The notes beneath the pieces are model-generated. The model searched no databases. It saw only the letters and a list, made by a program, of their open reading frames with translations, and was not told the origin of the DNA. DNA of 64,000 nt from an uncultured Rubrobacteraceae bacterium (GTDB lineage: Bacteria > Actinomycetota > Rubrobacteria > Rubrobacterales > Rubrobacteraceae): the NCBI GenBank assembly GCA_902806085.1, contig CADCVH010000108.1, positions 1 through 64,000 on the forward strand. The letters run 5' to 3'. The translations under genes were made by a program, and so were the position numbers. Each line of letters begins with the position of its first letter. Within the stretch, counting starts at the first letter, position 1. Below are positions 1-64,000 of the stretch, in pieces.

Positions 1-652
1 TGTTGATGATGGCGCCGTTCTCGTTGAGGGAGTTGGAGAGGAAGTTGCCCGAGATGCCGTACCACTCGTCCCAACCCGGCGGGACGTAGTCGCCGTAGTA
101 GGCGTTGAGGTACTTGCCGAAGAACGAGGTCCGGTAGCCTTCTTCCTGTAGCCAGGTGGCCACCGTGGACTCGTCGCCGCCCGAGAGACGAAATTTCTCC
201 GCGCCCCCGAGCGGCGGCGCGTTGGTGAGGACCTGGTGGTTGTGGGCGTACTGGCCGCGCAGGACGGTCGCCCGGCTCGGGCAGCAGACCGAGTTGGTGA
301 CGAACGAGTTCTCGAAGGTGGTGCCCTTCTCGATCATCTCTTCCCTGAGGTTGGGCATGTGCTCCAGCATCTCCGGGGAGAGGTCGCCCGCGGCCAAATC
401 GTCCGTGGGTATCACCACCACGTTCGGGGACTCCGGGGCCTCCGCGGGGCCCTCGCCCCCGGCGTCCTCGGCATCGCCCCTGGCGTCGCTCTTGGCGTCC
501 GCCCCCTTCGCTTCGTCCTCCGCTTGCGCCCCGTCGGCGCCGACGGGGACCGTGCCGCAGCCGGCCACAAGCGCCCACACGGCGGCCAGGACGAGGCAGG
601 CCAGGAGTAACCTCGTCTGTATGGCGGCTTCGGGGGCGTTCGATCCTCGCAT
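1..652 (-). CDS. Secreted lipoprotein sulfatase, Cys-type (C-terminus beyond window)
   Basis: This gene runs off the left edge; only about 217 N-terminal residues are visible. A hydrophobic segment ends in a lipobox (LVAGC, Cys32), followed by an acidic, Ala/Gly-rich linker and then the sulfatase core (NVVVIPTDD). The motif CCPSR at residues 123-127 is the classical C-x-P-S-R site at which Cys123 would be converted to formylglycine, so a true aryl- or alkylsulfatase acting outside the membrane is likely. Its ATG (652-650) overlaps the stop of the upstream sulfatase (TGATG), so the two are probably translationally coupled. No formylglycine-generating enzyme is visible in the window. Confidence 0.88.
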   Translation of the reverse strand, partial: MRGSNAPEAAIQTRLLLACLVLAAVWALVAGCGTVPVGADGAQAEDEAKGADAKSDARGDAEDAGGEGPAEAPESPNVVVIPTDDLAAGDLSPEMLEHMPNLREEMIEKGTTFENSFVTNSVCCPSRATVLRGQYAHNHQVLTNAPPLGGAEKFRLSGGDESTVATWLQEEGYRTSFFGKYLNAYYGDYVPPGWDEWYGISGNFLSNSLNENGAIIN

Positions 653-2160
653 CAGTACATCGGCAGGGGGCCGCCGGCGTCCGCGAGCACGTAGTCGTTC
701 CACATCCGGTTCAGGACGTCCTGGCGCTCGCCGGCGACGTCCTCCCGCATCTCCGGGTCCTCTTTGAGGTCGAACAGCAGGGCCTCGGAGCCGTCGTTCC
801 TGGCGAACATGACGTAATCATCGTCGCGCGCCCAGGCGTGGTCGTTGTAGCCCAGGGTGAAGTGGGAGCGTTCTTGTTCAGGTTCCCCGCCCCCGAAGAG
901 GACAGAGAGGTCCTGGCCGGTCATTTGGGCCGGCGTCTCTATGCCCAAAGCGCCGAGGATCGTCGGGGCGACGTCGTGGGTGGAGGCGTGGTAGTCGCTG
1001 CGCCTGCCGGCCATCTTCCCCCCGGGGTGGCGGACGAAGAAGGGGACGTCCGTGATCTCGGGCCACAACACGTAGGAGGGCTTGCCCGTGTAGCCGTGCT
1101 CGCCGAGGGCAACCCCGTGGTCGGAGAGCAGGATCAGGAGCGTGTTCTCGAAGAGGTTCAGTTCCCCCATGGTGTCCAGGAACCGCCCGAGCCAGCGGTC
1201 CACCATGGTGATCTCCCCGGCGTAACGGGCTTTCATGCGCGCAAGCTCCCTCTCGGCGAGGTAGTCGCTCGGCCCGTAGATGACGGAGAAGGGCTCCTTG
1301 AGATTGTACGGCCCGTTGTCGTACGTCCTGACGTACTCCTCCGGGGTGTCCCAGGGCTCGTGCGGGTCGTAGGAGTCGACGACCATGAAGAAGGGCCCCC
1401 CGCCGGCGTTCGCCAGGCGCAGGTACTCCGAAGCCCGGGAGAAGACCTGCGGGGACATGTAGTCCTCCTCGCTCTCTCGGGGCCCCAGGTTCGTGCCTGC
1501 CATGTTGGACCAGTACTGCTGCATCTGCGCCCGCATGGCCTCCACGTTGCCGTCCAGGAGGGCCTGCTCGACCTTCTCGCGCGGGTAGGTCCAGTTGGGC
1601 TGGTAGTTGTCCGTGGTCTGCCCGCGGATAAAGTCGAAGGCGTCGAAGCCCTCGTGCATGTTGTAGGAGGGCTTGAACTGGTGCATGGTGTCGGTGACCA
1701 TCATGGAGCGGTAGCCGTGCTCCTTAAGGATCTGGGCGAGCGTCGTCTGGCCCTCGGGGATCGGCTGCCAGCCCTGCAGCCTTATGTCCTCGCCCTTGGG
1801 GACGACCCAGTCCTTGAAGGGCCAGCTCCTGGTGCCCGTGTGAATGGCCCGTCTCGCGTTGATGGTCGGGATCGACTCGGGCAGGGCCCGGTCGAAGACG
1901 AGGCTCTCCTTCGCCAGACCGTCCAGGTTCGGGGTCTCTATCCAGTCGTTGCCGTAGGCCCCGATGTGGTCCTTCCTCAAGGAGTCGAGGATCACCACGA
2001 CGACGTTCATCCTCGACCCGCCCTCGGGGAGGTAGTCCTTCGGCATCTCCAGGGGAACCCCGCCGATGCGTTCGCACCCGGCGCCCGCGCCCAGCAGGAC
2101 CGCCCCGGCCCCGGCGGCCTTGAGGAATTCTTTGCGCGTTAGTTTGCTCCTGGTTGGCAT
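652..2160 (-). CDS. Exported sulfatase-like hydrolase with Thr at the nucleophile position
   Basis: A 502-residue alkaline-phosphatase-superfamily hydrolase. The N-terminus resembles a Tat lipoprotein signal (TRKEFLK, hydrophobic stretch, lipobox ending at Cys29), although the second twin arginine is Lys. The core starts with the metal-binding segment ILDSLRKDHIGAYG (Asp59), and a later SDHG...GEHG segment supplies further ligands. Aligned to the Cys-type neighbour, the nucleophile is Thr99 in T-I-N-A-R, where sulfatases have Cys or Ser. Thr is the nucleophile in phosphodiesterase-type members such as NPPs, so a phosphoester substrate is possible. It lies 94 bp downstream of a close paralogue and 1 bp overlaps the next sulfatase. 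Confidence 0.85.
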   Translation of the reverse strand: MPTRSKLTRKEFLKAAGAGAVLLGAGAGCERIGGVPLEMPKDYLPEGGSRMNVVVVILDSLRKDHIGAYGNDWIETPNLDGLAKESLVFDRALPESIPTINARRAIHTGTRSWPFKDWVVPKGEDIRLQGWQPIPEGQTTLAQILKEHGYRSMMVTDTMHQFKPSYNMHEGFDAFDFIRGQTTDNYQPNWTYPREKVEQALLDGNVEAMRAQMQQYWSNMAGTNLGPRESEEDYMSPQVFSRASEYLRLANAGGGPFFMVVDSYDPHEPWDTPEEYVRTYDNGPYNLKEPFSVIYGPSDYLAERELARMKARYAGEITMVDRWLGRFLDTMGELNLFENTLLILLSDHGVALGEHGYTGKPSYVLWPEITDVPFFVRHPGGKMAGRRSDYHASTHDVAPTILGALGIETPAQMTGQDLSVLFGGGEPEQERSHFTLGYNDHAWARDDDYVMFARNDGSEALLFDLKEDPEMREDVAGERQDVLNRMWNDYVLADAGGPLPMY

Positions 2161-2254
2161 CTCGTCCTTATTTCGTCGTTTCGTGGTCGGCCCCCGTTCG
2201 GCCCCGAAGCCGCTCTAACCCCGTTCCCCGTCTTCGGGCAGGGGCGGCGTCTCC

Positions 2255-3604
2255 CTAGGACGGCAAAGGCCCGCCCGCGTCCTTGAGGACGTAGTCGTTC
2301 CACATGCGCTTCACCACGTCGGGGTTGGCGTCGGCGACGTTTTTGTGCATCCTGGGGTCGTCTTCGAGGTCGAAGAGGTGGGCCGCGGAGCCGTCGTTTT
2401 TGGCGAACATGGCCCACCTGTCGTCGCGGGCGAACGCGTGGTCGTGGTAGCCCGCCGTGAGGTACGGCCGCGGCCCGGGCTCGCCCCCGTCGAAGAGGAC
2501 CGAGAGGTCCGCGCCCTGCATCGGCCCGGGCGGCTCCACCCCGAGGAAGCCCAGGGCCGTGGGCGCCACGTCGTGGGTCTGGGCGAAAAAGTCGCTGGTC
2601 CTGCCCGCCATCTTGCCTTCGGGGTGACGGATCATGAACGCTATGTCCGTGAGCTCCGGGTAGAGCGCCGAGACCACCTTGCCCGCGACGCCGTGCTCCC
2701 CGAAGGCGTGCCCGTGGTCGGAGAGCAGGATCAGCATGGTGTCCTCGCTAAGCCCCGTCTCATCCATCTTGTCCAAAAAACGGCCGAGCCAGGCGTCCAT
2801 CATGGTCACCTCCCCGGCGTAGAGGGCGCGCATCCTCTCCAGCTGGGCTTCGGTCAGCCAGTCCGAGGGTCCGCTGCTGGAGGTGAAGGGCTCCGGGCCT
2901 TTGTAGCCGTCGGAGTACATCTTCGTGTACTTCTCGGGCGGGTCCCAAGGCTCGTGCGGGTCGTAGGCGTCGACGACGAGGAAGAAGGGCTGGTCCTCAG
3001 GGAGGTTCGCGGCGACGTCGAGGAGTTGGGTGCCCTTCGTGAAGACCCGCGGGGCGAACCAGTCCTCCTCCGTCTTGCGACCTTGGGTGTTGGCGAAGTA
3101 CTGGAGCATGATCTCCTCGGCGTGGGAGGCGTTGGGCCCGCCGATGAGCGTCTCCTCTATCCTCTTGTCGGTGGCGGGGGAGCGGGGCATGTAGAGGTCC
3201 CTCTCCTGCCCGCGGACCCACTCGAAGACGCGGAAGCCCCTGTGGAAGCTGTAGGAGGCCCTGAACTGGTGGAGGGTGTCGGTGACGAACAGGGTCTGGT
3301 ATCCCTCTTCGAGAAGTACCTCGGCCAGGGTCGTCTGCTCCTCGGGGATGGGCTCCCAGCCCCAGAGCGACACGTCGTCTTCGGTGACGTTCTGAAGCTC
3401 CCACCCGCGGAAGGGGAAGCTCCTGATGCCCGTGTGGACGCCGCGGCGGGCCGGTATCGAAGGGATGGCCTCCGGGTAGGCCCGCGTGAAGCGCAGGGAC
3501 TCCTTCGCCAGGGCGTCGAGGCTCGGCGTCTCTATCCAGTCGTTGCCGTAGGCGCCGACGTGGTCTTTCCTCAGGCTGTCTATTAGCACCAGTACGACGT
3601 TCAC
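2255..3604 (-). CDS. Cytoplasmic sulfatase-like hydrolase, Ser-type
   Basis: About 449 residues if translation starts at GTG 3604, which has GGGAGG about 6 nt upstream; the open frame runs back to 3688 but that extension is hydrophilic and unlike a signal peptide. The protein begins directly with the metal site (LIDSLRKDHVGAYG) and is closely similar to the downstream Thr-type protein. Its nucleophile motif is S-I-P-A-R (Ser49), matching the Ser-type sulfatase signature S-x-P-x-R. It lacks an export signal, so the three enzymes in the cluster differ in both nucleophile and location. Substrate unknown. Confidence 0.85.
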   Translation of the reverse strand: MNVVLVLIDSLRKDHVGAYGNDWIETPSLDALAKESLRFTRAYPEAIPSIPARRGVHTGIRSFPFRGWELQNVTEDDVSLWGWEPIPEEQTTLAEVLLEEGYQTLFVTDTLHQFRASYSFHRGFRVFEWVRGQERDLYMPRSPATDKRIEETLIGGPNASHAEEIMLQYFANTQGRKTEEDWFAPRVFTKGTQLLDVAANLPEDQPFFLVVDAYDPHEPWDPPEKYTKMYSDGYKGPEPFTSSSGPSDWLTEAQLERMRALYAGEVTMMDAWLGRFLDKMDETGLSEDTMLILLSDHGHAFGEHGVAGKVVSALYPELTDIAFMIRHPEGKMAGRTSDFFAQTHDVAPTALGFLGVEPPGPMQGADLSVLFDGGEPGPRPYLTAGYHDHAFARDDRWAMFAKNDGSAAHLFDLEDDPRMHKNVADANPDVVKRMWNDYVLKDAGGPLPS

Positions 3605-3676
3605 CCTGCCTGCCTCCCTTGGCACTGCATCGGCACCGCCGCGGCGATCCCGCCAGCGTCCTTGCCGCAGCGGCCG

Positions 3677-3682
3677 ATTATA
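3677..3682 (-). promoter_or_regulatory. Candidate -10 (TATAAT) for the sulfatase genes
   Basis: A perfect TATAAT on the minus strand lies about 75 bp upstream of the GTG at 3604. No convincing TTGACA lies 16-18 bp further upstream. The rest of the 3605-3997 gap shows no supportable gene on either strand. Confidence 0.35.
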
Positions 3683-3997
3683 TAGCACGGGTGGTCCGCT
3701 ATCGTGGTTCGCCCTCCGTTGACGATAGAAAACGGCGTCGTCGTCTCGCCCCCCGGTGCCCCGGCATCGGGACGCCTTGCGGGCGGCGGAACCGAGGGGG
3801 GCCTAAGTGGAGCTCGGCCCCCGGTGTTGCCGCCGTTTTACCCGCCAGAACCCATCGTGTACACCGTGGCCGGAGGATCACGTATCGCGGATGCTCGAGG
3901 GGCCGGGACGGCCACGCTTCGGGCTACGGCACGCTGTATCCCGCGCCGCATCGGATAGAAGAGGGGAAGCTCCTGGAGGGGAAGGCGCGGATGCCGG

Positions 3998-5491
3998 TTA
4001 GCGCCTGACGGCTTCGGAGGTGCCCAGCGCCCGTCCCGAGCGGTCTTTCGCCCTGACGGCGACGTAGGGCTCGTCGGTGGTGAAGGCGATGGCGGTCTCG
4101 AAACCCTTTCGCGGCGCGGACCCCAAGGACTCTAGCCCCTCGGGGTCCGGGCCGGCGAGTACCTCCCAGGTGTCCACCTCCGTGGCCCCGTTCCAACTGG
4201 CGTAGAGCTTCACGCGGTCTTCGGACCCGGGTCCGGCGGCGACGGCGGGCCGGTCCTTCGGCAGGCCCTCCCACGGGGAGCGGAACGCCCTGTAGGATTC
4301 AACCTCCTCGGGGAAACCGGCGTCGAAGAGCAGCCCCCCGTCGCCGCCGTACTCGGTGAGGTAGGGCGCGCTGCCCCACCCGACGAACACGTTGCCGTTC
4401 GGCAGCACCTGCACGTTACCCTGGTAGGTGGCGAACGGTTCCTCCGGGTGGGTGTACTCTTGCACGAGGGTCGCCTTCATGGCGCCCTCGTCAAGCTTCA
4501 GGCGGATCCCACGCGAAGGCTCGTCCATCTCCGCGCCCTTGTTGTCGAAGAGGGTGACGGTGCCGTCGGCCTGGCGGCGGGCGTCGTGCTGGAAGGCGAA
4601 CCGGGCGCCCTCTCCCATCGCGAAGTCGCTCTTCTCGCCGCCCAGGCGCCAGATCACCTCCCCGCTCCTACGGTCGATCCTGTACACCGCGGAGGTCCTG
4701 CGGGCGGAGACGAGCAGGTGGTCGTCCCCGTCCTCGGCTATGGAGTTTATGTGGAAGTAGTCGAAGGCGTTCACGAGGTCGGGCGGCGGCTCGTAGGAGC
4801 ACTCGTCGAGGCCGACGTGGTCCAGGCTGTGCCACTCGAAGATGACCTCGCCGGTCTCTATGTCTATCTCCTGGGCGATCCCGTCCAACGCAACCCCGTC
4901 TTCCGGGCCGCCGACGGGGGAGAGGTCCATCGGCACCTTGTGGTAGATCGTGACCAGCGCGGTGTCGCGCCTGGTGATGAGGAACTCGTGATGATCCCCG
5001 GCGTAGCCGTTGCCCGCCCGGAACCGGGCCACCTCCCGGTAAGAACCGTCGAAGATGAGGTACTCGCCGTCCCCGTAGCCGGCGTGGGTACCCTGCCACC
5101 AGGTGAGCACGGGCTCTCCGCGGTAGCGCTGCACCTTGAAGTCCATCGCGTCCTCTTCCTCGCTCGACACGGGGCGGAACCACACCGGCCGCCCCCCGTT
5201 GTCGAGGATCATCGGCCCGTCCTGTGCGGGGTGCTCCTCCCCCGGCCCGTTCTTGGAGGCCGCGAAGACGTAGCCTGGCGCCGCGCCGCGCGCCGGGGTG
5301 GTCACCTCGACGGGGGGCGGCTTCAGGTCCGGACGCGAGCGGAAGGCCCACGTCTGCCCGGCCCGCTTGGGAGAGGCGGTCGCCGTGATGCGTGGGTCCG
5401 CCTCGCAGCCCGGCAGGCCGAAAAGCGCCAGCCACGCGCCGCCGGCGCCCGCATACTTGACAAAATCTCTCCGCGTCAACCCCTTGCCCAA
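3998..5491 (-). CDS. Arylsulfotransferase-like (ASST family) Tat lipoprotein
   Basis: About 497 residues. The N-terminus is a textbook twin-arginine lipoprotein signal: TRRDFVK, a hydrophobic stretch, then LPGC. The mature part contains PGYVFAASKNGPG and GPMILDNGGRPVWF, typical of the Arylsulfotran_2/ASST family, a beta-propeller that in characterised members moves sulfate from one phenol to another without PAPS. TTG 5491 is preferred because GGAGGT sits 9 nt upstream; an ATG at 5530 in the same frame is the alternative. It precedes three sulfatase-like genes on the same strand, so a shared role with extracellular sulfate esters is plausible. The family also has members of unknown function. 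Confidence 0.8.
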   Translation of the reverse strand: MGKGLTRRDFVKYAGAGGAWLALFGLPGCEADPRITATASPKRAGQTWAFRSRPDLKPPPVEVTTPARGAAPGYVFAASKNGPGEEHPAQDGPMILDNGGRPVWFRPVSSEEEDAMDFKVQRYRGEPVLTWWQGTHAGYGDGEYLIFDGSYREVARFRAGNGYAGDHHEFLITRRDTALVTIYHKVPMDLSPVGGPEDGVALDGIAQEIDIETGEVIFEWHSLDHVGLDECSYEPPPDLVNAFDYFHINSIAEDGDDHLLVSARRTSAVYRIDRRSGEVIWRLGGEKSDFAMGEGARFAFQHDARRQADGTVTLFDNKGAEMDEPSRGIRLKLDEGAMKATLVQEYTHPEEPFATYQGNVQVLPNGNVFVGWGSAPYLTEYGGDGGLLFDAGFPEEVESYRAFRSPWEGLPKDRPAVAAGPGSEDRVKLYASWNGATEVDTWEVLAGPDPEGLESLGSAPRKGFETAIAFTTDEPYVAVRAKDRSGRALGTSEAVRR

Positions 5492-5662
5492 CCCTCTGCC
5501 ACCTCCACGCATCCATGCTCGTTCGCCCACGCGCCCGACGTTGTTGGCGGCGCTATCTTACCCCGTTCGCGCCGCGCCGGTGCCCGTACCCCTTATCCCT
5601 TTCCGGCCCCCGATGCCGGGCCCAACCCAAACGGCGCGCGAAGGCGGCCCGGAGAGAGCGCG

Positions 5663-5708
5663 GGGCGGGCCGCGAAGGGCGGGCCGCGAAGGGCGGGCCG
5701 CCTTCGCG
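5663..5708. repeat. 14-bp tandem repeat running into a hairpin
   Basis: The unit GGGCGGGCCGCGAA occurs at 5663-5676 and 5677-5690 with a partial third copy. The end forms an 8-bp perfect stem (5685-5692 with 5701-5708). It lies between the divergent astA-like and arsM genes; function unknown. Confidence 0.6.
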
Positions 5709-5732
5709 CGCCGAAGGACCCCGCACCCGCCC

Positions 5733-5762
5733 TTGACAGCGGAACCACGAGCGTTCTAGACT
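5733..5762 (+). promoter_or_regulatory. Promoter of the ars operon
   Basis: Perfect -35 TTGACA (5733-5738), 18-bp spacer, -10 TAGACT (5757-5762). The expected transcription start (about 5769) falls inside the adjacent ArsR-type operator, so a bound repressor would block initiation. Confidence 0.75.
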
Positions 5763-5765
5763 CTC

Positions 5766-5781
5766 ATCAACATTTATTGAT
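5766..5781. promoter_or_regulatory. ArsR-type operator (ATCAA-N6-TTGAT)
   Basis: An inverted repeat with perfect 5-bp arms, of the form reported for several ArsR/SmtB-family repressors. It begins 4 bp after the -10 hexamer and ends 18 bp before the arsM start, in an operon that itself encodes an ArsR protein. Confidence 0.75.
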
Positions 5782-5799
5782 TTGAAAAGCGAGGTAGCC

Positions 5800-6642
5800 G
5801 TGGGTGAGGATCTGCGGGAGAGCGTGAGGGAGAAGTACGCGGAGCTCGCCGTCGCCGCTGGTGGTGAGGGGGGGTCTTGTTGCGGGCCCTCCTCGTGCGG
5901 GTGCGGTTCCGGGAAGGAGGTGGCCGTTCGGGTCTCGGACCTCTCGGGGAAGAGCTACTCGGAGGTCGAGAGGGAGGAGCTGCCGCTTCTCGCCGCGGAG
6001 GCTTCGCTCGGGTGCGGGAACCCGGTGGCGCTGGCGGATCTCTCGCCGGGGGAGGTCGTGCTGGACCTGGGGGGTGGCGGTGGGATCGACGTGTTGCTCT
6101 CCGCCAGGCGCGTGGCGCCGGGGGGGAAAGCGTACGGGCTGGACATGACCGACGAGATGCTGGAGCTCGCCCGGCGCAACCGGGCCGAGGCCGGGGTCGA
6201 GAACGCGGAGTTCTTGAAGGGCGAGATCGAGGCGGTCCCGCTGCCCGACGCGCACGTGGACGTCGTCATAAGCAACTGCGTCGTCAACCTCTCCACAGAC
6301 AAGGCGCGGGTCATCTCCGAGGCGTTTCGGGTCCTAAAGCCCGGCGGCCGGTTCGCCGTCTCGGACGTGGTCTTCCTGGGGAGCAAGGGCGACCTTCCGC
6401 AAGAAGTCCTTGAGACGGTCGGCCTCTGGACCGGATGCGTCGTCGGGGCGCTCGAGAAGGAAGAGTACGAAGGCCTGCTGGCGGCGGCCGGCTTCGAAGA
6501 CGTCTCCGTCGTGGTGACCAACGTCCACGAGCCCGAAATGGTAGAGGGCCTGGACACAGAAGAGAAGCGCGACGCGCTCCGGAGGGTCCCGGCGGCAAGC
6601 GCCTTCGTGCGCGCCCGCAAACCGGAAGGGGGGCGGGGATGA
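5800..6642 (+). CDS. arsM: Arsenite S-adenosylmethionine methyltransferase
   Basis: A 280-residue class I SAM methyltransferase that methylates As(III) to volatile or less retained methylarsenicals. The N-terminus carries a Cys-rich patch (Cys27, 28, 33, 35). The SAM-binding loop is [14 protein letters not shown], and the three As(III)-binding cysteines of the family are present as Cys72 (SLGCGNP), Cys160 (ISNCVVNL) and Cys213 (WTGCVVGAL). GTG 5800 is chosen because GAGG lies 4-5 nt upstream; a TTG at 5782 abuts the operator and is less likely. First gene of the operon, overlapping arsR. Confidence 0.93.
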
Positions 6643-7070
6643 TGAGGCCGGGGTTGCCGGTCGTCGGGCAGGGCCGGCCGGCGGACGATGCCGGCCACGA
6701 CGAGGACCGCGTCGGACGGCTCGTGTCGCTGGGACGGGCGCTCTCCGATCCCATCCGGGTCAGGATGCTCGGCATGATGGCCGAAGGCAGGGGGTGCTGC
6801 AGCCTGCCCGATTGCGGGGTCCCGGCCGAAGACCAGGACGCCGGCATCTGCGTCTGCGAGTTCGAGGCGTGCTTCGGGATGGGCCAGTCCAAGGTCTCCT
6901 ACCACATGAAGAAGCTCAAGGATGCCGGGCTCGTGCGCGAAGAGAAGCGCGGCAGGTGGAGCTTCTACTCCATAGACGGCGAGGAGGCCGCCTCACTCCT
7001 CGCCGACGCCGGGACGTTCCTGCTCGTGGCAGACCCCGACATCTCTCGCATCTCTACGCGGCGTGTTTAG
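6639..7070 (+). CDS. arsR: ArsR-family arsenite-responsive repressor
   Basis: A 143-residue winged-helix repressor. The start ATG overlaps the arsM stop (ATGA). It contains the family metal motif as CVC (Cys71, Cys73) next to the recognition helix region ([12 protein letters not shown]), plus extra cysteines 53, 54, 59 and 78 that could complete an As(III) site. The ATCAA-N6-TTGAT element upstream of arsM is the obvious target, giving autoregulation. The insertion between CC and CVC (about 16 residues) makes it longer than the shortest ArsR proteins. Confidence 0.9.
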
Positions 7071-7163
7071 CCGCGTGAACGGGCCGGCCGGCAGGCCGTG
7101 GTTCCTCGAAGGGGACAGGCATTTTTTCGCCTTCCCGGAAGGCGGAAGGGTTTGATCCTGGCC

Positions 7164-7316
7164 ATGATCGTGTTCGTGGCGACGCTGGTGTTCGTGATCT
7201 GGCAGCCCAGGGGGCTTGAGATAGGTTGGAGCGCCTCCGCCGGGGCGGTCGTGGCGCTGGCGACCGGCTCGGTGACCCTCCTCGCCCTGACGGGCTTCCT
7301 GCTGTACCTCGGATAG
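7164..7316 (+). pseudogene. Internally deleted arsB (arsenite efflux pump remnant)
   Basis: A 50-residue frame, possibly started at TTG 7152 instead of ATG 7164. Its first 36 residues ([15 protein letters not shown], then GAVVALATG) match the N-terminus of the ArsB arsenite permease, normally about 420 residues with many membrane spans. The remaining residues ([15 protein letters not shown]) look like the C-terminal helix of the same family, so an in-frame internal deletion is the simplest reading. It sits exactly where arsB belongs, between arsR and arsC. It cannot be a working pump; whether the short membrane peptide is made is unknown. Confidence 0.72.
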
Positions 7317-7331
7317 AGATCGGAGCCCGTT

Positions 7332-7759
<428 letters not shown>

Positions 7760-7763
<4 letters not shown>

Positions 7764-7879
7764 GGAAGCAGCGCGAGGACGCGAACGGGGCTCGTCCGCG
7801 TCCTCCGCGACGTTCCGAGGGGCGCGAGGTGAGGCCCGGGCCCGCATCGAGAACGGGGCTGCTGAGAGCCGTGACCTAA
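7760..7879 (+). CDS. Short Arg-rich ORF coupled to arsC
   Basis: A 39-residue frame whose ATG overlaps the arsC stop (ATGA), with an AGAGGAG ribosome site upstream. The product is basic and Pro-rich with no recognisable domain. It may be the truncated head of a former fifth operon gene, or noise. Confidence 0.3.
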
Positions 7880-8245
7880 CGGACGTGGAAAACCCACGCC
7901 CTCTGGGCGGTGTTTCCGGCGTGGTCGACCGGGGCGCCGTCGTCTGTTCTGCCCCAGAGGGAACCCGCGCCGCCCGGAACGCCCGCCAGGAACGCCCAGC
8001 CGCGTCTGCATACTCCTTGCTAAACCTCACCTGAGACCCCCGATTCCGCGCGACGTCCCACAGCATCCCCCATCCGGTAATAAACGTTCCGCGAGCGCGG
8101 CATCCGCAGCACAACCCGAGGGAGATCGCCCACCACCGCCAATCGATATGGCCCACGCTGCGCGTAAAGAGAGGGTAAGACGGGCCTGTTCCGGCTCTCC
8201 TTGCGCGTCGAACCGTTACGCCGCGGCGCCGCGCACCCCGGCTGT
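7880..8245. other. Apparently non-coding stretch
   Basis: Between the ars operon and tadA I can support no gene. A minus-strand open frame (about 7880-8140, with HIDWRWWAISLGLCCG) has somewhat protein-like content but no start, ribosome site or family match that I recognise. Confidence 0.4.
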
Positions 8246-8258
8246 TATGATCGGCGCC

Positions 8259-8777
8259 GTGCCCGCGGAGACGAGACGCCCCCACGAAGACACCGACCTC
8301 GCCATGATGCGCCGGGCCTTGCTCGCCGCTGAGGAGGCGGCCGGCAGGGGGGAGGTGCCCGTCGGGGCCGTGGTCGCCAGGGGGGAAGAGATCCTTGCCG
8401 TCGCCGCCAACGAGCGCGAGGCCACCGGCGATCCCACCGCCCACGCCGAACTCCTCGCCATCCGAGAGGCCGCAAAAGCACTCGGGGGCTGGCGCCTCTC
8501 CGGCTGCACCCTCTACGCCACCCTAGAACCCTGCCCCATGTGCGCGGGCGCCGCCCACGCCGCCCGCCTGGACCGCCTCGTCTACGCCACCCCCGACCCG
8601 AAGGCCGGCTACGCCGGCACCCTGCACGACACCCCGGCCGACCGCCGCCTCAACCACACCTTCGCCGTCCAAACCGGACTCCTCGAAAGAGAGGCCACCG
8701 AACTCCTCAAAACCTTCTTCAAGAACCGCAGAAAGCGGCCCCGGGAAGCCCCGCAGCGGCCGCACCCGACGGCCTGA
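8259..8777 (+). CDS. tadA: tRNA-specific adenosine deaminase
   Basis: A 172-residue cytidine-deaminase-fold protein that makes inosine at the wobble position of tRNA-Arg(ACG). Zinc-binding and catalytic residues are visible: His62 and Glu64 (HAE), Cys92 and Cys95 (PCPMC). GTG 8259 is preferred because a TATGAT hexamer ends 7 nt before it, implying a leaderless message; ATG 8247 lies within that hexamer. The C-terminus ends in a Lys/Arg-rich tail. It stands alone as a transcription unit. Confidence 0.85.
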   Translation: MPAETRRPHEDTDLAMMRRALLAAEEAAGRGEVPVGAVVARGEEILAVAANEREATGDPTAHAELLAIREAAKALGGWRLSGCTLYATLEPCPMCAGAAHAARLDRLVYATPDPKAGYAGTLHDTPADRRLNHTFAVQTGLLEREATELLKTFFKNRRKRPREAPQRPHPTA

Positions 8778-8801
8778 CCCCCCGATATACAATAGACCTA
8801 A

Positions 8802-8815
8802 ACTTTACGTAAAGT
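8802..8815. promoter_or_regulatory. 14-bp perfect palindrome, candidate operator
   Basis: ACTTTACGTAAAGT is its own reverse complement and follows a TATACAAT-like stretch (8787-8794) about 7 bp upstream. It sits in a 334-bp AT-richer gap between tadA and nrdR that holds no other supportable gene. The regulator is unknown. Confidence 0.45.
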
Positions 8816-9051
8816 GTTGCTAGTATAGTAGTCGTAGGTTCGCGCGTCGGTGAAGTACGACGCTTCCACCTGAACGTCAAGGTGCGTGATTTGCGGGATA
8901 TTCGCCTTTTGCGTCCCTCGATGAAAAAATCTTTGAAAAATAATGCCGGGCCGGGGCGCCGTGTTTATTCCGCTTAACAAAGGGGAGTCGGGCGTTCACT
9001 GTTGAGTCAACCTGAAGTTGAGGTGCATTTAGGGTCTATTGCGCTTGCAAA

Positions 9052-9090
9052 ATGTGGTGTGCTAGGTTTTCGCACTACCAGATGTGGTGT
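9052..9090. promoter_or_regulatory. Paired repeats upstream of nrdR, candidate NrdR boxes
   Basis: ATGTGGTGT occurs at 9052-9060 and again at 9082-9090, exactly 30 bp apart. NrdR proteins bind pairs of roughly 16-bp boxes about three helical turns apart, whose ends read ACAC/GTGT. Only one arm of each box is well conserved here, so the assignment is tentative. Confidence 0.45.
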
Positions 9091-9111
9091 TGGAAAGACG
9101 GGGGTCGTGAG

Positions 9112-9582
9112 ATGCAGTGTCCATACTGCGATTTTGAGGATACGAAGGTCATAGATTCGCGGCTCTCGGAGACCAAGGACGCCGTGCGCCGGCGCCGGGA
9201 GTGTCTCTCGTGCGAGAAGAGGTTCACGACGTACGAGCGTCGGGAGCCGTTGCGGCTGATGGTCATAAAGAGGGACGGGGTCAAGGAGCCGTTCGACCGG
9301 GAGAAGTTGAGGAGCGGGATGGCCAAGGCCTGCGCCAAGCAGCAGGTCACCGACGAGCAGGTCGAGTTGATCGTCGATGAGATCGAGGCCGAGCTCCGGG
9401 AGAGGCGCCGGCACGAGGTGACGTCGCGGCGGCTCGGGGACATGGTGCTGGTCAGGCTGCGCCGGATGGACATGGTAGCCTACCTGCGCTTCGCCTCCGT
9501 CTACCGGCAGTACACCGACGTGGACCAGTTCCGCACCGAGCTCGTGCGCCTGGCCGGATCGGGTATCGGCAACGGCAGGTAG
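9112..9582 (+). CDS. nrdR: Transcriptional repressor NrdR
   Basis: A 156-residue repressor of ribonucleotide reductase genes that senses ATP/dATP through its ATP-cone. The N-terminus is the zinc ribbon MQCPYC...CLSCEKRF (Cys3, 6, 31, 34), followed by the ATP-cone ([16 protein letters not shown]). The conserved MQCPYC start fixes ATG 9112; longer upstream reading is spurious. It is followed 93 bp later by nrdJ, its expected target. Confidence 0.95.
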
Positions 9583-9675
9583 TTAACAGGGGAGACGTCC
9601 CGGCGGGCCAAAATCGGGGAACCGCCGGGCGATCTAATCGATGGAATAAAAGAAACAAGCGGTAGAATCGGGAGG

Positions 9676-12006
9676 ATGCGTATGGAAGTAGACCGTAACA
9701 GGTTGGCGGCAGGCATAGAACTCTCAGAGAACGCGGTCGCGGTTCTCAAGAAGCGCTATCTCAAGAAGAACGAGCGCGGTGAGGCGATCGAGGAGCCCAT
9801 CGACATGTTCCTGCGCGTGGCGGGGAACATCGCCGAGGGCGAGTTCCGGTTCAAGGAGGGCGAGGAAGCCAAAGCGCTCTACGAGGAGTCCAGGGAGAGG
9901 TTCCTCCAGATCATGCTGACCAGGAAGTTCATGCCGAACTCGCCGACCCTCATGAACGCCGGGCGCGAGCTGCAGCAGCTCTCGGCGTGCTTCGTGCTGC
10001 CGGTCGAGGACTCCATAGACGGCATCTACGACACCCTCAAGCACCAGGCCATCATCCACAAGTCCGGCGGCGGCACCGGCTTCGGCTTTTCCCGCTTGCG
10101 TCCCAAGAACGACCTGGTGCAGAGCACGATGGGTGTGTCCAGCGGTCCGGTCTCGTTTATGGCGATCTACGACGCCTCGACGGACAAGATCAAGCAGGGC
10201 GGCACCAGGCGCGGGGCTAACATGGGCATCCTCAGGGTCGACCACCCGGACGTCGAGGAGTTCATCGGGTGCAAGCGGGAGAACGACCAGATCAACAACT
10301 TCAACATCTCGGTCGCCATCACCGACGAGTTCATGGAGGCCGTTCGTACCGACGGCGACTTCGAGCTCAAGAACCCCAGGGACCTATCGGTAATAAAGAC
10401 CGTCCGCGCCAAGGACCTTTTCCGCCGAATCGTCGAGGGGGCGTGGCTCAACGGGGAGCCCGGCGTCGTCTTTATAGACAAGATCAACGGCGACAACCCG
10501 ACGCCCCAGTTCCCGATAGAGTCCACGAACCCGTGCAGTGAGGCGCACCTGCCGCCGTACGATTCGTGCAACCTCGGCTCGATCAACCTCGAGAAGTTCT
10601 ACCGGGAGGAGACCGGGGACGTCGACTGGGACGACCTGCGCGAGACGATCCACACGGCGATCCGCTTTTTGGACAACGTCATCGAGCAGAACAACTACCC
10701 GCTGCCCGAGATCGACAAGATGAGCCGCGGCAACCGGCGCATCGGCCTCGGGGTGATGGGCTTCGCCGACGTCCTCATAAAGCTCGGCATCACCTACGAC
10801 TCCGACGAGGGCCTCGCCTTCGCCGAGAAGGTGATGAAGTTCGTGGACGACGAGGCGTGGGAGGAGAGCCGCAACCTCGCCGAGGAGCGCGGCGTGATGC
10901 CGAACTTCGAGGGTTCGCGCCACGAGATGCGCGGCGATAGGGTCCGCAACGCGACCGTCACCACCATAGCGCCCACCGGCACCATCTCCATGATCGCCGG
11001 CTGCTCGGGCGGCATCGAGCCCCTGTTCGCGGTCGCCTTCATGCGCCGCCAGGCCGACATGGAGATGCCCGACGTCAACCCCGAGTTCGTGAAGCTCGCC
11101 AAGGAGCGCGGCTTCTACTCCGAGGACCTGATGAAGAAGGTCGCCGAGCACGGCTCCGTGCGCGACGTCGAGGAGGTGCCGGCCGACCTCAGGAGCGTGT
11201 GGGTCACCTCGCACGACATAAGCAGCGAGTGGCACGTCAAGATGCAGGCGGCGTTCCAGAAGTACACCTCGATGGGGATAAGCAAGACTATCAACCTGCC
11301 GAACGACGCCTCGGTCGAGGACGTCGAGGACGCCTACATGCAGGCCTTCGCCACCGGCTGCAAGGGCATAGCCGTCTACCGCGACGGCTCCCGCGACGCC
11401 CAGGTCCTCTCCACGGGCAAGACCAGCACCGGCTCCACCGGCGAGAAGCCGACCATGACGCCCGCCTCGCCCGAGGCGCCGACCTCTCCCGCGGTCACGC
11501 CGCCCGTCGCCGCACCAGCGGACAACGGGCCGCGGTTCAACTCGCTGGCCGAGGCCAGGAACGGCAGGCCGCGGACGCTCACCGGTGTTACCAAGAAGAT
11601 CCAGACCGGCCACGGCCCGCTCTACGTCACGATGAACGACGACGAGTTCGGGCCCAGGGAGTGCTTCGTGATCCTCGGCAAGCCCGGCGGCACGGCCGCC
11701 GCGTTCTCCGACGCCCTCGGGCGCATGATCTCGCTCGCCATGACCCACGGCGCCACCCCGGCCGAACTGGTCCACCAGCTGCGCGGCATCCAGGACGGCC
11801 ACCCGGCCGGCGTGGGGCCCGCCGCCACCCTGTCGGTCCCCGACGGTGTCGCGAAGGCGATGAGCGAGCACTACCTCATCGAGGACAGCCTGCCTGACAC
11901 CCGCGAGCTTCCCATCATCGGGGCTTGCCCGGACTGCGCGAGCGGCCTGACCCGCCAGGAGGGCTGCGTCGTCTGCCACTCCTGCGGCTACTCGAAGTGT
12001 AGCTAG
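9676..12006 (+). CDS. nrdJ: Adenosylcobalamin-dependent (class II) ribonucleotide reductase
   Basis: A 776-residue enzyme making deoxyribonucleotides with or without oxygen. Recognisable blocks are SACFVLPVEDS (Cys105, one of the active-site cysteines), HKSGGGTGFGFS, GTRRGANMGIL, and NPCSEAHLPPYDSCNLGSINL-type catalytic loop. After a Pro/Ala/Thr-rich linker (about 590-615) comes the TSCPD domain and a C-terminal zinc ribbon with CPDC...CHSCGYSKC, the shuttle region for re-reduction. A TAGAAT hexamer ends 7 nt before the ATG with GGGAGG in between. It is the only ribonucleotide reductase in the window and depends on cobalamin. Confidence 0.95.
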   Translation: MRMEVDRNRLAAGIELSENAVAVLKKRYLKKNERGEAIEEPIDMFLRVAGNIAEGEFRFKEGEEAKALYEESRERFLQIMLTRKFMPNSPTLMNAGRELQQLSACFVLPVEDSIDGIYDTLKHQAIIHKSGGGTGFGFSRLRPKNDLVQSTMGVSSGPVSFMAIYDASTDKIKQGGTRRGANMGILRVDHPDVEEFIGCKRENDQINNFNISVAITDEFMEAVRTDGDFELKNPRDLSVIKTVRAKDLFRRIVEGAWLNGEPGVVFIDKINGDNPTPQFPIESTNPCSEAHLPPYDSCNLGSINLEKFYREETGDVDWDDLRETIHTAIRFLDNVIEQNNYPLPEIDKMSRGNRRIGLGVMGFADVLIKLGITYDSDEGLAFAEKVMKFVDDEAWEESRNLAEERGVMPNFEGSRHEMRGDRVRNATVTTIAPTGTISMIAGCSGGIEPLFAVAFMRRQADMEMPDVNPEFVKLAKERGFYSEDLMKKVAEHGSVRDVEEVPADLRSVWVTSHDISSEWHVKMQAAFQKYTSMGISKTINLPNDASVEDVEDAYMQAFATGCKGIAVYRDGSRDAQVLSTGKTSTGSTGEKPTMTPASPEAPTSPAVTPPVAAPADNGPRFNSLAEARNGRPRTLTGVTKKIQTGHGPLYVTMNDDEFGPRECFVILGKPGGTAAAFSDALGRMISLAMTHGATPAELVHQLRGIQDGHPAGVGPAATLSVPDGVAKAMSEHYLIEDSLPDTRELPIIGACPDCASGLTRQEGCVVCHSCGYSKCS

Positions 12007-12030
12007 GAGCCAAACACAAGCGGCCCCCGC

Positions 12031-12069
12031 GAGGGGCGGACCTACCCGGTCCGCCCCTCTTGTTTTGTT
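12031..12069 (+). terminator. Intrinsic terminator of nrdRJ
   Basis: A perfect 12-bp GC-rich stem (12031-12042 with 12048-12059), 5-nt loop, then TTGTTTTGTT. Confidence 0.9.
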
Positions 12070-12101
12070 CGCGACCCGAGTACAATGGCGCATGTGCCTA
12101 A

Positions 12102-12425
12102 CCCCGGCACGCTACCGAAGGAACAGCAGACCGGAGTCGGGAGATCTACGAGCGTGACGTTCGCAGCGGGGTCGAGCCGACACACCGGGGACACCTCCCA
12201 GAGCTGGAAGAGCGCGGTGGTGAGTGCGGGATCGCCGACGACGACCTGGACGCTTTCGAACGGCTCCTGGAACGGAGTCCCGACGCGTCCTGCTGCACGG
12301 CCTTCGTGTCGGAGCGAGAGCCGTCTCGGATCTGTGAGCGGCCTGAGCGGACGCGGACACGTCCCCAGACGCGAGCTGGGAGATTCGATGCCCATGCGTT
12401 CCGGAGCCATCCTCGCGGCCGCTAG
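12102..12425 (+). other. Open frame without a start codon, possible gene remnant
   Basis: 108 codons open between stops, with Asp/Glu-rich, coding-like composition (for example IADDDLDAFERLLERSPD) but no ATG, GTG or TTG in the first two thirds. I recognise no family. It fills most of the gap between nrdJ and the next gene. Confidence 0.25.
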
Positions 12426-12460
12426 GGGGGGCGGTTGACCGAGAAGGCGCGTGTCCCAAG

Positions 12461-14029
12461 GTGAGGACGGGTGACGCAGTCCCCGAAGGGGGAAGCGCCC
12501 GGCGGGCGCTCCTGGGCGGCGGCGCCGTCGTCCTCTCGCTGGCCTTCGTCAAGCTGCTGGTGCATCTGCTCACCGCCAGAAACTACGGGTACTTCAGGGA
12601 CGAGCTGTACTACATCGCCGCGGGCGAGAGGTTGGCCTTGGGCTACGTGGACTTCCCGCCGTTCGTGGCCCTCGCGACCGCCTTCGCGCGCGCCACGCTG
12701 GGCGACTCGCCTCTCGCGCTCCGCCTCCTGCCGGCGCTTGCCGGGGCCACGGTCGTGGTGCTGGCTGGATTGATGGCGCGGGAGCTCGGGGGCGGCCGTC
12801 TCGCCCAGGGCCTCGCCGCGCTTGCGGTCCTCGTCGCGCCCAACTTCCTCGTGTTCGGGACTTTCGTCTCGATGGACGCCTTCGACCAGCTCTTCCAGGT
12901 ATCGGCCGCGTACGTTCTGCTCGTGATCCTGAAGCGGGACCGGCCCCGCCTCTGGCTCCTGTTCGGCCTCTTCGCTGGCCTGGGGCTCCTGACGAAGGTC
13001 ACCATGCTCTTTTTCGGCTTCGCCGTGCTCGTCTCCCTCCTCGTCACGCCCGCCCGACGGCATCTGCTCACGCCGTGGCCGTGGCTGGGCGGCGTGGTCG
13101 CGTTAGCGTTCCTCGGGCCCTACCTCCTCTGGAACGCCCAGAAGGGCTGGCCCACCCTCGAATTCTGGGTCGAGTACGGCGGGAAGGTGGACGAGGCTTC
13201 GCCCGTAGAGTTCCTCCTCGAGCAGATAGTCACCATGCAGCCGCCCGCACTGCCGCTCTGGCTCGCAGGGCTTGCCTTCTACCTGCTTACGAGAGAGGGG
13301 AGGCCGTACCGGGCCCTGGGCTGGGTCTACGTCGTCCTCTTCGTGGTCTTCGCGGCGCTAAACTCCAGGTTCTACTTTCTCGCCCCGGCGTACCCTGCGC
13401 TGTTCGCCGCGGGGGGCGTGGCGGTCGAGCGATTCTTCTGGCGGCGTGGTCGCCGGCGCTGGCCCGTACTCGCCTACGCGGCGGTGCTGGCGGTAAGCGG
13501 CGTGATCGTCGCCCCGATCACGGTCGTGCCGGCGCTACCCCCGGCGACGCTCGCCGGAATTACGGGCGCCTTCGGGGGAGACGCCGGGGTACAGGTGGAG
13601 ACGCGAGAGGTGTCGGAACTCCCGCAGATCTTCGCCGACAGGTTCGGCTGGGAGGGTATGGTCGAGACCGTCGCCCGCGTCCACGAGAAGCTCCCGCCGG
13701 AGGAGAGATCCGAGGCTTGCGTGCTGGCCGGTAACTACGGCGAAGCCGGGGCCATAGACTTCTTCGGCGCGGAGCGCGGCCTGCCGAAGGCCATCAGCGG
13801 CCACAACAACTACTACCTGTGGGGACCGGGGGACTGCGACGGGGAGACCGTCGTCTCCGTTGGCGTTCCCCGGGAACGGCTCGAAGGGGTGTTCGGCCGT
13901 ATCGGACGGGCCGATACGGTGAGGTGCCGTTACTGCATGCCGGACGAGGACAACCTACCGGTCTACGTGTCCAGAGACCCGAGGCTGCCGTTCGAAGAGG
14001 CGTGGCCGCGCTTCAAGCACTACGACTGA
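12461..14029 (+). CDS. Integral membrane glycosyltransferase, GT39/ArnT-like
   Basis: A 522-residue protein with about ten predicted membrane helices. The first periplasmic loop carries YFRDELYYIAAGERLALGYVDFPPF, the Asp/Glu motif typical of polyprenol-phosphate-dependent GT39/PMT_2 transferases. The last 150 residues are soluble. Such enzymes move a sugar from a lipid carrier to protein, lipid or wall polymers outside the membrane. The start is GTG 12461, with only a weak ribosome site. It converges with the CDF gene. Confidence 0.8.
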   Translation: MRTGDAVPEGGSARRALLGGGAVVLSLAFVKLLVHLLTARNYGYFRDELYYIAAGERLALGYVDFPPFVALATAFARATLGDSPLALRLLPALAGATVVVLAGLMARELGGGRLAQGLAALAVLVAPNFLVFGTFVSMDAFDQLFQVSAAYVLLVILKRDRPRLWLLFGLFAGLGLLTKVTMLFFGFAVLVSLLVTPARRHLLTPWPWLGGVVALAFLGPYLLWNAQKGWPTLEFWVEYGGKVDEASPVEFLLEQIVTMQPPALPLWLAGLAFYLLTREGRPYRALGWVYVVLFVVFAALNSRFYFLAPAYPALFAAGGVAVERFFWRRGRRRWPVLAYAAVLAVSGVIVAPITVVPALPPATLAGITGAFGGDAGVQVETREVSELPQIFADRFGWEGMVETVARVHEKLPPEERSEACVLAGNYGEAGAIDFFGAERGLPKAISGHNNYYLWGPGDCDGETVVSVGVPRERLEGVFGRIGRADTVRCRYCMPDEDNLPVYVSRDPRLPFEEAWPRFKHYD

Positions 14030-14057
14030 ACTGGCACGAACCGTTGTACGCACGTAT

Positions 14058-14984
14058 TTACCGTCCCGAATCTGGACGTTCGCGATCGAGGGCCTGGTCG
14101 GCGAAGGAGGCGGGGTCTTCGGCGGGCTCGACGTGGACGAAGAACGTGCTTTGCGGGAGCTCGCGCGCTATGTCGTTCTCTATCTCTTCGGCGAGGTCGT
14201 GGCCCCGCTTCACCGTCCACCCGCCCGGCACGAGCACGTGCATGGAGACGAAGCGGCGCTGGCCGGCGGAGCGGGTGCGGACGGCGTGGAAGCGGATGTC
14301 CCTCTCTTCGTAGCGGGAGAGGATCTTTTGGATCTTTGCCTGATCCTCCGCCGGCAAAGCCCGGTCCAGCAGCCCCTGGCCGGTGTCGCGCAGGAGCCGG
14401 ACGCCGGCCCAGACGATGTTGGCGGCGACGACGAGGGCTATGAGCGGGTCGAGTATGAGCCAGCCCGTCAGCCACACGAGCACGATGCCCAGAACCACGC
14501 CGACGGAGGTCCAGACGTCCGTCAGCAGATGCCGGGCGTCGGCCTGGAGGGTTATCGAGCGCAGGCGGCGGCCGGAGCGCAGGAGGGCCAGGGCCACCCC
14601 GCCGTTGATCGCCGCAGCGACGAGCGTGGCGGCGAGCCCGATCCCGACGTTCTGCAGCGGCTCGGGCTCGAACAACCTCGGCACCGCCGTAGCCGCGATC
14701 CAGACCGCGGCGATCAGGATCAGCGCGCTCTCGAGCCCGCTTGAGAAGTACTCGGCCTTGTTGTGCCCGAAGGCGTGCTCCTCGTCCGGCGGCCGGGCCG
14801 CAAGCGTCAACGCCCAAAGCGCCGTGACCGCCGCCACCAGGTTGACCACGGACTCCGCCGCGTCCGAGAACAACCCGACGGACCCCGTCAACAGGTACGC
14901 CCCGAACTTGAGCCCGATGGTCGTCACCGCCGCCACGATGGAGAGCACCGCGTAGAACCGGGCGGACCGGCCAACCCCCGTCAA
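14058..14984 (-). CDS. Cation diffusion facilitator (CDF) metal transporter
   Basis: About 308 residues from TTG 14984 (GGGAGG just upstream); the frame stays open to 15119, but the extension has no homology I recognise. Six membrane helices carry the two metal-binding pairs: SDAAES in helix 2 and DARHLLTD (HxxxD) in helix 5. The soluble C-terminal domain ([19 protein letters not shown]) is the usual regulatory dimerisation domain. Members export Zn, Fe, Mn or Co; the metal cannot be told here. Confidence 0.85.
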
Positions 14985-15284
14985 GAACCTCCCCCCCAAG
15001 AGATCATCGAATCCCCACCAACCCTCCTCCAAGCAACCACGGCCCGCCGAAAAGGACGAAGCCATATACCTACCACGCGAGAAGGCCCGCATCCCGGCCC
15101 CAATCCCCCGATTCCCCATGTTACCCTAAACCTGACGGTCATACTAACGCCTGCCGGAACGCGCCCCAGCTTGCTCAACACCCCACCGCATGCTGGAACA
15201 AATGGCGGGTTTTGCAGCATTTTTGTGCGACACGAGACGGCTTTGAGGTCGGAAGAGGCCCCGCCCGATTCTTGGCGTAAGAAT

Positions 15285-15302
15285 AACCTGCATCTACAGG
15301 TT
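15285..15302. repeat. Inverted repeat AACCTG-N6-CAGGTT
   Basis: A perfect 6-bp inverted repeat in the gap between the CDF gene and tRNA-Ser. It could be an operator or chance; the rest of 15120-15342 shows nothing I can support. Confidence 0.35.
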
Positions 15303-15342
15303 TAGTGTTACCGTGGTGGTGAAGGACGGGTGTCGGGGTTGC

Positions 15343-15371
15343 TTGAAGGGGCCGGTCTCAATAGATAAACT
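15343..15371 (+). promoter_or_regulatory. Promoter of tRNA-Ser
   Basis: TTGAAG, a 17-bp spacer, then TAAACT ending 7 nt before the mature tRNA 5' end. The same -10 hexamer and spacer occur before tRNA-Glu. Confidence 0.6.
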
Positions 15372-15378
15372 CCCTCGC

Positions 15379-15468
15379 GGAGAGGTGGCAGAGCGGTTGA
15401 ATGCGGCGGTCTCGAAAACCGTTATGTCGGTAACCCCGGCATCGGGGGTTCGAATCCCCCCCTCTCCG
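15379..15468 (+). tRNA. tRNA-Ser(CGA)
   Basis: A 90-nt class II tRNA. The acceptor GGAGAGG pairs with CCTCTCC (15461-15467). The anticodon loop CTCGAAA gives anticodon CGA, with a long variable arm and a T-loop GTTCGAATC. CCA is not fully encoded (CC only). Confidence 0.95.
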
Positions 15469-15697
15469 CCCCGGTAGCGCGGTGGCTACGGGCTAGCTCG
15501 TCAGCACGACGCTCCGGATGTCGCCTTCGCTCTGAGCACGCCCTCTTTGAGGATTTCGGCCACTCGTCCGAGTGCGTTACGCCTCGCGACACCCAAACCG
15601 TTGCGCAAAGCGCGGCCCGGTCTGGCTCCGAACGGCGGGAGGCCGAAACGCTGAAAGCGAAGCCCGAAGGGCGCGGCGTGCCGACAAGCTGCGTATC

Positions 15698-16921
15698 ATG
15701 TCCGGTCGTGGGTTCGTTCTACTTACAGGTCGGTTAGCGGTGCGGGGCGGCGGGGCGGGGTCCCGGGTGTTGGACGCGGTGCTGTATACGGTGGCGTTCT
15801 GGGTTTTCGTGGCCGCGGTGTGGATGGACGTGTGGTTTCTGGGCGGGGCTCTGGGCAGGATCTCGACGGATTCCATGAACGTCCACGTGGACTTCGACTC
15901 TTTCTGGCGATCGGCGAGGGCGTTGCTCGACGGGGGGGACATCTACGACGCGGGGGCGCGGCTCGTCAACCTCAACCCGCCGGTGTGGACCGTGCTCATC
16001 TCGCCGCTCGGGCTGCTGGAGGCGATCGACGCCTACCGGCTCTTCGTCATACTCTCCGTTCTTCTCGTGGTGGGGTACCTCGCCTGGACGGCCGAGGAGG
16101 TGCGGCTGCGGCCGGTGTGGGCGGTCGTGGGGGCGGGGCTGTTGCTCTTCTCTTCGCCGCTGCTCTCTACCCTGGCGCTCGGGCAGGTTTACCCGGTGCT
16201 GGCCCTGGGGTTGGTGGCGGCCTGGGTCTCGGACCGCAGGGGCGACGGGCGGCTCTCGGGGGTCTCTTTGGGCCTGGTAGTCGCCCTGAAGCCCTCGCTG
16301 GCCCCGGTCCTGCTGTGGCCGCTCGTGCGGCGGCGGTGGGACTCTTTCTCGGCGGCGTGCGTCTCCGGCCTGGCGGCGACGCTCGTGGGGCTCGTCGTGG
16401 CGGGTCCGGCGGCGACGGTCCGCTACGTCGGGATACTGAACGAGGGGTTCGCGAGCGCCTACTGGGACAACGCTTCCATCCCCGCGGCGATGGCCCGGTT
16501 CTTTACGGAGCACCGTTTCGGGGAGAACCTGGCGACGCTGCCCTGGATGGTCTACGTCGGGTACGCGGTGGGGATCGGGGCCGTCGTCCTCACCGCGGTG
16601 AGGATCCGGGACGGGGGAGAGGCTGGCCTGTGGGCGCTGGTGGCGGCCTCGCTGCTGGCCTCGCCCATCGCCTGGCACAACTACCTCGTCCTGCTCGCCC
16701 CCGGGGTCTTGCTCCTGCTGGCGCGCGGGCGCACCGCGGCGGCGCTGCTCCTGCTCGCCCTGCAGGCCATCCCGGCGCAGTGGATCTTGCTGTGGAACGA
16801 CGAGGGCACGATCCTGGCGACCTTCGCGCTCACGCTCTACCTCTACATCCTCCTGGCGCACTGGGTCTTGCTGCTGCTGGCCGTGGAACCGGAGGCGCCC
16901 GAACCCGCAAAGGCCGGGTAG
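15698..16921 (+). CDS. Membrane glycosyltransferase, GT87/DUF2029-like
   Basis: About 407 residues from ATG 15698; the frame stays open upstream to 15572 but that part is Arg-rich and unlike the family. It has roughly nine to ten membrane helices, a first loop with an acidic VDFDSFW motif and NLNPP, all typical of GT87 polyprenol-phosphate-mannose-dependent transferases of actinobacteria. It probably adds sugars to envelope glycans. The exact start is uncertain for lack of a clear ribosome site. Confidence 0.75.
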   Translation: MSGRGFVLLTGRLAVRGGGAGSRVLDAVLYTVAFWVFVAAVWMDVWFLGGALGRISTDSMNVHVDFDSFWRSARALLDGGDIYDAGARLVNLNPPVWTVLISPLGLLEAIDAYRLFVILSVLLVVGYLAWTAEEVRLRPVWAVVGAGLLLFSSPLLSTLALGQVYPVLALGLVAAWVSDRRGDGRLSGVSLGLVVALKPSLAPVLLWPLVRRRWDSFSAACVSGLAATLVGLVVAGPAATVRYVGILNEGFASAYWDNASIPAAMARFFTEHRFGENLATLPWMVYVGYAVGIGAVVLTAVRIRDGGEAGLWALVAASLLASPIAWHNYLVLLAPGVLLLLARGRTAAALLLLALQAIPAQWILLWNDEGTILATFALTLYLYILLAHWVLLLLAVEPEAPEPAKAG

Positions 16922-16999
16922 GCGACCCTTAGAGTTCGGGCCATCGGGGCATAATGGTCTCCCCTGGAGAAAACCGGAGACCGGAAGCGAGGCGGAGAC

Positions 17000-17899
17000 G
17001 TGGAGAAGACCATCGGCGAGCGCATAGTGGACGCGATGCCTTTCCTGGACGGGGCATCCGACGTTGTCCAGCCCAAGGTGCAGGAGCTCTTGGACGCGGG
17101 CGGGGCGACGGCGCGCTACATCCTTGACGGGGTCTGGTTCGAGGTGCCGCTCCACCCGGTGCTCACGGACGTGCCGATAGGGTCGTGGACGGCGGCGATC
17201 CTCTTCGACGGGCTCGACCTCGTGAGCGGGAGGACGGCCATGCGCAACGCCGCCGACGCCTCTCTCGCCGTCGGCGTCGCCGGCGGCTTCGTCGCCGCGG
17301 CGGTCGGCTTCTCGGATTGGCGCTACACCTCCGGGGGCTCGCGCAGGATGGGCATGGCCCACGCCATACTCAACTCCGCGGGGCTCGCCTTGAACGTCAC
17401 CTCCTTGCTGCTGCGCGCCTCCGGGCGACGCAACGCCGGCAGGCTCGCCTTCCTCGCCGGCTACTCCCTCAACGGCATGGGCGCCCACCTCGGCGGCGAG
17501 CTCTCGTACAAGTACGGACTCCGCGTTAACCGCAACGCCTTCGAGGCCACCGGCCCCGACGACTTCACCCCCGTCCTCGACGAGGCCGAACTATCCGGGG
17601 AAGAGATGCGGCGCATCGAGGTCGATGGCGCGGGCGTGCTCCTTAGCCGCTCGGAGAAAGACGGCAGGGTCTGCGCCATAGCCGCCACCTGCAACCACTT
17701 CTCGGGCCCGTTAGAGCAGGGCGAGCGCGAGGGCGACACCGTCGTGTGCCCCTGGCACAAGTCCCGCTTCGACCTGTGCAACGGCAAGGTCCTCAACGGC
17801 CCCGCCGTCTTCCCCCAGTCGGGCTACGAGACGAGGGTAAGGGACGGCAAGATCGAGGTCAGGGCCGTGGACGAGAACATCCAGGAGAAGGTGAGGTAG
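17000..17899 (+). CDS. DUF2231 membrane domain fused to a Rieske [2Fe-2S] domain
   Basis: A 299-residue protein starting at GTG 17000. The first half has the DUF2231-type membrane region (HPVLTDVPIGSWTAAILFD, then three to four helices). The second half is a Rieske ferredoxin with CNH...CPWHKSRFDL, that is CxH and CxxH ligands spaced 17 residues apart. The layout suggests a small membrane-bound redox protein. The electron donor and acceptor are not evident from neighbours. Confidence 0.88.
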   Translation: MEKTIGERIVDAMPFLDGASDVVQPKVQELLDAGGATARYILDGVWFEVPLHPVLTDVPIGSWTAAILFDGLDLVSGRTAMRNAADASLAVGVAGGFVAAAVGFSDWRYTSGGSRRMGMAHAILNSAGLALNVTSLLLRASGRRNAGRLAFLAGYSLNGMGAHLGGELSYKYGLRVNRNAFEATGPDDFTPVLDEAELSGEEMRRIEVDGAGVLLSRSEKDGRVCAIAATCNHFSGPLEQGEREGDTVVCPWHKSRFDLCNGKVLNGPAVFPQSGYETRVRDGKIEVRAVDENIQEKVR

Positions 17900-17909
17900 C
17901 GGCCGGCAT

Positions 17910-17927
17910 TTCGGACAACCGTCCGAA
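17910..17927 (+). terminator. Stem-loop after the Rieske gene
   Basis: TTCGGAC-AACC-GTCCGAA is a perfect 7-bp hairpin 10 nt after the stop. There is no U-tract, so it may be an attenuating or stability element instead of an intrinsic terminator. Confidence 0.4.
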
Positions 17928-18074
17928 GAGGTTATTCGCCTTGCCTGGTGACGCTCCGAGGTTCGGGGCGCCTACGGCACGACCCGGATCAAACCATCTG
18001 GTACACGACGGCCTTCGGCGGAGGGGCGGTCCATGGAGGCCGGTGGGACATCGGTGGACGGGCCTGGAGGCGGC

Positions 18075-18689
18075 CTAGGATTCCTCCAGGCTGTTGAGCG
18101 CCTCCCCGGCGGCGCGGCGCAGGGCCCGGCTGGAATCCGTCTGGAAGACCTTCTGGAGGTCTCCGCGGGCCCTGGCGCGTTCGCCTGTGGCGGCGAGGGC
18201 TGAGGCGCGGTTGTAGTAGGCGATGGCGAGTTTGGGGTCGAGCTTTAGGGCGTGGTCGGCGGCTTCGAGGGCGGATTCCGGGTTGCCCGAGGCGTCGAGG
18301 CTGGCGGCGAGGGCGGAGTAGTAGCGGGGGAGGGGGCGGCGGCCCGTGAGGTCGTCGTAGAGGCGGGCGGCCTTTTCGTAGTCGCCGTTGCGAAAGGCGG
18401 TCCCGGCGCGGCGTTCCTCCGGTGTGACGGCGCGGGTCATCAGGGCGGTCAGGACGGCGGCGCCGCCGACGTAGACGAGGAGGACAGAGAGGTAGTTCTC
18501 CACCGTGGCGAGGTCCATGACGAAGGGGAGGCCCGCGACGAAGACGCCGGTGGAGAGGGGTGGGATCATGCGCAGGAAGAACTCCCTGTAGGCGCCCACG
18601 CGCAGGAGGTCGCGGTTCTGGCGCCAGATCAGGACGGTAAACACCGCCAGGATCAAAAGCGCCCCGAGCGTCGGGTAGAGGAGCCTCAC
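18075..18689 (-). CDS. Membrane-anchored TPR protein (downstream paralogue)
   Basis: About 204 residues starting at GTG 18689, which overlaps the stop of the upstream gene (GTGA). Three to four hydrophobic segments lead into two or three TPR repeats (for example PKLAIAYYNRASALAATGERARA). It closely resembles its upstream neighbour in layout and in the TPR sequence, so the pair likely arose by duplication. Predicted protein-protein interaction role at the membrane; partners unknown. Confidence 0.75.
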   Translation of the reverse strand: MRLLYPTLGALLILAVFTVLIWRQNRDLLRVGAYREFFLRMIPPLSTGVFVAGLPFVMDLATVENYLSVLLVYVGGAAVLTALMTRAVTPEERRAGTAFRNGDYEKAARLYDDLTGRRPLPRYYSALAASLDASGNPESALEAADHALKLDPKLAIAYYNRASALAATGERARARGDLQKVFQTDSSRALRRAAGEALNSLEES

Positions 18690-19288
18690 TTGAGCTCTTG
18701 GAGTATCTTCTTCGCCGCCGACCGGAACCGGCGCGGCATGTCCGCCTCGAGCGCCTGGTTCAGATCCTTGACGGCCCGGCTCTTCTTGCCCATCCGGCGG
18801 AGGACGAGGGCGCGGTTGTAGTAGGCGAGGCCGTACTCCGGATCGGCGTCTATGGCCTTTGTGGAGGCGTTGACGGACTCGTCGTAGCGCTCGGAGGCGC
18901 CCAGGGCGGCGCCGTGAAAGGCGTGGTTGCGGGCCAGCGGCCTCTCCTCGACCAGCTTCCCGTAGAGCTCGGCGGCCTGGGGGTAGTCGCCGCGGCGGAA
19001 GACGCCGTTCGCGCGGCGTTCCAGGGCGGGGACCGAGAGGAGGCTGGAGGCGATGATGAGGACGCCGAACACGGCCATCCACGCGAACACCACCCACCCC
19101 TGCGCGAAGGAGCGCACGAAGTAGAGGCTGATCGCCATCACCGCCAGCACGACGAACGGCAGGAACCGCCGCGCGAGGACGCCCCACGCCTTCGCCCGGG
19201 CCAGGTCCCTGTTCGCCGAGTAGATCGTCACCCCGCTAAAGACGACGATCAAGAAGATCAGGACTACCGGAACGGCGGCGGAACCCAA
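18686..19288 (-). CDS. Membrane-anchored TPR protein (upstream paralogue)
   Basis: A 200-residue protein from TTG 19288 with GGGAAGG upstream. The N-terminal membrane helices (VVLIFLIVVFSGVTIYSANRD) are followed by TPR repeats (PEYGLAYYNRALVLRRMGKKSRA). The Asn-Arg-Asp-Leu segment after helix 1 is shared with the downstream paralogue. The two genes overlap and are almost certainly co-transcribed. Confidence 0.75.
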   Translation of the reverse strand: MGSAAVPVVLIFLIVVFSGVTIYSANRDLARAKAWGVLARRFLPFVVLAVMAISLYFVRSFAQGWVVFAWMAVFGVLIIASSLLSVPALERRANGVFRRGDYPQAAELYGKLVEERPLARNHAFHGAALGASERYDESVNASTKAIDADPEYGLAYYNRALVLRRMGKKSRAVKDLNQALEADMPRRFRSAAKKILQELK

Positions 19289-19300
19289 GGCTATCCTTCC

Positions 19301-19885
19301 CTACGAACCCACGGGCGCCGGCTCCAGCCCCCGCAACACCCCGAGCGCCGGCGAGACCGAGTCCTCAAACTCCCCGTCCGAAAGCGCAGGACGCGCCCCT
19401 TCGACCGGGACCGATTCCTCAAGCTCGATCCAGGACTTGCACCCGCCGTAGCTCTCCCTAAACGGTAGCTCCACGGTCTCCGGCAGCACGTAAGTCCTCA
19501 AGACGAGCACCGTCAGAGGTTTCTTCGGCCGCCACTTGAAGCGGCTCTCGGCGTACTCGTGCGTCCACATGTGATGCTCGTTGAGGGCCGCCAGGTCGTC
19601 CGCCTCGGAGATCTCGTACGCCCCCTCGACCTCGGCGAACGACGAGAACCGCAACGGACCGTCGTCGGTAAGGTCGGGGATGTCGTCCATGATCCCGCGG
19701 TACTCCGGCTTTATGAGCTCGGGCCTCTGGTGCTCGTAGCCAGGCAGGAGCAAGAAGCGCGTCTTCGGCACGGCGAACGCCTTCTCCCTGATGCCGCCCT
19801 TGCGGACCACGAGCGCCGTGGCTCCGCGCTCAAGCGCCCTCACGGTCACGGCCCACTCCTTCAGCGTGTGGCGCAGAGAATCCAA
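19301..19885 (-). CDS. DUF1802 family protein
   Basis: A 194-residue protein from TTG 19885 with GAGAGG upstream. It matches the DUF1802 pattern: LKEWAVTVRALERG, RKGGIREKAF, then FLLLPGYEHQRPELIK. The family is of unknown function. It is divergent from fumC and 12 bp upstream of the TPR pair on the same strand. Confidence 0.8.
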   Translation of the reverse strand: MDSLRHTLKEWAVTVRALERGATALVVRKGGIREKAFAVPKTRFLLLPGYEHQRPELIKPEYRGIMDDIPDLTDDGPLRFSSFAEVEGAYEISEADDLAALNEHHMWTHEYAESRFKWRPKKPLTVLVLRTYVLPETVELPFRESYGGCKSWIELEESVPVEGARPALSDGEFEDSVSPALGVLRGLEPAPVGS

Positions 19886-19970
19886 AAGACCACCTCTCGT
19901 ATAATGCGACCGTCAAAGTTACACAGAGATTATATGACGCGAGCGTACCGGCTTCGACAGGAGGCTTCAC

Positions 19971-21368
19971 ATGACGCAGCACGACACCCCGCACCGCATA
20001 GAACGCGACTCGATGGGCGAGGTAGAAGTCCCCCGCGACGCCCTCTTCGGCGCCCAGACCCGCAGGGCCTTAGACAACTTCCCCATAAGCGGCATCCGCT
20101 TCCCGCGCCGCTTCATCGAGGCCCTCGGCGCCATAAAGCTCGAAGCCGCCAACGTCAACCACGAGCTCGGCGGCCTCGACGAGAACCTCAAAAACGCCAT
20201 CGTCGCCGCGGCCGAAGAAGTCGTCGAAGGAACCCTGGACAAAGACTTCGTCCTCGACATCTTCCAGACCGGCTCCGGGACGTCGACCAACATGAACGCC
20301 AACGAGGTCATCTCCAACCGGGCCGTGCAGACTTTAGGCGGAGAGCTCGGCTCCAAGGACCCCGTCCACCCCAACGACCACGTAAACCGCGGCCAGTCCT
20401 CAAACGACGTCATCCCGACCGCCATCCACCTCGCGGCCCTCATCTCCATCGAGCGCGACCTCCTGCCCGCCCTCCACAAGCTGCGCGACGCTTTGGGCGA
20501 CAAATCCGTCGAGTTCGACGGCGTGGTGAAGACCGGGAGGACGCACCTCCAGGACGCCACCCCGATCCGTCTCGGGCAGGAGTTCCTCGGCTACGCCGGC
20601 CAGATCGAACGCGGCATCCAGAGGATAGAAAAAGCCCGAGAAGACCTCTCAGAAGTGGCCCTGGGCGGCACCGCCGTCGGCACCGGCGTGAACACCCACC
20701 CCGATTTCGCCTCAAGGGTCTGCGAGAAGCTCAGCGCCCGCTTCGGCGTGGAGATCCGAGAGACAGAGAACCACTTCCAGGCCCAGAGCGCCATGGACGC
20801 CGCCGTCTTCGCCAGCGGCGCCCTAAAGACCGTCGCCGTAAGCCTCCTCAAGATAGCCAACGACGTCCGCTTCCTAGGTGCCGGCCCGCGGGCCAACCTC
20901 GCCGAGATAGCCCTCCCCGAGGTTCAGCCTGGCTCCTCCATCATGCCGGGCAAGGTCAACCCCGTAATAGCCGAGAGCGCCGCGATGGTCAGCGCCCAGG
21001 TGATAGGCAACGACGCAACCGTCGCCCTCGCCGGCGCCAGCGGCAACTTCGAGCTGAACGTCATGCTCCCCGTCATAGCCCACAACCTCCTCCAGTCCGT
21101 AGAGCTCCTCGCGAGCACCGCAGACAACTTCACCGACCAGCTCGTAGTTGGACTCCGGGCAACAGACCGCGGCCCCGCGCTCGTCGAGCAGGGCCTCATG
21201 CTCGCCACCGCGCTCGCGCCCGAGATCGGCTACGACAAAGCCGCCGACCTCTCCAAAGAGGCCTACAAGACCGGCAGGACCATCCGCGAAGTCGCCCGTG
21301 AGGAGACAGACCTTTCCGGGGAAGAGCTAGATCGTTTGCTGGATGCCCGGAAGATGACTGAGGCGTAG
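19971..21368 (+). CDS. fumC: Class II fumarate hydratase
   Basis: A 465-residue homotetrameric, iron-independent fumarase converting fumarate to malate in the TCA cycle. Hallmarks are TGSGTSTNMNANEV, GRTHLQDATPI, and the superfamily signature GSSIMPGKVNP with its catalytic Ser. The C-terminus ends LLDARKMTEA. A degenerate second copy of this C-terminal end lies 1.4 kb downstream beyond two toxin-antitoxin modules. Confidence 0.95.
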   Translation: MTQHDTPHRIERDSMGEVEVPRDALFGAQTRRALDNFPISGIRFPRRFIEALGAIKLEAANVNHELGGLDENLKNAIVAAAEEVVEGTLDKDFVLDIFQTGSGTSTNMNANEVISNRAVQTLGGELGSKDPVHPNDHVNRGQSSNDVIPTAIHLAALISIERDLLPALHKLRDALGDKSVEFDGVVKTGRTHLQDATPIRLGQEFLGYAGQIERGIQRIEKAREDLSEVALGGTAVGTGVNTHPDFASRVCEKLSARFGVEIRETENHFQAQSAMDAAVFASGALKTVAVSLLKIANDVRFLGAGPRANLAEIALPEVQPGSSIMPGKVNPVIAESAAMVSAQVIGNDATVALAGASGNFELNVMLPVIAHNLLQSVELLASTADNFTDQLVVGLRATDRGPALVEQGLMLATALAPEIGYDKAADLSKEAYKTGRTIREVAREETDLSGEELDRLLDARKMTEA

Positions 21369-21386
21369 CCTGTTCCGGCAAAGCAG

Positions 21387-21423
21387 TTGACCGCTTTGTT
21401 CGTAGTGTCGTAAAATGATACTA
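21387..21423 (+). promoter_or_regulatory. hicAB promoter with overlapping operator
   Basis: TTGACC (21387-21392), 18-bp spacer, TAAAAT (21411-21416), and ATG only 6 nt later, so the message is probably leaderless. An inverted repeat TAGTGTC-N7-GATACTA (21403-21423, one mismatch) straddles the -10 element, as expected for autoregulation by a HicB-type antitoxin. Confidence 0.65.
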
Positions 21424-21689
21424 TGAGCCTCAGCAGTAAGCAACGCAAGACGCTCCAGGCGGTCTTTGAAGATCCGGTGCGCTCGAACGTGGCCTGGGCC
21501 GACGTGGAGAAGTTGATTGGGGCACTGGAAGCTGAGGTAAGCGAGGGACGTGGTTCGCGAGTTCGTGTGTACCTGGGCGGGGTGCGGGCGGTGTTCCATC
21601 ATCCGCACCCGCAGAAGGGAACCGATAGAGGGGCGCTCAAATCGGTGCGGAGGTTACTGGTAGAAGCCGGGTTCGAGCCGGAGGAGTAG
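21423..21689 (+). CDS. hicA: HicA-like mRNA interferase toxin
   Basis: An 88-residue double-stranded-RNA-binding-fold toxin. The pattern SNVAWADVEKLIGALEAEV, GSRVRVYLGGVRAVFHHPHP with its conserved His, and ALKSVRRLLVEAGF fits HicA toxins that cleave mRNA. It is followed 4 bp later by hicB. Confidence 0.88.
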   Translation: MSLSSKQRKTLQAVFEDPVRSNVAWADVEKLIGALEAEVSEGRGSRVRVYLGGVRAVFHHPHPQKGTDRGALKSVRRLLVEAGFEPEE

Positions 21690-21693
21690 GGGA

Positions 21694-22014
21694 ATGTTGC
21701 AGCACAAGGGATACACGGGACAGGTCGAGTTCGATGATGAGGCGAGGCTCTTCCATGGCGAGGTGATCGACCTGCGAGACGTCGTCACCTTCCAAGGCAG
21801 GAGCGTCGAGGAGCTGGAGGAGGCGTTCCGAGATTCCGTGGACGATTACCTGAAGTTCTGCGAAGAGCGCGGCGAAGAGCCCGACAGGCCGTTCTCCGGG
21901 CGGTTGATGCTCCGGTTGTCACCGCAGCTGCATCGTCAGGCATATACGCGTGCCCGGCAGGAAGGCAAAAGCTTGAATCAGTGGATCTCGGAGAGGCTGG
22001 AGCAGGCCGGGTAG
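21694..22014 (+). CDS. hicB: HicB-like antitoxin
   Basis: A 106-residue antitoxin. The N-terminal partial RNase-H-like fold (YTGQVEFDDEARLFHGEVIDLRDVVTFQG) binds HicA, and the C-terminal ribbon-helix-helix (RLSPQLHRQAYTRARQEGKSLNQWI) binds the operator. A GGAGGAG-type site lies upstream. The toxin-first order is typical. Confidence 0.9.
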   Translation: MLQHKGYTGQVEFDDEARLFHGEVIDLRDVVTFQGRSVEELEEAFRDSVDDYLKFCEERGEEPDRPFSGRLMLRLSPQLHRQAYTRARQEGKSLNQWISERLEQAG

Positions 22015-22099
22015 CCTAACAGAAGGCTACTCCCGACTTCGAACATTCGTCTTCCGGCCCTGCCTTATGTTATATATCGGCCGCATACATCGGGGTTTC

Positions 22100-22354
22100 A
22101 TGGAGCGGACACGGATCTATCTGACGGAAAAGGAGCGCAGGGTGCTGGCGGCCATAGCCAGCCGCACCGGCAGGACGCAGAGCGAGTTGATCCGTGAGGC
22201 CGTGGATGGATTCATAGTTCGATACAGGGAAGGAAACCGGCTGGAGTTCCTCCGCGCCGCGCCGGGCATTTGGAAAGACCGCGACGACCTACCCGATTTC
22301 GAGGCGCTGCGCCAAGAGTTCGACGAGCGTGGCGAACCTACCGAAAAGCGATAA
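22100..22354 (+). CDS. vapB: VapB-like ribbon-helix-helix antitoxin
   Basis: An 84-residue protein from ATG 22100. The N-terminus RTRIYLTEKERRVLAAIASRTGRTQSELIREAVDG-type sequence is a CopG/RHH DNA-binding domain; the acidic C-terminus would wrap the toxin. A PIN toxin gene starts 3 bp after its stop, so the pair is one operon. Confidence 0.82.
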   Translation: MERTRIYLTEKERRVLAAIASRTGRTQSELIREAVDGFIVRYREGNRLEFLRAAPGIWKDRDDLPDFEALRQEFDERGEPTEKR

Positions 22355-22357
22355 CCC

Positions 22358-22741
22358 GTGGCCGAACGGTTGCTCATAGATACCGACGTGCTCGTCGAAT
22401 ACTTGAGGGGACGAGGCGAAGCCGTAGAGTATCTGGAAGGCCTCACCTCGGACCTCTACCTCTCGGTGATCTCGGTCGCCGAACTGTTCGCCGGCGTCAA
22501 AAGCGACGAAGAAGAGAAGGCCTTGGAGCAGCTTCTCCAGGCGTTCGTTATCCTGACCGTAACGGAGAAGGTGGCCCGCCTCGGTGGACGTCACCGCAGG
22601 CAGTACACACCCAGTCACGGCACCGGCTTGGCGGACGCCCTGATCGCCGCAACCTCCGAGGAGGGCGACGCGGGCCTCGTGACCTTCAACCGGCGTCACT
22701 TCCCGATGGCCTCCAGGATCAAAGTTCCGTATGAGCAATGA
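22358..22741 (+). CDS. vapC: VapC-like PIN-domain ribonuclease toxin
   Basis: A 127-residue PIN domain from GTG 22358. Acidic active-site residues are in LLIDTDVLVEYL, VAELFAG and GLADALIAAT, and it closes with LVTFNRRHFP. These toxins cleave tRNA or rRNA. All catalytic segments are intact, so it should be active. Confidence 0.88.
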   Translation: MAERLLIDTDVLVEYLRGRGEAVEYLEGLTSDLYLSVISVAELFAGVKSDEEEKALEQLLQAFVILTVTEKVARLGGRHRRQYTPSHGTGLADALIAATSEEGDAGLVTFNRRHFPMASRIKVPYEQ

Positions 22742-22745
22742 TCTA

Positions 22746-22835
22746 GAGATTGGCAAGGCTATCAGCGAGAGGGTTGAGCCATCGGGGTACCAACTTGGCT
22801 ACCTACTGGATGCTTGGAAGATGACCGAAGTGTAG
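22746..22835 (+). pseudogene. Degenerate duplicate of the fumC 3' end
   Basis: In one frame this reads GKAISERVEPSG...LLDAWKMTEV and stop, matching the fumC C-terminus GRTIREV...SG...LLDARKMTEA and stop. The last 33 nt are identical at 26 positions. It lies directly after vapC, so the hicAB-vapBC block sits between the intact fumC end and this displaced copy. Confidence 0.8.
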
Positions 22836-22878
22836 GTTAATTAGATGGCTAGAGGGATCTGGGGCGATCTTCTTGGCC

Positions 22879-24660
<1,782 letters not shown>

Positions 24661-24725
24661 GCGTTCTCCTGACAAACACCTCCCACCACACAAGGCTCTG
24701 ACGCGCGTGCGGGAGATCCGAGCAA

Positions 24726-24752
24726 CAAAAAAGGCCGCGCGATGCGGGCCTT
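24726..24752 (-). terminator. Intrinsic terminator of the TIGR02611 gene
   Basis: On the minus strand, AAGGCC and GGCCTT flank a GC-rich loop that can extend the stem, followed by TTTTTTG. It lies about 117 bp downstream of the stop at 24869. Confidence 0.75.
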
Positions 24753-24868
24753 CGAAGGAAGATTCTACCGCATAAAGCGCCGAAGACTACCCGCCCGGTG
24801 CCCGGGTGACGCCTTCAGGGATAGGACTTCTTTCGCTCGGCAACGCCTGCGGAACTCGAAGAGCGGGA

Positions 24869-25285
24869 CTAGAACAGGAGCAGGTAGGCCACGTAGAGGA
24901 ACACGCCGACCAGGATCGCGGCCACGACGACGACCGCTATCTTGCCGGCAAGGCCCGTCTTCCAGACGTCCCGGACGAACTGCCAGAGTCGCCGGAGGCG
25001 GACTTCGGACCAGTCCAGGAAGCGGGCGGCGGGGAGAAGCTCGCCGGCCAGGATCGCGAGCCCGAGGAAGACGGTGGCGAAACCGGGGCCCGGCAGGGGC
25101 GCCGTTAAGAGGCTCCCCACAGCGAGGATGGAGCCCAGGATCACGAGCACGATCCTGTTGACCAGATGCCCGGGCTCTTGCTGCCGGCGGTGGTAACGGT
25201 CCTTGAACCGGTCGCCCGGCTTGCTCTCCTTGAACTCTTCCCAATCGCCTTTGAGCCTCCCGATCATGCCCCGATCATTGCCCAT
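24869..25285 (-). CDS. TIGR02611/PGPGW-type membrane protein
   Basis: A 138-residue protein with three hydrophobic segments and the family block PLPGPGFATVFLGLAILAGEL, followed by an amphipathic Arg-rich loop and a last helix. The N-terminus is charged (WEEFKESKPGDRFKDRYHR). The family is widespread in actinobacteria and of unknown function. Its own terminator follows. Confidence 0.8.
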   Translation of the reverse strand: MGNDRGMIGRLKGDWEEFKESKPGDRFKDRYHRRQQEPGHLVNRIVLVILGSILAVGSLLTAPLPGPGFATVFLGLAILAGELLPAARFLDWSEVRLRRLWQFVRDVWKTGLAGKIAVVVVAAILVGVFLYVAYLLLF

Positions 25286-25446
25286 TTCGCCCCATTTAGC
25301 AACACCACCCGAAAAGGACAGGCCCGTTTCGGGCGACGTCGGCGCGACGGACGTCCCGTTCTTATCGTGAGGAGCTTTGCTACTTGGTAAGCAAAATTTG
25401 GCCTCTTAGACCCCGCCCGGGTGAAACCTTGGTCGAGGGGCAGGCG

Positions 25447-25647
25447 TGGGGGGGGAGGACGCACTACGAGCCCGGTGCGTCCTGCTGGACGGACCCGGCT
25501 ACGACCGATCCGGAGGGGGCGAAGGCCTTCTACGGCGGTCCCTTCTACGGCGGTCCCTTCTACGGCGGTCTGTTCGGCCGGGAGGCGGAGGACCTGCCCG
25601 CAGGGGACGCCGCCTTCGCCGTCTATGAGGGCGAGACGGACGGCTGA
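25447..25647 (+). pseudogene. Truncated VOC/glyoxalase-family gene
   Basis: The frame HYEPGASCWTDPATTDPEGAKAFYGG...LFGREAEDLPAG matches the start of actinobacterial VOC proteins of 130-260 residues, but it stops after about 65 residues. The expected single AFYGGLFG motif is expanded by a triplicated 15-bp unit. A run of eight G residues (25447-25454) precedes it, and the plausible GTG start is out of frame with the conserved part. The gene is most likely dead. Confidence 0.65.
25528..25572 (+). repeat. 15-bp tandem repeat, three copies
   Basis: TTCTACGGCGGTCCC is repeated at 25528, 25543 and 25558 (last copy ends CTG), inserting repeated Phe-Tyr-Gly-Gly-Pro inside the VOC frame. Confidence 0.95.
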
Positions 25648-25770
25648 TCCTGCTCGGTTCGCGAACCGCGCCGTCGGCGTCCGGCTGTCGGCCCGTCCCA
25701 TGAACCCTTCTCCTGCATCCCGGTGCCGGATGCGGTATACCGAAAGCGCAGTAAACATACGGAAAGAGGG

Positions 25771-26334
25771 ATGATGTCCGAATCTAACAACGGCGCGGGC
25801 CGCACGCAGGTGGCCACCCTCGGGGGCGGGTGCTTCTGGTGCACGGAGGCGGTCTACCTCGAGGTGCGGGGCGTCGAGAAGGTGGAGTCCGGGTACTCGG
25901 GCGGGTACGTGCCGAACCCGACGTACCGGCAGGTGTGCTCCGAGACCACGGGGCACGCCGAGGTCGCGCAGGTGACGTTCGACCCTGATGTGATCTCTTA
26001 CCGGGAGGTCCTCGAGGTCTTCTTCGCCACCCACGACCCGACGACGCTCAATCGCCAGGGGGCGGACGTGGGGGCGCGGTACCGCTCGGCTGTCTTCTAC
26101 CACGACGAGGAGCAACGGGAGGTCGCCGAGGCGGTCATCGCGGAGCTCGGGTCGCAGGGCATCTGGGACGACCCTATCGTGACGGAGGTCGTGCCGTTCG
26201 AGGAGTTCTACGTGGCGGAGGGCTACCACCAGAACTACTTCGCCAGCAACGGCCGTCAACCCTACTGCCAGGTCATCATCGCCCCGAAGGTCGCGAAGTT
26301 CCGCAAGGAGCACCTCGAAAGGCTAAAGGCTTAG
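25771..26334 (+). CDS. msrA: Peptide methionine sulfoxide reductase A
   Basis: A 187-residue enzyme reducing S-methionine sulfoxide in proteins. It begins with the catalytic GGGCFWC (Cys21) and includes [25 protein letters not shown] and [15 protein letters not shown] 25771 follows AAAGAGGG. Only one clear resolving cysteine (near the C-terminus, QPYCQV) is visible, suggesting a two-Cys mechanism. Confidence 0.95.
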
Positions 26335-26370
26335 GGGTTTCGGCCCTCAGGGGATAGGGCGGGGGCGAAG

Positions 26371-28281
26371 GTGAAGAGGATGTTTGTCGTCTCGTTCGTC
26401 CTCGCCCTCTGCTCTTGCGGTCCCGGGACCGAGCCTCCGCCGGGAACTTCCGGCGGGGAGAACGTTCCCGAACGTACCGCCGAGGGGGCCGCGGTGGAAG
26501 AGGCCACGCCCAGGCCGGAGCCGGCGGGGGAGACCACGGCCTCGCTGGCCGACGGCGGTCGAAAAGACGAGACCGGGGGGCAACCCCCCGAGCCGGCGTT
26601 GCGGGGCGGGCCGGCGACGACGAGCACGGCGACGCGGGCGGCGGTCGGGACGAACGGGATGGTGAGCGCGGCCCACCCGCTCGCCACGCGGGCGGGGGTG
26701 GAGATCCTGGAGAGCGGCGGCAACGCCTTCGACGCGGCCGTCGCCGTGGGCGCCGCCCTGAACGTCGTCGAACCGATGATGAGCGGCGTCGGCGGGTACG
26801 GCGCCACGGTCGTCTACGACGCGGAGAAGGGGGAAACCCGCTTCCTGGAGACCGGCAGCAGGACGCCAGAATCCCTCGACCCTTCCGTGTTCCGGCCGCC
26901 GACGGCAGGATATCAGGAGAACCGCTGCGGCGGCCCGGTCGTCTCCACGCCCGGCAACCTCAACGCGTGGGAGCTCATGTGGGAGGAGTACGGGGAGAAG
27001 GAGTGGTCCCGGCTCTTCGGCCCGGCCGTGCGCTACGCCGACGAGGGGTTCGTCATCCGGGAGGAGACGGCGGGTTGGATCGGCTCGGAGTACTCCGCCT
27101 TTCCGGCGCACGCCCAGGAGATCTACGGCAACAACGGCGCCCCGCTCGGGACGGGCGACCGCCTCGTGCAAGACGACCTGGCCGGATCCCTCAGGCGCAT
27201 CGCCGAAGGGGGCGCGGGCGCGGTCTACGACGGCGAGCTCGGGCGGGCCATGGTCGCCGAAGCCCGCGAGAACGGCAGCTTCCTGACCGAAGAGGACCTG
27301 CGGGAGAACCGCGCCCGCTGGCGCGAGACCATAAGCTCGGACTACGGGGACGGGGAGATCGTCACGGCCGGGCCGCCTTCGACCGCCTGGGGCTCGCTCG
27401 TCCGGCTCGGCACGCTTGGAGAGCTCGACCCCGCCTCCCTCGGCCAGAACACCTCCCCCTACGTCCACGCGCTCACCGAGATCTCCAAAAACGCCTTCTC
27501 CCAGACCTCCCAGTACGCCGCCGACCCGCCCTTGAACGAGCTCTTCTCCGAAGGCCACTTCGCCGAACAGGCCGCTGCCGTGGACTTCTCCGGCGCCGCC
27601 CCCTACGAGCCGCCCGTAACCTTTGATTCGGCCACCAGTTGCTCCCCGACAGGCTACGTCCCCACCACGGAGGCCCCGGCTTCCGCCTCGGCGTCGGCGA
27701 GCGCGCAGGCGGGCGTCGGGCACACCACGCACTTCGTCGTCGCCGACCGGGAAGGCAACGTCGTCTCCTCGACACAGACCCTCGGCAACGTCTTCGGGAG
27801 CAAGCTGATGCCCGAAGGGACCGGGCTGTGGCTCAACGACCAGCTCGCCTGGAGCCGGTTCGAGCCCCGAGGCAACGTCTTCGACGTCTACCCCGGCCGC
27901 CAGACCCTCTACGCGCTCTGCCCCACGATAGTCCTGCGCGACGGCCGGCCCGTCGTCGCCCTCGGCACGCCCGGCGGGCGCACGATCCCGCAGACCACCA
28001 CGCAGATGCTGACGAACATGGAGACCTTCGACATGGACGTCCAGGAGGCCATAAGCGCCCCCCGCTTCAGCTTCGTCATCCCCGACCTCCTCGGCGTCGA
28101 ACCGGGGATACCGGCGGACGTCCGGGCCGAACTCGAAGCCCTCGGTCACGACGTCTACGTGGACGAGTTCGGCTTCGGCAACGCCCACGGCCTCACCATC
28201 GAGTACGACGGGGAGAACGACCCTAACCGATTCACCGGCGGCGCGGACCCCCGCGGCGAGGGCGCCGCGTCGGGGCTCTAG
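26371..28281 (+). CDS. ggt: Gamma-glutamyltransferase, lipoprotein
   Basis: A 636-residue Ntn hydrolase that cleaves gamma-glutamyl peptides such as glutathione outside the cell. A short hydrophobic leader ends in ALCSC (lipobox, Cys16), then an 80-residue Pro/Glu/Gly-rich linker precedes the enzyme. The self-cleavage and catalytic nucleophile is Thr452 in GHTTHFVVADREGN, and LGTPGGRTIPQT near the C-terminus forms the oxyanion region. A low-complexity Ala/Ser stretch sits just before the cleavage point. GTG 26371 is the start. A terminator follows. Confidence 0.9.
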   Translation: MKRMFVVSFVLALCSCGPGTEPPPGTSGGENVPERTAEGAAVEEATPRPEPAGETTASLADGGRKDETGGQPPEPALRGGPATTSTATRAAVGTNGMVSAAHPLATRAGVEILESGGNAFDAAVAVGAALNVVEPMMSGVGGYGATVVYDAEKGETRFLETGSRTPESLDPSVFRPPTAGYQENRCGGPVVSTPGNLNAWELMWEEYGEKEWSRLFGPAVRYADEGFVIREETAGWIGSEYSAFPAHAQEIYGNNGAPLGTGDRLVQDDLAGSLRRIAEGGAGAVYDGELGRAMVAEARENGSFLTEEDLRENRARWRETISSDYGDGEIVTAGPPSTAWGSLVRLGTLGELDPASLGQNTSPYVHALTEISKNAFSQTSQYAADPPLNELFSEGHFAEQAAAVDFSGAAPYEPPVTFDSATSCSPTGYVPTTEAPASASASASAQAGVGHTTHFVVADREGNVVSSTQTLGNVFGSKLMPEGTGLWLNDQLAWSRFEPRGNVFDVYPGRQTLYALCPTIVLRDGRPVVALGTPGGRTIPQTTTQMLTNMETFDMDVQEAISAPRFSFVIPDLLGVEPGIPADVRAELEALGHDVYVDEFGFGNAHGLTIEYDGENDPNRFTGGADPRGEGAASGL

Positions 28282-28308
28282 AGCTTTCAGCGGTCGGCTT
28301 TTTGGCGG
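28282..28308 (+). repeat. REP-like palindromic element, copy 1
   Basis: AGCTTTCAGCGGTCGGCTTT and continuing TTGGCGG resembles the element at 59829-59878 (AGCTTTCGGC...GTCGGCTTTTTG). It lies in the 3' flank of ggt. Confidence 0.4.
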
Positions 28309-28319
28309 AACGTCCAGGC

Positions 28320-28338
28320 ACGCCCGCCGGGCGTTTTT
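28320..28338 (+). terminator. Intrinsic terminator of ggt
   Basis: ACGCCC-GCC-GGGCGT hairpin followed by TTTTT, 40 nt after the ggt stop. Confidence 0.8.
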
Positions 28339-28437
28339 GCCCGAGGGCGAACGGGGAAAGGTGGTAAAGAAGCTGGTTCTCTGGTGGCCGGGAGGACTGG
28401 CCTCTACGACGTGTGTTCCGGCCGGAGAGGAGCGCAG

Positions 28438-28629
28438 GTGGGTATCAACCGCTGGGAAGAGCAGCAGGAGAGGGCGGACAAGACCGGCCGTGACCCGGAC
28501 AAGTTGCCCTCGAACGAGGGGAAAGGCGACGAATCCTCCCGTATGCGGGCCTCCGAGGAACCGGCCGAAGACCGCGAGAAGCAGAAGGTCGTGAAGAAAC
28601 TGCAGGAGCGCGAAGGCGGCGACGAGTAG
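28438..28629 (+). CDS. Small charged hypothetical protein
   Basis: 63 residues from GTG 28438, with GAGGAG 5 nt upstream. The product is very hydrophilic, rich in Glu, Lys, Arg and Asp (NRWEEQQERADKTGRDPDKL, then acidic repeats), with no membrane segment and likely disordered. I recognise no family; the composition resembles small desiccation- or stress-type proteins, which is only an impression. Confidence 0.6.
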   Translation: MGINRWEEQQERADKTGRDPDKLPSNEGKGDESSRMRASEEPAEDREKQKVVKKLQEREGGDE

Positions 28630-28674
28630 GCCGCCGAGCGTCCGTCGAGAACGGAGAGCGGGCGGACGAAGGCC

Positions 28675-29052
28675 CTAGTTCCGGTCCAATCCCCCGAGGC
28701 CGAAGAGGTCGGTTTCGTCTTGGCCCGTCTGGAGGGCCTCTATGAGCTCTTCGAGGCGGCCCATCTCCACCCTCATACCTCCCTCCCCTGCGGGCGGCGG
28801 GTCCAGGGCGACGTATTGTGCCTTGCCCCGGCACTCTTCCAGCGCGACGAGCAGGCCGGCGCCCGAGACTTCGACGGGCTTCCAGTCGGGGCCGAAGTCC
28901 GTGGAGTCGAGGAAGGACTGGGCCTTTTCGGCGGAGTCGAAAAGCGGCAGAGAGGGGCGGTCGTCGATGGAGATCAGGAGCGGCTCCATCCCCGGGGCGG
29001 CCTCCTCGAAGAGGAGCACGTATGGCGGCTGCGGGGCTTCCCTGGCCGGCAT
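28675..29052 (-). CDS. Hypothetical protein, soluble
   Basis: 125 residues, no signal peptide or membrane segment. It has alternating hydrophobic strands early (YVLLFEEA, EPLLISID) and an amphipathic acidic C-terminus (MGRLEELIEALQTGQDE). No family recognised. It ends 2 bp from the cupin gene upstream on the same strand, so they are probably one operon. Confidence 0.6.
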   Translation of the reverse strand: MPAREAPQPPYVLLFEEAAPGMEPLLISIDDRPSLPLFDSAEKAQSFLDSTDFGPDWKPVEVSGAGLLVALEECRGKAQYVALDPPPAGEGGMRVEMGRLEELIEALQTGQDETDLFGLGGLDRN

Positions 29053-29054
29053 CG

Positions 29055-29399
29055 CTAGGCGGGCCTCGGGGCCATCGTTACGAGCAGGACGAGCTCTTCT
29101 TCGGAGTCGTTGCGCACACCGTGGGGGACGCCGGCGCGCGCGATAATGGCGTCGCCTTCGGCGAGATCCGCCTCCTCCTCGCCGATGGTGAAGCAGCCGG
29201 TCCCCCTCGCGACGTAGTAGACCTTGTCCGAGCCCTCGTGGGCGTGGACCTTCTGGGACTGGCCGGGCAGCAGGCAGTAGGCGTCGTAGAAGAGGTGGGG
29301 CGAGTCGAAGAGGGCGTTCTTCTTCATCTTCTCGTCCGAGAAGGAGACCTGATCCTCCAGCCGTTTGCTCTCCAAAGCTCTTCCTTCCGTCTCTTCCAT
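29055..29399 (-). CDS. Cupin-domain protein
   Basis: 114 residues from ATG 29399. The double-stranded beta-helix motifs are present: the first with HAHEGSDKVYYVARG (His-x-His and Glu metal ligands) and the second with AGVPHGVRN (third His). Single-cupin proteins bind a divalent metal and act as small enzymes or sensors; substrate unknown. It runs divergently from the deaminase with 48 bp between starts. Confidence 0.82.
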   Translation of the reverse strand: MEETEGRALESKRLEDQVSFSDEKMKKNALFDSPHLFYDAYCLLPGQSQKVHAHEGSDKVYYVARGTGCFTIGEEEADLAEGDAIIARAGVPHGVRNDSEEELVLLVTMAPRPA

Positions 29400-29447
29400 C
29401 GTCCCCACTCTAGCATCCCGTCGTCGGCTTGCTATCATGCGCGTCTC

Positions 29448-30059
29448 ATGGAGAGTAGGCAGAACATCGGGTTCCCGGAGGTGACCCTGCGCCTCCCGGG
29501 TTGGGTCGGGGCGCTCGTCGCCGAGGAGAACAGGACGTACCCGACGGTGAAGGAGAGGATGCGCTTCGCGGTCGGGCTCTCGCGCCTGAACGTGCGCAAC
29601 GGGACCGGGGGGCCGTTCGGGGCGGCCGTCTTCGAGAGGGAGACGGGGCGGCTGCTCGCGCCCGGCGTGAACCTCGTCGTGGGGTCGGGCTGCTCCGTCT
29701 TCCACGCGGAGATGGTCGCGATCATGGTCGCCCAGAGGGCGGTGGGCACCTTCGACCTGGGCGGGGAGAGCCTGCCGGACTACGAGCTGGTCGCCACCAC
29801 CGAGCCGTGCGCGATGTGCCTGGGTGCTACCCCCTGGTCCGGCGTCAGGAGCCTCGTCTGCGGCGCCCGCGACGAGGACGCCCGCGCCGTCGGCTTCGAC
29901 GAGGGCGCCAAGATGTCCGAGTGGGCCGGCTCGCTCGAGGACCGCGGCATCTCCGTCGAGCGGAACGTCTTGCGCGAGGAGGCCGTCGGGGTCCTGCAGG
30001 AGTACGCCGAGCGGGGGGGCGAGATCTACAACTCCCGCCGGGGCGGGGACCGGTCTTGA
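29448..30059 (+). CDS. Nucleoside/guanine deaminase-like protein
   Basis: 203 residues of the cytidine-deaminase-like fold. Zinc and catalytic residues are FHAEMVAI (His, Glu) and TTEPCAMCLGA (two Cys). The extended N-terminus and NGTGGPFGAAVF resemble guanine deaminase-type enzymes more than TadA. A TATCAT hexamer ends 9 nt before the ATG and no ribosome site is seen, so it may be leaderless. A monooxygenase-type gene overlaps its stop. Confidence 0.8.
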   Translation: MESRQNIGFPEVTLRLPGWVGALVAEENRTYPTVKERMRFAVGLSRLNVRNGTGGPFGAAVFERETGRLLAPGVNLVVGSGCSVFHAEMVAIMVAQRAVGTFDLGGESLPDYELVATTEPCAMCLGATPWSGVRSLVCGARDEDARAVGFDEGAKMSEWAGSLEDRGISVERNVLREEAVGVLQEYAERGGEIYNSRRGGDRS

Positions 30060-30352
30060 TCCCGGAGGTCGCCCTGCTGGACGTCCTCCCCTCCAAAACG
30101 GACGAGTTCGAGAGAACCTTCGCGGCGGCCTCGGCGATCATATCCTCGATGCCGGGTTACCTATCCCACGAGCTACAGCGCTGCCTGGAAACCCCGCACC
30201 GCTACGTCCTGCTCGTCCTCTGGAAGAGGCTCGAAGACCACACCGAAGGTTTCCGCGGTTCGGAGGGATACCGGGAGTGGAGACGGTTGCTCCACCACTT
30301 CTACGATCCTTTTCCCATGGTGCGGCATTTCGAGCCGGTTCACTCGGGCTGA
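30056..30352 (+). CDS. Antibiotic-biosynthesis-monooxygenase-like (ABM) protein
   Basis: 98 residues from TTG 30056, overlapping the deaminase stop (TTGA). The ferredoxin-like ABM pattern is visible: EFERTFAAASAIISSMPGYLSHELQRCLETPHRYVLLVLWKRLEDH-type sequence, then EGYREWRRLLHHFYDP. Such small proteins are heme-degrading or cofactor-free oxygenases. Translational coupling implies a shared role with the deaminase. Confidence 0.7.
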   Translation: MIPEVALLDVLPSKTDEFERTFAAASAIISSMPGYLSHELQRCLETPHRYVLLVLWKRLEDHTEGFRGSEGYREWRRLLHHFYDPFPMVRHFEPVHSG

Positions 30353-30369
30353 AATACGGACCCCAGGTC

Positions 30370-30932
30370 TTAGGTGACCTCCTGCATCCCGAACCCCGGG
30401 ACCGCGAGGACGCACAGCGAAGGCAGGCCCAGCCTCTGCCACAGCCCGTGGGGCTCGACCCCGTTGTACCGTGCGACGAACAGGGAGATCATGGTCCCGT
30501 GCGCGACCACCACGACCACCTCCTCGTCGTGCGTATCGAGCACGGCCCGCACGGCTTTATCGAACCGGCCGAGGGCCTGCTCCGCCGTCTCCCTGCCCCA
30601 GACGGACTCACGCGGCCTCTCGAAGAAGGTTCTGGCGCCAGATCGAACCCCTCCATGCTCAGAAACGGGACGCCCGTCCGGTCGTGCTCGTGAAGATCTG
30701 GCAAGGTGAGATTCTCCACGCCTAACCGACCCGCGGCCAGCCGGGCGGTCTCCCCGGCCTTCGGCTCCTCGCCGGACACAACGACCCCGGGCCCGTAGCG
30801 TCCCAGACGCCCGCCCAACAGAACGCTCCCGTAGCGTCCCCTCTCCGAGAGACGCCAGAGCTTCGGGTCCACACCCGGTACCAAAACGGGCTCCGAATGC
30901 TTCACGAGGACGAGTGTCCGTTTTGCCATCAA
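30370..30932 (-). pseudogene. Histidine-phosphatase-family gene with a frameshift
   Basis: The first part (LVLVKHSEPVLVPGVDPKLWRLSERGR) and last part (EEVVVVVAHGTMISLFVARYNGV) are both intact segments of a phosphoglycerate-mutase-like phosphatase, but they lie in different frames. The switch is at about 30628-30640, where ARTFFERPRESVWGRETAEQ continues in the second frame; one missing base would explain it. The catalytic His is in VKHS and the second His in VAHG. It could also be a sequencing or assembly error. It is downstream of the M24 peptidase on the same strand. Confidence 0.75.
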
Positions 30933-30948
30933 GCTCCTGGATTACAGT

Positions 30949-32109
30949 CTAGACGAGGAACTCTTTCGGAAAGCGCGTCAGGTTCCTGGAGCCGTCCTCG
31001 GTGACGAGGACCAGGTCTTCGATACGGATGCCGCCGACCTCCGGGTAGTAGAGGCCCGGTTCGACGGAGACTATGTCGCCGGGGATCAGTTCCTGGCCCG
31101 CGAGGCCGAGGCGGGGGGCTTCGTGGATCTCCAGCCCGACGCCGTGCCCCGTTCCGTGGAAGAAGCCCTCGGTGAGCGGCCTGCCCCCCTCGCGGTCGTG
31201 GAGTTGGGTCTTGTAGCCCGCTTCGTGGAGGATCTCGGAAACCTTGTCGTGCACGTCCTTGCCGTCCACGCCCGGCCCGATCATGGCGAGGGCGGCCTCC
31301 TGGCTCTCCAGCACGGCGTCGTACATCTTCCGGAGATCCTCGTTCGGCTCCCCCTTGACGAAGGTGCGGGTCATGTCCGCGTAGTACCGGCTCGACAGGT
31401 CTTTGGGGAAGATGTCCAGGATGATGGCCTCGCCCGCTTTCAGGGGGCCGCTGCCCCGCTCGTGCGGGTCGGCGGCCTGGGACCCGCCGGCCGCTATGGT
31501 GCCGTCGCCGAGACAATTGCGGCGCAGAAGCTCCACGTTTATCTCCGAGCGCAGGATCTCGCTCGTCAGGGCCTCGCCGCCCCAGAGGAGCGCGCCGTCT
31601 CCATCGACCTCCGCCTCCCTCAAGATCCCCACGGCGTGTTCGCAGGCCTCTTCCACGGCCCGCTGGGCCTTCTCGACGTGGGCGACCTCTTCTGCGGACT
31701 TTGCGCGGCGGAGGCCGTCGAACAGTTTGCCGTCCGGCTCGAGCGTGAGGCCGCGGTCGCGCAGGGCGTCGGCGTAGGCGACGGCGAGGGTGGGGGGGAC
31801 GGCAAGGGGGGAGTCCGCCGCGCCGAGCTTCTCGAGCAGGGTCCGGATGGCGGCGGCGTAGGCCTTCGCGCCGCTCTTGAGCTCGCGGGCGAGCTTCGCG
31901 ATAGAGAGTTCCTCGTAGGAGAGGAGCTCGTCCGTGGGGGCGACCTTCTCCGCCCTCCCGTACTCCAGGGAGGAGACCGCGAGGTACGTCTTGCCAGCCA
32001 CGCGCAGGCAGATCACGTCGTCCGGCGCCAGAAAACCGGAGAGGTGGTAGGCGTCGGCGTCGTGCTCCGGCGCCCCGATCACGAGCAGGTTCCGACCGTC
32101 GTCCGTCAT
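30949..32109 (-). CDS. M24-family metallopeptidase (Xaa-Pro aminopeptidase-like)
   Basis: 386 residues: an N-terminal creatinase-like domain and a C-terminal pita-bread domain. Metal ligands appear in order as ILDIFP and ADMTRTF (Asp, Asp), GHGVGLEIHE (His), VEPGLY (Glu) and IEDLVLVTED (Glu). It is predicted to remove N-terminal residues before proline, or to act as a dipeptidase. It is divergent from the nifU-type gene. Confidence 0.88.
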   Translation of the reverse strand: MTDDGRNLLVIGAPEHDADAYHLSGFLAPDDVICLRVAGKTYLAVSSLEYGRAEKVAPTDELLSYEELSIAKLARELKSGAKAYAAAIRTLLEKLGAADSPLAVPPTLAVAYADALRDRGLTLEPDGKLFDGLRRAKSAEEVAHVEKAQRAVEEACEHAVGILREAEVDGDGALLWGGEALTSEILRSEINVELLRRNCLGDGTIAAGGSQAADPHERGSGPLKAGEAIILDIFPKDLSSRYYADMTRTFVKGEPNEDLRKMYDAVLESQEAALAMIGPGVDGKDVHDKVSEILHEAGYKTQLHDREGGRPLTEGFFHGTGHGVGLEIHEAPRLGLAGQELIPGDIVSVEPGLYYPEVGGIRIEDLVLVTEDGSRNLTRFPKEFLV

Positions 32110-32167
32110 ACTCTTCCTCTCGAAAATAGGGTCCCTATAAGGCCAACCATTCTACTACCGCCCGGCG

Positions 32168-32195
32168 GAGACACGTCTGGGCGCTCGTATATAAT
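32168..32195 (+). promoter_or_regulatory. Promoter of the NifU-domain gene
   Basis: GAGACA, 16-bp spacer, perfect TATAAT (32190-32195). The ATG is 10 nt further on, so the leader would be only a few nucleotides. Confidence 0.55.
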
Positions 32196-32205
32196 CGGCC
32201 GCGGG

Positions 32206-32448
32206 ATGCAGCACAAGCGCGACATGCGAAGCCGGGTACAGGACGCCCTCGACAAGGTGCGTCCAGCCCTCAAAGCCGACGGCGGGGACGCCCGCATCGT
32301 CGCCTGCGACGAGAAGACCGGCACCGTCAGCATCCAGATGCTGGGCGCCTGCAAGGGATGCCCCCTCTCCCAGTTGGACTTCTCCTACGCGATAGAGAGC
32401 CTCATCCGACGCGAAGTGCCCGAAGTCCGCGAGATAGTCGCGGTCTAG
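32206..32448 (+). CDS. NifU C-terminal-domain Fe-S carrier
   Basis: An 80-residue Nfu-type protein (VRPALKADGGDARIVACDE, GACKGCPLSQ, VPEVREIV). The CxxC (CKGC) in a dimer holds a [4Fe-4S] cluster for delivery to client enzymes. The ATG choice fits the family start, and the -10 box right upstream suggests leaderless translation. Confidence 0.9.
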   Translation: MQHKRDMRSRVQDALDKVRPALKADGGDARIVACDEKTGTVSIQMLGACKGCPLSQLDFSYAIESLIRREVPEVREIVAV

Positions 32449-32483
32449 CCAGCACGCCGCGCCCCCTTCGTACGCGAGGTGGC

Positions 32484-32780
32484 CTAGCGCCTCGTCTTGA
32501 GACGCTTGAGCTGCTCGGCCGTCCGGGCCGCGCCGGCGCGCGTGCTGAACCTCACGCTTTGGGCCAGCAACCAGTCCCGCCAACGCGGCACGACGTAAGG
32601 GCGTCCGTCCTCCAGGGCCTCCAGGGAGGCCGCCACCGCTTGGCAGGCGGTGCCCGTGCCGGTGAGGATGGTGTAGCGTCTGGGGTCCGCAGTCCCGCCC
32701 CAGAAACCGGTGTCGCTCAACCCGCCCGGACAGAGGGCTTGAACCTTCACGCCGTGGGGACCGACCTCGTAGCTCGGGAA
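32484..32780 (-). pseudogene. C-terminal fragment of a short-chain dehydrogenase
   Basis: The frame holds the SDR C-terminal part (EVGPHGVKVQALCPGGLSDT, then ALEDGRPYVVPRWRDWLLAQ). The Rossmann glycine motif and the catalytic YxxxK are absent, and the upstream 150 bp in frame have no homology I recognise. A 5'-deleted remnant. The rest of 32781-33125 is not assignable. Confidence 0.7.
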
Positions 32781-33125
32781 CACCGGGGAAGAGGAGTCGA
32801 GGATGGGGTCCCGTGTGGCCGGAGCGGAGATCGGCCGGGGCCCGTCAGGAGGTGGTCCCGGTCGGTCGGCCCGCCGGATCGCCATCTCACCAGCGGAGGC
32901 CCGGGCATCGCGGCGGTCGGAGGCCCCGCCTGTCACGCCCCCGTTACGCCCCCGTCACGCCGCGGCGGTAGCCTGGGCGTACCTTCCAGGGCCGTAGTCG
33001 GATGGCGCTTGGGGCGGTCACGCGCAGGCCGCCGCCGTCCGACGGAACGCGAAGGAATCGTGACGGAGAAGATCGTGTAAGCCGGAGGAGACCCGCGTGA
33101 GACCCGCGGGCCGTACAACCACCAT

Positions 33126-33146
33126 TTCGTACGGAAGGCTTCGTAC
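33126..33146. repeat. Repeated TTCGTAC upstream of the FAD monooxygenase
   Basis: TTCGTAC at 33126-33132 and 33140-33146 flanks GGAAGGC; together they also form an imperfect palindrome GTACGGAA...TTCGTAC. It lies 15 bp before the start codon, a plausible TetR-type operator position. Confidence 0.4.
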
Positions 33147-33160
33147 AGAGAGGTTGCTGG

Positions 33161-34543
33161 ATGTCGCAGAGGAAGTCGCAAGGAGAAGATGCCCCGCCCG
33201 AAGCGCACGGGCACGCCATCGTCATCGGGGGCAGCATGGCCGGGTTATTCAACGCCCGGGTCCTCTCGGATCACTTCGAGCGCGTAACAATAGTCGAGCG
33301 GGATAGCTTCCCGGAAGGACCGGGGTTCCGCAAGGGTGTGCCCCAGTCGAGGCACCTGCACGCCTTTCTGACGCGCGGACGCCAGATAGCCGAGAGGTTC
33401 TTCCCGGGCCTCAAGGAGGAGCTCGTCTCCCACGGGGCCGAGCCCATGGACATGAGCGAAGATGGCAACTGGCTCACGCCCGCCGGTATGGCTCCGCGCT
33501 TCCGCTCCGAGATCTCGCTCCTGACGATGAGCCGCTACCTGCTGGAGTGGGCCGTTCGTGGGCGCGTGGCTTCGCTGCCGGGCGTCGGCTTCCTGGGGCG
33601 GACCGAAGTGACGGGCCTCTTGCCGGCCACCGGCGGGACGAGCGTCGCGGGCGTGAAGGTGCGCTCCCGCGACCACGGGGACGGGGCGGATCCCGAACAG
33701 CCGCTCTACGCCGACCTGATCGTGGACGCCAGCGGGCGCAACTCGCGCGCGCCGCGGTGGCTTGAGGCACTCGGCCACGAGCCGCCCGAGGAGACGGTCG
33801 TAAACGCCCACCCCGGTTACGCTACCCGCGTCTTCAAGCGCCCGGAAGACCCCTCGCGGGATTGGAAGAGCATGTTCGTGCAAATCTCGCCGCCCGAGCA
33901 CCAGCGCGGCGCGGTAATGTTCCCCATCGAGGGGGGGCGCTGGATTTGCTCCCTCATCGGCATGGGCGGCGACCACCCGCCCACGGACGAGGAAGGTTTC
34001 ATGCGGTTCGCCGGCAGCCTGCGCTCCCCGGTACTGTACGAGGCGATCAGGGACGCAAAGCCCGTCTCCCCGATCCACGGCTACCGCGATGTAGAGAACA
34101 AGAAGCTCCACTACGAGAAGCTCCCCCGCCAGCCCCACAACTTCCTCGTCACCGGGGACGCGGCCTGCGCCTTCAACCCCGTCTACGGGCAGGGCATGAC
34201 CACCGCCGCCCTCGGCGCCGAGCTCCTCGAAGGCCTCCTGCGCGGGCGGAGCGCCGACGATGATTTCGTCGGCCTCTCTCGCGGTTTTCAGAAGAAGCTT
34301 GCGAAGGTGAACGCCGGGCCGTGGCTCCTCTCGACGGGCGAGGACTTGCGGGTGCGCGGGACCGAGGGCGGGACGGCGGGGCTCTCTACGCGCCTGACCC
34401 ACGGCTACATGGACCGGGTACTCGCGCTCTCGCTGCGGGACCTCGGGGTTCGCCGGACCTTCCTTGAGGTGTTCGCGATGCTCAAGCCTCCGACCGCGAT
34501 GTTCGGTCCGGACATCGCCCTGAAGGTGTTGCGGGGTCGGTAG
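33161..34543 (+). CDS. FAD-dependent monooxygenase/oxidoreductase
   Basis: 460 residues. The N-terminal dinucleotide fold is AIVIGGSMAGLFNARVLSD, then ERDSFPEGPGFRKGVPQSRHLHAFL, and the second FAD motif is FLVTGDAACAFNPVYGQGMTTAALGAELL. It belongs to the squalene-epoxidase/halogenase-like flavoprotein group; homologues act on hydrophobic or aromatic compounds. Its neighbours on both sides are remnants of an SDR and an epoxide hydrolase, so it may be the survivor of a degradative cluster. ATG 33161 has GAGAGG upstream. Confidence 0.8.
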   Translation: MSQRKSQGEDAPPEAHGHAIVIGGSMAGLFNARVLSDHFERVTIVERDSFPEGPGFRKGVPQSRHLHAFLTRGRQIAERFFPGLKEELVSHGAEPMDMSEDGNWLTPAGMAPRFRSEISLLTMSRYLLEWAVRGRVASLPGVGFLGRTEVTGLLPATGGTSVAGVKVRSRDHGDGADPEQPLYADLIVDASGRNSRAPRWLEALGHEPPEETVVNAHPGYATRVFKRPEDPSRDWKSMFVQISPPEHQRGAVMFPIEGGRWICSLIGMGGDHPPTDEEGFMRFAGSLRSPVLYEAIRDAKPVSPIHGYRDVENKKLHYEKLPRQPHNFLVTGDAACAFNPVYGQGMTTAALGAELLEGLLRGRSADDDFVGLSRGFQKKLAKVNAGPWLLSTGEDLRVRGTEGGTAGLSTRLTHGYMDRVLALSLRDLGVRRTFLEVFAMLKPPTAMFGPDIALKVLRGR

Positions 34544-34724
34544 CCCGGCGCAAGGCCACCGTCTGCCCGGCGGCCGGCGGAGACCTGGCCAAAAACCGTG
34601 CAACGTCCGCCCGGAGCGAGACCCGGCAGAACGCCTTCGCAGGATAAAGGCGAGGATTCCCACGAACTAGCAGCAAACGGCGCACTGTAGCGTGCGGCCG
34701 TCGCCGCGGCCGTCTTCGGCACTC

Positions 34725-35104
34725 CTAGGTGCTCGCGAGGTCCACCGCCTTCCGAACGCCGGCGGCGTACTCCGACGGGCGCTCCCACGCCGCGAAGTGA
34801 CCGCAGGCGGGCTCTTCGGTCCAGGACCGGACGTCGAAGAAGCGCTCGTGGCCGAGCTCGCCCATCGCGTCCGCGATCGCCTCGGCCATGACCGAGGCAG
34901 GCATGCCGCGGCCGGCGCCGCGAACGGGAAGCCGGGCAAGGCCGGTACGACCAGGTGGAGGTCCGAGAGCATGGGCGGGACCTTCTCGAAGCGCAGGACC
35001 GAGTCGGGCCAGCCGTGGAGGAGCAAAACCGGGACGGCGTCGGCCTCCGCCGCCCGCAGGTGGACCGCCCGGCTCGGCGCGCCGTTCCGCCGGTCAGGAC
35101 CCAC
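34725..35104 (-). pseudogene. Epoxide-hydrolase-like alpha/beta hydrolase remnant
   Basis: One frame has VPVLLLHGWPDSVLRFEKVP (the HGWP oxyanion motif) and VVPALPGFPFA. A second frame has MAEAIADAMGELGHERFFDV and then jumps to EEPACGHFAAWERP, the C-terminal catalytic His region. The nucleophile Asp and the cap domain are missing. At least one frameshift and a large internal deletion are needed, so the gene is dead. 34544-34724 shows nothing further. Confidence 0.72.
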
Positions 35105-35141
35105 GGCAGGGCGCGGGCCTCATGTAAGGTTGGAGCGTGCT

Positions 35142-35690
35142 CTACTGCTGTTCTTGCCTCGATGCCCGCAGGGCTTCCGGGGGTATCGCTTCGCGGGCTT
35201 CGGCGAGGGCGTCTATGGCCCTCTTGCGGGCGCGGCGGAGCTTGAGGCGTTGGAGGAGGGGGGCGTTTGGGAGGGCCTCGTTCACGAGGTGGGTTAGCGT
35301 GATCATGTCGTTGGCGCAGGCGCGGTAGCCCAGGGCGCACATCTCGACGCGGGTCTCGTTGGCGGGGAGCTCGGTGAGGGAGCGCCGGATCTCGGCCGCC
35401 CGCTCGGCGATGGAGCGGGAGAGGCTCTCGGGGGTCTCCGCGGCCGGGCGGCGGGGCCTGTGGCCCGTGATCGCCTCTGGCGAGAGGCGGCGCAGTCGGT
35501 GGGCCGGGCTGTCGAGCTCGCGACGCACGACGAGCGCGATGACGACGGTGAGCGGCACGATGGGGAGCAGGAGCCAGATCGGGGTGTCCGGCACGAGTTG
35601 GGCCAGCAATACGAGGCCGACGACCTCCACGACCAGGACCAGCGCGACCCCGGCTTTGAACAACTCTCGTTCGAACATCCCTTTCGGCAC
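35142..35690 (-). CDS. Two-helix membrane protein of unknown function
   Basis: 182 residues. Two close hydrophobic helices (VALVLVVEVVGLVLLAQLV and WLLLPIVPLTVVIALVV) are followed by a basic linker and a helical cytoplasmic domain with paired Cys (MCALGYRACANDM). GTG 35690 and ATG 35678 are both possible starts. No family recognised. Confidence 0.65.
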   Translation of the reverse strand: MPKGMFERELFKAGVALVLVVEVVGLVLLAQLVPDTPIWLLLPIVPLTVVIALVVRRELDSPAHRLRRLSPEAITGHRPRRPAAETPESLSRSIAERAAEIRRSLTELPANETRVEMCALGYRACANDMITLTHLVNEALPNAPLLQRLKLRRARKRAIDALAEAREAIPPEALRASRQEQQ

Positions 35691-35767
35691 CTTCCGCCAC
35701 CGCCGCTGCGAAGGACCCTAGTCTATGTTTCGCGCGGCGGTTTGGCAAGAACCTCTTCGGCGGGCGG

Positions 35768-35773
35768 TATAAT
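35768..35773 (+). promoter_or_regulatory. -10 element (TATAAT) of the YIP1-like gene
   Basis: A perfect TATAAT ends 7 nt before the ATG at 35781, placing the transcript start at or next to the start codon. A TTGGCA lies 20 bp upstream, too far for a standard spacer. Confidence 0.55.
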
Positions 35774-35780
35774 CCCGAAC

Positions 35781-36362
35781 ATGCAGAACCCCAAAGCCCC
35801 CGAGTTCGACCTCGCCCGACCCTTCTCCAGCGCCCTCGCGACGATCCGGGCGGTGCTGTTATCGCCGAGGGTTTTCTTCTCGAACCTTTCGGCCGAGGGG
35901 CGCTTGAGGGAGCCGGTGCTGTTCGTGCTGCTCGTGGGGACGATTACCGGCGTGCTCGGGGCCGTGGTCGCCCTGATCTCGAACGTGGTGTCAGGGGGAC
36001 TCGGGCCGGGCGACCTCAGGGCTGCGGTGCTCGAAGGGCTCCTCTTCGCGCTGCTCTCCCCGGTTGGGGTCGCGGTCGCGGCGGGGGTCTACCTGCTCTC
36101 GATCAGGACGTTCGTCGGCAAGGTCGCGGACCTCCCGCAGGTGTACCGTCTGCTTGCCTACGCCTTCTCCGCCTTCGCGATCGCCTGGGTCCCGGTATTG
36201 GGCTCCGTGGCCATCTCCTACGCCCTGCTGGTGCTCATGGGGATAGCCATCAAGGAGGTCTACGAGACGTCTTTCCTTACGGCCGTCATCACGGCGCTGG
36301 TCGGTTTCGTACCCGTTGGCTCCGCGCTCGTGTGGATCACGGCCGTGGCCCTGTCTTCCTGA
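35781..36362 (+). CDS. YIP1-family membrane protein
   Basis: 193 residues with five hydrophobic segments after a short soluble start containing VLLSPRVFFSNLSAEGRLREPVLF, the usual entry to the Yip1 domain. Bacterial members are of unknown function. The 3' end overlaps the convergent gene by 26 bp. Confidence 0.78.
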   Translation: MQNPKAPEFDLARPFSSALATIRAVLLSPRVFFSNLSAEGRLREPVLFVLLVGTITGVLGAVVALISNVVSGGLGPGDLRAAVLEGLLFALLSPVGVAVAAGVYLLSIRTFVGKVADLPQVYRLLAYAFSAFAIAWVPVLGSVAISYALLVLMGIAIKEVYETSFLTAVITALVGFVPVGSALVWITAVALSS

Positions 36363-37140
36363 CGAGCGCCTCGTACTCCCGGCGGTCCCGCCGCGCCCGG
36401 CGGCGCAGCCCTTCGGGCGTGGAGCCGGGGTCCCTGCCGTAGCGCTCGACGAGCAGGTTGTTGGAGATCCCCAGGTAAGCCCGGCGCGTGGAGAGCTCCG
36501 CCGGCACCGTCATCTCCCTCGGGAAGACGCGGTAGGCCGAGTCTTCCCGCAGGCCCAGGGCCGGCGGTCGGGCCCCGCGCTCCTTGCGGGAGGAGATCCG
36601 TGCTTCCCATCGCCTCCTGAGCGCCCGCAGTTCCTCCGTGTCCGGTAGCACGCTCAACGGACCGGCCTCGAACGGGTCCTCCGGCGCGAAGCCGAACGAT
36701 TCCTCGAAGAGCCGCGCCGATCTCCCCGCGCCCCGGCTCAGCAGGTACTCGTACTCGCTCCTGAGCAGCACGAGTTGCGCGTCGTAGTACGCGCCGAGCC
36801 CGTCCCGCGCCGGGCGCGAGGCATCCAGCCCCTTCTCCGCCAGCAGCCCCCGCACGACGCCGACGCGCCCCCGCAGCCGCAGCCGCTCCCGCACGAACGG
36901 CCCGCCGCCGCAGACCAGCCCGGCCGCCACCGGGATCACGGGCGCAAAGGGACCCGCCCACGCCGTCCCGAAGACCGGCGCCGAGAGCAGCACCAGCGCC
37001 CCCACCACGCACACCACCGTAAACCCGAGCTTCCACGCCCGACGCCCCCCACCCCCGGCCTCCGCGTAAGCCCGCCCGAGCTCGTACCAGAGCGCGAGCG
37101 CCTCCTCCCCAGAAGCGTCGGGTGTGCGCGGACGTTGCAC
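36337..37140 (-). CDS. Hypothetical protein with a two-helix membrane segment
   Basis: 267 residues from GTG 37140. Helices at WKLGFTVVCVVGALVLLSAPVF and PFAPVIPVAAGLVCGGGPF separate a short N-terminus (EEALALWYELGRAYAEA) from a large Arg/Glu-rich cytoplasmic domain. The open frame runs up to 37227, but a TAGAAT hexamer exactly 7 nt upstream of GTG 37140 favours that leaderless start. No family recognised. Confidence 0.6.
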   Translation of the reverse strand: MQRPRTPDASGEEALALWYELGRAYAEAGGGGRRAWKLGFTVVCVVGALVLLSAPVFGTAWAGPFAPVIPVAAGLVCGGGPFVRERLRLRGRVGVVRGLLAEKGLDASRPARDGLGAYYDAQLVLLRSEYEYLLSRGAGRSARLFEESFGFAPEDPFEAGPLSVLPDTEELRALRRRWEARISSRKERGARPPALGLREDSAYRVFPREMTVPAELSTRRAYLGISNNLLVERYGRDPGSTPEGLRRRARRDRREYEALVRKTGPRP

Positions 37141-37146
37141 GCCCAC

Positions 37147-37153
37147 TATTCTA
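37147..37153. promoter_or_regulatory. Overlapping divergent -10 elements
   Basis: On the plus strand TATTCT (37147-37152) ends 7 nt before ATG 37160. On the minus strand TAGAAT (37153-37148) ends 7 nt before GTG 37140. The two hexamers share five base pairs, and only 19 bp separate the start codons. Confidence 0.55.
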
Positions 37154-37159
37154 CCCACC

Positions 37160-37732
37160 ATGGATGAACGGCCCCCAAACCTCGCCCGCGCCGTTACCAA
37201 CGTCCTCAACCCGTTCTTCATCTTCACGGCCCTCTTCGCCCTCGTCGCGTTCGCGAGGTCAAGCCTCGCGGGCGGCGCCCCCTACCTGGCGTTAGAGCTT
37301 CTCGCCGCGGCGGTCGTCGCCGGGTACTTGTTCCTCATGCGCCGCCGCAGGCGGGTGGGGGACTTCTGGATCTCCGCCCGCGCCGAACGCCTCATCCCCG
37401 CCGTGGTCCTGCTCACCGCCTTCGTCGGCCTGCTGGTCGCCCTTGCCCTCCTAGACGCCCCACGAGACCTCTTCCTGCTGACGCTCTCCATGGGCCTCGC
37501 CAGCGCCGCCGTCGCGGCCGTCACCCCCTTCTGGAAGGCAAGCGCCCACTGCACGGTCGCCGGCCACGCCGCGGTGGCGGGAATACTGCTGCTCGGGTTT
37601 CCGGGCCTGGTTTTCGTGTTGGCACTGCCGCTCGTCGTCTGGGCCCGCGTCGCGCCCACCGCGCACACGCTGCCGCAGACGCTGGCGGGGACGGCGGTGG
37701 GGGCGGCGTTCGCGCTCCTCTTCCTGGCATGA
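37160..37732 (+). CDS. PAP2-superfamily membrane phosphatase-like protein
   Basis: 190 residues with six predicted helices. The conserved region KASAHCTVAGHAAVAGILLLG and WARVAPTAHTLPQTLAG keeps the family His residues and Arg, though the usual PSGH is TVAGH. Members dephosphorylate lipid phosphates such as undecaprenyl diphosphate or phosphatidate. The substrate is not defined here. Confidence 0.7.
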   Translation: MDERPPNLARAVTNVLNPFFIFTALFALVAFARSSLAGGAPYLALELLAAAVVAGYLFLMRRRRRVGDFWISARAERLIPAVVLLTAFVGLLVALALLDAPRDLFLLTLSMGLASAAVAAVTPFWKASAHCTVAGHAAVAGILLLGFPGLVFVLALPLVVWARVAPTAHTLPQTLAGTAVGAAFALLFLA

Positions 37733-37772
37733 GCAGCGTCCGCAAAGCGTCAGAAGCTACCCCGCCCCGGAG

Positions 37773-37800
37773 CAAAAGAAAAGCCCGCCGTGCGGCGGGC
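37773..37800 (-). terminator. Intrinsic terminator after the tRNA-Glu pseudogene
   Basis: GCCCGCCG-CA-CGGCGGGC stem on the minus strand followed by TTTTCTTTT. It shows the tRNA-like copy was once a transcribed unit. Confidence 0.85.
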
Positions 37801-37809
37801 CGTGTGGCG

Positions 37810-37873
37810 TGGCCCCACCGGGATTCGAACCCGGGCTTTCGCCGCGAGAGGGCCACGGGATTACCGGGGGGGC
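37810..37873 (-). pseudogene. tRNA-Glu pseudogene
   Basis: The 3' part matches the intact tRNA-Glu(CTC) at 39995-40067 at 40 of 43 positions (37809-37851 against 39994-40036), including the T-arm and the anticodon loop CTCTCGC. The D-arm region is about 8 nt short, the anticodon stem has a mismatch and the 5' acceptor strand pairs at only about five of seven positions. It is unlikely to fold as a functional tRNA. Confidence 0.8.
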
Positions 37874-38014
37874 TCTCGCATGGTGGCGACGATCTACTGC
37901 AGTATAAATTACGGCTTGACGGTGCTGGATCTCGTTAACGCGGACGCTCAAGGACCCGCAACTCATGGGGTAGGCGCACCCCCATATGGTTGTGTAGGTT
38001 TCCGGGACCGTGTG

Positions 38015-39667
38015 TTACGGGTTCTGGGGTTGCTGCTCTTCCTTTCTGCTCTCTAGCTCGTTGGCCGCTTCGCTTATGATCCTGATAAGCTCCTCGTCGC
38101 TCATCTCGGAGACATCGCCGGGGGCTTCTTGGGAGCCGGCACGGTCTCCCGGTTGCTCTTCCGGTATCTCGATGCCCGGTGTTCCGGACGGTTCCCCGGG
38201 GGTTCCCAAAGCGGCACCCCCCTCGACGTTCACCGTCTCACCGGTATTCTCACCCTCGACGAAGGCCACCACGTCCTCGTAGGTCTCCAGAACCGTTACC
38301 TCCCCCTGCTTGGCAGCGTTGACCATGACGGTCTGGCTGACCCCCGCTTTATCGGCGTTGGTGATGGTGGCCATCCAGTAGAGGGTCTCGTCTTTGACTA
38401 TCGGCCTGGGTTCGAGCATGACCGCGTTTTGGCCCCACTGGTAGTTGGGAAAGGCGGCTTTGGCGTAATCCAGGGCCTTGTTGACCCCGATCAAGGCGCT
38501 GCCCGCGTCGGGTTTGAAGTAGGCGACCTTGCCGCTGTGGCCGTCGACGTAGATCCCCTGGTACATCGAGAAACTTCTGCCGTAGGGCTCGGCGGCCAGA
38601 AACCACTGCGGCGCATCTCCCGTGGGGATGAGGAAGGGCATCTCGTTGGTCGAGGTTCCCTGAGAGGTGGCGGGTTGCTCATCAAGCGTGTTCTGCTGAT
38701 CCTCGGGTGGGTCTATCTGAGGGATCTGGGCCTCGTTTTTGTGGGCAAACCAGGTGTTCCAGTAGCCGTTTCGGTACTTCCAGACGTCGCCGACTTTCCT
38801 CGCCAACTCCTCGGGGTAGAGTCGCTCTCCTTCGAACCGCCCGTCCTTCGTGACCTCTTCGGGAGAGAGATCCTCTATCTCCCCGTCGGGGTGAACGACC
38901 AAGACTCCGCCCCACCGGGGAACCATCACCGGGAAAGAGAACCCGTAGCTTATGTACGGGACCACCCCGAGTAGCTCTTCTCCGTCTAGAACGTAGTACT
39001 GGTTCGTGTGTTGCGCGAAGAACCTCTCTCTCTTGAGCTGCCAGCCGACGTTCCTGTAAAGGGCCATGCCCTCGCCCCGTTTGAATTCCTGGTTTACGGT
39101 CTCGGCCGACCCGTCGGGCCTGATGACCACGGCCCCGTCCTGGTTGTTGACCACGGAGTTCCACAGACCGTTGGGTTCCCTTGGGGCCACCCAATCGATC
39201 CCGCCCTCGCCGTTGTCCAGGGGTTCGAAATCCCCGAGCACCAGGGTAGGTTCGTCCTGCGTGTTCAGCCCGAAACGCGCGGCCACATCGTAGGGGAGAA
39301 ACCTTAGCCCCGTCGTGTCGGGCATCTCCTCGATCTCTTCGGCTTCTATCGAGTCCAGGTACCGCAGATCCCGTAGAGGCGCGGACACGAACAGGTAGGC
39401 CAGGGCCGCGATGGCGGCAACTACCGCCACTATCTTGGCCGGGTCCCTGTCCCCTATGCTCCAGAGGTAAGCGCCGAGAACCGCACCGACCACCACCACG
39501 AGGACGAAGGGCCAGCTTACGTACAGTGCCATCACCAGGGCGTGGAAGAACGGAGACACCAGCCAGGCCAAAAACAGGACCACGACGAGGCTCACCAACA
39601 ACCGTACTCGGCCAACAGAAGCCAAGCGCGACGACAAATCGCTCAGTCGTTTCCTGATCTGATCCAC
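38015..39667 (-). CDS. Large membrane-anchored protein of unknown function
   Basis: About 550 residues from GTG 39667 (AGGAAGGA 7 nt upstream; TTG 39670 is the alternative). Three hydrophobic segments (VRLLVSLVVVLFLAWLVS, ALYVSWPFVLVVVVGAVLG, IVAVVAAIAALAYLFVSAPL) anchor a large outside domain rich in Trp/Tyr. Its C-terminal third has the pattern GIYVDGHSGKVAYFKPDAG and YWMATITNAD, faintly reminiscent of PepSY-like folds, and the last 70 residues are acidic and Pro/Gly-rich. Codon choice is visibly AT-richer than neighbours, and it lies between a tRNA and a tRNA fragment, suggesting acquisition. Function unknown. Confidence 0.75.
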   Translation of the reverse strand: MDQIRKRLSDLSSRLASVGRVRLLVSLVVVLFLAWLVSPFFHALVMALYVSWPFVLVVVVGAVLGAYLWSIGDRDPAKIVAVVAAIAALAYLFVSAPLRDLRYLDSIEAEEIEEMPDTTGLRFLPYDVAARFGLNTQDEPTLVLGDFEPLDNGEGGIDWVAPREPNGLWNSVVNNQDGAVVIRPDGSAETVNQEFKRGEGMALYRNVGWQLKRERFFAQHTNQYYVLDGEELLGVVPYISYGFSFPVMVPRWGGVLVVHPDGEIEDLSPEEVTKDGRFEGERLYPEELARKVGDVWKYRNGYWNTWFAHKNEAQIPQIDPPEDQQNTLDEQPATSQGTSTNEMPFLIPTGDAPQWFLAAEPYGRSFSMYQGIYVDGHSGKVAYFKPDAGSALIGVNKALDYAKAAFPNYQWGQNAVMLEPRPIVKDETLYWMATITNADKAGVSQTVMVNAAKQGEVTVLETYEDVVAFVEGENTGETVNVEGGAALGTPGEPSGTPGIEIPEEQPGDRAGSQEAPGDVSEMSDEELIRIISEAANELESRKEEQQPQNP

Positions 39668-39751
39668 CAACTTGTCCTTCCTAGACCCTCTTATCCTTAG
39701 TCTATACCGTCGCGCCGCTCGATGAACCACCAGCTCGCTCTCTAGAGGGCT

Positions 39752-40003
39752 TTAGAATTCCCCTATCGGCCTTCGTCCGCTTCCGGAGAGAAGTAGCGCC
39801 ACAAAGAAGCCGAGGAAGAAAAGCTCAAAGACGAATGGCCCGAGATATGGAACGACTCCGAGTTGGATGAGTACGTTTGACCCACACCCGACCCCAACAC
39901 AGCAGCAGAACGGACGTGTCAAGCTGCCCGCGTTGACGACCACGCTCGGTGTGGGGGTAGGGAAATCCCAACAGGTAAGAGGATTTCCCGAGAGTGACCC
40001 CAC
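39752..40003 (-). CDS. Possible small hydrophobic ORF
   Basis: An 83-codon frame from GTG 40003 whose end is a membrane helix (YLGPFVFELFFLGFFVALLL). The start lies inside the tRNA-Glu 3' end and no ribosome site is visible, so it may not be a gene. Confidence 0.22.
   Translation of the reverse strand: MGSLSGNPLTCWDFPTPTPSVVVNAGSLTRPFCCCVGVGCGSNVLIQLGVVPYLGPFVFELFFLGFFVALLLSGSGRRPIGEF
39960..39989. repeat. 9-bp perfect inverted repeat next to tRNA-Glu
   Basis: GGGAAATCC (39960-39968) and GGATTTCCC (39981-39989) are separated by 12 nt, ending 5 nt from the tRNA 3' end. There is no T-tract; it could be a weak terminator or a recombination-associated repeat. Confidence 0.55.
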
Positions 40004-40067
40004 CGGGATTCGAACCCGGGTTTTCGCCGTGAGAGGGCGATGTCCTTGGCCTCTAGACGATGGGGCC
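39995..40067 (-). tRNA. tRNA-Glu(CTC)
   Basis: 73 nt. The acceptor GGCCCCA pairs with TGGGGTC, the anticodon stem TCGCC/GGCGA encloses loop CTCTCAC (anticodon CTC), and the T-loop is GTTCGAATC. CCA is not encoded. Confidence 0.95.
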
Positions 40068-40085
40068 GTGCTTAGAAGCCGGCAG

Positions 40086-40114
40086 AGTTTATCGGAAGAG
40101 TGGGGCTACGTCAA
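40086..40114 (-). promoter_or_regulatory. Promoter of tRNA-Glu
   Basis: On the minus strand TTGACG (40114-40109), 17-bp spacer, TAAACT (40091-40086). It gives the tRNA its own promoter in the 73-bp gap after gltX. Confidence 0.72.
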
Positions 40115-40140
40115 AGCGGTTGCGGTAGCTCGCAGGCTGA

Positions 40141-41625
40141 CTATCCAACCGAGAGCCGCTGCATCTTCTCGGCGGCGTCCTCGATCCTCAGCAAGGACCG
40201 CTCGCGGCCGAGGAGGAGCATGGTCTCGAAGAGGCCCGCGCTCACGGTACGCCCGGTGGTGGCGAAGCGCAGGGGGTGGATCAGGTGCCGCGCACCCTTC
40301 TCCTTCTCGGCGGCGAGGCCGCGCACGGCCTCCTCTACGGCCCCTTCCGTCCACTCGGGGAGGGCCTTGAGGCGTTCGGCGAGCTCCGGGAAGTTCTCGC
40401 GGACAAAGTCTTTGCCGAACTGCTTCTCGAACTCGGCCTCCTCGTAGTCGAGGGTGCCGCCGTAGAAGTAGCCGACGGCGTCCGGGATGTCGGTGGTGAG
40501 CGCGATGCGCTCCTTGAGGAGGTCCATGATCCCCTCTAGGCGCGGCCTGTCCGCCTCCAACTCCTCTTCCGTCGCGGCGCCGGACTCCACGAGCATGGGG
40601 GCGGCCATGTCCGCCAGTTCCGCGGGGCTCATCCGGCGGAGGTAGAGGGCGTTTATGGCGCGGAGCTTGTTCTCGTCGAAGACGGCCGGGTTGCCGCTGA
40701 CGCGGTCGACGCGGAACCTCGAAGCAAGCTCGTCGCGGGTGAATATCTCCTCGTCGGCGGCGTAGCCCGCCCCGAGCAGGGCCAGGTAGTTGAAGAGGGC
40801 GTCGGGCAGGTAGCCCAGCGCGGCGAACTCCTCGACGTTTGCCGCGCCGTGACGCTTGCTGAGTTTCTTCTTATCTGGCCCAAGAACTTGTGGGACGTGG
40901 GCGAAGCCGGGGATGGCGTTGCCAAGGGCCTCGTGGATCAGGACCTGGCGCGGCGTGTTGGAGAGGTGGTCGTCGCCCCGGATGACGTGGCTGATCTCCA
41001 TCTCCGCGTCGTCCACCGCCGCGGCGAAGTTGTACGTCGGGGTATCCGTGGACTTCATGAGCACGAAATCTTCGAGGTTGGAGTTCTCGAAGGTCACGGG
41101 GCCCCGGATCATGTCCTCGACCACGGTCTGCCCCCCGCGCGGGGTCTTGAACCGCACGGTGTAGGGCTCACCGGCCTCTATCTTCCGCCTCGCCTCGACC
41201 GGGTCCATCTCCCTGTACTCGCCGCCGGTGTAGATGGGCTGGCGTTTCTCGGCCCTGGCCTTCTCGCGCATCTCGGCGAGCTCTTCGGAGGTGGCGAAGT
41301 CGTAGTAGGCGGCGCCGGAGTCGAGAAGCTTCTTCGCCGCCTCGCGGTAGAGGCCGAAGCGGTCGGTCTGGCGGTAGGGGTGATGGGGGCCGCCGATGCC
41401 GGGGCCCTCGTCCCAGTCCAGGCCGATCCAGCGCAGCGCGCGCTCCAACTGGTCCACCGACTCTTGCGTCGAGCGGGCCAGGTCGGTGTCCTCTATGCGC
41501 AGGACGAACGTGCCGCCGTTTCGGCGGGCAAAGAGCCAGTTGAAGAGGGCCGTCCTCACCCCGCCGACGTGCAACATCCCCGTCGGGCTCGGCGCGTACC
41601 TGACCCGGGTCTGTGAATTCTCCAT
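40141..41625 (-). CDS. gltX: Glutamyl-tRNA synthetase
   Basis: 494 residues, class I synthetase charging tRNA-Glu (and possibly tRNA-Gln in organisms with GatCAB). It has YAPSPTGMLHVGG (HIGH-type motif), the RIEDTD block, and KKLSKRHG (KMSKS-type motif). The C-terminal helical anticodon-binding domain is complete. Its substrate tRNA gene lies immediately downstream on the same strand. Confidence 0.95.
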   Translation of the reverse strand: MENSQTRVRYAPSPTGMLHVGGVRTALFNWLFARRNGGTFVLRIEDTDLARSTQESVDQLERALRWIGLDWDEGPGIGGPHHPYRQTDRFGLYREAAKKLLDSGAAYYDFATSEELAEMREKARAEKRQPIYTGGEYREMDPVEARRKIEAGEPYTVRFKTPRGGQTVVEDMIRGPVTFENSNLEDFVLMKSTDTPTYNFAAAVDDAEMEISHVIRGDDHLSNTPRQVLIHEALGNAIPGFAHVPQVLGPDKKKLSKRHGAANVEEFAALGYLPDALFNYLALLGAGYAADEEIFTRDELASRFRVDRVSGNPAVFDENKLRAINALYLRRMSPAELADMAAPMLVESGAATEEELEADRPRLEGIMDLLKERIALTTDIPDAVGYFYGGTLDYEEAEFEKQFGKDFVRENFPELAERLKALPEWTEGAVEEAVRGLAAEKEKGARHLIHPLRFATTGRTVSAGLFETMLLLGRERSLLRIEDAAEKMQRLSVG

Positions 41626-41762
41626 GGGCTTAAACTAGCACACGCAAAGGGCGTTAGAAAGCTCACAACGTCGTCGCAACGGTGTAAGCGGGTTACCCGA
41701 TGGGGGCCCCTGCGGGCGCGATACTCCTACCAAGAGACGAGTTCCCGCAGGAGGTATGCGCG

Positions 41763-42326
41763 ATGAGGAGAGCACTACCGGGGCCGCTGGAGGCGGTGGA
41801 CGTCAGGATCACGCAGTGGATGGCCCGCTACGGCGTCGTCACCCTGCGCGTCGCCCTCGGCGGCGTCTTCTTCTGGTTCGGCGTCCTCAAGTTCTTCCCG
41901 GACCTCAGCCCCGCCCAGACGCTGGCCGTAAAGACCATAGACGTGCTCACCTTCGGCCTCCTGCCCGGGGGCGTCAGCCTGATCCTGCTCGCGACCCTGG
42001 AGTGCGCGATCGGGCTGGGCCTGATCTCCGGCAAGCTCATGCGCCCGACCCTGCTGCTCCTGGCCTTCCAGATGGTCGGCGCCGCCTCCCCGCTCCTGCT
42101 CTTCCCCGGTGAGGTCTTTACCGCCTCTCCCTACGCCCCGACCCTCGAAGGCCAGTACATAATCAAGAACGTCGTCCTCGTCAGCGCCGGCCTCGTCATA
42201 GGCGCCACCGTCCGCGGCGGCGGCCTGACCGCCCACCCGCAAGGCGTAGACAACGCCCGCCAGGCGGAGCAGCAGGAAAGGGAACGAGTCCAGAAGCACC
42301 TCGCCCCCTCCACCCACCGGCCGTAG
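41763..42326 (+). CDS. DoxX-like membrane protein
   Basis: 187 residues from ATG 41763, with GGAGGT 7 nt upstream. Four helices; the first has TLRVALGGVFFWFGVLKFFP, typical of DoxX/DoxD-type proteins linked to respiratory or oxidative-stress functions. The C-terminus is a hydrophilic tail. No functional partner is evident nearby. Confidence 0.75.
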   Translation: MRRALPGPLEAVDVRITQWMARYGVVTLRVALGGVFFWFGVLKFFPDLSPAQTLAVKTIDVLTFGLLPGGVSLILLATLECAIGLGLISGKLMRPTLLLLAFQMVGAASPLLLFPGEVFTASPYAPTLEGQYIIKNVVLVSAGLVIGATVRGGGLTAHPQGVDNARQAEQQERERVQKHLAPSTHRP

Positions 42327-42360
42327 GGGCGGCTCGCGAACCGCCCTCGCAGGCCCGCCC

Positions 42361-42696
42361 CTAGCTGTCCCTCGCCGCGAAGAGGGGCCTGAGGTCGTCG
42401 AGGCTCTCGTAGGTCCACCACAGGTAGTTGCGCGTCCCGTCCTCGCGCAGGGGGTGGAGGTCTTCGAGCTCCGGGTCCTCCAGGAAAGAGCGGAAAGATT
42501 CGCGGGAGGCCCACTCGACCAGGATCATGGCGCTGCGCGGCTCCACCTCGGGCTCCCTCTCCAGCGCTTCGTCTAGCATTCCCAGGGCGACCACCCGTCC
42601 GTCGTGCTTGGCGACCGCCGCGGGCGAGCGGCGCGAGTATCGCAGGTAGGAGTCGTTCTCCGCGAGGTCGAAAAGGTTCAGGGCGTAGAAGCTCAC
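42361..42696 (-). CDS. DUF1330-like small protein
   Basis: 111 residues with a ferredoxin-like pattern (MSFYALNLFDLAENDSYLRY, then GRVVALG, MILVEWASRESFRSFLEDPE). This resembles the DUF1330/ABM group of small dimeric proteins. It lies 12 bp downstream of lutC on the same strand and may be co-transcribed. Confidence 0.65.
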   Translation of the reverse strand: MSFYALNLFDLAENDSYLRYSRRSPAAVAKHDGRVVALGMLDEALEREPEVEPRSAMILVEWASRESFRSFLEDPELEDLHPLREDGTRNYLWWTYESLDDLRPLFAARDS

Positions 42697-42708
42697 GTTC
42701 CTCCCCTC

Positions 42709-43365
42709 TCAGCCAACGATCAGGACCTCAAGCGCCCGCGGCCCGTGCACGCCCTCGACCCGGTTGAGCTCTATGTCCGAGGTCGCGGAGGGGCCGGAGA
42801 TGAAGGTGACGGCCCGGCCCTCGTCCCTGACGGTCGCCTCCAGCCTCGCGAACGCCTCGGGGACGAGGTCCACCACCTGCTCCTCGCGCACGACGCACAG
42901 GTGGTAGTCGGGCAGCAGGGTGAGCGCGCGGCGCCCCTGCCCCGGCCCGGCGTCGAGCACGATGGTGCCTGTCTGGGCTATGCCGAGCGCGCACCCGGTC
43001 AGCACGCCGTCGCTGGCGTCGAGCACGCCGTTTGAGAGGCGGGCGTTCGCGTCGTCGCGCAGGACCTCCACACCCCCCGGAACCCAACCCTCGGGCAGGC
43101 CCGGCGGGACGACGAGCCGCCGTAGGCCGCGTTTTTCGAGGATCTTCCCGACGGCGTCTGGCAGGTCGTCTCCGGATAGCCGGTGGACGGTCGCCTCGTA
43201 CTCGGCGACGTGGGCGGCGAAGCGGTCCACGGTCCCCGCCCGCGCGCCGTCGCCCTCCTTGCGGTAGCCGCGCTCGACGGGAACGTCCCCGGGCCGCTCC
43301 CCCTCCGGCACGTCGCGGGTTGCGCGGCGGACGCGCCACAGGATCGTCTCCTTCGCCGTCGCCAC
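42709..43365 (-). CDS. lutC: LutC-like LUD-domain protein of lactate oxidation
   Basis: 218 residues from GTG 43365, whose first base is the last base of the lutB stop (TAGTG). The LUD-domain signature is present (GVLTGCALGIAQTGTIVLDAGPGQGRRALTLLPDYHLCV-type segment), and SGPSATSDIELNRVEGVHGP is the conserved end. With LutA and LutB it forms the iron-sulfur L-lactate-oxidising complex. Longer upstream reading is out of context and ignored. Confidence 0.9.
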   Translation of the reverse strand: MATAKETILWRVRRATRDVPEGERPGDVPVERGYRKEGDGARAGTVDRFAAHVAEYEATVHRLSGDDLPDAVGKILEKRGLRRLVVPPGLPEGWVPGGVEVLRDDANARLSNGVLDASDGVLTGCALGIAQTGTIVLDAGPGQGRRALTLLPDYHLCVVREEQVVDLVPEAFARLEATVRDEGRAVTFISGPSATSDIELNRVEGVHGPRALEVLIVG

Positions 43366-44831
43366 TAGCCCCGCTCCTCCTTCCACCACTCGCGGAAGGA
43401 CTGCTTCGGGACGGGCTTCAGGTCCCTCACGGCCGTCCAGCCGGCGAGCCGCCCCGGGAGGCTGCCTATCTTGCCGCCCCGGGCGAAGGGCCACTGGCCG
43501 ACCCTGGCGAGCCCCTGGGCGTTCTCGTAGAGCTTCGGATCGGAGAAGGTCTTCGCCATCGCCTGCATCGCGACGTTCTCGGGGTCTAGCCTCTGGCGCA
43601 GGGTCCCCCCGTCCTGCTTGTGGCGGACGACCCTGCCGCGCAGGTGGACGAGGACCTCGGGGATGTTGATCTTGACGGGGCACACCTGGTAACAGGCGCC
43701 GCACAACGACGAGGCGTAGGGCAACGAGTCCGGGCCCGGCTTGCCGATGCCGACGAGCTGGGGCGTCAGGATGGCGCCGATGGGGCCGGGGTAGACGGAG
43801 TTGTACGCGTGGCCGCCGGTCCGCTCGTAGACGGGGCAGACGTTCAGGCACGCCGAGCACCGGATGCAGTTGAGTGTCTGGCGCCCGATCTCATCCGCCA
43901 AGACGTCCGTCCGGCCGTTGTCAAGCAGGACGAGGTGGAACTCTTGCGGGCCATCGCCGGCTTCGCCCGACACCCCGGTCCAGAACGAGGTGTAGGGGTT
44001 CATCCGCTCGGCGGTCGAGGAGCGGGGGAGGAGCTGCATGAATACCTCGAAGTCCCGCCATCTGGGGATGATCTTCTCGATGCCCATGAGCGTGACGAGG
44101 ACGGGCGGGAGCGTCGTGCACATCCGGCCGTTGCCCTCTGACTCGACGACGGAGATGGTGCCGGTCTCCGCGACGGCGAAGTTGGCCCCGCTCACGCCGA
44201 CCTTCGCGTTCAGGAACTTTTTGCGCAGGTACAGGCGGGCGGCGTTCGTCAGGTCTTTGGGCTCGTCGGAGAGGTCTTCGACGTCGAGCTCCCGCAAGAA
44301 CAACTCCCGGATCTCGGCGCGGTTCTTGTGGATCGCCGGCACCAGGATGTGCGACGAGTTCTCCCCCGCGAGCTGGATGATGAGCTCCGCGAGATCCGTC
44401 TCGAACGCGTGGATGCCCTCGGATTCCAAATGCTCGTTGAGCTTGGTCTCGTCCGTCGCGATGGACTTGACCTTGACGACCTCGTCGGCACCCTTCTCTT
44501 TGGCGATCCCGGCTACGATGCGGTTCGCCTCGTCGGCGTCGCGCGCCCAGTGGACGACGCCTCCGGCCCGGGTCACGGATTCTTCTAGTTGCAGCAGGTA
44601 CGTGTCGAGGTGGCGCAAAGTGCGCTCTTTGAGGGCGCGGCCGGCCTCCCGGAGCTCCTCCCAGTCCGGCAGCTCCTCGACGGCGACGGCCCTCTTGCGG
44701 CGGATGGTCTGGGTGGCCTTGCCCAGGTTGCGGCGGAGTTGGGAGTCGCGCAGGCTCTCGCGGGCGGAGACCTCGAAGGTCGGGGTCTCGCCGGGGGAGA
44801 AGGCGTCTGGCGGTTTGGTTCTTGGGGTCAT
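43365..44831 (-). CDS. lutB: LutB-like iron-sulfur protein of lactate oxidation
   Basis: 488 residues. An N-terminal LUD domain (GVSGANFAVAETGTISVVESEGN) precedes a ferredoxin-like region with CIRCSACLNVCPVYE and CGACYQVCPVKI, two [4Fe-4S] sites. It is the central subunit of the L-lactate-oxidising LutABC complex. Start ATG 44831 overlaps the lutA stop (ATGA). Confidence 0.94.
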   Translation of the reverse strand: MTPRTKPPDAFSPGETPTFEVSARESLRDSQLRRNLGKATQTIRRKRAVAVEELPDWEELREAGRALKERTLRHLDTYLLQLEESVTRAGGVVHWARDADEANRIVAGIAKEKGADEVVKVKSIATDETKLNEHLESEGIHAFETDLAELIIQLAGENSSHILVPAIHKNRAEIRELFLRELDVEDLSDEPKDLTNAARLYLRKKFLNAKVGVSGANFAVAETGTISVVESEGNGRMCTTLPPVLVTLMGIEKIIPRWRDFEVFMQLLPRSSTAERMNPYTSFWTGVSGEAGDGPQEFHLVLLDNGRTDVLADEIGRQTLNCIRCSACLNVCPVYERTGGHAYNSVYPGPIGAILTPQLVGIGKPGPDSLPYASSLCGACYQVCPVKINIPEVLVHLRGRVVRHKQDGGTLRQRLDPENVAMQAMAKTFSDPKLYENAQGLARVGQWPFARGGKIGSLPGRLAGWTAVRDLKPVPKQSFREWWKEERG

Positions 44832-45568
44832 CTTTCCTCCGAAGCTCCGCTGGCGAGTATCTCGGCCAGGTGGACGGTCTCGACGCCGGCCTGCAGGCGA
44901 CGGAGGCCGCCGCCGATGTGCATGAGGCAGGAGTTATCCCCGGCGGCGCAGACCTCGGCCTCGGTGTCGAGGACGCGCCGGATCTTGTCCCCCAGCATCG
45001 CCGCCGAGGTCTCCGCGTTCTTTACCGCGAACGTCCCCCCAAAACCGCAGCACTGCTCGGCCTCGCCGAGGGGCACGAGGTCTATCCCCCTCACGTTCCG
45101 CAAAAGCTCAAGCGGCGCCTCCCCGACCTTGAGCATCCGTAAAGAGTGGCAGGTCGGGTGGTAGGTGACGCGGTGCGGGTAGTACGCCCCGACGTCGGTG
45201 ACGCCGAGCCTCTTCGCCAGGAACTCCGAGAGCTCGAAGACCTTGGGGGCGAGTTCGTCCACCCGGCGCGCGAGGTCCGGGTCCTCCGCGAGGTCGGCGG
45301 CCATCGGGTAGAGGTCGCGGACCATGCCGACACAGGAGCCCGAGGGGGCGACGACGGCGTCGTAGGGCTCGAAGATCTCGACAAAGCGGCGGACCAGCGG
45401 GATCGCCTCCCTCTGGTAACCGGTGTTGAAGTGCATCTGCCCGCAGCACGTCTGCGCCTCGGGAAACGCGACCTCGTGGCCCAGCCGCTCTAGCACCTCG
45501 ACGGTGGCCCTGCCCGTCTCGGGAAACAGGGTGTCGTTAAAGCACGTGATAAAGAGCGCTACGCGCAT
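44828..45568 (-). CDS. lutA: LutA-like CCG-domain protein of lactate oxidation
   Basis: 246 residues with two Cys-Cys-Gly domains (TCCGQMHFNTGY and EQCCGFGGTFAVKN), the hallmark of LutA and related heterodisulfide-reductase-type subunits. It is first in the lutABC operon. No LldR- or LutR-type regulator or lactate permease is next to it here. Confidence 0.93.
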   Translation of the reverse strand: MRVALFITCFNDTLFPETGRATVEVLERLGHEVAFPEAQTCCGQMHFNTGYQREAIPLVRRFVEIFEPYDAVVAPSGSCVGMVRDLYPMAADLAEDPDLARRVDELAPKVFELSEFLAKRLGVTDVGAYYPHRVTYHPTCHSLRMLKVGEAPLELLRNVRGIDLVPLGEAEQCCGFGGTFAVKNAETSAAMLGDKIRRVLDTEAEVCAAGDNSCLMHIGGGLRRLQAGVETVHLAEILASGASEER

Positions 45569-45679
45569 GTTCGCGACCCCTTGTCGGGGACGGCGCGCTC
45601 ACGGGTGCGGGACAATCAGGGCCTCCTCTCCCTACGGTCTCCCCGAATCATAGCCCATGCGAACGCCCCGGGCCCTTGC

Positions 45680-46561
45680 CTACCGGACCACCTCTACCGC
45701 CGCCGGTTCGATGCGGAAGGCCATCGGCAGGTGCCCCCACACCTCGCCGTCTATCTGCACCGGGACGCGCGCGGCGCGGCCGGCCGGGGGCTCGGCGAAG
45801 ACGCTGCCGGACTTGAACGACTTCATCGTGCCGTCCAGCGGGCTCTTCGCCAGGATGCGGGCCAGGACGTCGGGCCGCGCGAGTTGGCCCACCTTCTCGA
45901 CGAGGACGACCTCGAGGCCGCCGCTCGTCAAGGAGGCGTCCTCGGCCGTCTCGAACTCTCCGCCGTAGTGGCGGCAGTTGGCGATGATGGCGAACTGGGC
46001 CACGTGGGTTGTATACCCGTCCAAGATCCGCAGTTCCGGCCGGTCGCCCCTGAGGTACACCTTGAGCGCGACGAGCGGGAATGCGAGCGACCTGAGGTAA
46101 CGCTTGAGGCGCGGGCCCACCTCCTTCACGACGTCGGCGTCGAAGCCGATGCCGGCCATGCAGGCGAAGCGCCGCCCGGTCCCGTCCTCGTCTATGGCCA
46201 CCCCGATGTCCATCCGGAACGTGGCGCCGGCAAGTATTCTCTGGCAGGCTTCCCCCGGCTCCAGCGGCAGCCCGAGCTCCCGCGCCAGCACGTTCGCCGT
46301 GCCGAGCGGCAGGATGCCCAGAGTGGCGCCTTCGGAGAGGCCGTTCAGGACCTCGTTCACCGTCCCGTCGCCCCCGGCGGCGATCACGAGCCGGCCGCCG
46401 GCCGCGGCCGCGAGCTGTGTGGCGTGGTCCGGGCGCTCGGTGTTCAGCACCTCGACCGTGAGGCCGCCGGCGCGCAACGTTTCGGCGAAGCCCTCCAGGT
46501 AGCCCTCGTCCCCGGCGCTCCCCGAGTTGGGGTTGCCGATAATGACCGCCCCCGTCGTCAT
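45680..46561 (-). CDS. Diacylglycerol/lipid kinase family protein
   Basis: 293 residues. The ATP-binding catalytic motif is GGDGTVNEVLNG, with the N-terminal NPNSG and ILPLGTANVLARELGLP. It phosphorylates diacylglycerol or a related lipid (YegS/DgkB-type). ATG 46561 is the family-like start; no strong ribosome site is seen. Confidence 0.88.
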   Translation of the reverse strand: MTTGAVIIGNPNSGSAGDEGYLEGFAETLRAGGLTVEVLNTERPDHATQLAAAAGGRLVIAAGGDGTVNEVLNGLSEGATLGILPLGTANVLARELGLPLEPGEACQRILAGATFRMDIGVAIDEDGTGRRFACMAGIGFDADVVKEVGPRLKRYLRSLAFPLVALKVYLRGDRPELRILDGYTTHVAQFAIIANCRHYGGEFETAEDASLTSGGLEVVLVEKVGQLARPDVLARILAKSPLDGTMKSFKSGSVFAEPPAGRAARVPVQIDGEVWGHLPMAFRIEPAAVEVVR

Positions 46562-46656
46562 GCCGGGGGCGCCCCCCGTTTCGGGCGATACCGCGTCGTG
46601 GCGAACCGTGCCGTCCCCACCCGTCCCGGCGCCCTTCCCCGACGAAACGACGGGGT

Positions 46657-47334
46657 TCAGCCTTGCCTGGTGTGGGTGTGCGGGGGCACAGTGGGGCCCT
46701 CGGAGGGCTGTATCAGGACCCAGCCCGGGCCCTCGAAGGCGAGCTGGAAGGTCTCCCCGGAGTCGCGCCCGAGGAAGGTGTTGAAGGAGACGTCGCTCTT
46801 GACGCGGGTGCGAACCCCGCCGCTCCACGCTATGGCAGAGTCGGGGTCGGCGGAGGTGGGGGTGGAGGTGTCCAACAAGACGGGGTCGCCCTGGGCGGTG
46901 ACGGCGACCTTGCCGGTGCCGTGCAGGACCACGTTGAACGCCCCGCCGGCGAGCCTCCCGGCGCCCGCGAGGGGGACGATGTCCCAGTCCACGCCCTCCT
47001 CGAAGGCCAGGATGTTGTCCCCGTTGACCGTCATCGTCTCGCCGTCGAGGTCGAGGATCATGATCTTGCGGGCGCTGTGCGCCAGAAAGACGTCCCCGGT
47101 CCCCCCGGCTACCATCAGGTCCACGCCCTCGCCGGTGAGGGCCTTCTTGAAGAACCTGCCGAGGCCCCCGCCCTTGTGGTCGAAGCGCACCCCGCCCTGG
47201 TAGGCGACCATCGAACCGAGCTTCGCCTGCACCGAGTTGCCTTCCAGCCTGACCTTCAGGAGCGACGAGTTCTGCAGGGTGAAGGTGCCGCTCGGGGTGA
47301 CCTCCTTGAACTGGTTCAGGTTCGTCTCGCTCAT
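46657..47334 (-). CDS. AIM24-family protein
   Basis: 225 residues from ATG 47334, with GGAGGG 7 nt upstream. A repetitive beta-rich AIM24/TIGR00266-type fold (VRLEGNSVQAKLGSMVAYQG, FFKKALTGEGVDLMVAGGTGDVFLA). The family's molecular role is unsettled. It heads toward the lipid kinase gene on the same strand. Confidence 0.85.
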   Translation of the reverse strand: MSETNLNQFKEVTPSGTFTLQNSSLLKVRLEGNSVQAKLGSMVAYQGGVRFDHKGGGLGRFFKKALTGEGVDLMVAGGTGDVFLAHSARKIMILDLDGETMTVNGDNILAFEEGVDWDIVPLAGAGRLAGGAFNVVLHGTGKVAVTAQGDPVLLDTSTPTSADPDSAIAWSGGVRTRVKSDVSFNTFLGRDSGETFQLAFEGPGWVLIQPSEGPTVPPHTHTRQG

Positions 47335-47420
47335 GAATCCGCCCTCCAATAGGTGGTCGTGCTCGGTGGTCGTGCCCATCAACGATCCGACCACCGGATG
47401 CGGACCCGGTGGTCGTGGTT

Positions 47421-47540
47421 TTACATCATCCGGGCGACGGCCAGCCCCGCGACGGTCAGTATTAGCATCACGGACATCAGGCACCCGATGGGCACGACCA
47501 CGCAACACCCGCGCGAGTTGCCCCGCCTCCAGGGAATCAT
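47421..47540 (-). CDS. Tiny membrane protein (39 residues)
   Basis: ATG 47540 is preceded by GAGGAGG at good spacing. The product is a short basic start, a Cys pair, then one helix (VVVPIGCLMSVMLILTVAG). It shares the V-P-x-G-C-L plus hydrophobic pattern with the 33-residue protein at 49565-49666. It is in the same orientation as the surrounding cluster. Confidence 0.65.
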   Translation of the reverse strand: MIPWRRGNSRGCCVVVPIGCLMSVMLILTVAGLAVARMM

Positions 47541-47573
47541 CTATCCTCCTCGAAAGGATCCTCCCGAGGGGCC

Positions 47574-48527
47574 TTACTGTTGCTTGAGTCCCTGGTTCTC
47601 GGCCTCCTGCTGGGCCGCGCCCTGGGCCTCCTCTGCCACCCGCTGGACCCTCTGCTGGGCGTCCTGGGCCTTCTCCTGGGCCTTCTCCACGACGGTGTCG
47701 CGGGCCTCGCCCATGACCTCGTGCTCCTTGGCGGTCTCGGGGATGGCGAGGCCTATCGCCGCCCCGGCCCCGATGGCCAGCGCCCCGACGGTGAGGGGGT
47801 TCTCGTGCAGCATCCTCTGGAACCCGCTGCCGGCCCGTCCGGCCTGCTGCCGGGCCCGGCTGCCGAGCTGGCCCGCCTTTTCGCGCGTCTGGCTGCCGAG
47901 GTCGCTCGCCCCGCCCTTGGCGCGGCCCGCGAGGTCCCCCGCCTTGTCCTGGGCCTGGGTGGCGGTCTCCCCGACCCTGTCCCTGGCGCGTCCGAGGGCC
48001 TCGCCGGCCGAGGAGCTGTCGTTCCCCTCGTACCCGTCGTCGAGCGGGTACTCGCGGGCGACGGGGGCGTACTCGTTGGTGGGGGTACGGTAACGGCTGA
48101 CGTCGTCCCGGTAATGCGGCTGCGCCTGGTTCTGCTGGCGCGCGCTCATCAGGAGCCAGCCGAGGCCGATGCCCGTAAGGGCGGCCGGCAGGGGGTTGGA
48201 CCTGACGGTATCCACTACGCCCGACCTTGCTTCCCTGGCTCTACCCACGGTTGCCTCCTTGACCCTGTCCTTCGCCTGGTCCTTGAGGTTCTGCGGGGAG
48301 AGCCTCTCCTGGATGGCGTCGACGGTCTCGCTCATGTCTGCCCTGGTGCGTTCGATCTCGACCCTGGTCACCTCGACCCGGTCGACTCCCACCTCGTCGG
48401 CTTCCGTCCCGCCGTCGACCACGGGGTCCCTCACCGCGTCCGGGTCGAAGGCGTCGGTGGCCGGGTCGAACCCCGGGGTACCGCCGCCTAGCGGGTCTCG
48501 TCCTACCGCGTCTGGTCTTTGATCCAT
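47574..48527 (-). CDS. DUF3618-containing membrane/coiled-coil protein
   Basis: 317 residues from ATG 48527 (AGGAGG 7 nt upstream). The DUF3618 block is RVEIERTRADMSETVDAIQERLSPQNLKD. A short helix (LPAALTGIGLGWLLMS) and a second near 260 (PLTVGALAIGAGAAIGLAI) bracket long Gln/Ala/Arg-rich coiled coil resembling LEA-type repeats. It overlaps the holin-like gene by 25 bp. The cluster suggests a stress-envelope role, unproven. Confidence 0.8.
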   Translation of the reverse strand: MDQRPDAVGRDPLGGGTPGFDPATDAFDPDAVRDPVVDGGTEADEVGVDRVEVTRVEIERTRADMSETVDAIQERLSPQNLKDQAKDRVKEATVGRAREARSGVVDTVRSNPLPAALTGIGLGWLLMSARQQNQAQPHYRDDVSRYRTPTNEYAPVAREYPLDDGYEGNDSSSAGEALGRARDRVGETATQAQDKAGDLAGRAKGGASDLGSQTREKAGQLGSRARQQAGRAGSGFQRMLHENPLTVGALAIGAGAAIGLAIPETAKEHEVMGEARDTVVEKAQEKAQDAQQRVQRVAEEAQGAAQQEAENQGLKQQ

Positions 48528-48901
48528 TGCCCGTCCTCCTTTAGCGTCTCTATCGTCTGCTGGGGCGCGATGTTCTCCTGTTTGAGGGCGTCTAGGCCCT
48601 TCTTGACGAGGAAGTAGCCCACGCCTACCATCACGAGCCCGACCAGGAGCGCCGCGAGCCACAGCGGCAGGAAGGTGTCCAGCACCACGATGACCGCGGC
48701 GAGTATCGCCAACAGCCCCGCGTAGGCCACGGCGCCCCCCGCCGCCAGAAAGCCCACGTCCTTGCCGACCCGGGAGGCCTTCTCGCTCATCTCGGTCTTG
48801 GCGAGGTCCACCTCCTGGCGCACGAGCGTGGAGGTCTCCTGCGCGAGCTCCGAGAAGAGCTCCCCGAGCGAACGGTCGTCCTTACCGTTACTGCCCTGCA
48901 C
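48503..48901 (-). CDS. Phage-holin-III-like (DUF1469) membrane protein
   Basis: 132 residues: an N-terminal amphipathic helix (LGELFSELAQETSTLVRQEVDLAKTEM) and two membrane helices. This pattern is the chromosomal actinobacterial holin-superfamily III type, usually next to DUF3618, as here. No phage genes are nearby, so it is not a lysis gene. Confidence 0.85.
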   Translation of the reverse strand: MQGSNGKDDRSLGELFSELAQETSTLVRQEVDLAKTEMSEKASRVGKDVGFLAAGGAVAYAGLLAILAAVIVVLDTFLPLWLAALLVGLVMVGVGYFLVKKGLDALKQENIAPQQTIETLKEDGQWIKDQTR

Positions 48902-48910
48902 CGGAACCTC

Positions 48911-49477
48911 CTACACTCCCCGGGGGGACACGGGACGGTCCACCACGTCCGCGGGCTGACCGGCTACCGAGGGGCGCTCGGTGACCGTGGTGCGCCCCGT
49001 CGTCGTGGCGTAGTCGTCGCCCGGGGGGAGCGCCGCGACCGGCTGGCCGTTGCCCCCGGAGGACGCCTCCTGGGATGAGCTCTTCAGAAAACGGGCGCCG
49101 AGGAAACCGAGCGCCAGGGCGCCGCCCAGGAAGAGCGCCGGCCTGTTCCGCGCGAAGCCGCGCGCCTCGTTAACCATCTCGTCCACGTCCGTCTCGCGCA
49201 GGTAGCCGGCGGTCCGCTCGACCCCGTCCGAGGCCTTGTCCGCGTACTCGGCGACCGGCCCCTGGCCCTGCTTGCGCAACTGCTGGGCGGTCTCCCTGAG
49301 CGCCGTCTGTATCGGCGTCAGCCTCTGGGCAGCCTCGTGCTTCTGGTTGGCGAGCTGCGACTTGACCTGCTCGCCGCCCCGGGTCGCAAGCTCTCCGGCC
49401 TGCTGCCGGGCCTGCCGGGACAATTGCTGCCCCTGCTGCTTGGCCTGCTCTTTTGCCGCGCCTGGATCTCTCTCCAC
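48911..49477 (-). CDS. Coiled-coil membrane-anchored hypothetical protein
   Basis: 188 residues from GTG 49477 (AAGGAGAA upstream). The first 65 residues are Gln/Ala/Arg-rich coiled coil, followed by a single helix (RPALFLGGALALGFLGARFL) and a disordered Thr/Pro-rich tail. It resembles the neighbouring DUF3618 protein's repeat style and starts the same operon. Confidence 0.7.
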   Translation of the reverse strand: MERDPGAAKEQAKQQGQQLSRQARQQAGELATRGGEQVKSQLANQKHEAAQRLTPIQTALRETAQQLRKQGQGPVAEYADKASDGVERTAGYLRETDVDEMVNEARGFARNRPALFLGGALALGFLGARFLKSSSQEASSGGNGQPVAALPPGDDYATTTGRTTVTERPSVAGQPADVVDRPVSPRGV

Positions 49478-49564
49478 GGTTCTTCTCCTTCCGATGGCTT
49501 CCTACCACTTACGGACCAACGAACGCTATCTTTTCCCCGTACCCCCGGTTTAGAACGGGAGCAC

Positions 49565-49666
49565 TTAGAAAAGGAGCAAGACGAGGTTCGCGAGCACGGT
49601 CAGGCCCACGCTCAGGACCACGCTGATCAGCACCCAGAACAAGCATCCTCCGGGAACGCGTATCAC
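49565..49666 (-). CDS. Tiny membrane protein (33 residues)
   Basis: GTG 49666 with AGGAGAGAGG about 8-12 nt upstream. After IRVPGGC the chain is one continuous helix (FWVLISVVLSVGLTVLANL, then VLLLF). It parallels the 39-residue protein 2 kb downstream and lies 87 bp upstream of the coiled-coil gene. Confidence 0.65.
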   Translation of the reverse strand: MIRVPGGCLFWVLISVVLSVGLTVLANLVLLLF

Positions 49667-49781
49667 CTCAACCCGCCTCTCTCCTCACGATTTCGACCCT
49701 GCCCACGACCGCGGGACACGAAGAGGACCGGGATCGTGAAAGCCCCGGCCCCTTCCGCCCCTCAAGATTGTCGCCCGGGAC

Positions 49782-50045
49782 CTAGCCGTCCTGGGGGTAG
49801 CGGGAACCGGCCTTGGCCAGCCCGCGGCTGATCATGTAGCCGACCGTCAGGTAGGTGACGTACCTCCACGCCGGGTCCGCGCCGAAGCTGTTGTCGACGA
49901 TCGCGGAGGCGATGAGCACGCCGAGCACCGCCAGCACGTAGACGATCAACTCGGTGGTCTTGAACGACGCCTTGGTCTCGGTGCCCTTCAAACCCTCGTC
50001 CCTCTCGCGAGTGTGGACCTTGGGTGCAGCCTGCTGCTGAGTCAT
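49782..50045 (-). CDS. Small two-helix membrane protein
   Basis: 87 residues from ATG 50045 (AAGGAG 4 nt upstream). A charged N-terminus leads to helices at TTELIVYVLAVLGVLIASAI and YVTYLTVGYMISRGLA. No family recognised. A promoter is visible upstream; it probably opens the cluster that continues to 46657. Confidence 0.7.
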   Translation of the reverse strand: MTQQQAAPKVHTRERDEGLKGTETKASFKTTELIVYVLAVLGVLIASAIVDNSFGADPAWRYVTYLTVGYMISRGLAKAGSRYPQDG

Positions 50046-50102
50046 GCAACTCCTTCCGCCCACCCCGGTCGCCCGTGGCGAGTCATCGTGTGTACATCCA
50101 TC

Positions 50103-50130
50103 AACATACGGCATAATCAGGTATAGTCAA
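50103..50130 (-). promoter_or_regulatory. Promoter of the 49.8-kb membrane-protein gene
   Basis: TTGACT (50130-50125), 16-bp spacer, TATGTT (50108-50103) on the minus strand, within an AT-rich divergent region. Confidence 0.5.
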
Positions 50131-50243
50131 CTAAAGATCGTTAAAATAAAGTCTAAATGCATCGAAAGGTGTAACGGCTGCACCACAAGGTGTGTCGTAG
50201 GGCAACGACGGGCACGCAGACGGGCGTGGGGAAGGGGTTGGGG

Positions 50244-51005
50244 TTGGCAACGTCTCCGGAGAACGGACAGGGAATCGAGTTGCTCGGCGCGGAGGACGTT
50301 GCGGGGCTTCTCGGGGTAAAGGAGAGCACGATCTGGCGCTGGTGCCGGGAGGGGCGGCTGCCGGCCATGAAGGTCGGCAAGCACTGGCGCATCAGGCGCA
50401 AGGCTTTGGAGGACTTTCTGAGGGAGAAGGAGCGCTCGACCACGCTCGTTGGGCATTTGGGGTCCTTCTTGCGGGTGCCGGACAACGTGCTCGCCATCGC
50501 CCAGAACCTCGACTTGCTGCACCGGGTGGACGCGGCGTTTTTCCGGGTTGGCGAGGCGCAGGACGGGCTGCTGGTAAAGTTTTACGGCGGTGAAGACAGC
50601 CCGCCGGAGGAGTTGATCGCCCAGTTCGAGAGAAACGGCCTTGCGGCCGGGCGTCTCCAGCGGGAGGGGCGTCTCCTCATGAGGCCCGAGGAAGACCCTG
50701 TGGACGGGCGGGAGGACCGGCTCGGCCGGCTCATCGAGGAGGGGGTGGGCGAGGGGCGTACCGTGTGGGCCTCCTTCGACTGGGTTTTGCGGGTCGATCT
50801 GGAGACGGCCCTAGAGCAACAGGAGCGGCTCACCGAGATCGTCGGCGAGCGTCAGCTAGTCGTCAAGACGGCCGCTCTCGAAGAGGCGATCGACCAGTGG
50901 TCGTCTTCGTCGCTCAGGCGGGCGCAATCCTCGCATTCCGGCACCATCCTGGCCTACGAGTCCGGGCTGTCCCTGAGCCGCGCGACGCCGATGCCATCTT
51001 CCTGA
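50244..51005 (+). CDS. Excisionase-type HTH fused to a MEDS-like sensor domain
   Basis: About 253 residues from TTG 50244 (GGAAGGGG upstream; the frame is open from 50190). The N-terminus is an HTH_17 domain (LLGAEDVAGLLGVKESTIWRWCREGRLPAMKVGKHWRI). The rest (VWASFDWVLRVDLETALEQQERL, then QLVVKTAALEEAIDQW) resembles MEDS domains, proposed to sense small one-carbon compounds. It is a likely transcription regulator, divergent from the membrane cluster and convergent with the sigma factor gene. Confidence 0.72.
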   Translation: MATSPENGQGIELLGAEDVAGLLGVKESTIWRWCREGRLPAMKVGKHWRIRRKALEDFLREKERSTTLVGHLGSFLRVPDNVLAIAQNLDLLHRVDAAFFRVGEAQDGLLVKFYGGEDSPPEELIAQFERNGLAAGRLQREGRLLMRPEEDPVDGREDRLGRLIEEGVGEGRTVWASFDWVLRVDLETALEQQERLTEIVGERQLVVKTAALEEAIDQWSSSSLRRAQSSHSGTILAYESGLSLSRATPMPSS

Positions 51006-51018
51006 GCCGCCACGGCCG

Positions 51019-51606
51019 CTAGACCGCCGCCGGCTCTCCCGGGGGCCCGAGTCGGTTCCGGATCTTCCGGAGTCCCAATCGCAGCCGGCCTTTCACCGTG
51101 CCGAGCGGCAGGCCGAGCATCCCGGCGATCTCGGCCTGCGTGTGGCCCGAGAAGTGCGCCAGCTCCACGACCGCCCGCTGCTCCGTCGGGAGGGCGCCCA
51201 TAGCCTCGCGTACCTGCCCAAGCAAGACGCCCTGCCACGCCTCCGCGAAGGCCTCGCAGGGCTGCGACTTTTCCGCCTCGCTTCTGGCCTTCTCCCGGGT
51301 CCTTCGCCGGGTGGCGCCGGAGCGGAGCCGGTCTATCCCGCGGTTGTGGACGATGGAGAGGACCCAGGTCCTCACGCTGCCGCGACCCACCCGGTAGGTG
51401 CCCGCCGACCGCCACGCCTTCAGGAAGGCGTCCTGGGTCAGGTCCTCCGCGGCTTGCCTCCCGCCCGTCAGGCGGTAGGCAAGCAAGTAGGCGGCGCGGG
51501 CGTGGCGGTCGTAGAGCGCCGCGAAGGCGAGGGCGTCGCCTTCCGCCACCAGTGGCATCAGATCTTCATCCGAAAAGAGCGGATACTCTTTTCTCCTACC
51601 GGTCAC
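51019..51606 (-). CDS. ECF-family RNA polymerase sigma factor
   Basis: 195 residues. Region 2 includes AAEDLTQDAFLKAWRSAGTY and VRTWVLSIVHNRGIDRLR; region 4 is ALPTEQRAVVELAHFSGHTQAEIAGMLGLPLGTVKGRLR-like. GTG 51606 is favoured by a TACGAT hexamer ending 6 nt upstream (leaderless). No anti-sigma gene adjoins it, since the convergent neighbour is the HTH-MEDS gene. Confidence 0.9.
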   Translation of the reverse strand: MTGRRKEYPLFSDEDLMPLVAEGDALAFAALYDRHARAAYLLAYRLTGGRQAAEDLTQDAFLKAWRSAGTYRVGRGSVRTWVLSIVHNRGIDRLRSGATRRRTREKARSEAEKSQPCEAFAEAWQGVLLGQVREAMGALPTEQRAVVELAHFSGHTQAEIAGMLGLPLGTVKGRLRLGLRKIRNRLGPPGEPAAV

Positions 51607-51618
51607 GCCCGCATCGTA

Positions 51619-52185
51619 CGAAAACCCGCGCCGTCAAGCCCGTCAAACCGGGCACGGCGACAGGAAATTGTGTCGAAGTATGTACGTGGACCCCCAGTTT
51701 CTGGCGTATCCAAGCTATATGCGGTACGCACCTACGCGGGTTGTTTTTGTCCCTTCGGTTCCGGAAGCAGGCCGAAGTAAGGGCGCGCTTTGCACCGTGG
51801 CGCTGCAGGACACCGGCCCTGCCCCGCGCCCCTTCGGACCCCCCGCTCCCGGTTTTCGGTGATCCCGCGCACCGTGATCCGGTCCTCCGACAGCGCTTCC
51901 CCGCGGCCTCGCCGCGCGGGGCACGCACCACGGCCGACCAGCCGGGCGGCGGGGGCGCTCTTCGGCACGTTTTGCCCCCGCTGCCGCCAGGATCTGTTCA
52001 CGGGGCCGAGGCCGACGGTTTGGATGGGGGCTCGGTGTCCGCCCTGTTGCCCCTCGGATGCGCACCGGACCGGCCGCGCGATCCTTTCGTGGTCCGGGTC
52101 TGGTGCGGTGGTGTGAGTGTGGGCTGGATCGGAGATACTGTAGGGGTCCTCTGCGGGGTTTTCGGGCGGTGGGAGGAGCGGCTAT
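51619..52185. other. Long intergenic region without a supportable gene
   Basis: About 570 bp between the sigma factor and the AI-2E transporter. Several open frames exist but none has a start with a ribosome site or a recognisable domain; one plus-strand frame near 51950-52050 has CPRC...CPPC spacing, probably by chance. Confidence 0.4.
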
Positions 52186-53319
52186 ATGGAGCGACCGGCG
52201 GCTTTAGGGCGCACGGTATACGGGGGCATCGGGCTCGTCTTCGCGCTGCTCCTGGGCGCGTACTTCATCTACAAGATCACCGGCGTGGTGCTCGCGTTCT
52301 TGCTGACGATCCTCTTCTCGATCATACTCAGCGCCCCGGTCAACTACCTCCATCGGCGCGGGTTACCGCGGACGTGGGGGGTTCTGGCCGTGGTCGCGGC
52401 GCTCGCCGCGGCGCTCTGGCTCATCGGCCTGGCGATCGTCCCCATCATCGAGGCGCAGTCCCGGCAGCTCGTGGCGGCCTTCCCGACGCTGCTGGAGGAC
52501 GCCGTAGTCCTGTTCAACCAGGTCCAGGGCTTCTTCGGGCTGGGCGCCCGGGTCAGCATGAACGGGGAGAGCTTCTCGGGACTGGGGCGGCAGGCCCTGA
52601 CCGGGACCGCGGTCTCCACGGCGGCCGGGGTTGGGCTGACGCTCGCCACGGCGGTCTCCCTGGGGCTGGTGGTGCTCATCGCCACCCTTTATCTCGTTAT
52701 CAGGCCCGAGCCCTGGGTGGACGGGTTCGTCTCGCTCTTTCCCGCCCGGTGGCGCCAGAGGACGCGGGAGGTGCTCTGGGAGATGTACCACACGGTGCAG
52801 CGGTGGTTTATCGGGCAGCTCGCGGCCATGACGTTTATCGCCGTTTTCTGGGCCATCTCGCTCTCGGCGATCGGGGTGCCTTTCGCGTTGCTCCTCGGCA
52901 TCTTTAGCGGCCTGGTCTCCTTCGTCCCTTACGTGGGGGCCACGATCTCGGTCGTCCTGCCCCTGCTCCTCGCGCTCATCTCCGAGCCGTTCACGGCGGT
53001 GTACGTCATCCTGGCCTTCGTCGTCATCCAGCAGATCGAGGGCAACATCCTCCAGCCGGTCTTGATGAGCCGGGCCGTGGACCTGCACCCCGCCCTCGTG
53101 GTCTTCGCCATCCTCACGATGGGCACGCTCTTCGGCATCGTCGGGGTCTTCGTGGCCGTCCCGCTGGTGGCCGTCTTGCAGGTCCTCGTGCGCGAGCTCT
53201 GGGTGAGCCGGATGGACGAGATAGGCACCGACCCCGCCCCGCCCGTCCACACCCAGAAGCCGCGCAAGCTCCCGGACTTTGTCGGCAGGGCTATGAGGTC
53301 CCTCCGCTCCCTGCGCTAG
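52186..53319 (+). CDS. AI-2E/PerM-family transporter
   Basis: 377 residues with about eight helices, the family core GLVSFVPYVGATISVVLPLLLAL and QQIEGNILQPVLMSRAVDLHP. Members include putative autoinducer exporters and Na+/H+ antiporters, so the substrate is open. ATG 52186 follows GGGAGGAG. A basic tail ends the protein. Confidence 0.9.
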   Translation: MERPAALGRTVYGGIGLVFALLLGAYFIYKITGVVLAFLLTILFSIILSAPVNYLHRRGLPRTWGVLAVVAALAAALWLIGLAIVPIIEAQSRQLVAAFPTLLEDAVVLFNQVQGFFGLGARVSMNGESFSGLGRQALTGTAVSTAAGVGLTLATAVSLGLVVLIATLYLVIRPEPWVDGFVSLFPARWRQRTREVLWEMYHTVQRWFIGQLAAMTFIAVFWAISLSAIGVPFALLLGIFSGLVSFVPYVGATISVVLPLLLALISEPFTAVYVILAFVVIQQIEGNILQPVLMSRAVDLHPALVVFAILTMGTLFGIVGVFVAVPLVAVLQVLVRELWVSRMDEIGTDPAPPVHTQKPRKLPDFVGRAMRSLRSLR

Positions 53320-53363
53320 GGCGGTTCGCGGTGGGGAGCGTGTTGGCGCCTGGGGGGCGCGGT

Positions 53364-54044
53364 TTACCCGCCGTTATCGCGCGTCAGGTCGCTCGCGGTG
53401 ATCCAACCCTCCGAGAGCGCCCTCTGGGTGGCCTCGCCGCGGGAGCCCACGCCCATCTTCTGGTAGACGTTCGCGAGGTGGCGCTTGACGGTGGCTTCCG
53501 AGATGTGGAGCGTGTCGGCTATCTGGCGGTTGGAGCGGCCGCGGGCGGCGAGGAGGAGTATCTCTTGCTCCCTGCGGGAGAGCCCCCCACCGTCCTCGCC
53601 CTTTGCCCTCTCCAGGACGGCGCGGGGGACGGCCAGTATCACGTTCTCCCCGCCTCTTCCGCGGGGGCTATGGACGGCCTGGCGCACGGCGGTCAGGAGC
53701 TCTTCGAGGGAGGCGCTCTTGACGAGGTAGCCGCTCGCCCCGCGCCCGAGGAGGTCGCGCACGAGGCGCGGGCTGTCGTACATGGAGACGATCAGCACCC
53801 TTGGGGCGGGCGAGAGCCCGAGCAGGCCCTCGAGCACGTCGGCCACGGCCATGCCGGGCATCTCGACATCCAAGACGACCACGTCGGGCTCCTCCTCCCC
53901 GGCGAGGGCGATGGCCTCCGAACCGTTCCCGGCCTCGCCGACTAGGCGCACCTCCTCGTCGGTGGCGAGCATCTCCCTGAGCCCCTCGCGGAACATGGTG
54001 TGGTCGTCGGCGAGCAAGACTTTTATAGCGTCGCTCGCCGTCAA
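53364..54044 (-). CDS. NarL/FixJ-family response regulator
   Basis: 226 residues from TTG 54044, overlapping the kinase stop (TTGA). The receiver has the acidic pair in LLADDHTMFREGL, phospho-acceptor Asp in VVVLDVEMPGM, and the Lys in YLVKSAS; the LuxR-type HTH is LSRREQEILLLAARGRSNRQIADTLHISEATVKRHL-like. It lies downstream of a truncated kinase-like gene. Confidence 0.92.
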   Translation of the reverse strand: MTASDAIKVLLADDHTMFREGLREMLATDEEVRLVGEAGNGSEAIALAGEEEPDVVVLDVEMPGMAVADVLEGLLGLSPAPRVLIVSMYDSPRLVRDLLGRGASGYLVKSASLEELLTAVRQAVHSPRGRGGENVILAVPRAVLERAKGEDGGGLSRREQEILLLAARGRSNRQIADTLHISEATVKRHLANVYQKMGVGSRGEATQRALSEGWITASDLTRDNGG

Positions 54045-54502
54045 CGGCGCCCCTTGGGCGGCACGGCGATGGCGACCCGGGCGCCCCCGCCAGGCCCGCA
54101 GCCGAGGTCGAGCGCGCCATCGAGCAGCGCGGCCCGCTCCCTCATGGGCCGGAGGCCCACGCCCCCGTTGCCGTCGAAGCCGCGGCCGTCGTCCTCCGCG
54201 CGGCCCACTATCTGTTCCGGCCGGACGTCGAGCTCGACGGAGATCGAGGCGCAACCCGGGCGGGCCACGGCGTTGCGGACCGCCTCCTGCTCCCTGTCCT
54301 CGACGACCTTCGTGGCCGCCTCGATCTCCGTCACGCCCTGGAAGGCCTTGCTTGAAGCCGAGAGGCCAGAGAAGCGTTCGCGCTCTTCGGCCCGGACCCT
54401 GCCCTCCCTGACGCGGGCCCCCTCCAATTGCCTCTTGAGCCGCTCTTTCTCCGCGTCCCGCCGGTCCGGCGCGTGGCCGTGGTCGGCGCCGGGGGGCCTC
54501 AC
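54041..54502 (-). CDS. Truncated sensor-kinase-like protein (ATPase domain only)
   Basis: 153 residues from GTG 54502. A charged coiled-coil start is followed by a HATPase_c domain like that of NarX/LiaS-type kinases (AVRNAVARPGCASISVEL as N-box, EDDGRGFD as G1, VGLRPMRERAALLDGALDLG as G2). The DHp helix with the phospho-accepting His (normally RDLHDG-like) is absent, and the N-box is degenerate (VRNAVARPG against the usual NALKHAG). Either a decayed kinase or a phosphatase/regulatory ATPase. Coupled to the response regulator. Confidence 0.68.
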   Translation of the reverse strand: MRPPGADHGHAPDRRDAEKERLKRQLEGARVREGRVRAEERERFSGLSASSKAFQGVTEIEAATKVVEDREQEAVRNAVARPGCASISVELDVRPEQIVGRAEDDGRGFDGNGGVGLRPMRERAALLDGALDLGCGPGGGARVAIAVPPKGRR

Positions 54503-54720
54503 GGTGCGAGCCCCCCCGGACCGACCTCGCGGATCACGAGCGCCCTCCGCCCGCGTCCCCGTCCTCCACGGGCCCGTCCTTGACCTCGAACAGACGCCAG
54601 GGCCCGCCATCCCGGGCGACGACGAAGTGCGGGGTTTTTCGGCTCCGGTCAAGACCGCCCCTTTCTGCATAACGTACCGACCGTTACCCGAACGGAGACC
54701 CTGAAAGACCCCCCTCTGGC

Positions 54721-54758
54721 GTCCGGGATAACCCGGACAGCCTGCATAATTCTATGCA
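54721..54758. repeat. Two adjacent perfect hairpins upstream of the kinase
   Basis: GTCCGGG-ATAA-CCCGGAC (54721-54738) and TGCATA-ATTC-TATGCA (54743-54758). They lie in a gap (54503-55036) that holds no supported gene, apart from a startless 40-codon frame (54529-54660) with TPHFVVARDGGPWRLFEVK. Confidence 0.6.
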
Positions 54759-55036
54759 TCATTATCCCACACCCGGTAGGTCTCGGGTTTTACCTGCCCG
54801 GAGTTCGCGGGGGCGTCCTTCGAGATCCGGGAGAGACCTGGCGGTAGGTGGCTTTGGGCTGGGTGTAGGCCGCCAGGTCCGGGTGTCCCGGGCCGACCAA
54901 CCTTCATAAATTCCGGCATAAGAGGGAACGGCGCAGAGCCGACCCACGAACACCGACGGCCCTCCGCTGCTGGCAGGAGCGGGCAGCTGACGGCTGACGA
55001 CGTGCTTCCGGAATCCCGGGTTTTGTGGGGAGCGCT

Positions 55037-55543
55037 TTAAGCTCGGAGGCCCTGCTCGGCGAGGGTCAGATCGAGGAACCTGTCCCAGTTGGCGGCGATC
55101 CGTTCGGCCATCGCCCGCTCTTCGGCGCGGTTCTCCCGGGCGACGGCGGCCGTCTCCTCGTCGCCCGCGCGTTCGGCGATCCGTTCGAGGAGCTCGTAGG
55201 CGGCGATCTCGACGTGCTCCGTGGCGTAGGCGTCGCGGGCGTTCTGGACGGCCTTGTCGCGCCGCAGCACGTCGCCAACACCCTTGACCTGGGCGGTGGC
55301 GATCGCCGCCAGGTCCTTGCCGACCGACGCCGGCCGCGGCCCCCCGAGCGCCCGGAGGCGCTCGCGCAGCCGTTGCTGCTGGCGACGGGTCTCCTCCTTG
55401 TGGCGCCGGAAGAGGCCCACCAGTTCCGGGTCGGACGTGTTCACTATCAGGGAATCCAACTGGAGCAGCACGTTCTGCTCGAGGGCGTGTACGTACTCGA
55501 CGTACTCGACGAGCTTTCTTTGCAACCCCTCTTCGCGGGACAT
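55037..55543 (-). CDS. DUF892/YciF-type ferritin-like protein
   Basis: 168 residues from ATG 55543 (GGGAGG 6 nt upstream). A four-helix bundle pattern with Glu and His at ferritin-like spacing (VHALEQNVLLQLDSLI, FRRHKEETRRQQQRL, ATEHVEIAAYELLERIAE). Members are induced by stress and some bind di-iron. The open frame extends without a stop into an upstream coding region. Confidence 0.85.
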   Translation of the reverse strand: MSREEGLQRKLVEYVEYVHALEQNVLLQLDSLIVNTSDPELVGLFRRHKEETRRQQQRLRERLRALGGPRPASVGKDLAAIATAQVKGVGDVLRRDKAVQNARDAYATEHVEIAAYELLERIAERAGDEETAAVARENRAEERAMAERIAANWDRFLDLTLAEQGLRA

Positions 55544-55942
55544 AGGTTCCTCCCGTGTTTGTTTGCCGTTGTGGTGCCCGGTCCTGATCATGCGGAACCG
55601 CCCCACCGGCCTTCCGCCTACGGTCGCCCGCCCGAGCCAGAGGCCCCGGCCGCCCGGCGAGAGTTCGTCCACGACCGCCGAAAACGGGGGCCGGTAGACG
55701 AGGACGGGCCGCCCGCCGCGGCGCCCGACCCGGAAGGAGATCCGAAGCAGCGGCCCGAGGCGGGTCTCGCCCCGGTCGCCCCGGATGCGCTTTCCCACGC
55801 CGACCATCGGCGGCAGCAGGCCGCCCAGGCGCTCGACCCGCCACCCGCCGTCGAGGCCGCCCGTAATGGCCTCGCCCGCGGGGACGACTCCCCTCGCACC
55901 CGCCGTGGCCTTGTCCGCGTCCCGCGCTCCGTGCTCTTCCAT
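55544..55942 (-). CDS. Conserved-looking domain in frame with the DUF892 gene, no own stop
   Basis: 133 codons from ATG 55942 (GGGG upstream) run in the same frame into the DUF892 start with no stop. The content looks real: GGWRVERLGGLLPPMVGV, RISFRVGRRGGRPVLVYRPP and WLGRATVGGRPVGRFRMIR resemble a compact beta-rich domain seen as a stand-alone hypothetical in actinobacteria. Either a 301-residue fusion is made, or the stop was lost and the internal ribosome site gives a second product. Confidence 0.55.
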
Positions 55943-56118
55943 ACCCCGTACTTACCCCGAACGGCGCCGCGATTCACCGGGCCTTGCTCGTCCCGGCCGC
56001 GAGGACCTCTATCGCGCCCACGAGGACGTGCGGCATACGGTCGGGCGGACCGTTCCTCGCGAAGCCCGAGAGCCAGAGCGAGGATGCGAGTAGCTTGCCG
56101 CCCGCGGCCTCGGCAGCT

Positions 56119-56350
56119 TGTCGAGGCATATCTCGTCGTCCATGCCGTTCGCCCATTCGAACTCTCCGAGGGTGAAGATGGGCGCGGTAAACGAGGGCCG
56201 GGCCACCGTTCGGGCGAGTCCCTGCTCCCCTTAACGCCAGGAAAGGTTTTTGGGAGCGGGGGCGTCGGCGTCGAAGAAGACGCCGACGCCCCCGCTGGCG
56301 CGCACACGGCCCGCGTTTCCGCCGGGCGCCGCGGAGGGTAGCGTTTTGGC
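56119..56350 (-). pseudogene. Decayed duplicate of the 57.3-kb glycosyltransferase
   Basis: 56246-56347 aligns with 57748-57850 (GGVRTSGDVIVFFDADARLPKAF against GRVRASGGVGVFFDADAPAPK). 56119-56240 aligns with the glycosyltransferase 3' end (ALGRYEWANHMNYKI against TLGEFEWANGMDDEI). About 300 bp between these parts are deleted. The rest of 55943-56392 shows nothing else. Confidence 0.8.
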
Positions 56351-56392
56351 CGATCCCCCCGTGGTTTCAGGCGGGTGCCCGTGGCGGGATGC

Positions 56393-56947
56393 CTACGGGA
56401 GCAGCCGGGAGACGGCGCCGAAGCGCTGCGACTCGCTAGCCTTCATGGCGAGCGCCGAAGTCACGCCGAGGATGCCGCCGATGACGGCTACGTTCACGTT
56501 GCCGAGCAGGTTCACCGAGCGCAGGAGCGCCGCCGCCCTCTCCGGCGTCTGGGCCGCGGGGGTGGTCCCGGTCTGGATGGGTACCGCGCCCCCCGGCGCC
56601 TGGCCGGCGAGGGCCCTGCCCTGGACCATGCTGGCGAGGCCGGTCAGGGCCCCGACGGCGAACAGGGCGTCTTTTGCCAGCACCAGGTTGCGCGTCTGCT
56701 GGTCTATCTCCTTGCCCGATAGGCCGAGCCGCCCGGGGAACCAGGTGGCCGCCGCCGTCGCGAAGGAGGCGGCATTGATGACGTTGTAGCGGTTCCAGGC
56801 CGCGTTCAGCAGCTTGCCGCGGTCCGCCGGATCGTCGAGGGCGCCGAGGTTCGGGTTCAGGGCGACCTTCCCGAATAGCTGGCCGCCAAAGCAGGCGGCG
56901 AGTCCCAGGTTGTGCGCCGCCCAGGCGGCACCCGATAGCTTCGTCAT
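56393..56947 (-). CDS. Membrane protein of unknown function
   Basis: 184 residues from ATG 56947 (GAAGGAG upstream). A segment AAWAAHNLGLAACFGGQLFGKVAL and two later helices (LFAVGALTGLASMV, VNVAVIGGILGVTSALAM) suggest an integral membrane protein; a Pro/Gly/Thr linker splits it. No named family recognised. Upstream, 56948-57317 holds no supported gene. Confidence 0.7.
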   Translation of the reverse strand: MTKLSGAAWAAHNLGLAACFGGQLFGKVALNPNLGALDDPADRGKLLNAAWNRYNVINAASFATAAATWFPGRLGLSGKEIDQQTRNLVLAKDALFAVGALTGLASMVQGRALAGQAPGGAVPIQTGTTPAAQTPERAAALLRSVNLLGNVNVAVIGGILGVTSALAMKASESQRFGAVSRLLP

Positions 56948-57317
56948 GCGGTGCTCCTTCCGTGTGGGGTCCTTGTGGTCGACTCTGTGTACCCGGAGCG
57001 CGCGGAGCGAAACAGGACGCCCAGGCCGGGGCCGCCCGTGGCCGGTACGCACCTTTTTGGGGCGGCGCGTGAAGGCTCGGCGATGGTTGGATAGCGTGCC
57101 GGCGACGCGGCGAGACCGGGCGCTTCTGCGGGACCTTTAGGCTGCCGGGCGGCCTCGAAACGCCGCCGAGTGAGAAGTTTTGGGCCCGTGCGATGGCGCA
57201 GCGCAAGACCTGTGGCACGAGGGTAGCCCGGATGAGCGGAGTAGAGGGCCGCGGCCCGATCGCGTCCGATCGGGAGACGTCGGGGACTTCCTGGGCCGGG
57301 GCGCTTTGCCCCCCGGC

Positions 57318-58025
57318 TCAACCGCCGTGCTCGCCGATCTTGTAGTTCATGTGGTTGGCCCACTCGTACCTGCCGAGGGCGAAGAAGAGCCCCATGAGGC
57401 TGTACTGGGCCACCGTTCGGACGAAGCCGCCCTCCCTGTAGCGCCGGTCGGATACGAAGACCATCTTCTCGACGATGCCGAAGCGCCGACCCCGGGAGAG
57501 GCGCCGGATCAGCTCTATGTCGTCGAACTTGAGGGCCGGGTCGAAGCCCGAGCTCGCGCGGAAGAGGTCTCCCCTGACGGCGATGCACGTCCCGGCCCCG
57601 GAGGGGAGCAAGTTCTGGAAGGCCCTCGTGACGAGGTTGAAGAGGTCGTGGAAACGCTCCACCGCCCGTGTGGAACGGTACGGGTAGTAAAGCGGGCAGG
57701 CGACGTCGAGCCCGCGCGCCTCGAAACCCCCGAGAAAGTCCGCAAGGAAGGCCTTCGGGAGCCGGGCGTCGGCGTCGAAGAAGACGATAACGTCCCCGCT
57801 CGTGCGTACACCGCCCGCGTTCCTGCCGAGCGCCACGGGGGGCGTGCTGTGCAGGACCCTCACGAACGGGTAGCCCTCCGCCACGGCGACCGTGGCGTCC
57901 TCAGAACCCGCGTCCACGACGAAGACCTCGTCCGGCGTCCTCGTCTGGCCGGCCAGGTCCGAGAGAAGGCCCCCGAGGAGACGCTCCTCGTTCAGCGCCG
58001 GGATGACGATGCTCGTCTTGCTCAT
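57318..58025 (-). CDS. Family 2 glycosyltransferase
   Basis: 235 residues. GT-A fold: SIVIPALNEERLLGGLLSDL, FVVDAGSEDAT, IVFFDADARLP (DxD metal site) and FDDIELIRRLSRGRRF with the catalytic Asp region. A hydrophobic C-terminal segment (YSLMGLFFALGRYEWAN) may contact the membrane. ATG 58025 overlaps the stop of a 68-residue gene. A broken copy lies 1 kb away. Confidence 0.88.
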   Translation of the reverse strand: MSKTSIVIPALNEERLLGGLLSDLAGQTRTPDEVFVVDAGSEDATVAVAEGYPFVRVLHSTPPVALGRNAGGVRTSGDVIVFFDADARLPKAFLADFLGGFEARGLDVACPLYYPYRSTRAVERFHDLFNLVTRAFQNLLPSGAGTCIAVRGDLFRASSGFDPALKFDDIELIRRLSRGRRFGIVEKMVFVSDRRYREGGFVRTVAQYSLMGLFFALGRYEWANHMNYKIGEHGG

Positions 58026-58231
58026 CACTCCAATGTTCCTCTCTCCGCCGGGCCGAAGACCCGTAGTTCGTGGCACCGCGGGCACCAGCTCGCCAGGGAA
58101 TCTCCTCCCAGCCTGAACTCGGACGGCCCGCCGCAGCCGTCGTGCGCGAGGACGAACGCGGCGAAGGCCAGCGCCGTCTCTCCCGTGTCACGTCTCTTTA
58201 TACGCCCCGTGCGCCTCCGTGTGTGGTCCAT
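58025..58231 (-). CDS. Small Cys-containing protein coupled to the glycosyltransferase
   Basis: 68 residues from ATG 58231; the stop overlaps the glycosyltransferase ATG (TGATG). Basic start, then ALAFAAFVLAHDGCGGPSEF and WCPRCHELRVFG: one single Cys and a CxxC, a possible zinc ribbon. No family recognised. Confidence 0.55.
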   Translation of the reverse strand: MDHTRRRTGRIKRRDTGETALAFAAFVLAHDGCGGPSEFRLGGDSLASWCPRCHELRVFGPAERGTLE

Positions 58232-58480
58232 GACGGGGAGATAGCCCGAAAAAGAGGGCGCGGGCGGTGATCCACGGCACAAAACCCGACGGGCGGAGGG
58301 AGAAATGGTCCGAAGGATGTATGGCGGCGGTGGCCAAGAATATGGGGCCATCAGCCCTGAAAGACGGACGGCGGTGTGCGACGCCGCCCGTCTTCGCGCT
58401 TCATGCCGTTTCCCGGGGGCCCGGAGTTGCGGTGGTGCGTTTCGGGTACCGGTGGGGGAGGATACCGAGAGGAGGACCGG

Positions 58481-58927
58481 ATGGCGGCCACCCAGAACGG
58501 CCCCGAGTTGCACCCGAGCACGGTCGAGTTGGCACGGGGGCCCAACTACGCGACGATCAGCACCATGATGCCCGACGGCAACCTGCAGAACCACCTCATC
58601 TGGGTCCACACCGACGGGGAGCGCCTCTTCGTCAACACCGAGGTCCACCGCCAGAAGTACAAGAACGTCCGGCGCGACCCGAGGGTTACGCTCACGATCC
58701 GCGACGAGGAGAACCCTTACCGGTACGCCGAGGTGCGTGGGGAGGTCGTGGAGATGGTGACGGGGCCTATGGCCCGCGGGCACATAGACCAGCTCGCGCA
58801 GAAGTACCACGGCCAGGATTACGATCCCGACGACATAAAGACCGAGCGGGTGACGCTCTGGATCGTACCGAACCGGCAAACCGCGGTCGGCCCGGGCGCC
58901 GACGAAGGCGCCTCTTCCTCCTGGTGA
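58481..58927 (+). CDS. PPOX-class F420/flavin-binding protein
   Basis: 148 residues from ATG 58481 (GAGGAGG 5 nt upstream). Split-barrel pattern: PNYATISTMMPDGNLQNHLIWVHTDGERLFVNTE, then RDPRVTLTIRDEENPYRYAEVRGEV. Actinobacterial members are often F420-dependent reductases; FMN use is the alternative. It stands alone. Confidence 0.85.
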   Translation: MAATQNGPELHPSTVELARGPNYATISTMMPDGNLQNHLIWVHTDGERLFVNTEVHRQKYKNVRRDPRVTLTIRDEENPYRYAEVRGEVVEMVTGPMARGHIDQLAQKYHGQDYDPDDIKTERVTLWIVPNRQTAVGPGADEGASSSW

Positions 58928-58979
58928 CCCCGTCGTTCGCCGGACCACCCCGGAACGCCACACGCCCGAGAAGGGAGAA

Positions 58980-59105
58980 ACGTCGAAGAGCCGGCGTGCG
59001 CGAGAGCCTGGGAACTTTAACCAGGACCGGCCGATACGGGACGATTACGTGATGGTGTCCGACGGGGAGATGCGGAGCGGCAACTACGAGGCCATCCAAG
59101 GTTAG
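58980..59105 (+). CDS. Possible 41-residue protein with a non-standard ACG start
   Basis: AAGGGAG lies at Shine-Dalgarno position before ACG 58980, followed by SKSRRAREPGNFNQDRPIRD and DYVMVSDGEMRSGNYEAIQG and stop. The composition is protein-like and hydrophilic, but no ATG, GTG or TTG exists upstream in frame. The start codon may be mutated, or ACG is used. The remaining 59106-59247 holds nothing I can support. Confidence 0.35.
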   Translation, partial: TSKSRRAREPGNFNQDRPIRDDYVMVSDGEMRSGNYEAIQG

Positions 59106-59247
59106 GGCCGCGGGCCACGGGGTGCATATTTAGGGCCATTCGACCGGGGTTACGGGGCGAACCGTTTTTTGTGGGCGCAGATTCGGGTAATAAACCGGAG
59201 GGGACTACGGTCCCTTCGCAAGCACGTAGAGCAGAGAAGGAGCATTC

Positions 59248-59823
59248 GTGGCGAACGAGTTGCAGGGACGCAAGGTAGCTATTCTCATCGCGCCGATCGG
59301 GTCGGAGCAGGTGGAGTTCGTCCAGCCCAAGGAGGCCGTCGAGGCCGAGGGCGCCACCGTCGAGGTCGTGGGCATCCAGGCCGGCGAGGCCCAGGCGATG
59401 AACAACGACACCGAGATGGGGGACACCTTCACGGTGGACAAGGCCGTAACCGACGTCTCCCCGGACGAGTACGACGCCCTGATCGTGCCCGGCGGCACCG
59501 TTGGGGCGGACAACCTGCGGGCCGACCCGAACGTGGTCCAGTTCGTGCACGGTTTCTTCGAGCAGGCCAAGCCGGTCGGCGTGATCTGCCACGGCCCCTG
59601 GGTCCTGGTCGAGGCGGACGTGGTGAAGGGCCGCACCCTCACCTCCTACCCGAGCCTCCAGACGGACATCCGCAACGCGGGCGGCAACTGGGTGGACGAG
59701 GAGGTCGTCACCGACCAGGGCCTCGTCACCAGCCGCAACCCCAACGACCTGCCGGCGTTCTGCGCCAAGGTGGTCGAGGAGATCGGCGAGGGCAAGCACG
59801 CCGACCAGGCCCGCAGCGCCTAG
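59248..59823 (+). CDS. DJ-1/PfpI-family protein
   Basis: 191 residues from GTG 59248 (AGAAGGAG upstream). It has the nucleophile elbow VICHGPW with Cys, PGGTVGADNLR and a catalytic-region Glu early in the chain (VEFVQPKEAVEAEGA). Members are deglycase/glyoxalase or stress proteins. A stem-loop follows. Confidence 0.88.
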   Translation: MANELQGRKVAILIAPIGSEQVEFVQPKEAVEAEGATVEVVGIQAGEAQAMNNDTEMGDTFTVDKAVTDVSPDEYDALIVPGGTVGADNLRADPNVVQFVHGFFEQAKPVGVICHGPWVLVEADVVKGRTLTSYPSLQTDIRNAGGNWVDEEVVTDQGLVTSRNPNDLPAFCAKVVEEIGEGKHADQARSA

Positions 59824-59828
59824 AGAGC

Positions 59829-59878
59829 GGTCAGCTTTCGGCTTCCAGCCGTCGGCTTTTTGCTGGCGGCTGGAAGCC
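59829..59878 (+). terminator. Long hairpin after the DJ-1 gene, REP-like copy 2
   Basis: GGCTTCCAGCCG (59840-59851) pairs perfectly with CGGCTGGAAGCC (59867-59878). The T-run lies in the loop (GGCTTTTTG), where a smaller AGCC-GGCT hairpin could itself terminate. The sequence resembles 28282-28308. Confidence 0.6.
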
Positions 59879-59948
59879 CGTTTCGCGAGCTTGATGAACC
59901 TTCGCGATACCCCGACGAACCTATAAAGCAAGAAGGAGGCCTGGCAGG

Positions 59949-61139
59949 ATGAAGGCGCTTACTTGGCACGGCAAACGGGACGTTCGGGTGGACAACGTGC
60001 CCGACCCGAGCATCCAGGAACCCAACGACGCGATAGTCAGGATCACCACGACAAACATCTGCGGCTCGGACCTGCACCTCTACGAGGTCCTCGGGCCGTT
60101 CATTGACCCGGGCGACATCCTCGGCCACGAGCCGATGGGCATCGTCGAGGAGGTCGGCCCGGAGGTCGCGCACGTGTCCCCCGGCGACCGGGTGGTCCTG
60201 CCGTTCAACATAAGCTGCGGGCACTGCTTTATGTGCGACCAGCTGCTCTACTCGCAGTGCGAGACCACGCAGGTCCACGAGTACGGAACGGGCGCCAAGT
60301 TCTTCGGCTACACCAAGCTCTACGGCCAGGTGCCGGGCGGGCAGGCCGAGTTCCTGCGCGTCCCGCAGGCCCAGTTCGTCCCCATAAAGGTACCCGAGGA
60401 GGGCGCGGGGATGTCCGACGAGCGGTTCGTCTACCTCTCGGACGTGCTGCCTACAAGCTGGCAGGCCGTCGAGTACGCCGGCATCCCCGAGGGCGGAAGC
60501 GTGGCGGTCTTCGGGCTCGGTCCCATAGGCCAGATGTGCGCGCGCATCGCGCGGTACAAGGGCCACAGGGTCATCGGGGTGGACCTCGTGCCCGAGCGCC
60601 TGGCGATGGCCCGCCGGTACGGGGTTGAGGTCGTGGACCTAAACGACCACGACGACATCGCCGAGACGATCCGCGGGATGACCGACGGGCGGGGGCCCGA
60701 CTCCGTGATCGACGCCGTCGGCATGGAGGCGCACGGCTCGGGCGGGGGCAAGATGGCCCAGACGCTCGTGGGGCTGCTACCGGATGCGGCGGCCCAGACC
60801 GCGATGGAGAAGGGCGGGGTCGACCGGCTCACGGCGCTCAACCAGTGCATAGAGACCGTGCGCCGGGGCGGCACGCTCTCCATAAGCGGCGTCTACGGCG
60901 GGACGGCCGATCCCATAAACCTGCTGCAGCTCTTCGACAAGCAGATCCAGGTTCGCATGGGCCAGGCCAACGTGAAGGCGTGGACCGACACCATCATGCC
61001 GCTCCTCCTCGATCCCTCGGACCCCCTGGGTGTGGAGGACTTCGCCACGCACAAGATGCCGCTCGACGCCGCGCCCCAGGCGTACGAGATCTTCCAGAAA
61101 AAGCAGGACGGCGCCATCAAGATCCTGCTCCAGCCGTAG
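59949..61139 (+). CDS. Zinc-dependent alcohol dehydrogenase, formaldehyde-dehydrogenase-like
   Basis: 396 residues, MDR family. Catalytic zinc site NICGSDLH and GHEPMGIVEEVG; structural zinc loop CGHCFMCDQLLYSQC; NAD-binding GLGPIGQMCARIA. The extended middle (FFGYTKLYGQVPGGQAEFLRVP) is like glutathione-independent formaldehyde dehydrogenases. The substrate is not proven. A terminator follows. Confidence 0.9.
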   Translation: MKALTWHGKRDVRVDNVPDPSIQEPNDAIVRITTTNICGSDLHLYEVLGPFIDPGDILGHEPMGIVEEVGPEVAHVSPGDRVVLPFNISCGHCFMCDQLLYSQCETTQVHEYGTGAKFFGYTKLYGQVPGGQAEFLRVPQAQFVPIKVPEEGAGMSDERFVYLSDVLPTSWQAVEYAGIPEGGSVAVFGLGPIGQMCARIARYKGHRVIGVDLVPERLAMARRYGVEVVDLNDHDDIAETIRGMTDGRGPDSVIDAVGMEAHGSGGGKMAQTLVGLLPDAAAQTAMEKGGVDRLTALNQCIETVRRGGTLSISGVYGGTADPINLLQLFDKQIQVRMGQANVKAWTDTIMPLLLDPSDPLGVEDFATHKMPLDAAPQAYEIFQKKQDGAIKILLQP

Positions 61140-61154
61140 CCCCGCAAACCGACC

Positions 61155-61187
61155 GCCCGCCGGAGCGCTTCGTTGCGGCGGGCTTTT
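61155..61187 (+). terminator. Intrinsic terminator of the dehydrogenase gene
   Basis: GCCCGCC (61155-61161) pairs with GGCGGGC (61177-61183), followed by TTTTCTTT. Two further copies of the 3' arm follow. Confidence 0.78.
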
Positions 61188-61227
61188 CTTTGCGGCGGGC
61201 TTTTCGTTGCGGCGGGCTTTCCGTTGC
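61171..61227 (+). repeat. 17-bp tandem repeat carrying the terminator 3' arm
   Basis: CGTTGCGGCGGGCTTTT at 61171, near-identical copies at 61188 and 61205, and a partial fourth. Each full copy brings a GGCGGGC arm plus a T-run. Confidence 0.9.
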
Positions 61228-61364
61228 GGGCTCACAGGGAGTCTCCGCAGGAGCCGCGGTCCCGGCCGAGGGTTTACTATTCCCGGATTTTGGCGGCCCC
61301 GTTTCGGGGTCGCGCCCGTTTGGGAAAAGTACCAGCCGAAGGATCCCGAAAGGAGAGGTGTCTC

Positions 61365-63815
61365 TTGGCGGACCGGATAGCGAACCCCTGGGGCCGGCGC
61401 ACGCCGTTCGGAAGGGACGAGGAATGGCCCGTTCGGGTCGACCAGTTCCTGGAGGAGGGCGTGGACGAGGAGGACGTGGATGCCTGGGTCCAGACGGCCT
61501 CTATCCTCCACTCCAACGGCGACGCCCTCGACGTGGCGGTCAAGGACGGCCGCATGGTCGGGGTACGGGGACGCGGGGTGGACCGCGTCAACAAGGGCCG
61601 CCTCGACCCGAAGGACCTCTTCGGCTGGCAGGCCAACAACTCCGAAGACCGGCTCCTGAAGCCGCTCGTTCGACGGGACGGCGAACTCGTCGAGGCGAGT
61701 TGGGAGGAGGCCTTCGACCGGATCGTCGGTGAGTCCAAGAGGCTGCTCGAAGAGAGGGGGCCGCTCGCCTTCGGCTTCTACACGACAGGACAGCTCTTCC
61801 TTGAGGAGTACTACACCTTGGGCGTCATCGGCAAGGCGGGCCTGGGTACGCCCCACATGGACGGCAACACGCGTTTGTGCACGGCGACCGCCGGTCAGGC
61901 CCTAAAGGAGACCTTCGGCTCCGACGGGCAGCCGGGCTCCTACGCGGACATAAACCACGCCGACGCCATCATGCTCTTCGGGCACAACATGGCCGAGACG
62001 CAGGCCGTGACCTGGATGCGCATCCTCGACCGCCTGGAGGGGCCGAACCCGCCCCATCTCGTCGTGGTGGACCCGAGGCCCACGCCCGTCGCCCGGAGGG
62101 CCACCGTGCACCTGGCCGTAAAGAACGGCACCAACGTGGCCCTCCTCAACGCCCTTCTGCACGAGATCGTAAAGAACGGCTGGTACGACCGAGGGTACGT
62201 GGACGCCCACACGCTGGGATTCGAGGAGCTCAAGAGCACGGTCGCGGATTGCACGCCGGAGTGGGCCGCCGGGATCTGCGGGGTCGAGGCCGGGCGTATC
62301 CGGGAGGCGGCGCGCATCCTCGGGACCGCGGGGCGGCTGCTCAGTACGGCGCTCCAGGGCGTCTACCAGAGCCACCAGGCGACGGCGGCGGCCTGCGGGA
62401 TCAACAACATCCACCTGCTGCGCGGGATGCTCGGTAAGCCCGGCTGCGGCGTCCTGCAGTTCAACGGCCAGCCCACCGCGCAGAACACGCGCGAAACCGG
62501 TGCTAACGGGGATCTGCCCGCGTTCAGGAACTGGGACAACAAGGAGCACGTCCAGGAGCTCGCGGATCTGTGGAACGTGGACCTGATGAAGATACCGCAC
62601 TGGGCCCCGCCGACCCACGCCATGCAGATCTGGCGCTACGCCGAGCAGGGCTCCATAAGGTTCCTCTGGATAAGCTGCACGAACCCCGCGGTCTCCCTCC
62701 CCGAGCTGCGCCGCATCAGAAACATCCTCCATAGGGAAGACCTCTTCGTGGTCGTCCAGGACATCTTCCTGACGGAGACGGCGAGGCTCGCCGACGTGGT
62801 CCTGCCCGCGGCGACCTGGGGCGAGAAGACCGGCACCTACACGAACACCGACCGCACGGTGCACCTCTCGGAGGCCGGCGTCGAGCCGCCGGGCGAGACC
62901 AAACACGACATGGACATCTTTCTCGAGTACGCGAAGCGGATGGACTTCCGCGACAGGGACGGGCAGCCGCTCATAAAGTGGGAGCACCCCGAGGAGGCCT
63001 TCGAGGCGTGGAAGGAGTGCACGCGCGGGCGCCCCTGCGACTACACGCGCATCACCTACGAGAAGCTCAGGGGCGGCTCGGGCGTGCAGTGGCCCTGCAA
63101 CGAGGAGCACCCCGACGGCACCGAGCGTCTCTACGGGGACGCGGACTTCAACACCCGCACCACAGACTGCGAGACCTACGGCCACGACCTGCTCACGGGG
63201 GCCGTCAATTCCGAGGACGACCACCGCGCCATAGCCCCCGGGGGGCGGGCTTTCCTGAAGGCCGCCCCGTACACGCCGCCCCACGAGGAGCCGGGGGAGG
63301 AGTACCCCTTCCGCCTCAACACGGGGCGTACGATCTTCCACTTCCACACCCGCACCAAGACCGCCCGCGCTCCCCAACTGCAGGACGCGGCGCCCGAGGC
63401 GTGGGTCGAGATCTCCCCCACGGACGCCGGAAACCTCGGCGTCTGCGAGGGCGACACGGTGCGCGTGGAGTCCCCGCGCGGCCGGATGGAGGCGAAGGCC
63501 CGCGTGAGCGGCATCCGCGCCGGCGTCGTCTTCGCGCCGTTCCACTACGGCTACTTCGATCAGAAGGGCGGGGACGAACCCGCCGGGCGCGCCCGGGCGG
63601 CGAACGAGCTGACCATCACCGAGTGGGACCCCGTCTCCAAGCAGCCGCTCTTCAAGGCTGGGGCTGTGCGGGTGACGAAGATCGCGGACGCGGACGGTTC
63701 GCCCGCGCCGGCGCCGACGAACACCGCGTCGAGGCCTGCCGGGAACGGAGGGGTGCCGGAGACGACGGGTGGTGCCGGGGCCGGGGTGACCGAGACGACG
63801 GAAGGCGGAAGGTAG
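61365..63815 (+). CDS. Molybdopterin oxidoreductase lacking N-terminal Fe-S ligands
   Basis: 816 residues from TTG 61365 (AGGAGAGG upstream). The fold is that of nitrate reductase/formate dehydrogenase-type bis-MGD enzymes: GNTRLCTATAGQALKETFGSDG, GHNMAETQAVTW, TNPAVSLPELRRIR, ATWGEKTGTYTNTDR and the C-terminal MGD domain (LNTGRTIFHFHTRTKTAR). The Cys in TRLCTA is likely the Mo ligand. At the start, where CxxCxxxC is expected, the chain reads ASILHSNGDALDVAVKDG, so no cluster can bind. The last 40 residues are a low-complexity tail. Confidence 0.85.
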   Translation: MADRIANPWGRRTPFGRDEEWPVRVDQFLEEGVDEEDVDAWVQTASILHSNGDALDVAVKDGRMVGVRGRGVDRVNKGRLDPKDLFGWQANNSEDRLLKPLVRRDGELVEASWEEAFDRIVGESKRLLEERGPLAFGFYTTGQLFLEEYYTLGVIGKAGLGTPHMDGNTRLCTATAGQALKETFGSDGQPGSYADINHADAIMLFGHNMAETQAVTWMRILDRLEGPNPPHLVVVDPRPTPVARRATVHLAVKNGTNVALLNALLHEIVKNGWYDRGYVDAHTLGFEELKSTVADCTPEWAAGICGVEAGRIREAARILGTAGRLLSTALQGVYQSHQATAAACGINNIHLLRGMLGKPGCGVLQFNGQPTAQNTRETGANGDLPAFRNWDNKEHVQELADLWNVDLMKIPHWAPPTHAMQIWRYAEQGSIRFLWISCTNPAVSLPELRRIRNILHREDLFVVVQDIFLTETARLADVVLPAATWGEKTGTYTNTDRTVHLSEAGVEPPGETKHDMDIFLEYAKRMDFRDRDGQPLIKWEHPEEAFEAWKECTRGRPCDYTRITYEKLRGGSGVQWPCNEEHPDGTERLYGDADFNTRTTDCETYGHDLLTGAVNSEDDHRAIAPGGRAFLKAAPYTPPHEEPGEEYPFRLNTGRTIFHFHTRTKTARAPQLQDAAPEAWVEISPTDAGNLGVCEGDTVRVESPRGRMEAKARVSGIRAGVVFAPFHYGYFDQKGGDEPAGRARAANELTITEWDPVSKQPLFKAGAVRVTKIADADGSPAPAPTNTASRPAGNGGVPETTGGAGAGVTETTEGGR

Positions 63816-63816
63816 C

Positions 63817-64000
63817 GTGCATCTGGCGAACTACCTGGGGTACCTGCACCAGTCCGAGCAGTACCTGGCGGCGGGGTTTCGCAAGGTCGGCGAGGGCCAC
63901 GCCGCGGAGGTGGACGTGTTCCACACGGGCAACACGCTCGCGCAGCAGTGCGAGGCCCACGTGGAGGCGCTGGAGCCGTTCGTGGAGCGTTACGGCGAGG
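63817..64000 (+). CDS. Start of an unidentified helical protein (partial)
   Basis: 61 visible residues from GTG 63817, 1 bp after the oxidoreductase stop. They are helical, with His/Glu at regular spacing (LHQSEQYLAAGFRKVGEGHA, EVDVFHTGNTLAQQCEAHVE), which could be a ferritin-like bundle. It is probably a partner in the same operon. Confidence 0.6.
   Translation, partial: MHLANYLGYLHQSEQYLAAGFRKVGEGHAAEVDVFHTGNTLAQQCEAHVEALEPFVERYGE

Follow-up and report, generated by a model that had tools for sequence, protein, structure and literature searches.

Two new families of small single-helix membrane proteins, smA and smB, associated with a Holin-X/DUF3618 cassette in Rubrobacteraceae

Results

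Two short frames in the window, the 64,000-nucleotide stretch of an uncultured Rubrobacteraceae bacterium analysed here (G000:C108 of a 4.4 Mb genome; among named relatives, uncultured Rubrobacteraceae and Rubrobacter MAGs are the nearest), are genuine small-protein genes and represent new families of small single-helix membrane proteins, one of them unexpectedly widespread. Both lie on the minus strand: smA (47421..47540; ATG start, MIPWRRGNSRGCCVVVPIGCLMSVMLILTVAGLAVARMM) encodes 39 residues, and smB (49565..49666; GTG start, MIRVPGGCLFWVLISVVLSVGLTVLANLVLLLF) encodes 33 residues with the signature GC-x6-S-x3-S-x2-LT-x3-N. The two frames were found exactly where the initial annotation had placed them, and its view of them as overlooked small proteins inside a multi-part membrane cassette is borne out, as frames, starts, length and synteny are all conserved in relatives.

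Codon analysis of nine smA sequences gave a pN/pS of 0.45 in the true frame (column-shuffle mean 0.97), and that of eight smB sequences gave 0.36 (shuffle mean 0.89). None of 300 column shuffles reached a value as low as that of either gene, and the other frames ranged from 0.5 to 2.9. The synonymous pattern whose absence in relatives had been named beforehand as grounds for dismissing the frames is thus present, and smB family copies from outgroups are likewise under purifying selection (pN/pS 0.44). The start codons align across relatives at the same position, as ATG, GTG or TTG, with purine-rich sites upstream. Strong ribosome sites had been claimed for both genes; this holds for smA, which has a strong Shine-Dalgarno sequence (ttcgaggaggatag-ATG), whereas the site of smB (gaggagagaggcgggttgag-GTG) is weaker than claimed, its start position being conserved nonetheless. 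A genome of high G+C content contains many spurious frames, but the reading of smA and smB as chance frames without a product is contradicted by their conservation, codon-level selection, start-site conservation and synteny, and its likelihood is negligible.

Homologs of smA occur in same-genus and same-family genomes (E 1e-13 to 1e-5), and its profile, in a search confined to Rubrobacteraceae, matched 13 of the 39 genomes of that family (E < 1e-8). Homologs of smB were also found in same-genus and same-family genomes, the best at E 2e-14 and the others weaker. Three same-genus genomes show neither gene. Neither protein matched any family in Pfam or NCBIfam, and no convincing match was obtained among solved structures.

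Each protein has one transmembrane helix (best 19-mer Kyte-Doolittle score 2.59 for smA and 2.53 for smB). Because their positive charge is only or mainly N-terminal, the positive-inside rule predicts an N-in topology for both. C8 of smB precedes the hydrophobic stretch (12-30), while C12 and C13 of smA stand at the very start of theirs and C20 lies inside it, after PIG and without lipobox context. The cysteines are at the predicted cytoplasmic edge, which makes lipoprotein and periplasmic disulfide readings unlikely. The hint of lipidation in the initial annotation fails on the position of the cysteines N-terminal to the helix and on the absence of a lipobox ([LVI][ASTVI][GAS]C) after a hydrophobic stretch; its hint of disulfide pairing, in a periplasmic form, was rejected as unlikely on residue position together with the predicted topology.

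The minus strand reads, in order, twoTM, smB, a coil anchor, Holin-X, DUF3618, smA, AIM24 and a diacylglycerol-kinase-like gene, with a divergent HTH_17 regulator upstream. The first gene, twoTM (49782..50045), encodes an 87-aa two-helix protein (KTTELIVY...YMISRGLAKAGSR) that has no Pfam entry and recurs in many actinobacterial families. Downstream of smB, the coiled-coil/amphipathic anchor protein (48911..49477) has a G-rich transmembrane segment, and the membrane protein of the Holin-X/YqjE family (48503..48901) matches PF07332 at E 3.6e-34 (117.7 bits against a cut-off of 28.4). The DUF3618 gene (47574..48527; PF12277, 1.4e-12), which overlaps that of Holin-X, encodes a protein with a C-terminal ENP and a glycine-rich tail. 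The AIM24 gene (46657..47334; PF01987, 4.3e-35) follows smA, and the diacylglycerol-kinase-like gene (45680..46594), named from its sequence outside any family scan, is a conserved 3' neighbour. As had been noted, the set lies on one strand, but the small pair brackets only coil-Holin-X-DUF3618 and does not, as proposed, mark the ends of the set, since twoTM and AIM24 lie outside. The helix-turn-helix regulator, on the plus strand at about 50220..51005 (exact start uncertain; 4.6e-17), is a conserved neighbour as well; the ECF sigma factor gene beyond it (51019-51606) was rejected as part of the system, not being syntenic with the cassette in relatives.

Several other readings of these genes were discarded. 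The DUF3618 repeats had no LEA match in Pfam, against a LEA-type desiccation protein. Among PHROG lysis families the best match to the Holin-X protein was an Rz-like spanin (E 0.033) and none was a holin, nor was smB found in viral contigs, against a phage holin or phage origin. A search gave no match that would indicate a plasmid origin.

A sigma-70-like promoter, TTGACT-16-TATGTT (50103..50130, minus strand), lies in the intergenic region between the regulator and twoTM; on the strand of the operon it was the single promoter-like site. It overlaps a conserved block, TAGTTGACTATAC (50121-50133), of which the whole genome contains one copy. This block therefore looks like the cassette's own control site, and a wider regulon of the element was rejected on the same count. 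smA and smB are most likely co-transcribed with the cassette from this single promoter. Terminator-like sites were no more frequent than expected by chance. Between smA and AIM24, a 10-pair stem at 47388-47415 (CGACCACCGG...CCGGTGGTCG), with GGTGGTCGTG repeats nearby, is terminator-like on the plus strand only.

The order HTH|twoTM-smB-coil-Holin-X-DUF3618-(smB2)-smA is kept in G000, G002, G003 (on two contigs) and G006, and in part in G007, G024 and G030. The bracketed smB2 is a second smB-type gene (GGGG...GCAGRGCLFWI) between DUF3618 and smA in several relatives; it is absent from the window, where 33 bases separate the two genes. A link to AIM24 recurs too, with smB directly before it in G373 and G010 and smB2 before it in G007 (AIM24 loci L055, L113 and L047). 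When DUF3618 matches were sorted by eye into two types on their match ranges, smA and a smB-type gene were present in each of the ten Rubrobacteraceae genomes whose DUF3618 is of the long, cassette type, compared with 3 of 29 (smA) and 8 of 29 (smB-type) for the remaining genomes of the family (Fisher p 4.5e-7 and 7e-5, values that ignore shared ancestry and are descriptive only). The second, shorter type is almost universal in the family. Outside Rubrobacteraceae, G110 has coil-Holin-X (PF07332, 4e-36)-DUF3618 (PF12277, 1e-12)-smB, G246 has twoTM-smB, and G367 has twoTM, another gene and then smB; the core twoTM-coil-Holin-X-DUF3618 is also found in G203 of another family.

Some loci depart from this arrangement. 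A degraded smB is present at L047:1522-1599, in the second cassette copy of G007, and a smB2 with an internal stop at L049:541-621 (G003:C209). In G004 (L042, G004:C469, 4638-5537) smB is immediately followed by smA in the absence of the coil-Holin-X-DUF3618 core, and twoTM is present as two partial copies, reflecting either a deletion or an assembly collapse.

The two families have distinct signatures. The core of smA, R-G-C-C-V-V-x-P-x-G-C-L, is followed by a helix with G32 and A36; C13, P17, G19, C20, L21, L28, G32 and A36 are invariant. In smB, family N-termini such as MRFGNxEVRPLGGG lead into the invariant core GC-x6-S-x3-S-x2-L-T-x3-N, and G6, G7, C8, S15, S19, L22, T23 and N27 are invariant in 19 sequences; the copy of G002 has no Cys. 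The VPxGCL motif described earlier is indeed present in both proteins, but the likeness is local and the kinship it was taken to imply is unsupported, a common origin being rejected by hhalign profile comparison (probability 8.5%). The conserved residues of smB fall on one stripe of the helix (conservation moment p 0.009), as is typical of helix-packing surfaces; the moment calculated from S, T and N only is not significant (p 0.08).

In a phylum sample of 396 genomes, the smB profile matched 20 genomes from 11 other families, with E values no worse than about 2e-6. When slightly relaxed, the signature picked out smB-type genes and no others from 650 kb of fetched DNA, and shuffled sequences gave no match; the loci had been chosen with the profile, so this test speaks to specificity only. 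smB supplies a sharp signature by which a new small-protein family can be recognised across about 12 actinobacterial families. Outside Rubrobacteraceae it is mostly a lone gene in unrelated neighbourhoods, and its function must therefore be at least partly independent of the cassette. In G032 and G034 (L114, L116), orphan smB2 genes adjoin BrkB (PF03631), with Asp23 (PF03780) nearby, as read from the domain scan of one of these genomes. Similarly, orphan smA genes in G022 and G030 stand alone after a LOR gene (PF04525; domains scanned in one of the two genomes). These smA-type genes (L052:6593-6733 and L054:6656-6787), outside any cassette, have an extra Cys (VPCGCL).

The settings of the genes also bear on two further explanations. 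A larger gene starts 85-90 bases downstream of each small frame, as would suit leader or arrest peptides whose translation controls that gene (coil or AIM24). Selection on the amino acids of the helix argues against this, as do family members whose downstream genes are unrelated and smB-type copies that precede different genes; we consider a leader role very improbable. A protein of about 30 aa with one hydrophobic helix, sometimes in two copies per cluster, also recalls the type I toxin of a toxin-antitoxin pair. Such a role for smB is highly unlikely given its conserved same-strand operon setting, its wide distribution with an invariant signature, and an antisense strand beside smB in which no promoter-like site was detected.

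Discussion

The core of the cassette has known counterparts. Holin-X and YqjE of E. coli belong to the same Pfam family, PF07332 (YqjE 75.8 bits), and the ENP and glycine-rich tail of the DUF3618 protein aligns with the tail anchor of YqjD (hhalign 86%), to which the coil protein shows a weak likeness (hhalign 15%). It is only in this tail that the DUF3618 protein resembles YqjD, its score against DUF883_C being 15 bits, below the cut-off of 27. As in the window, yqjC-yqjD-yqjE-yqjK of E. coli and PA3040-3042 of P. aeruginosa combine a tail-anchored amphipathic protein, followed by a PF07332 protein, with a third protein, under stress and stationary-phase regulation (PMC10746276, PMC11302039). 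In contrast to those operons, the DUF3618 and coil proteins here fall below the DUF883 cut-off, and smA, smB and twoTM are not annotated there. In E. coli, expression of yqjD depends on sigma-S, and its product recruits ribosomes to the membrane (PMC10746276); PA3040-3042 belongs to the envelope stress response (PMC11302039).

Within actinobacteria, two DUF3618/Holin-X cassettes of Actinoplanes rise strongly when sigma-H, which is homologous to a sigma factor for osmotic stress, is expressed (PMC11205660). In these cassettes, arranged as DUF4235-DUF3618-Holin-X-BrkB, DUF3618 likewise lies beside Holin-X in a membrane and osmotic-stress context, and BrkB is shared with the orphan smB2 loci of G032 and G034, but small proteins are not reported there (PMC11205660). 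Because the core resembles both yqjD-yqjE and these sigma-H-induced cassettes, a role of the cassette in envelope stress is plausible. This lends the initial annotation's idea of a stress system indirect support, drying or radiation as its specific trigger being conjecture. A literature search joining Rubrobacter and AIM24 returned nothing.

Small subunits of membrane complexes are established elsewhere. Examples are CydX, 37 aa long, which forms part of the cytochrome bd complex, and AcrZ, which binds AcrB in its membrane portion (PMC4325964, PMC7267776). Both have fewer than 50 aa and one helix, as do smA and smB, which are also under selection. The likeness is one of size and helix; unlike those subunits, smA and smB are outside any Pfam or NCBIfam family, their partner is only putative, and outside Rubrobacteraceae smB mostly occurs by itself.

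That smA and smB are genes, under selection and in conserved synteny, is shown by the results above. We put at about an even chance the favoured and most economical reading, in which they are co-transcribed with the YqjD/YqjE-like cassette and their single-pass products act inside the membrane as accessory subunits or tuners; topology, partners, stress trigger and co-transcription are here inferred. One promoter, facing the divergent HTH regulator, would drive the twoTM-coil-Holin-X-DUF3618 cassette and the small genes. With its predicted N-in orientation, smB could present a polar seam with i+4 spacing (C8...S15-S19-T23-N27) through which helices would pack, and its candidate partners would be the Holin-X helices or the glycine-rich anchors found in the DUF3618 and coil proteins. 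In this way smB may adjust how a membrane complex produced during envelope or stationary-phase stress is assembled.

The main competing explanation is that the two proteins are free-standing membrane modulators of stress that alter membrane potential or fluidity by themselves and are housed in the operon for co-regulation only. The 27-aa YohP of E. coli, which lowers membrane potential and fluidity, offers a precedent (PMC12719787), and the mostly solitary smB outside Rubrobacteraceae, the orphan smB-type copies by BrkB/Asp23 and the orphan smA by the LOR gene all fit. However, linkage to cassette parts recurs in at least three families and transmembrane residues are strictly invariant, which together suggest a specific protein partner, and we regard free-standing action as rather unlikely. 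Returning to accessory subunits, a broader version can be offered as a tentative proposal, which we doubt somewhat more than we believe: smB may be an uncatalogued phylum-wide actinobacterial family of membrane proteins of 30-50 residues, with an invariant GC-x6-S-x3-S-x2-LT-x3-N face inside the membrane, that supplies a general subunit to membrane complexes of envelope stress, the Holin-X/DUF3618 cassette among them; smA would then be a partner specific to Rubrobacteraceae, with conserved cysteines.

Although present in several actinobacterial families, the Holin-X/DUF3618 cassette has barely been studied, and small conserved proteins that family libraries lack could be among the pieces required for understanding or reconstituting it. 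The two-helix protein of the cassette also belongs to a family without a Pfam entry: twoTM (KTTEFxxY...GYMISRGLAKAGSR) was found in 25 of 396 actinobacterial genomes (for example at loci L190, L188 and L194), and G188 and G149 each carry three copies of it in one frame.
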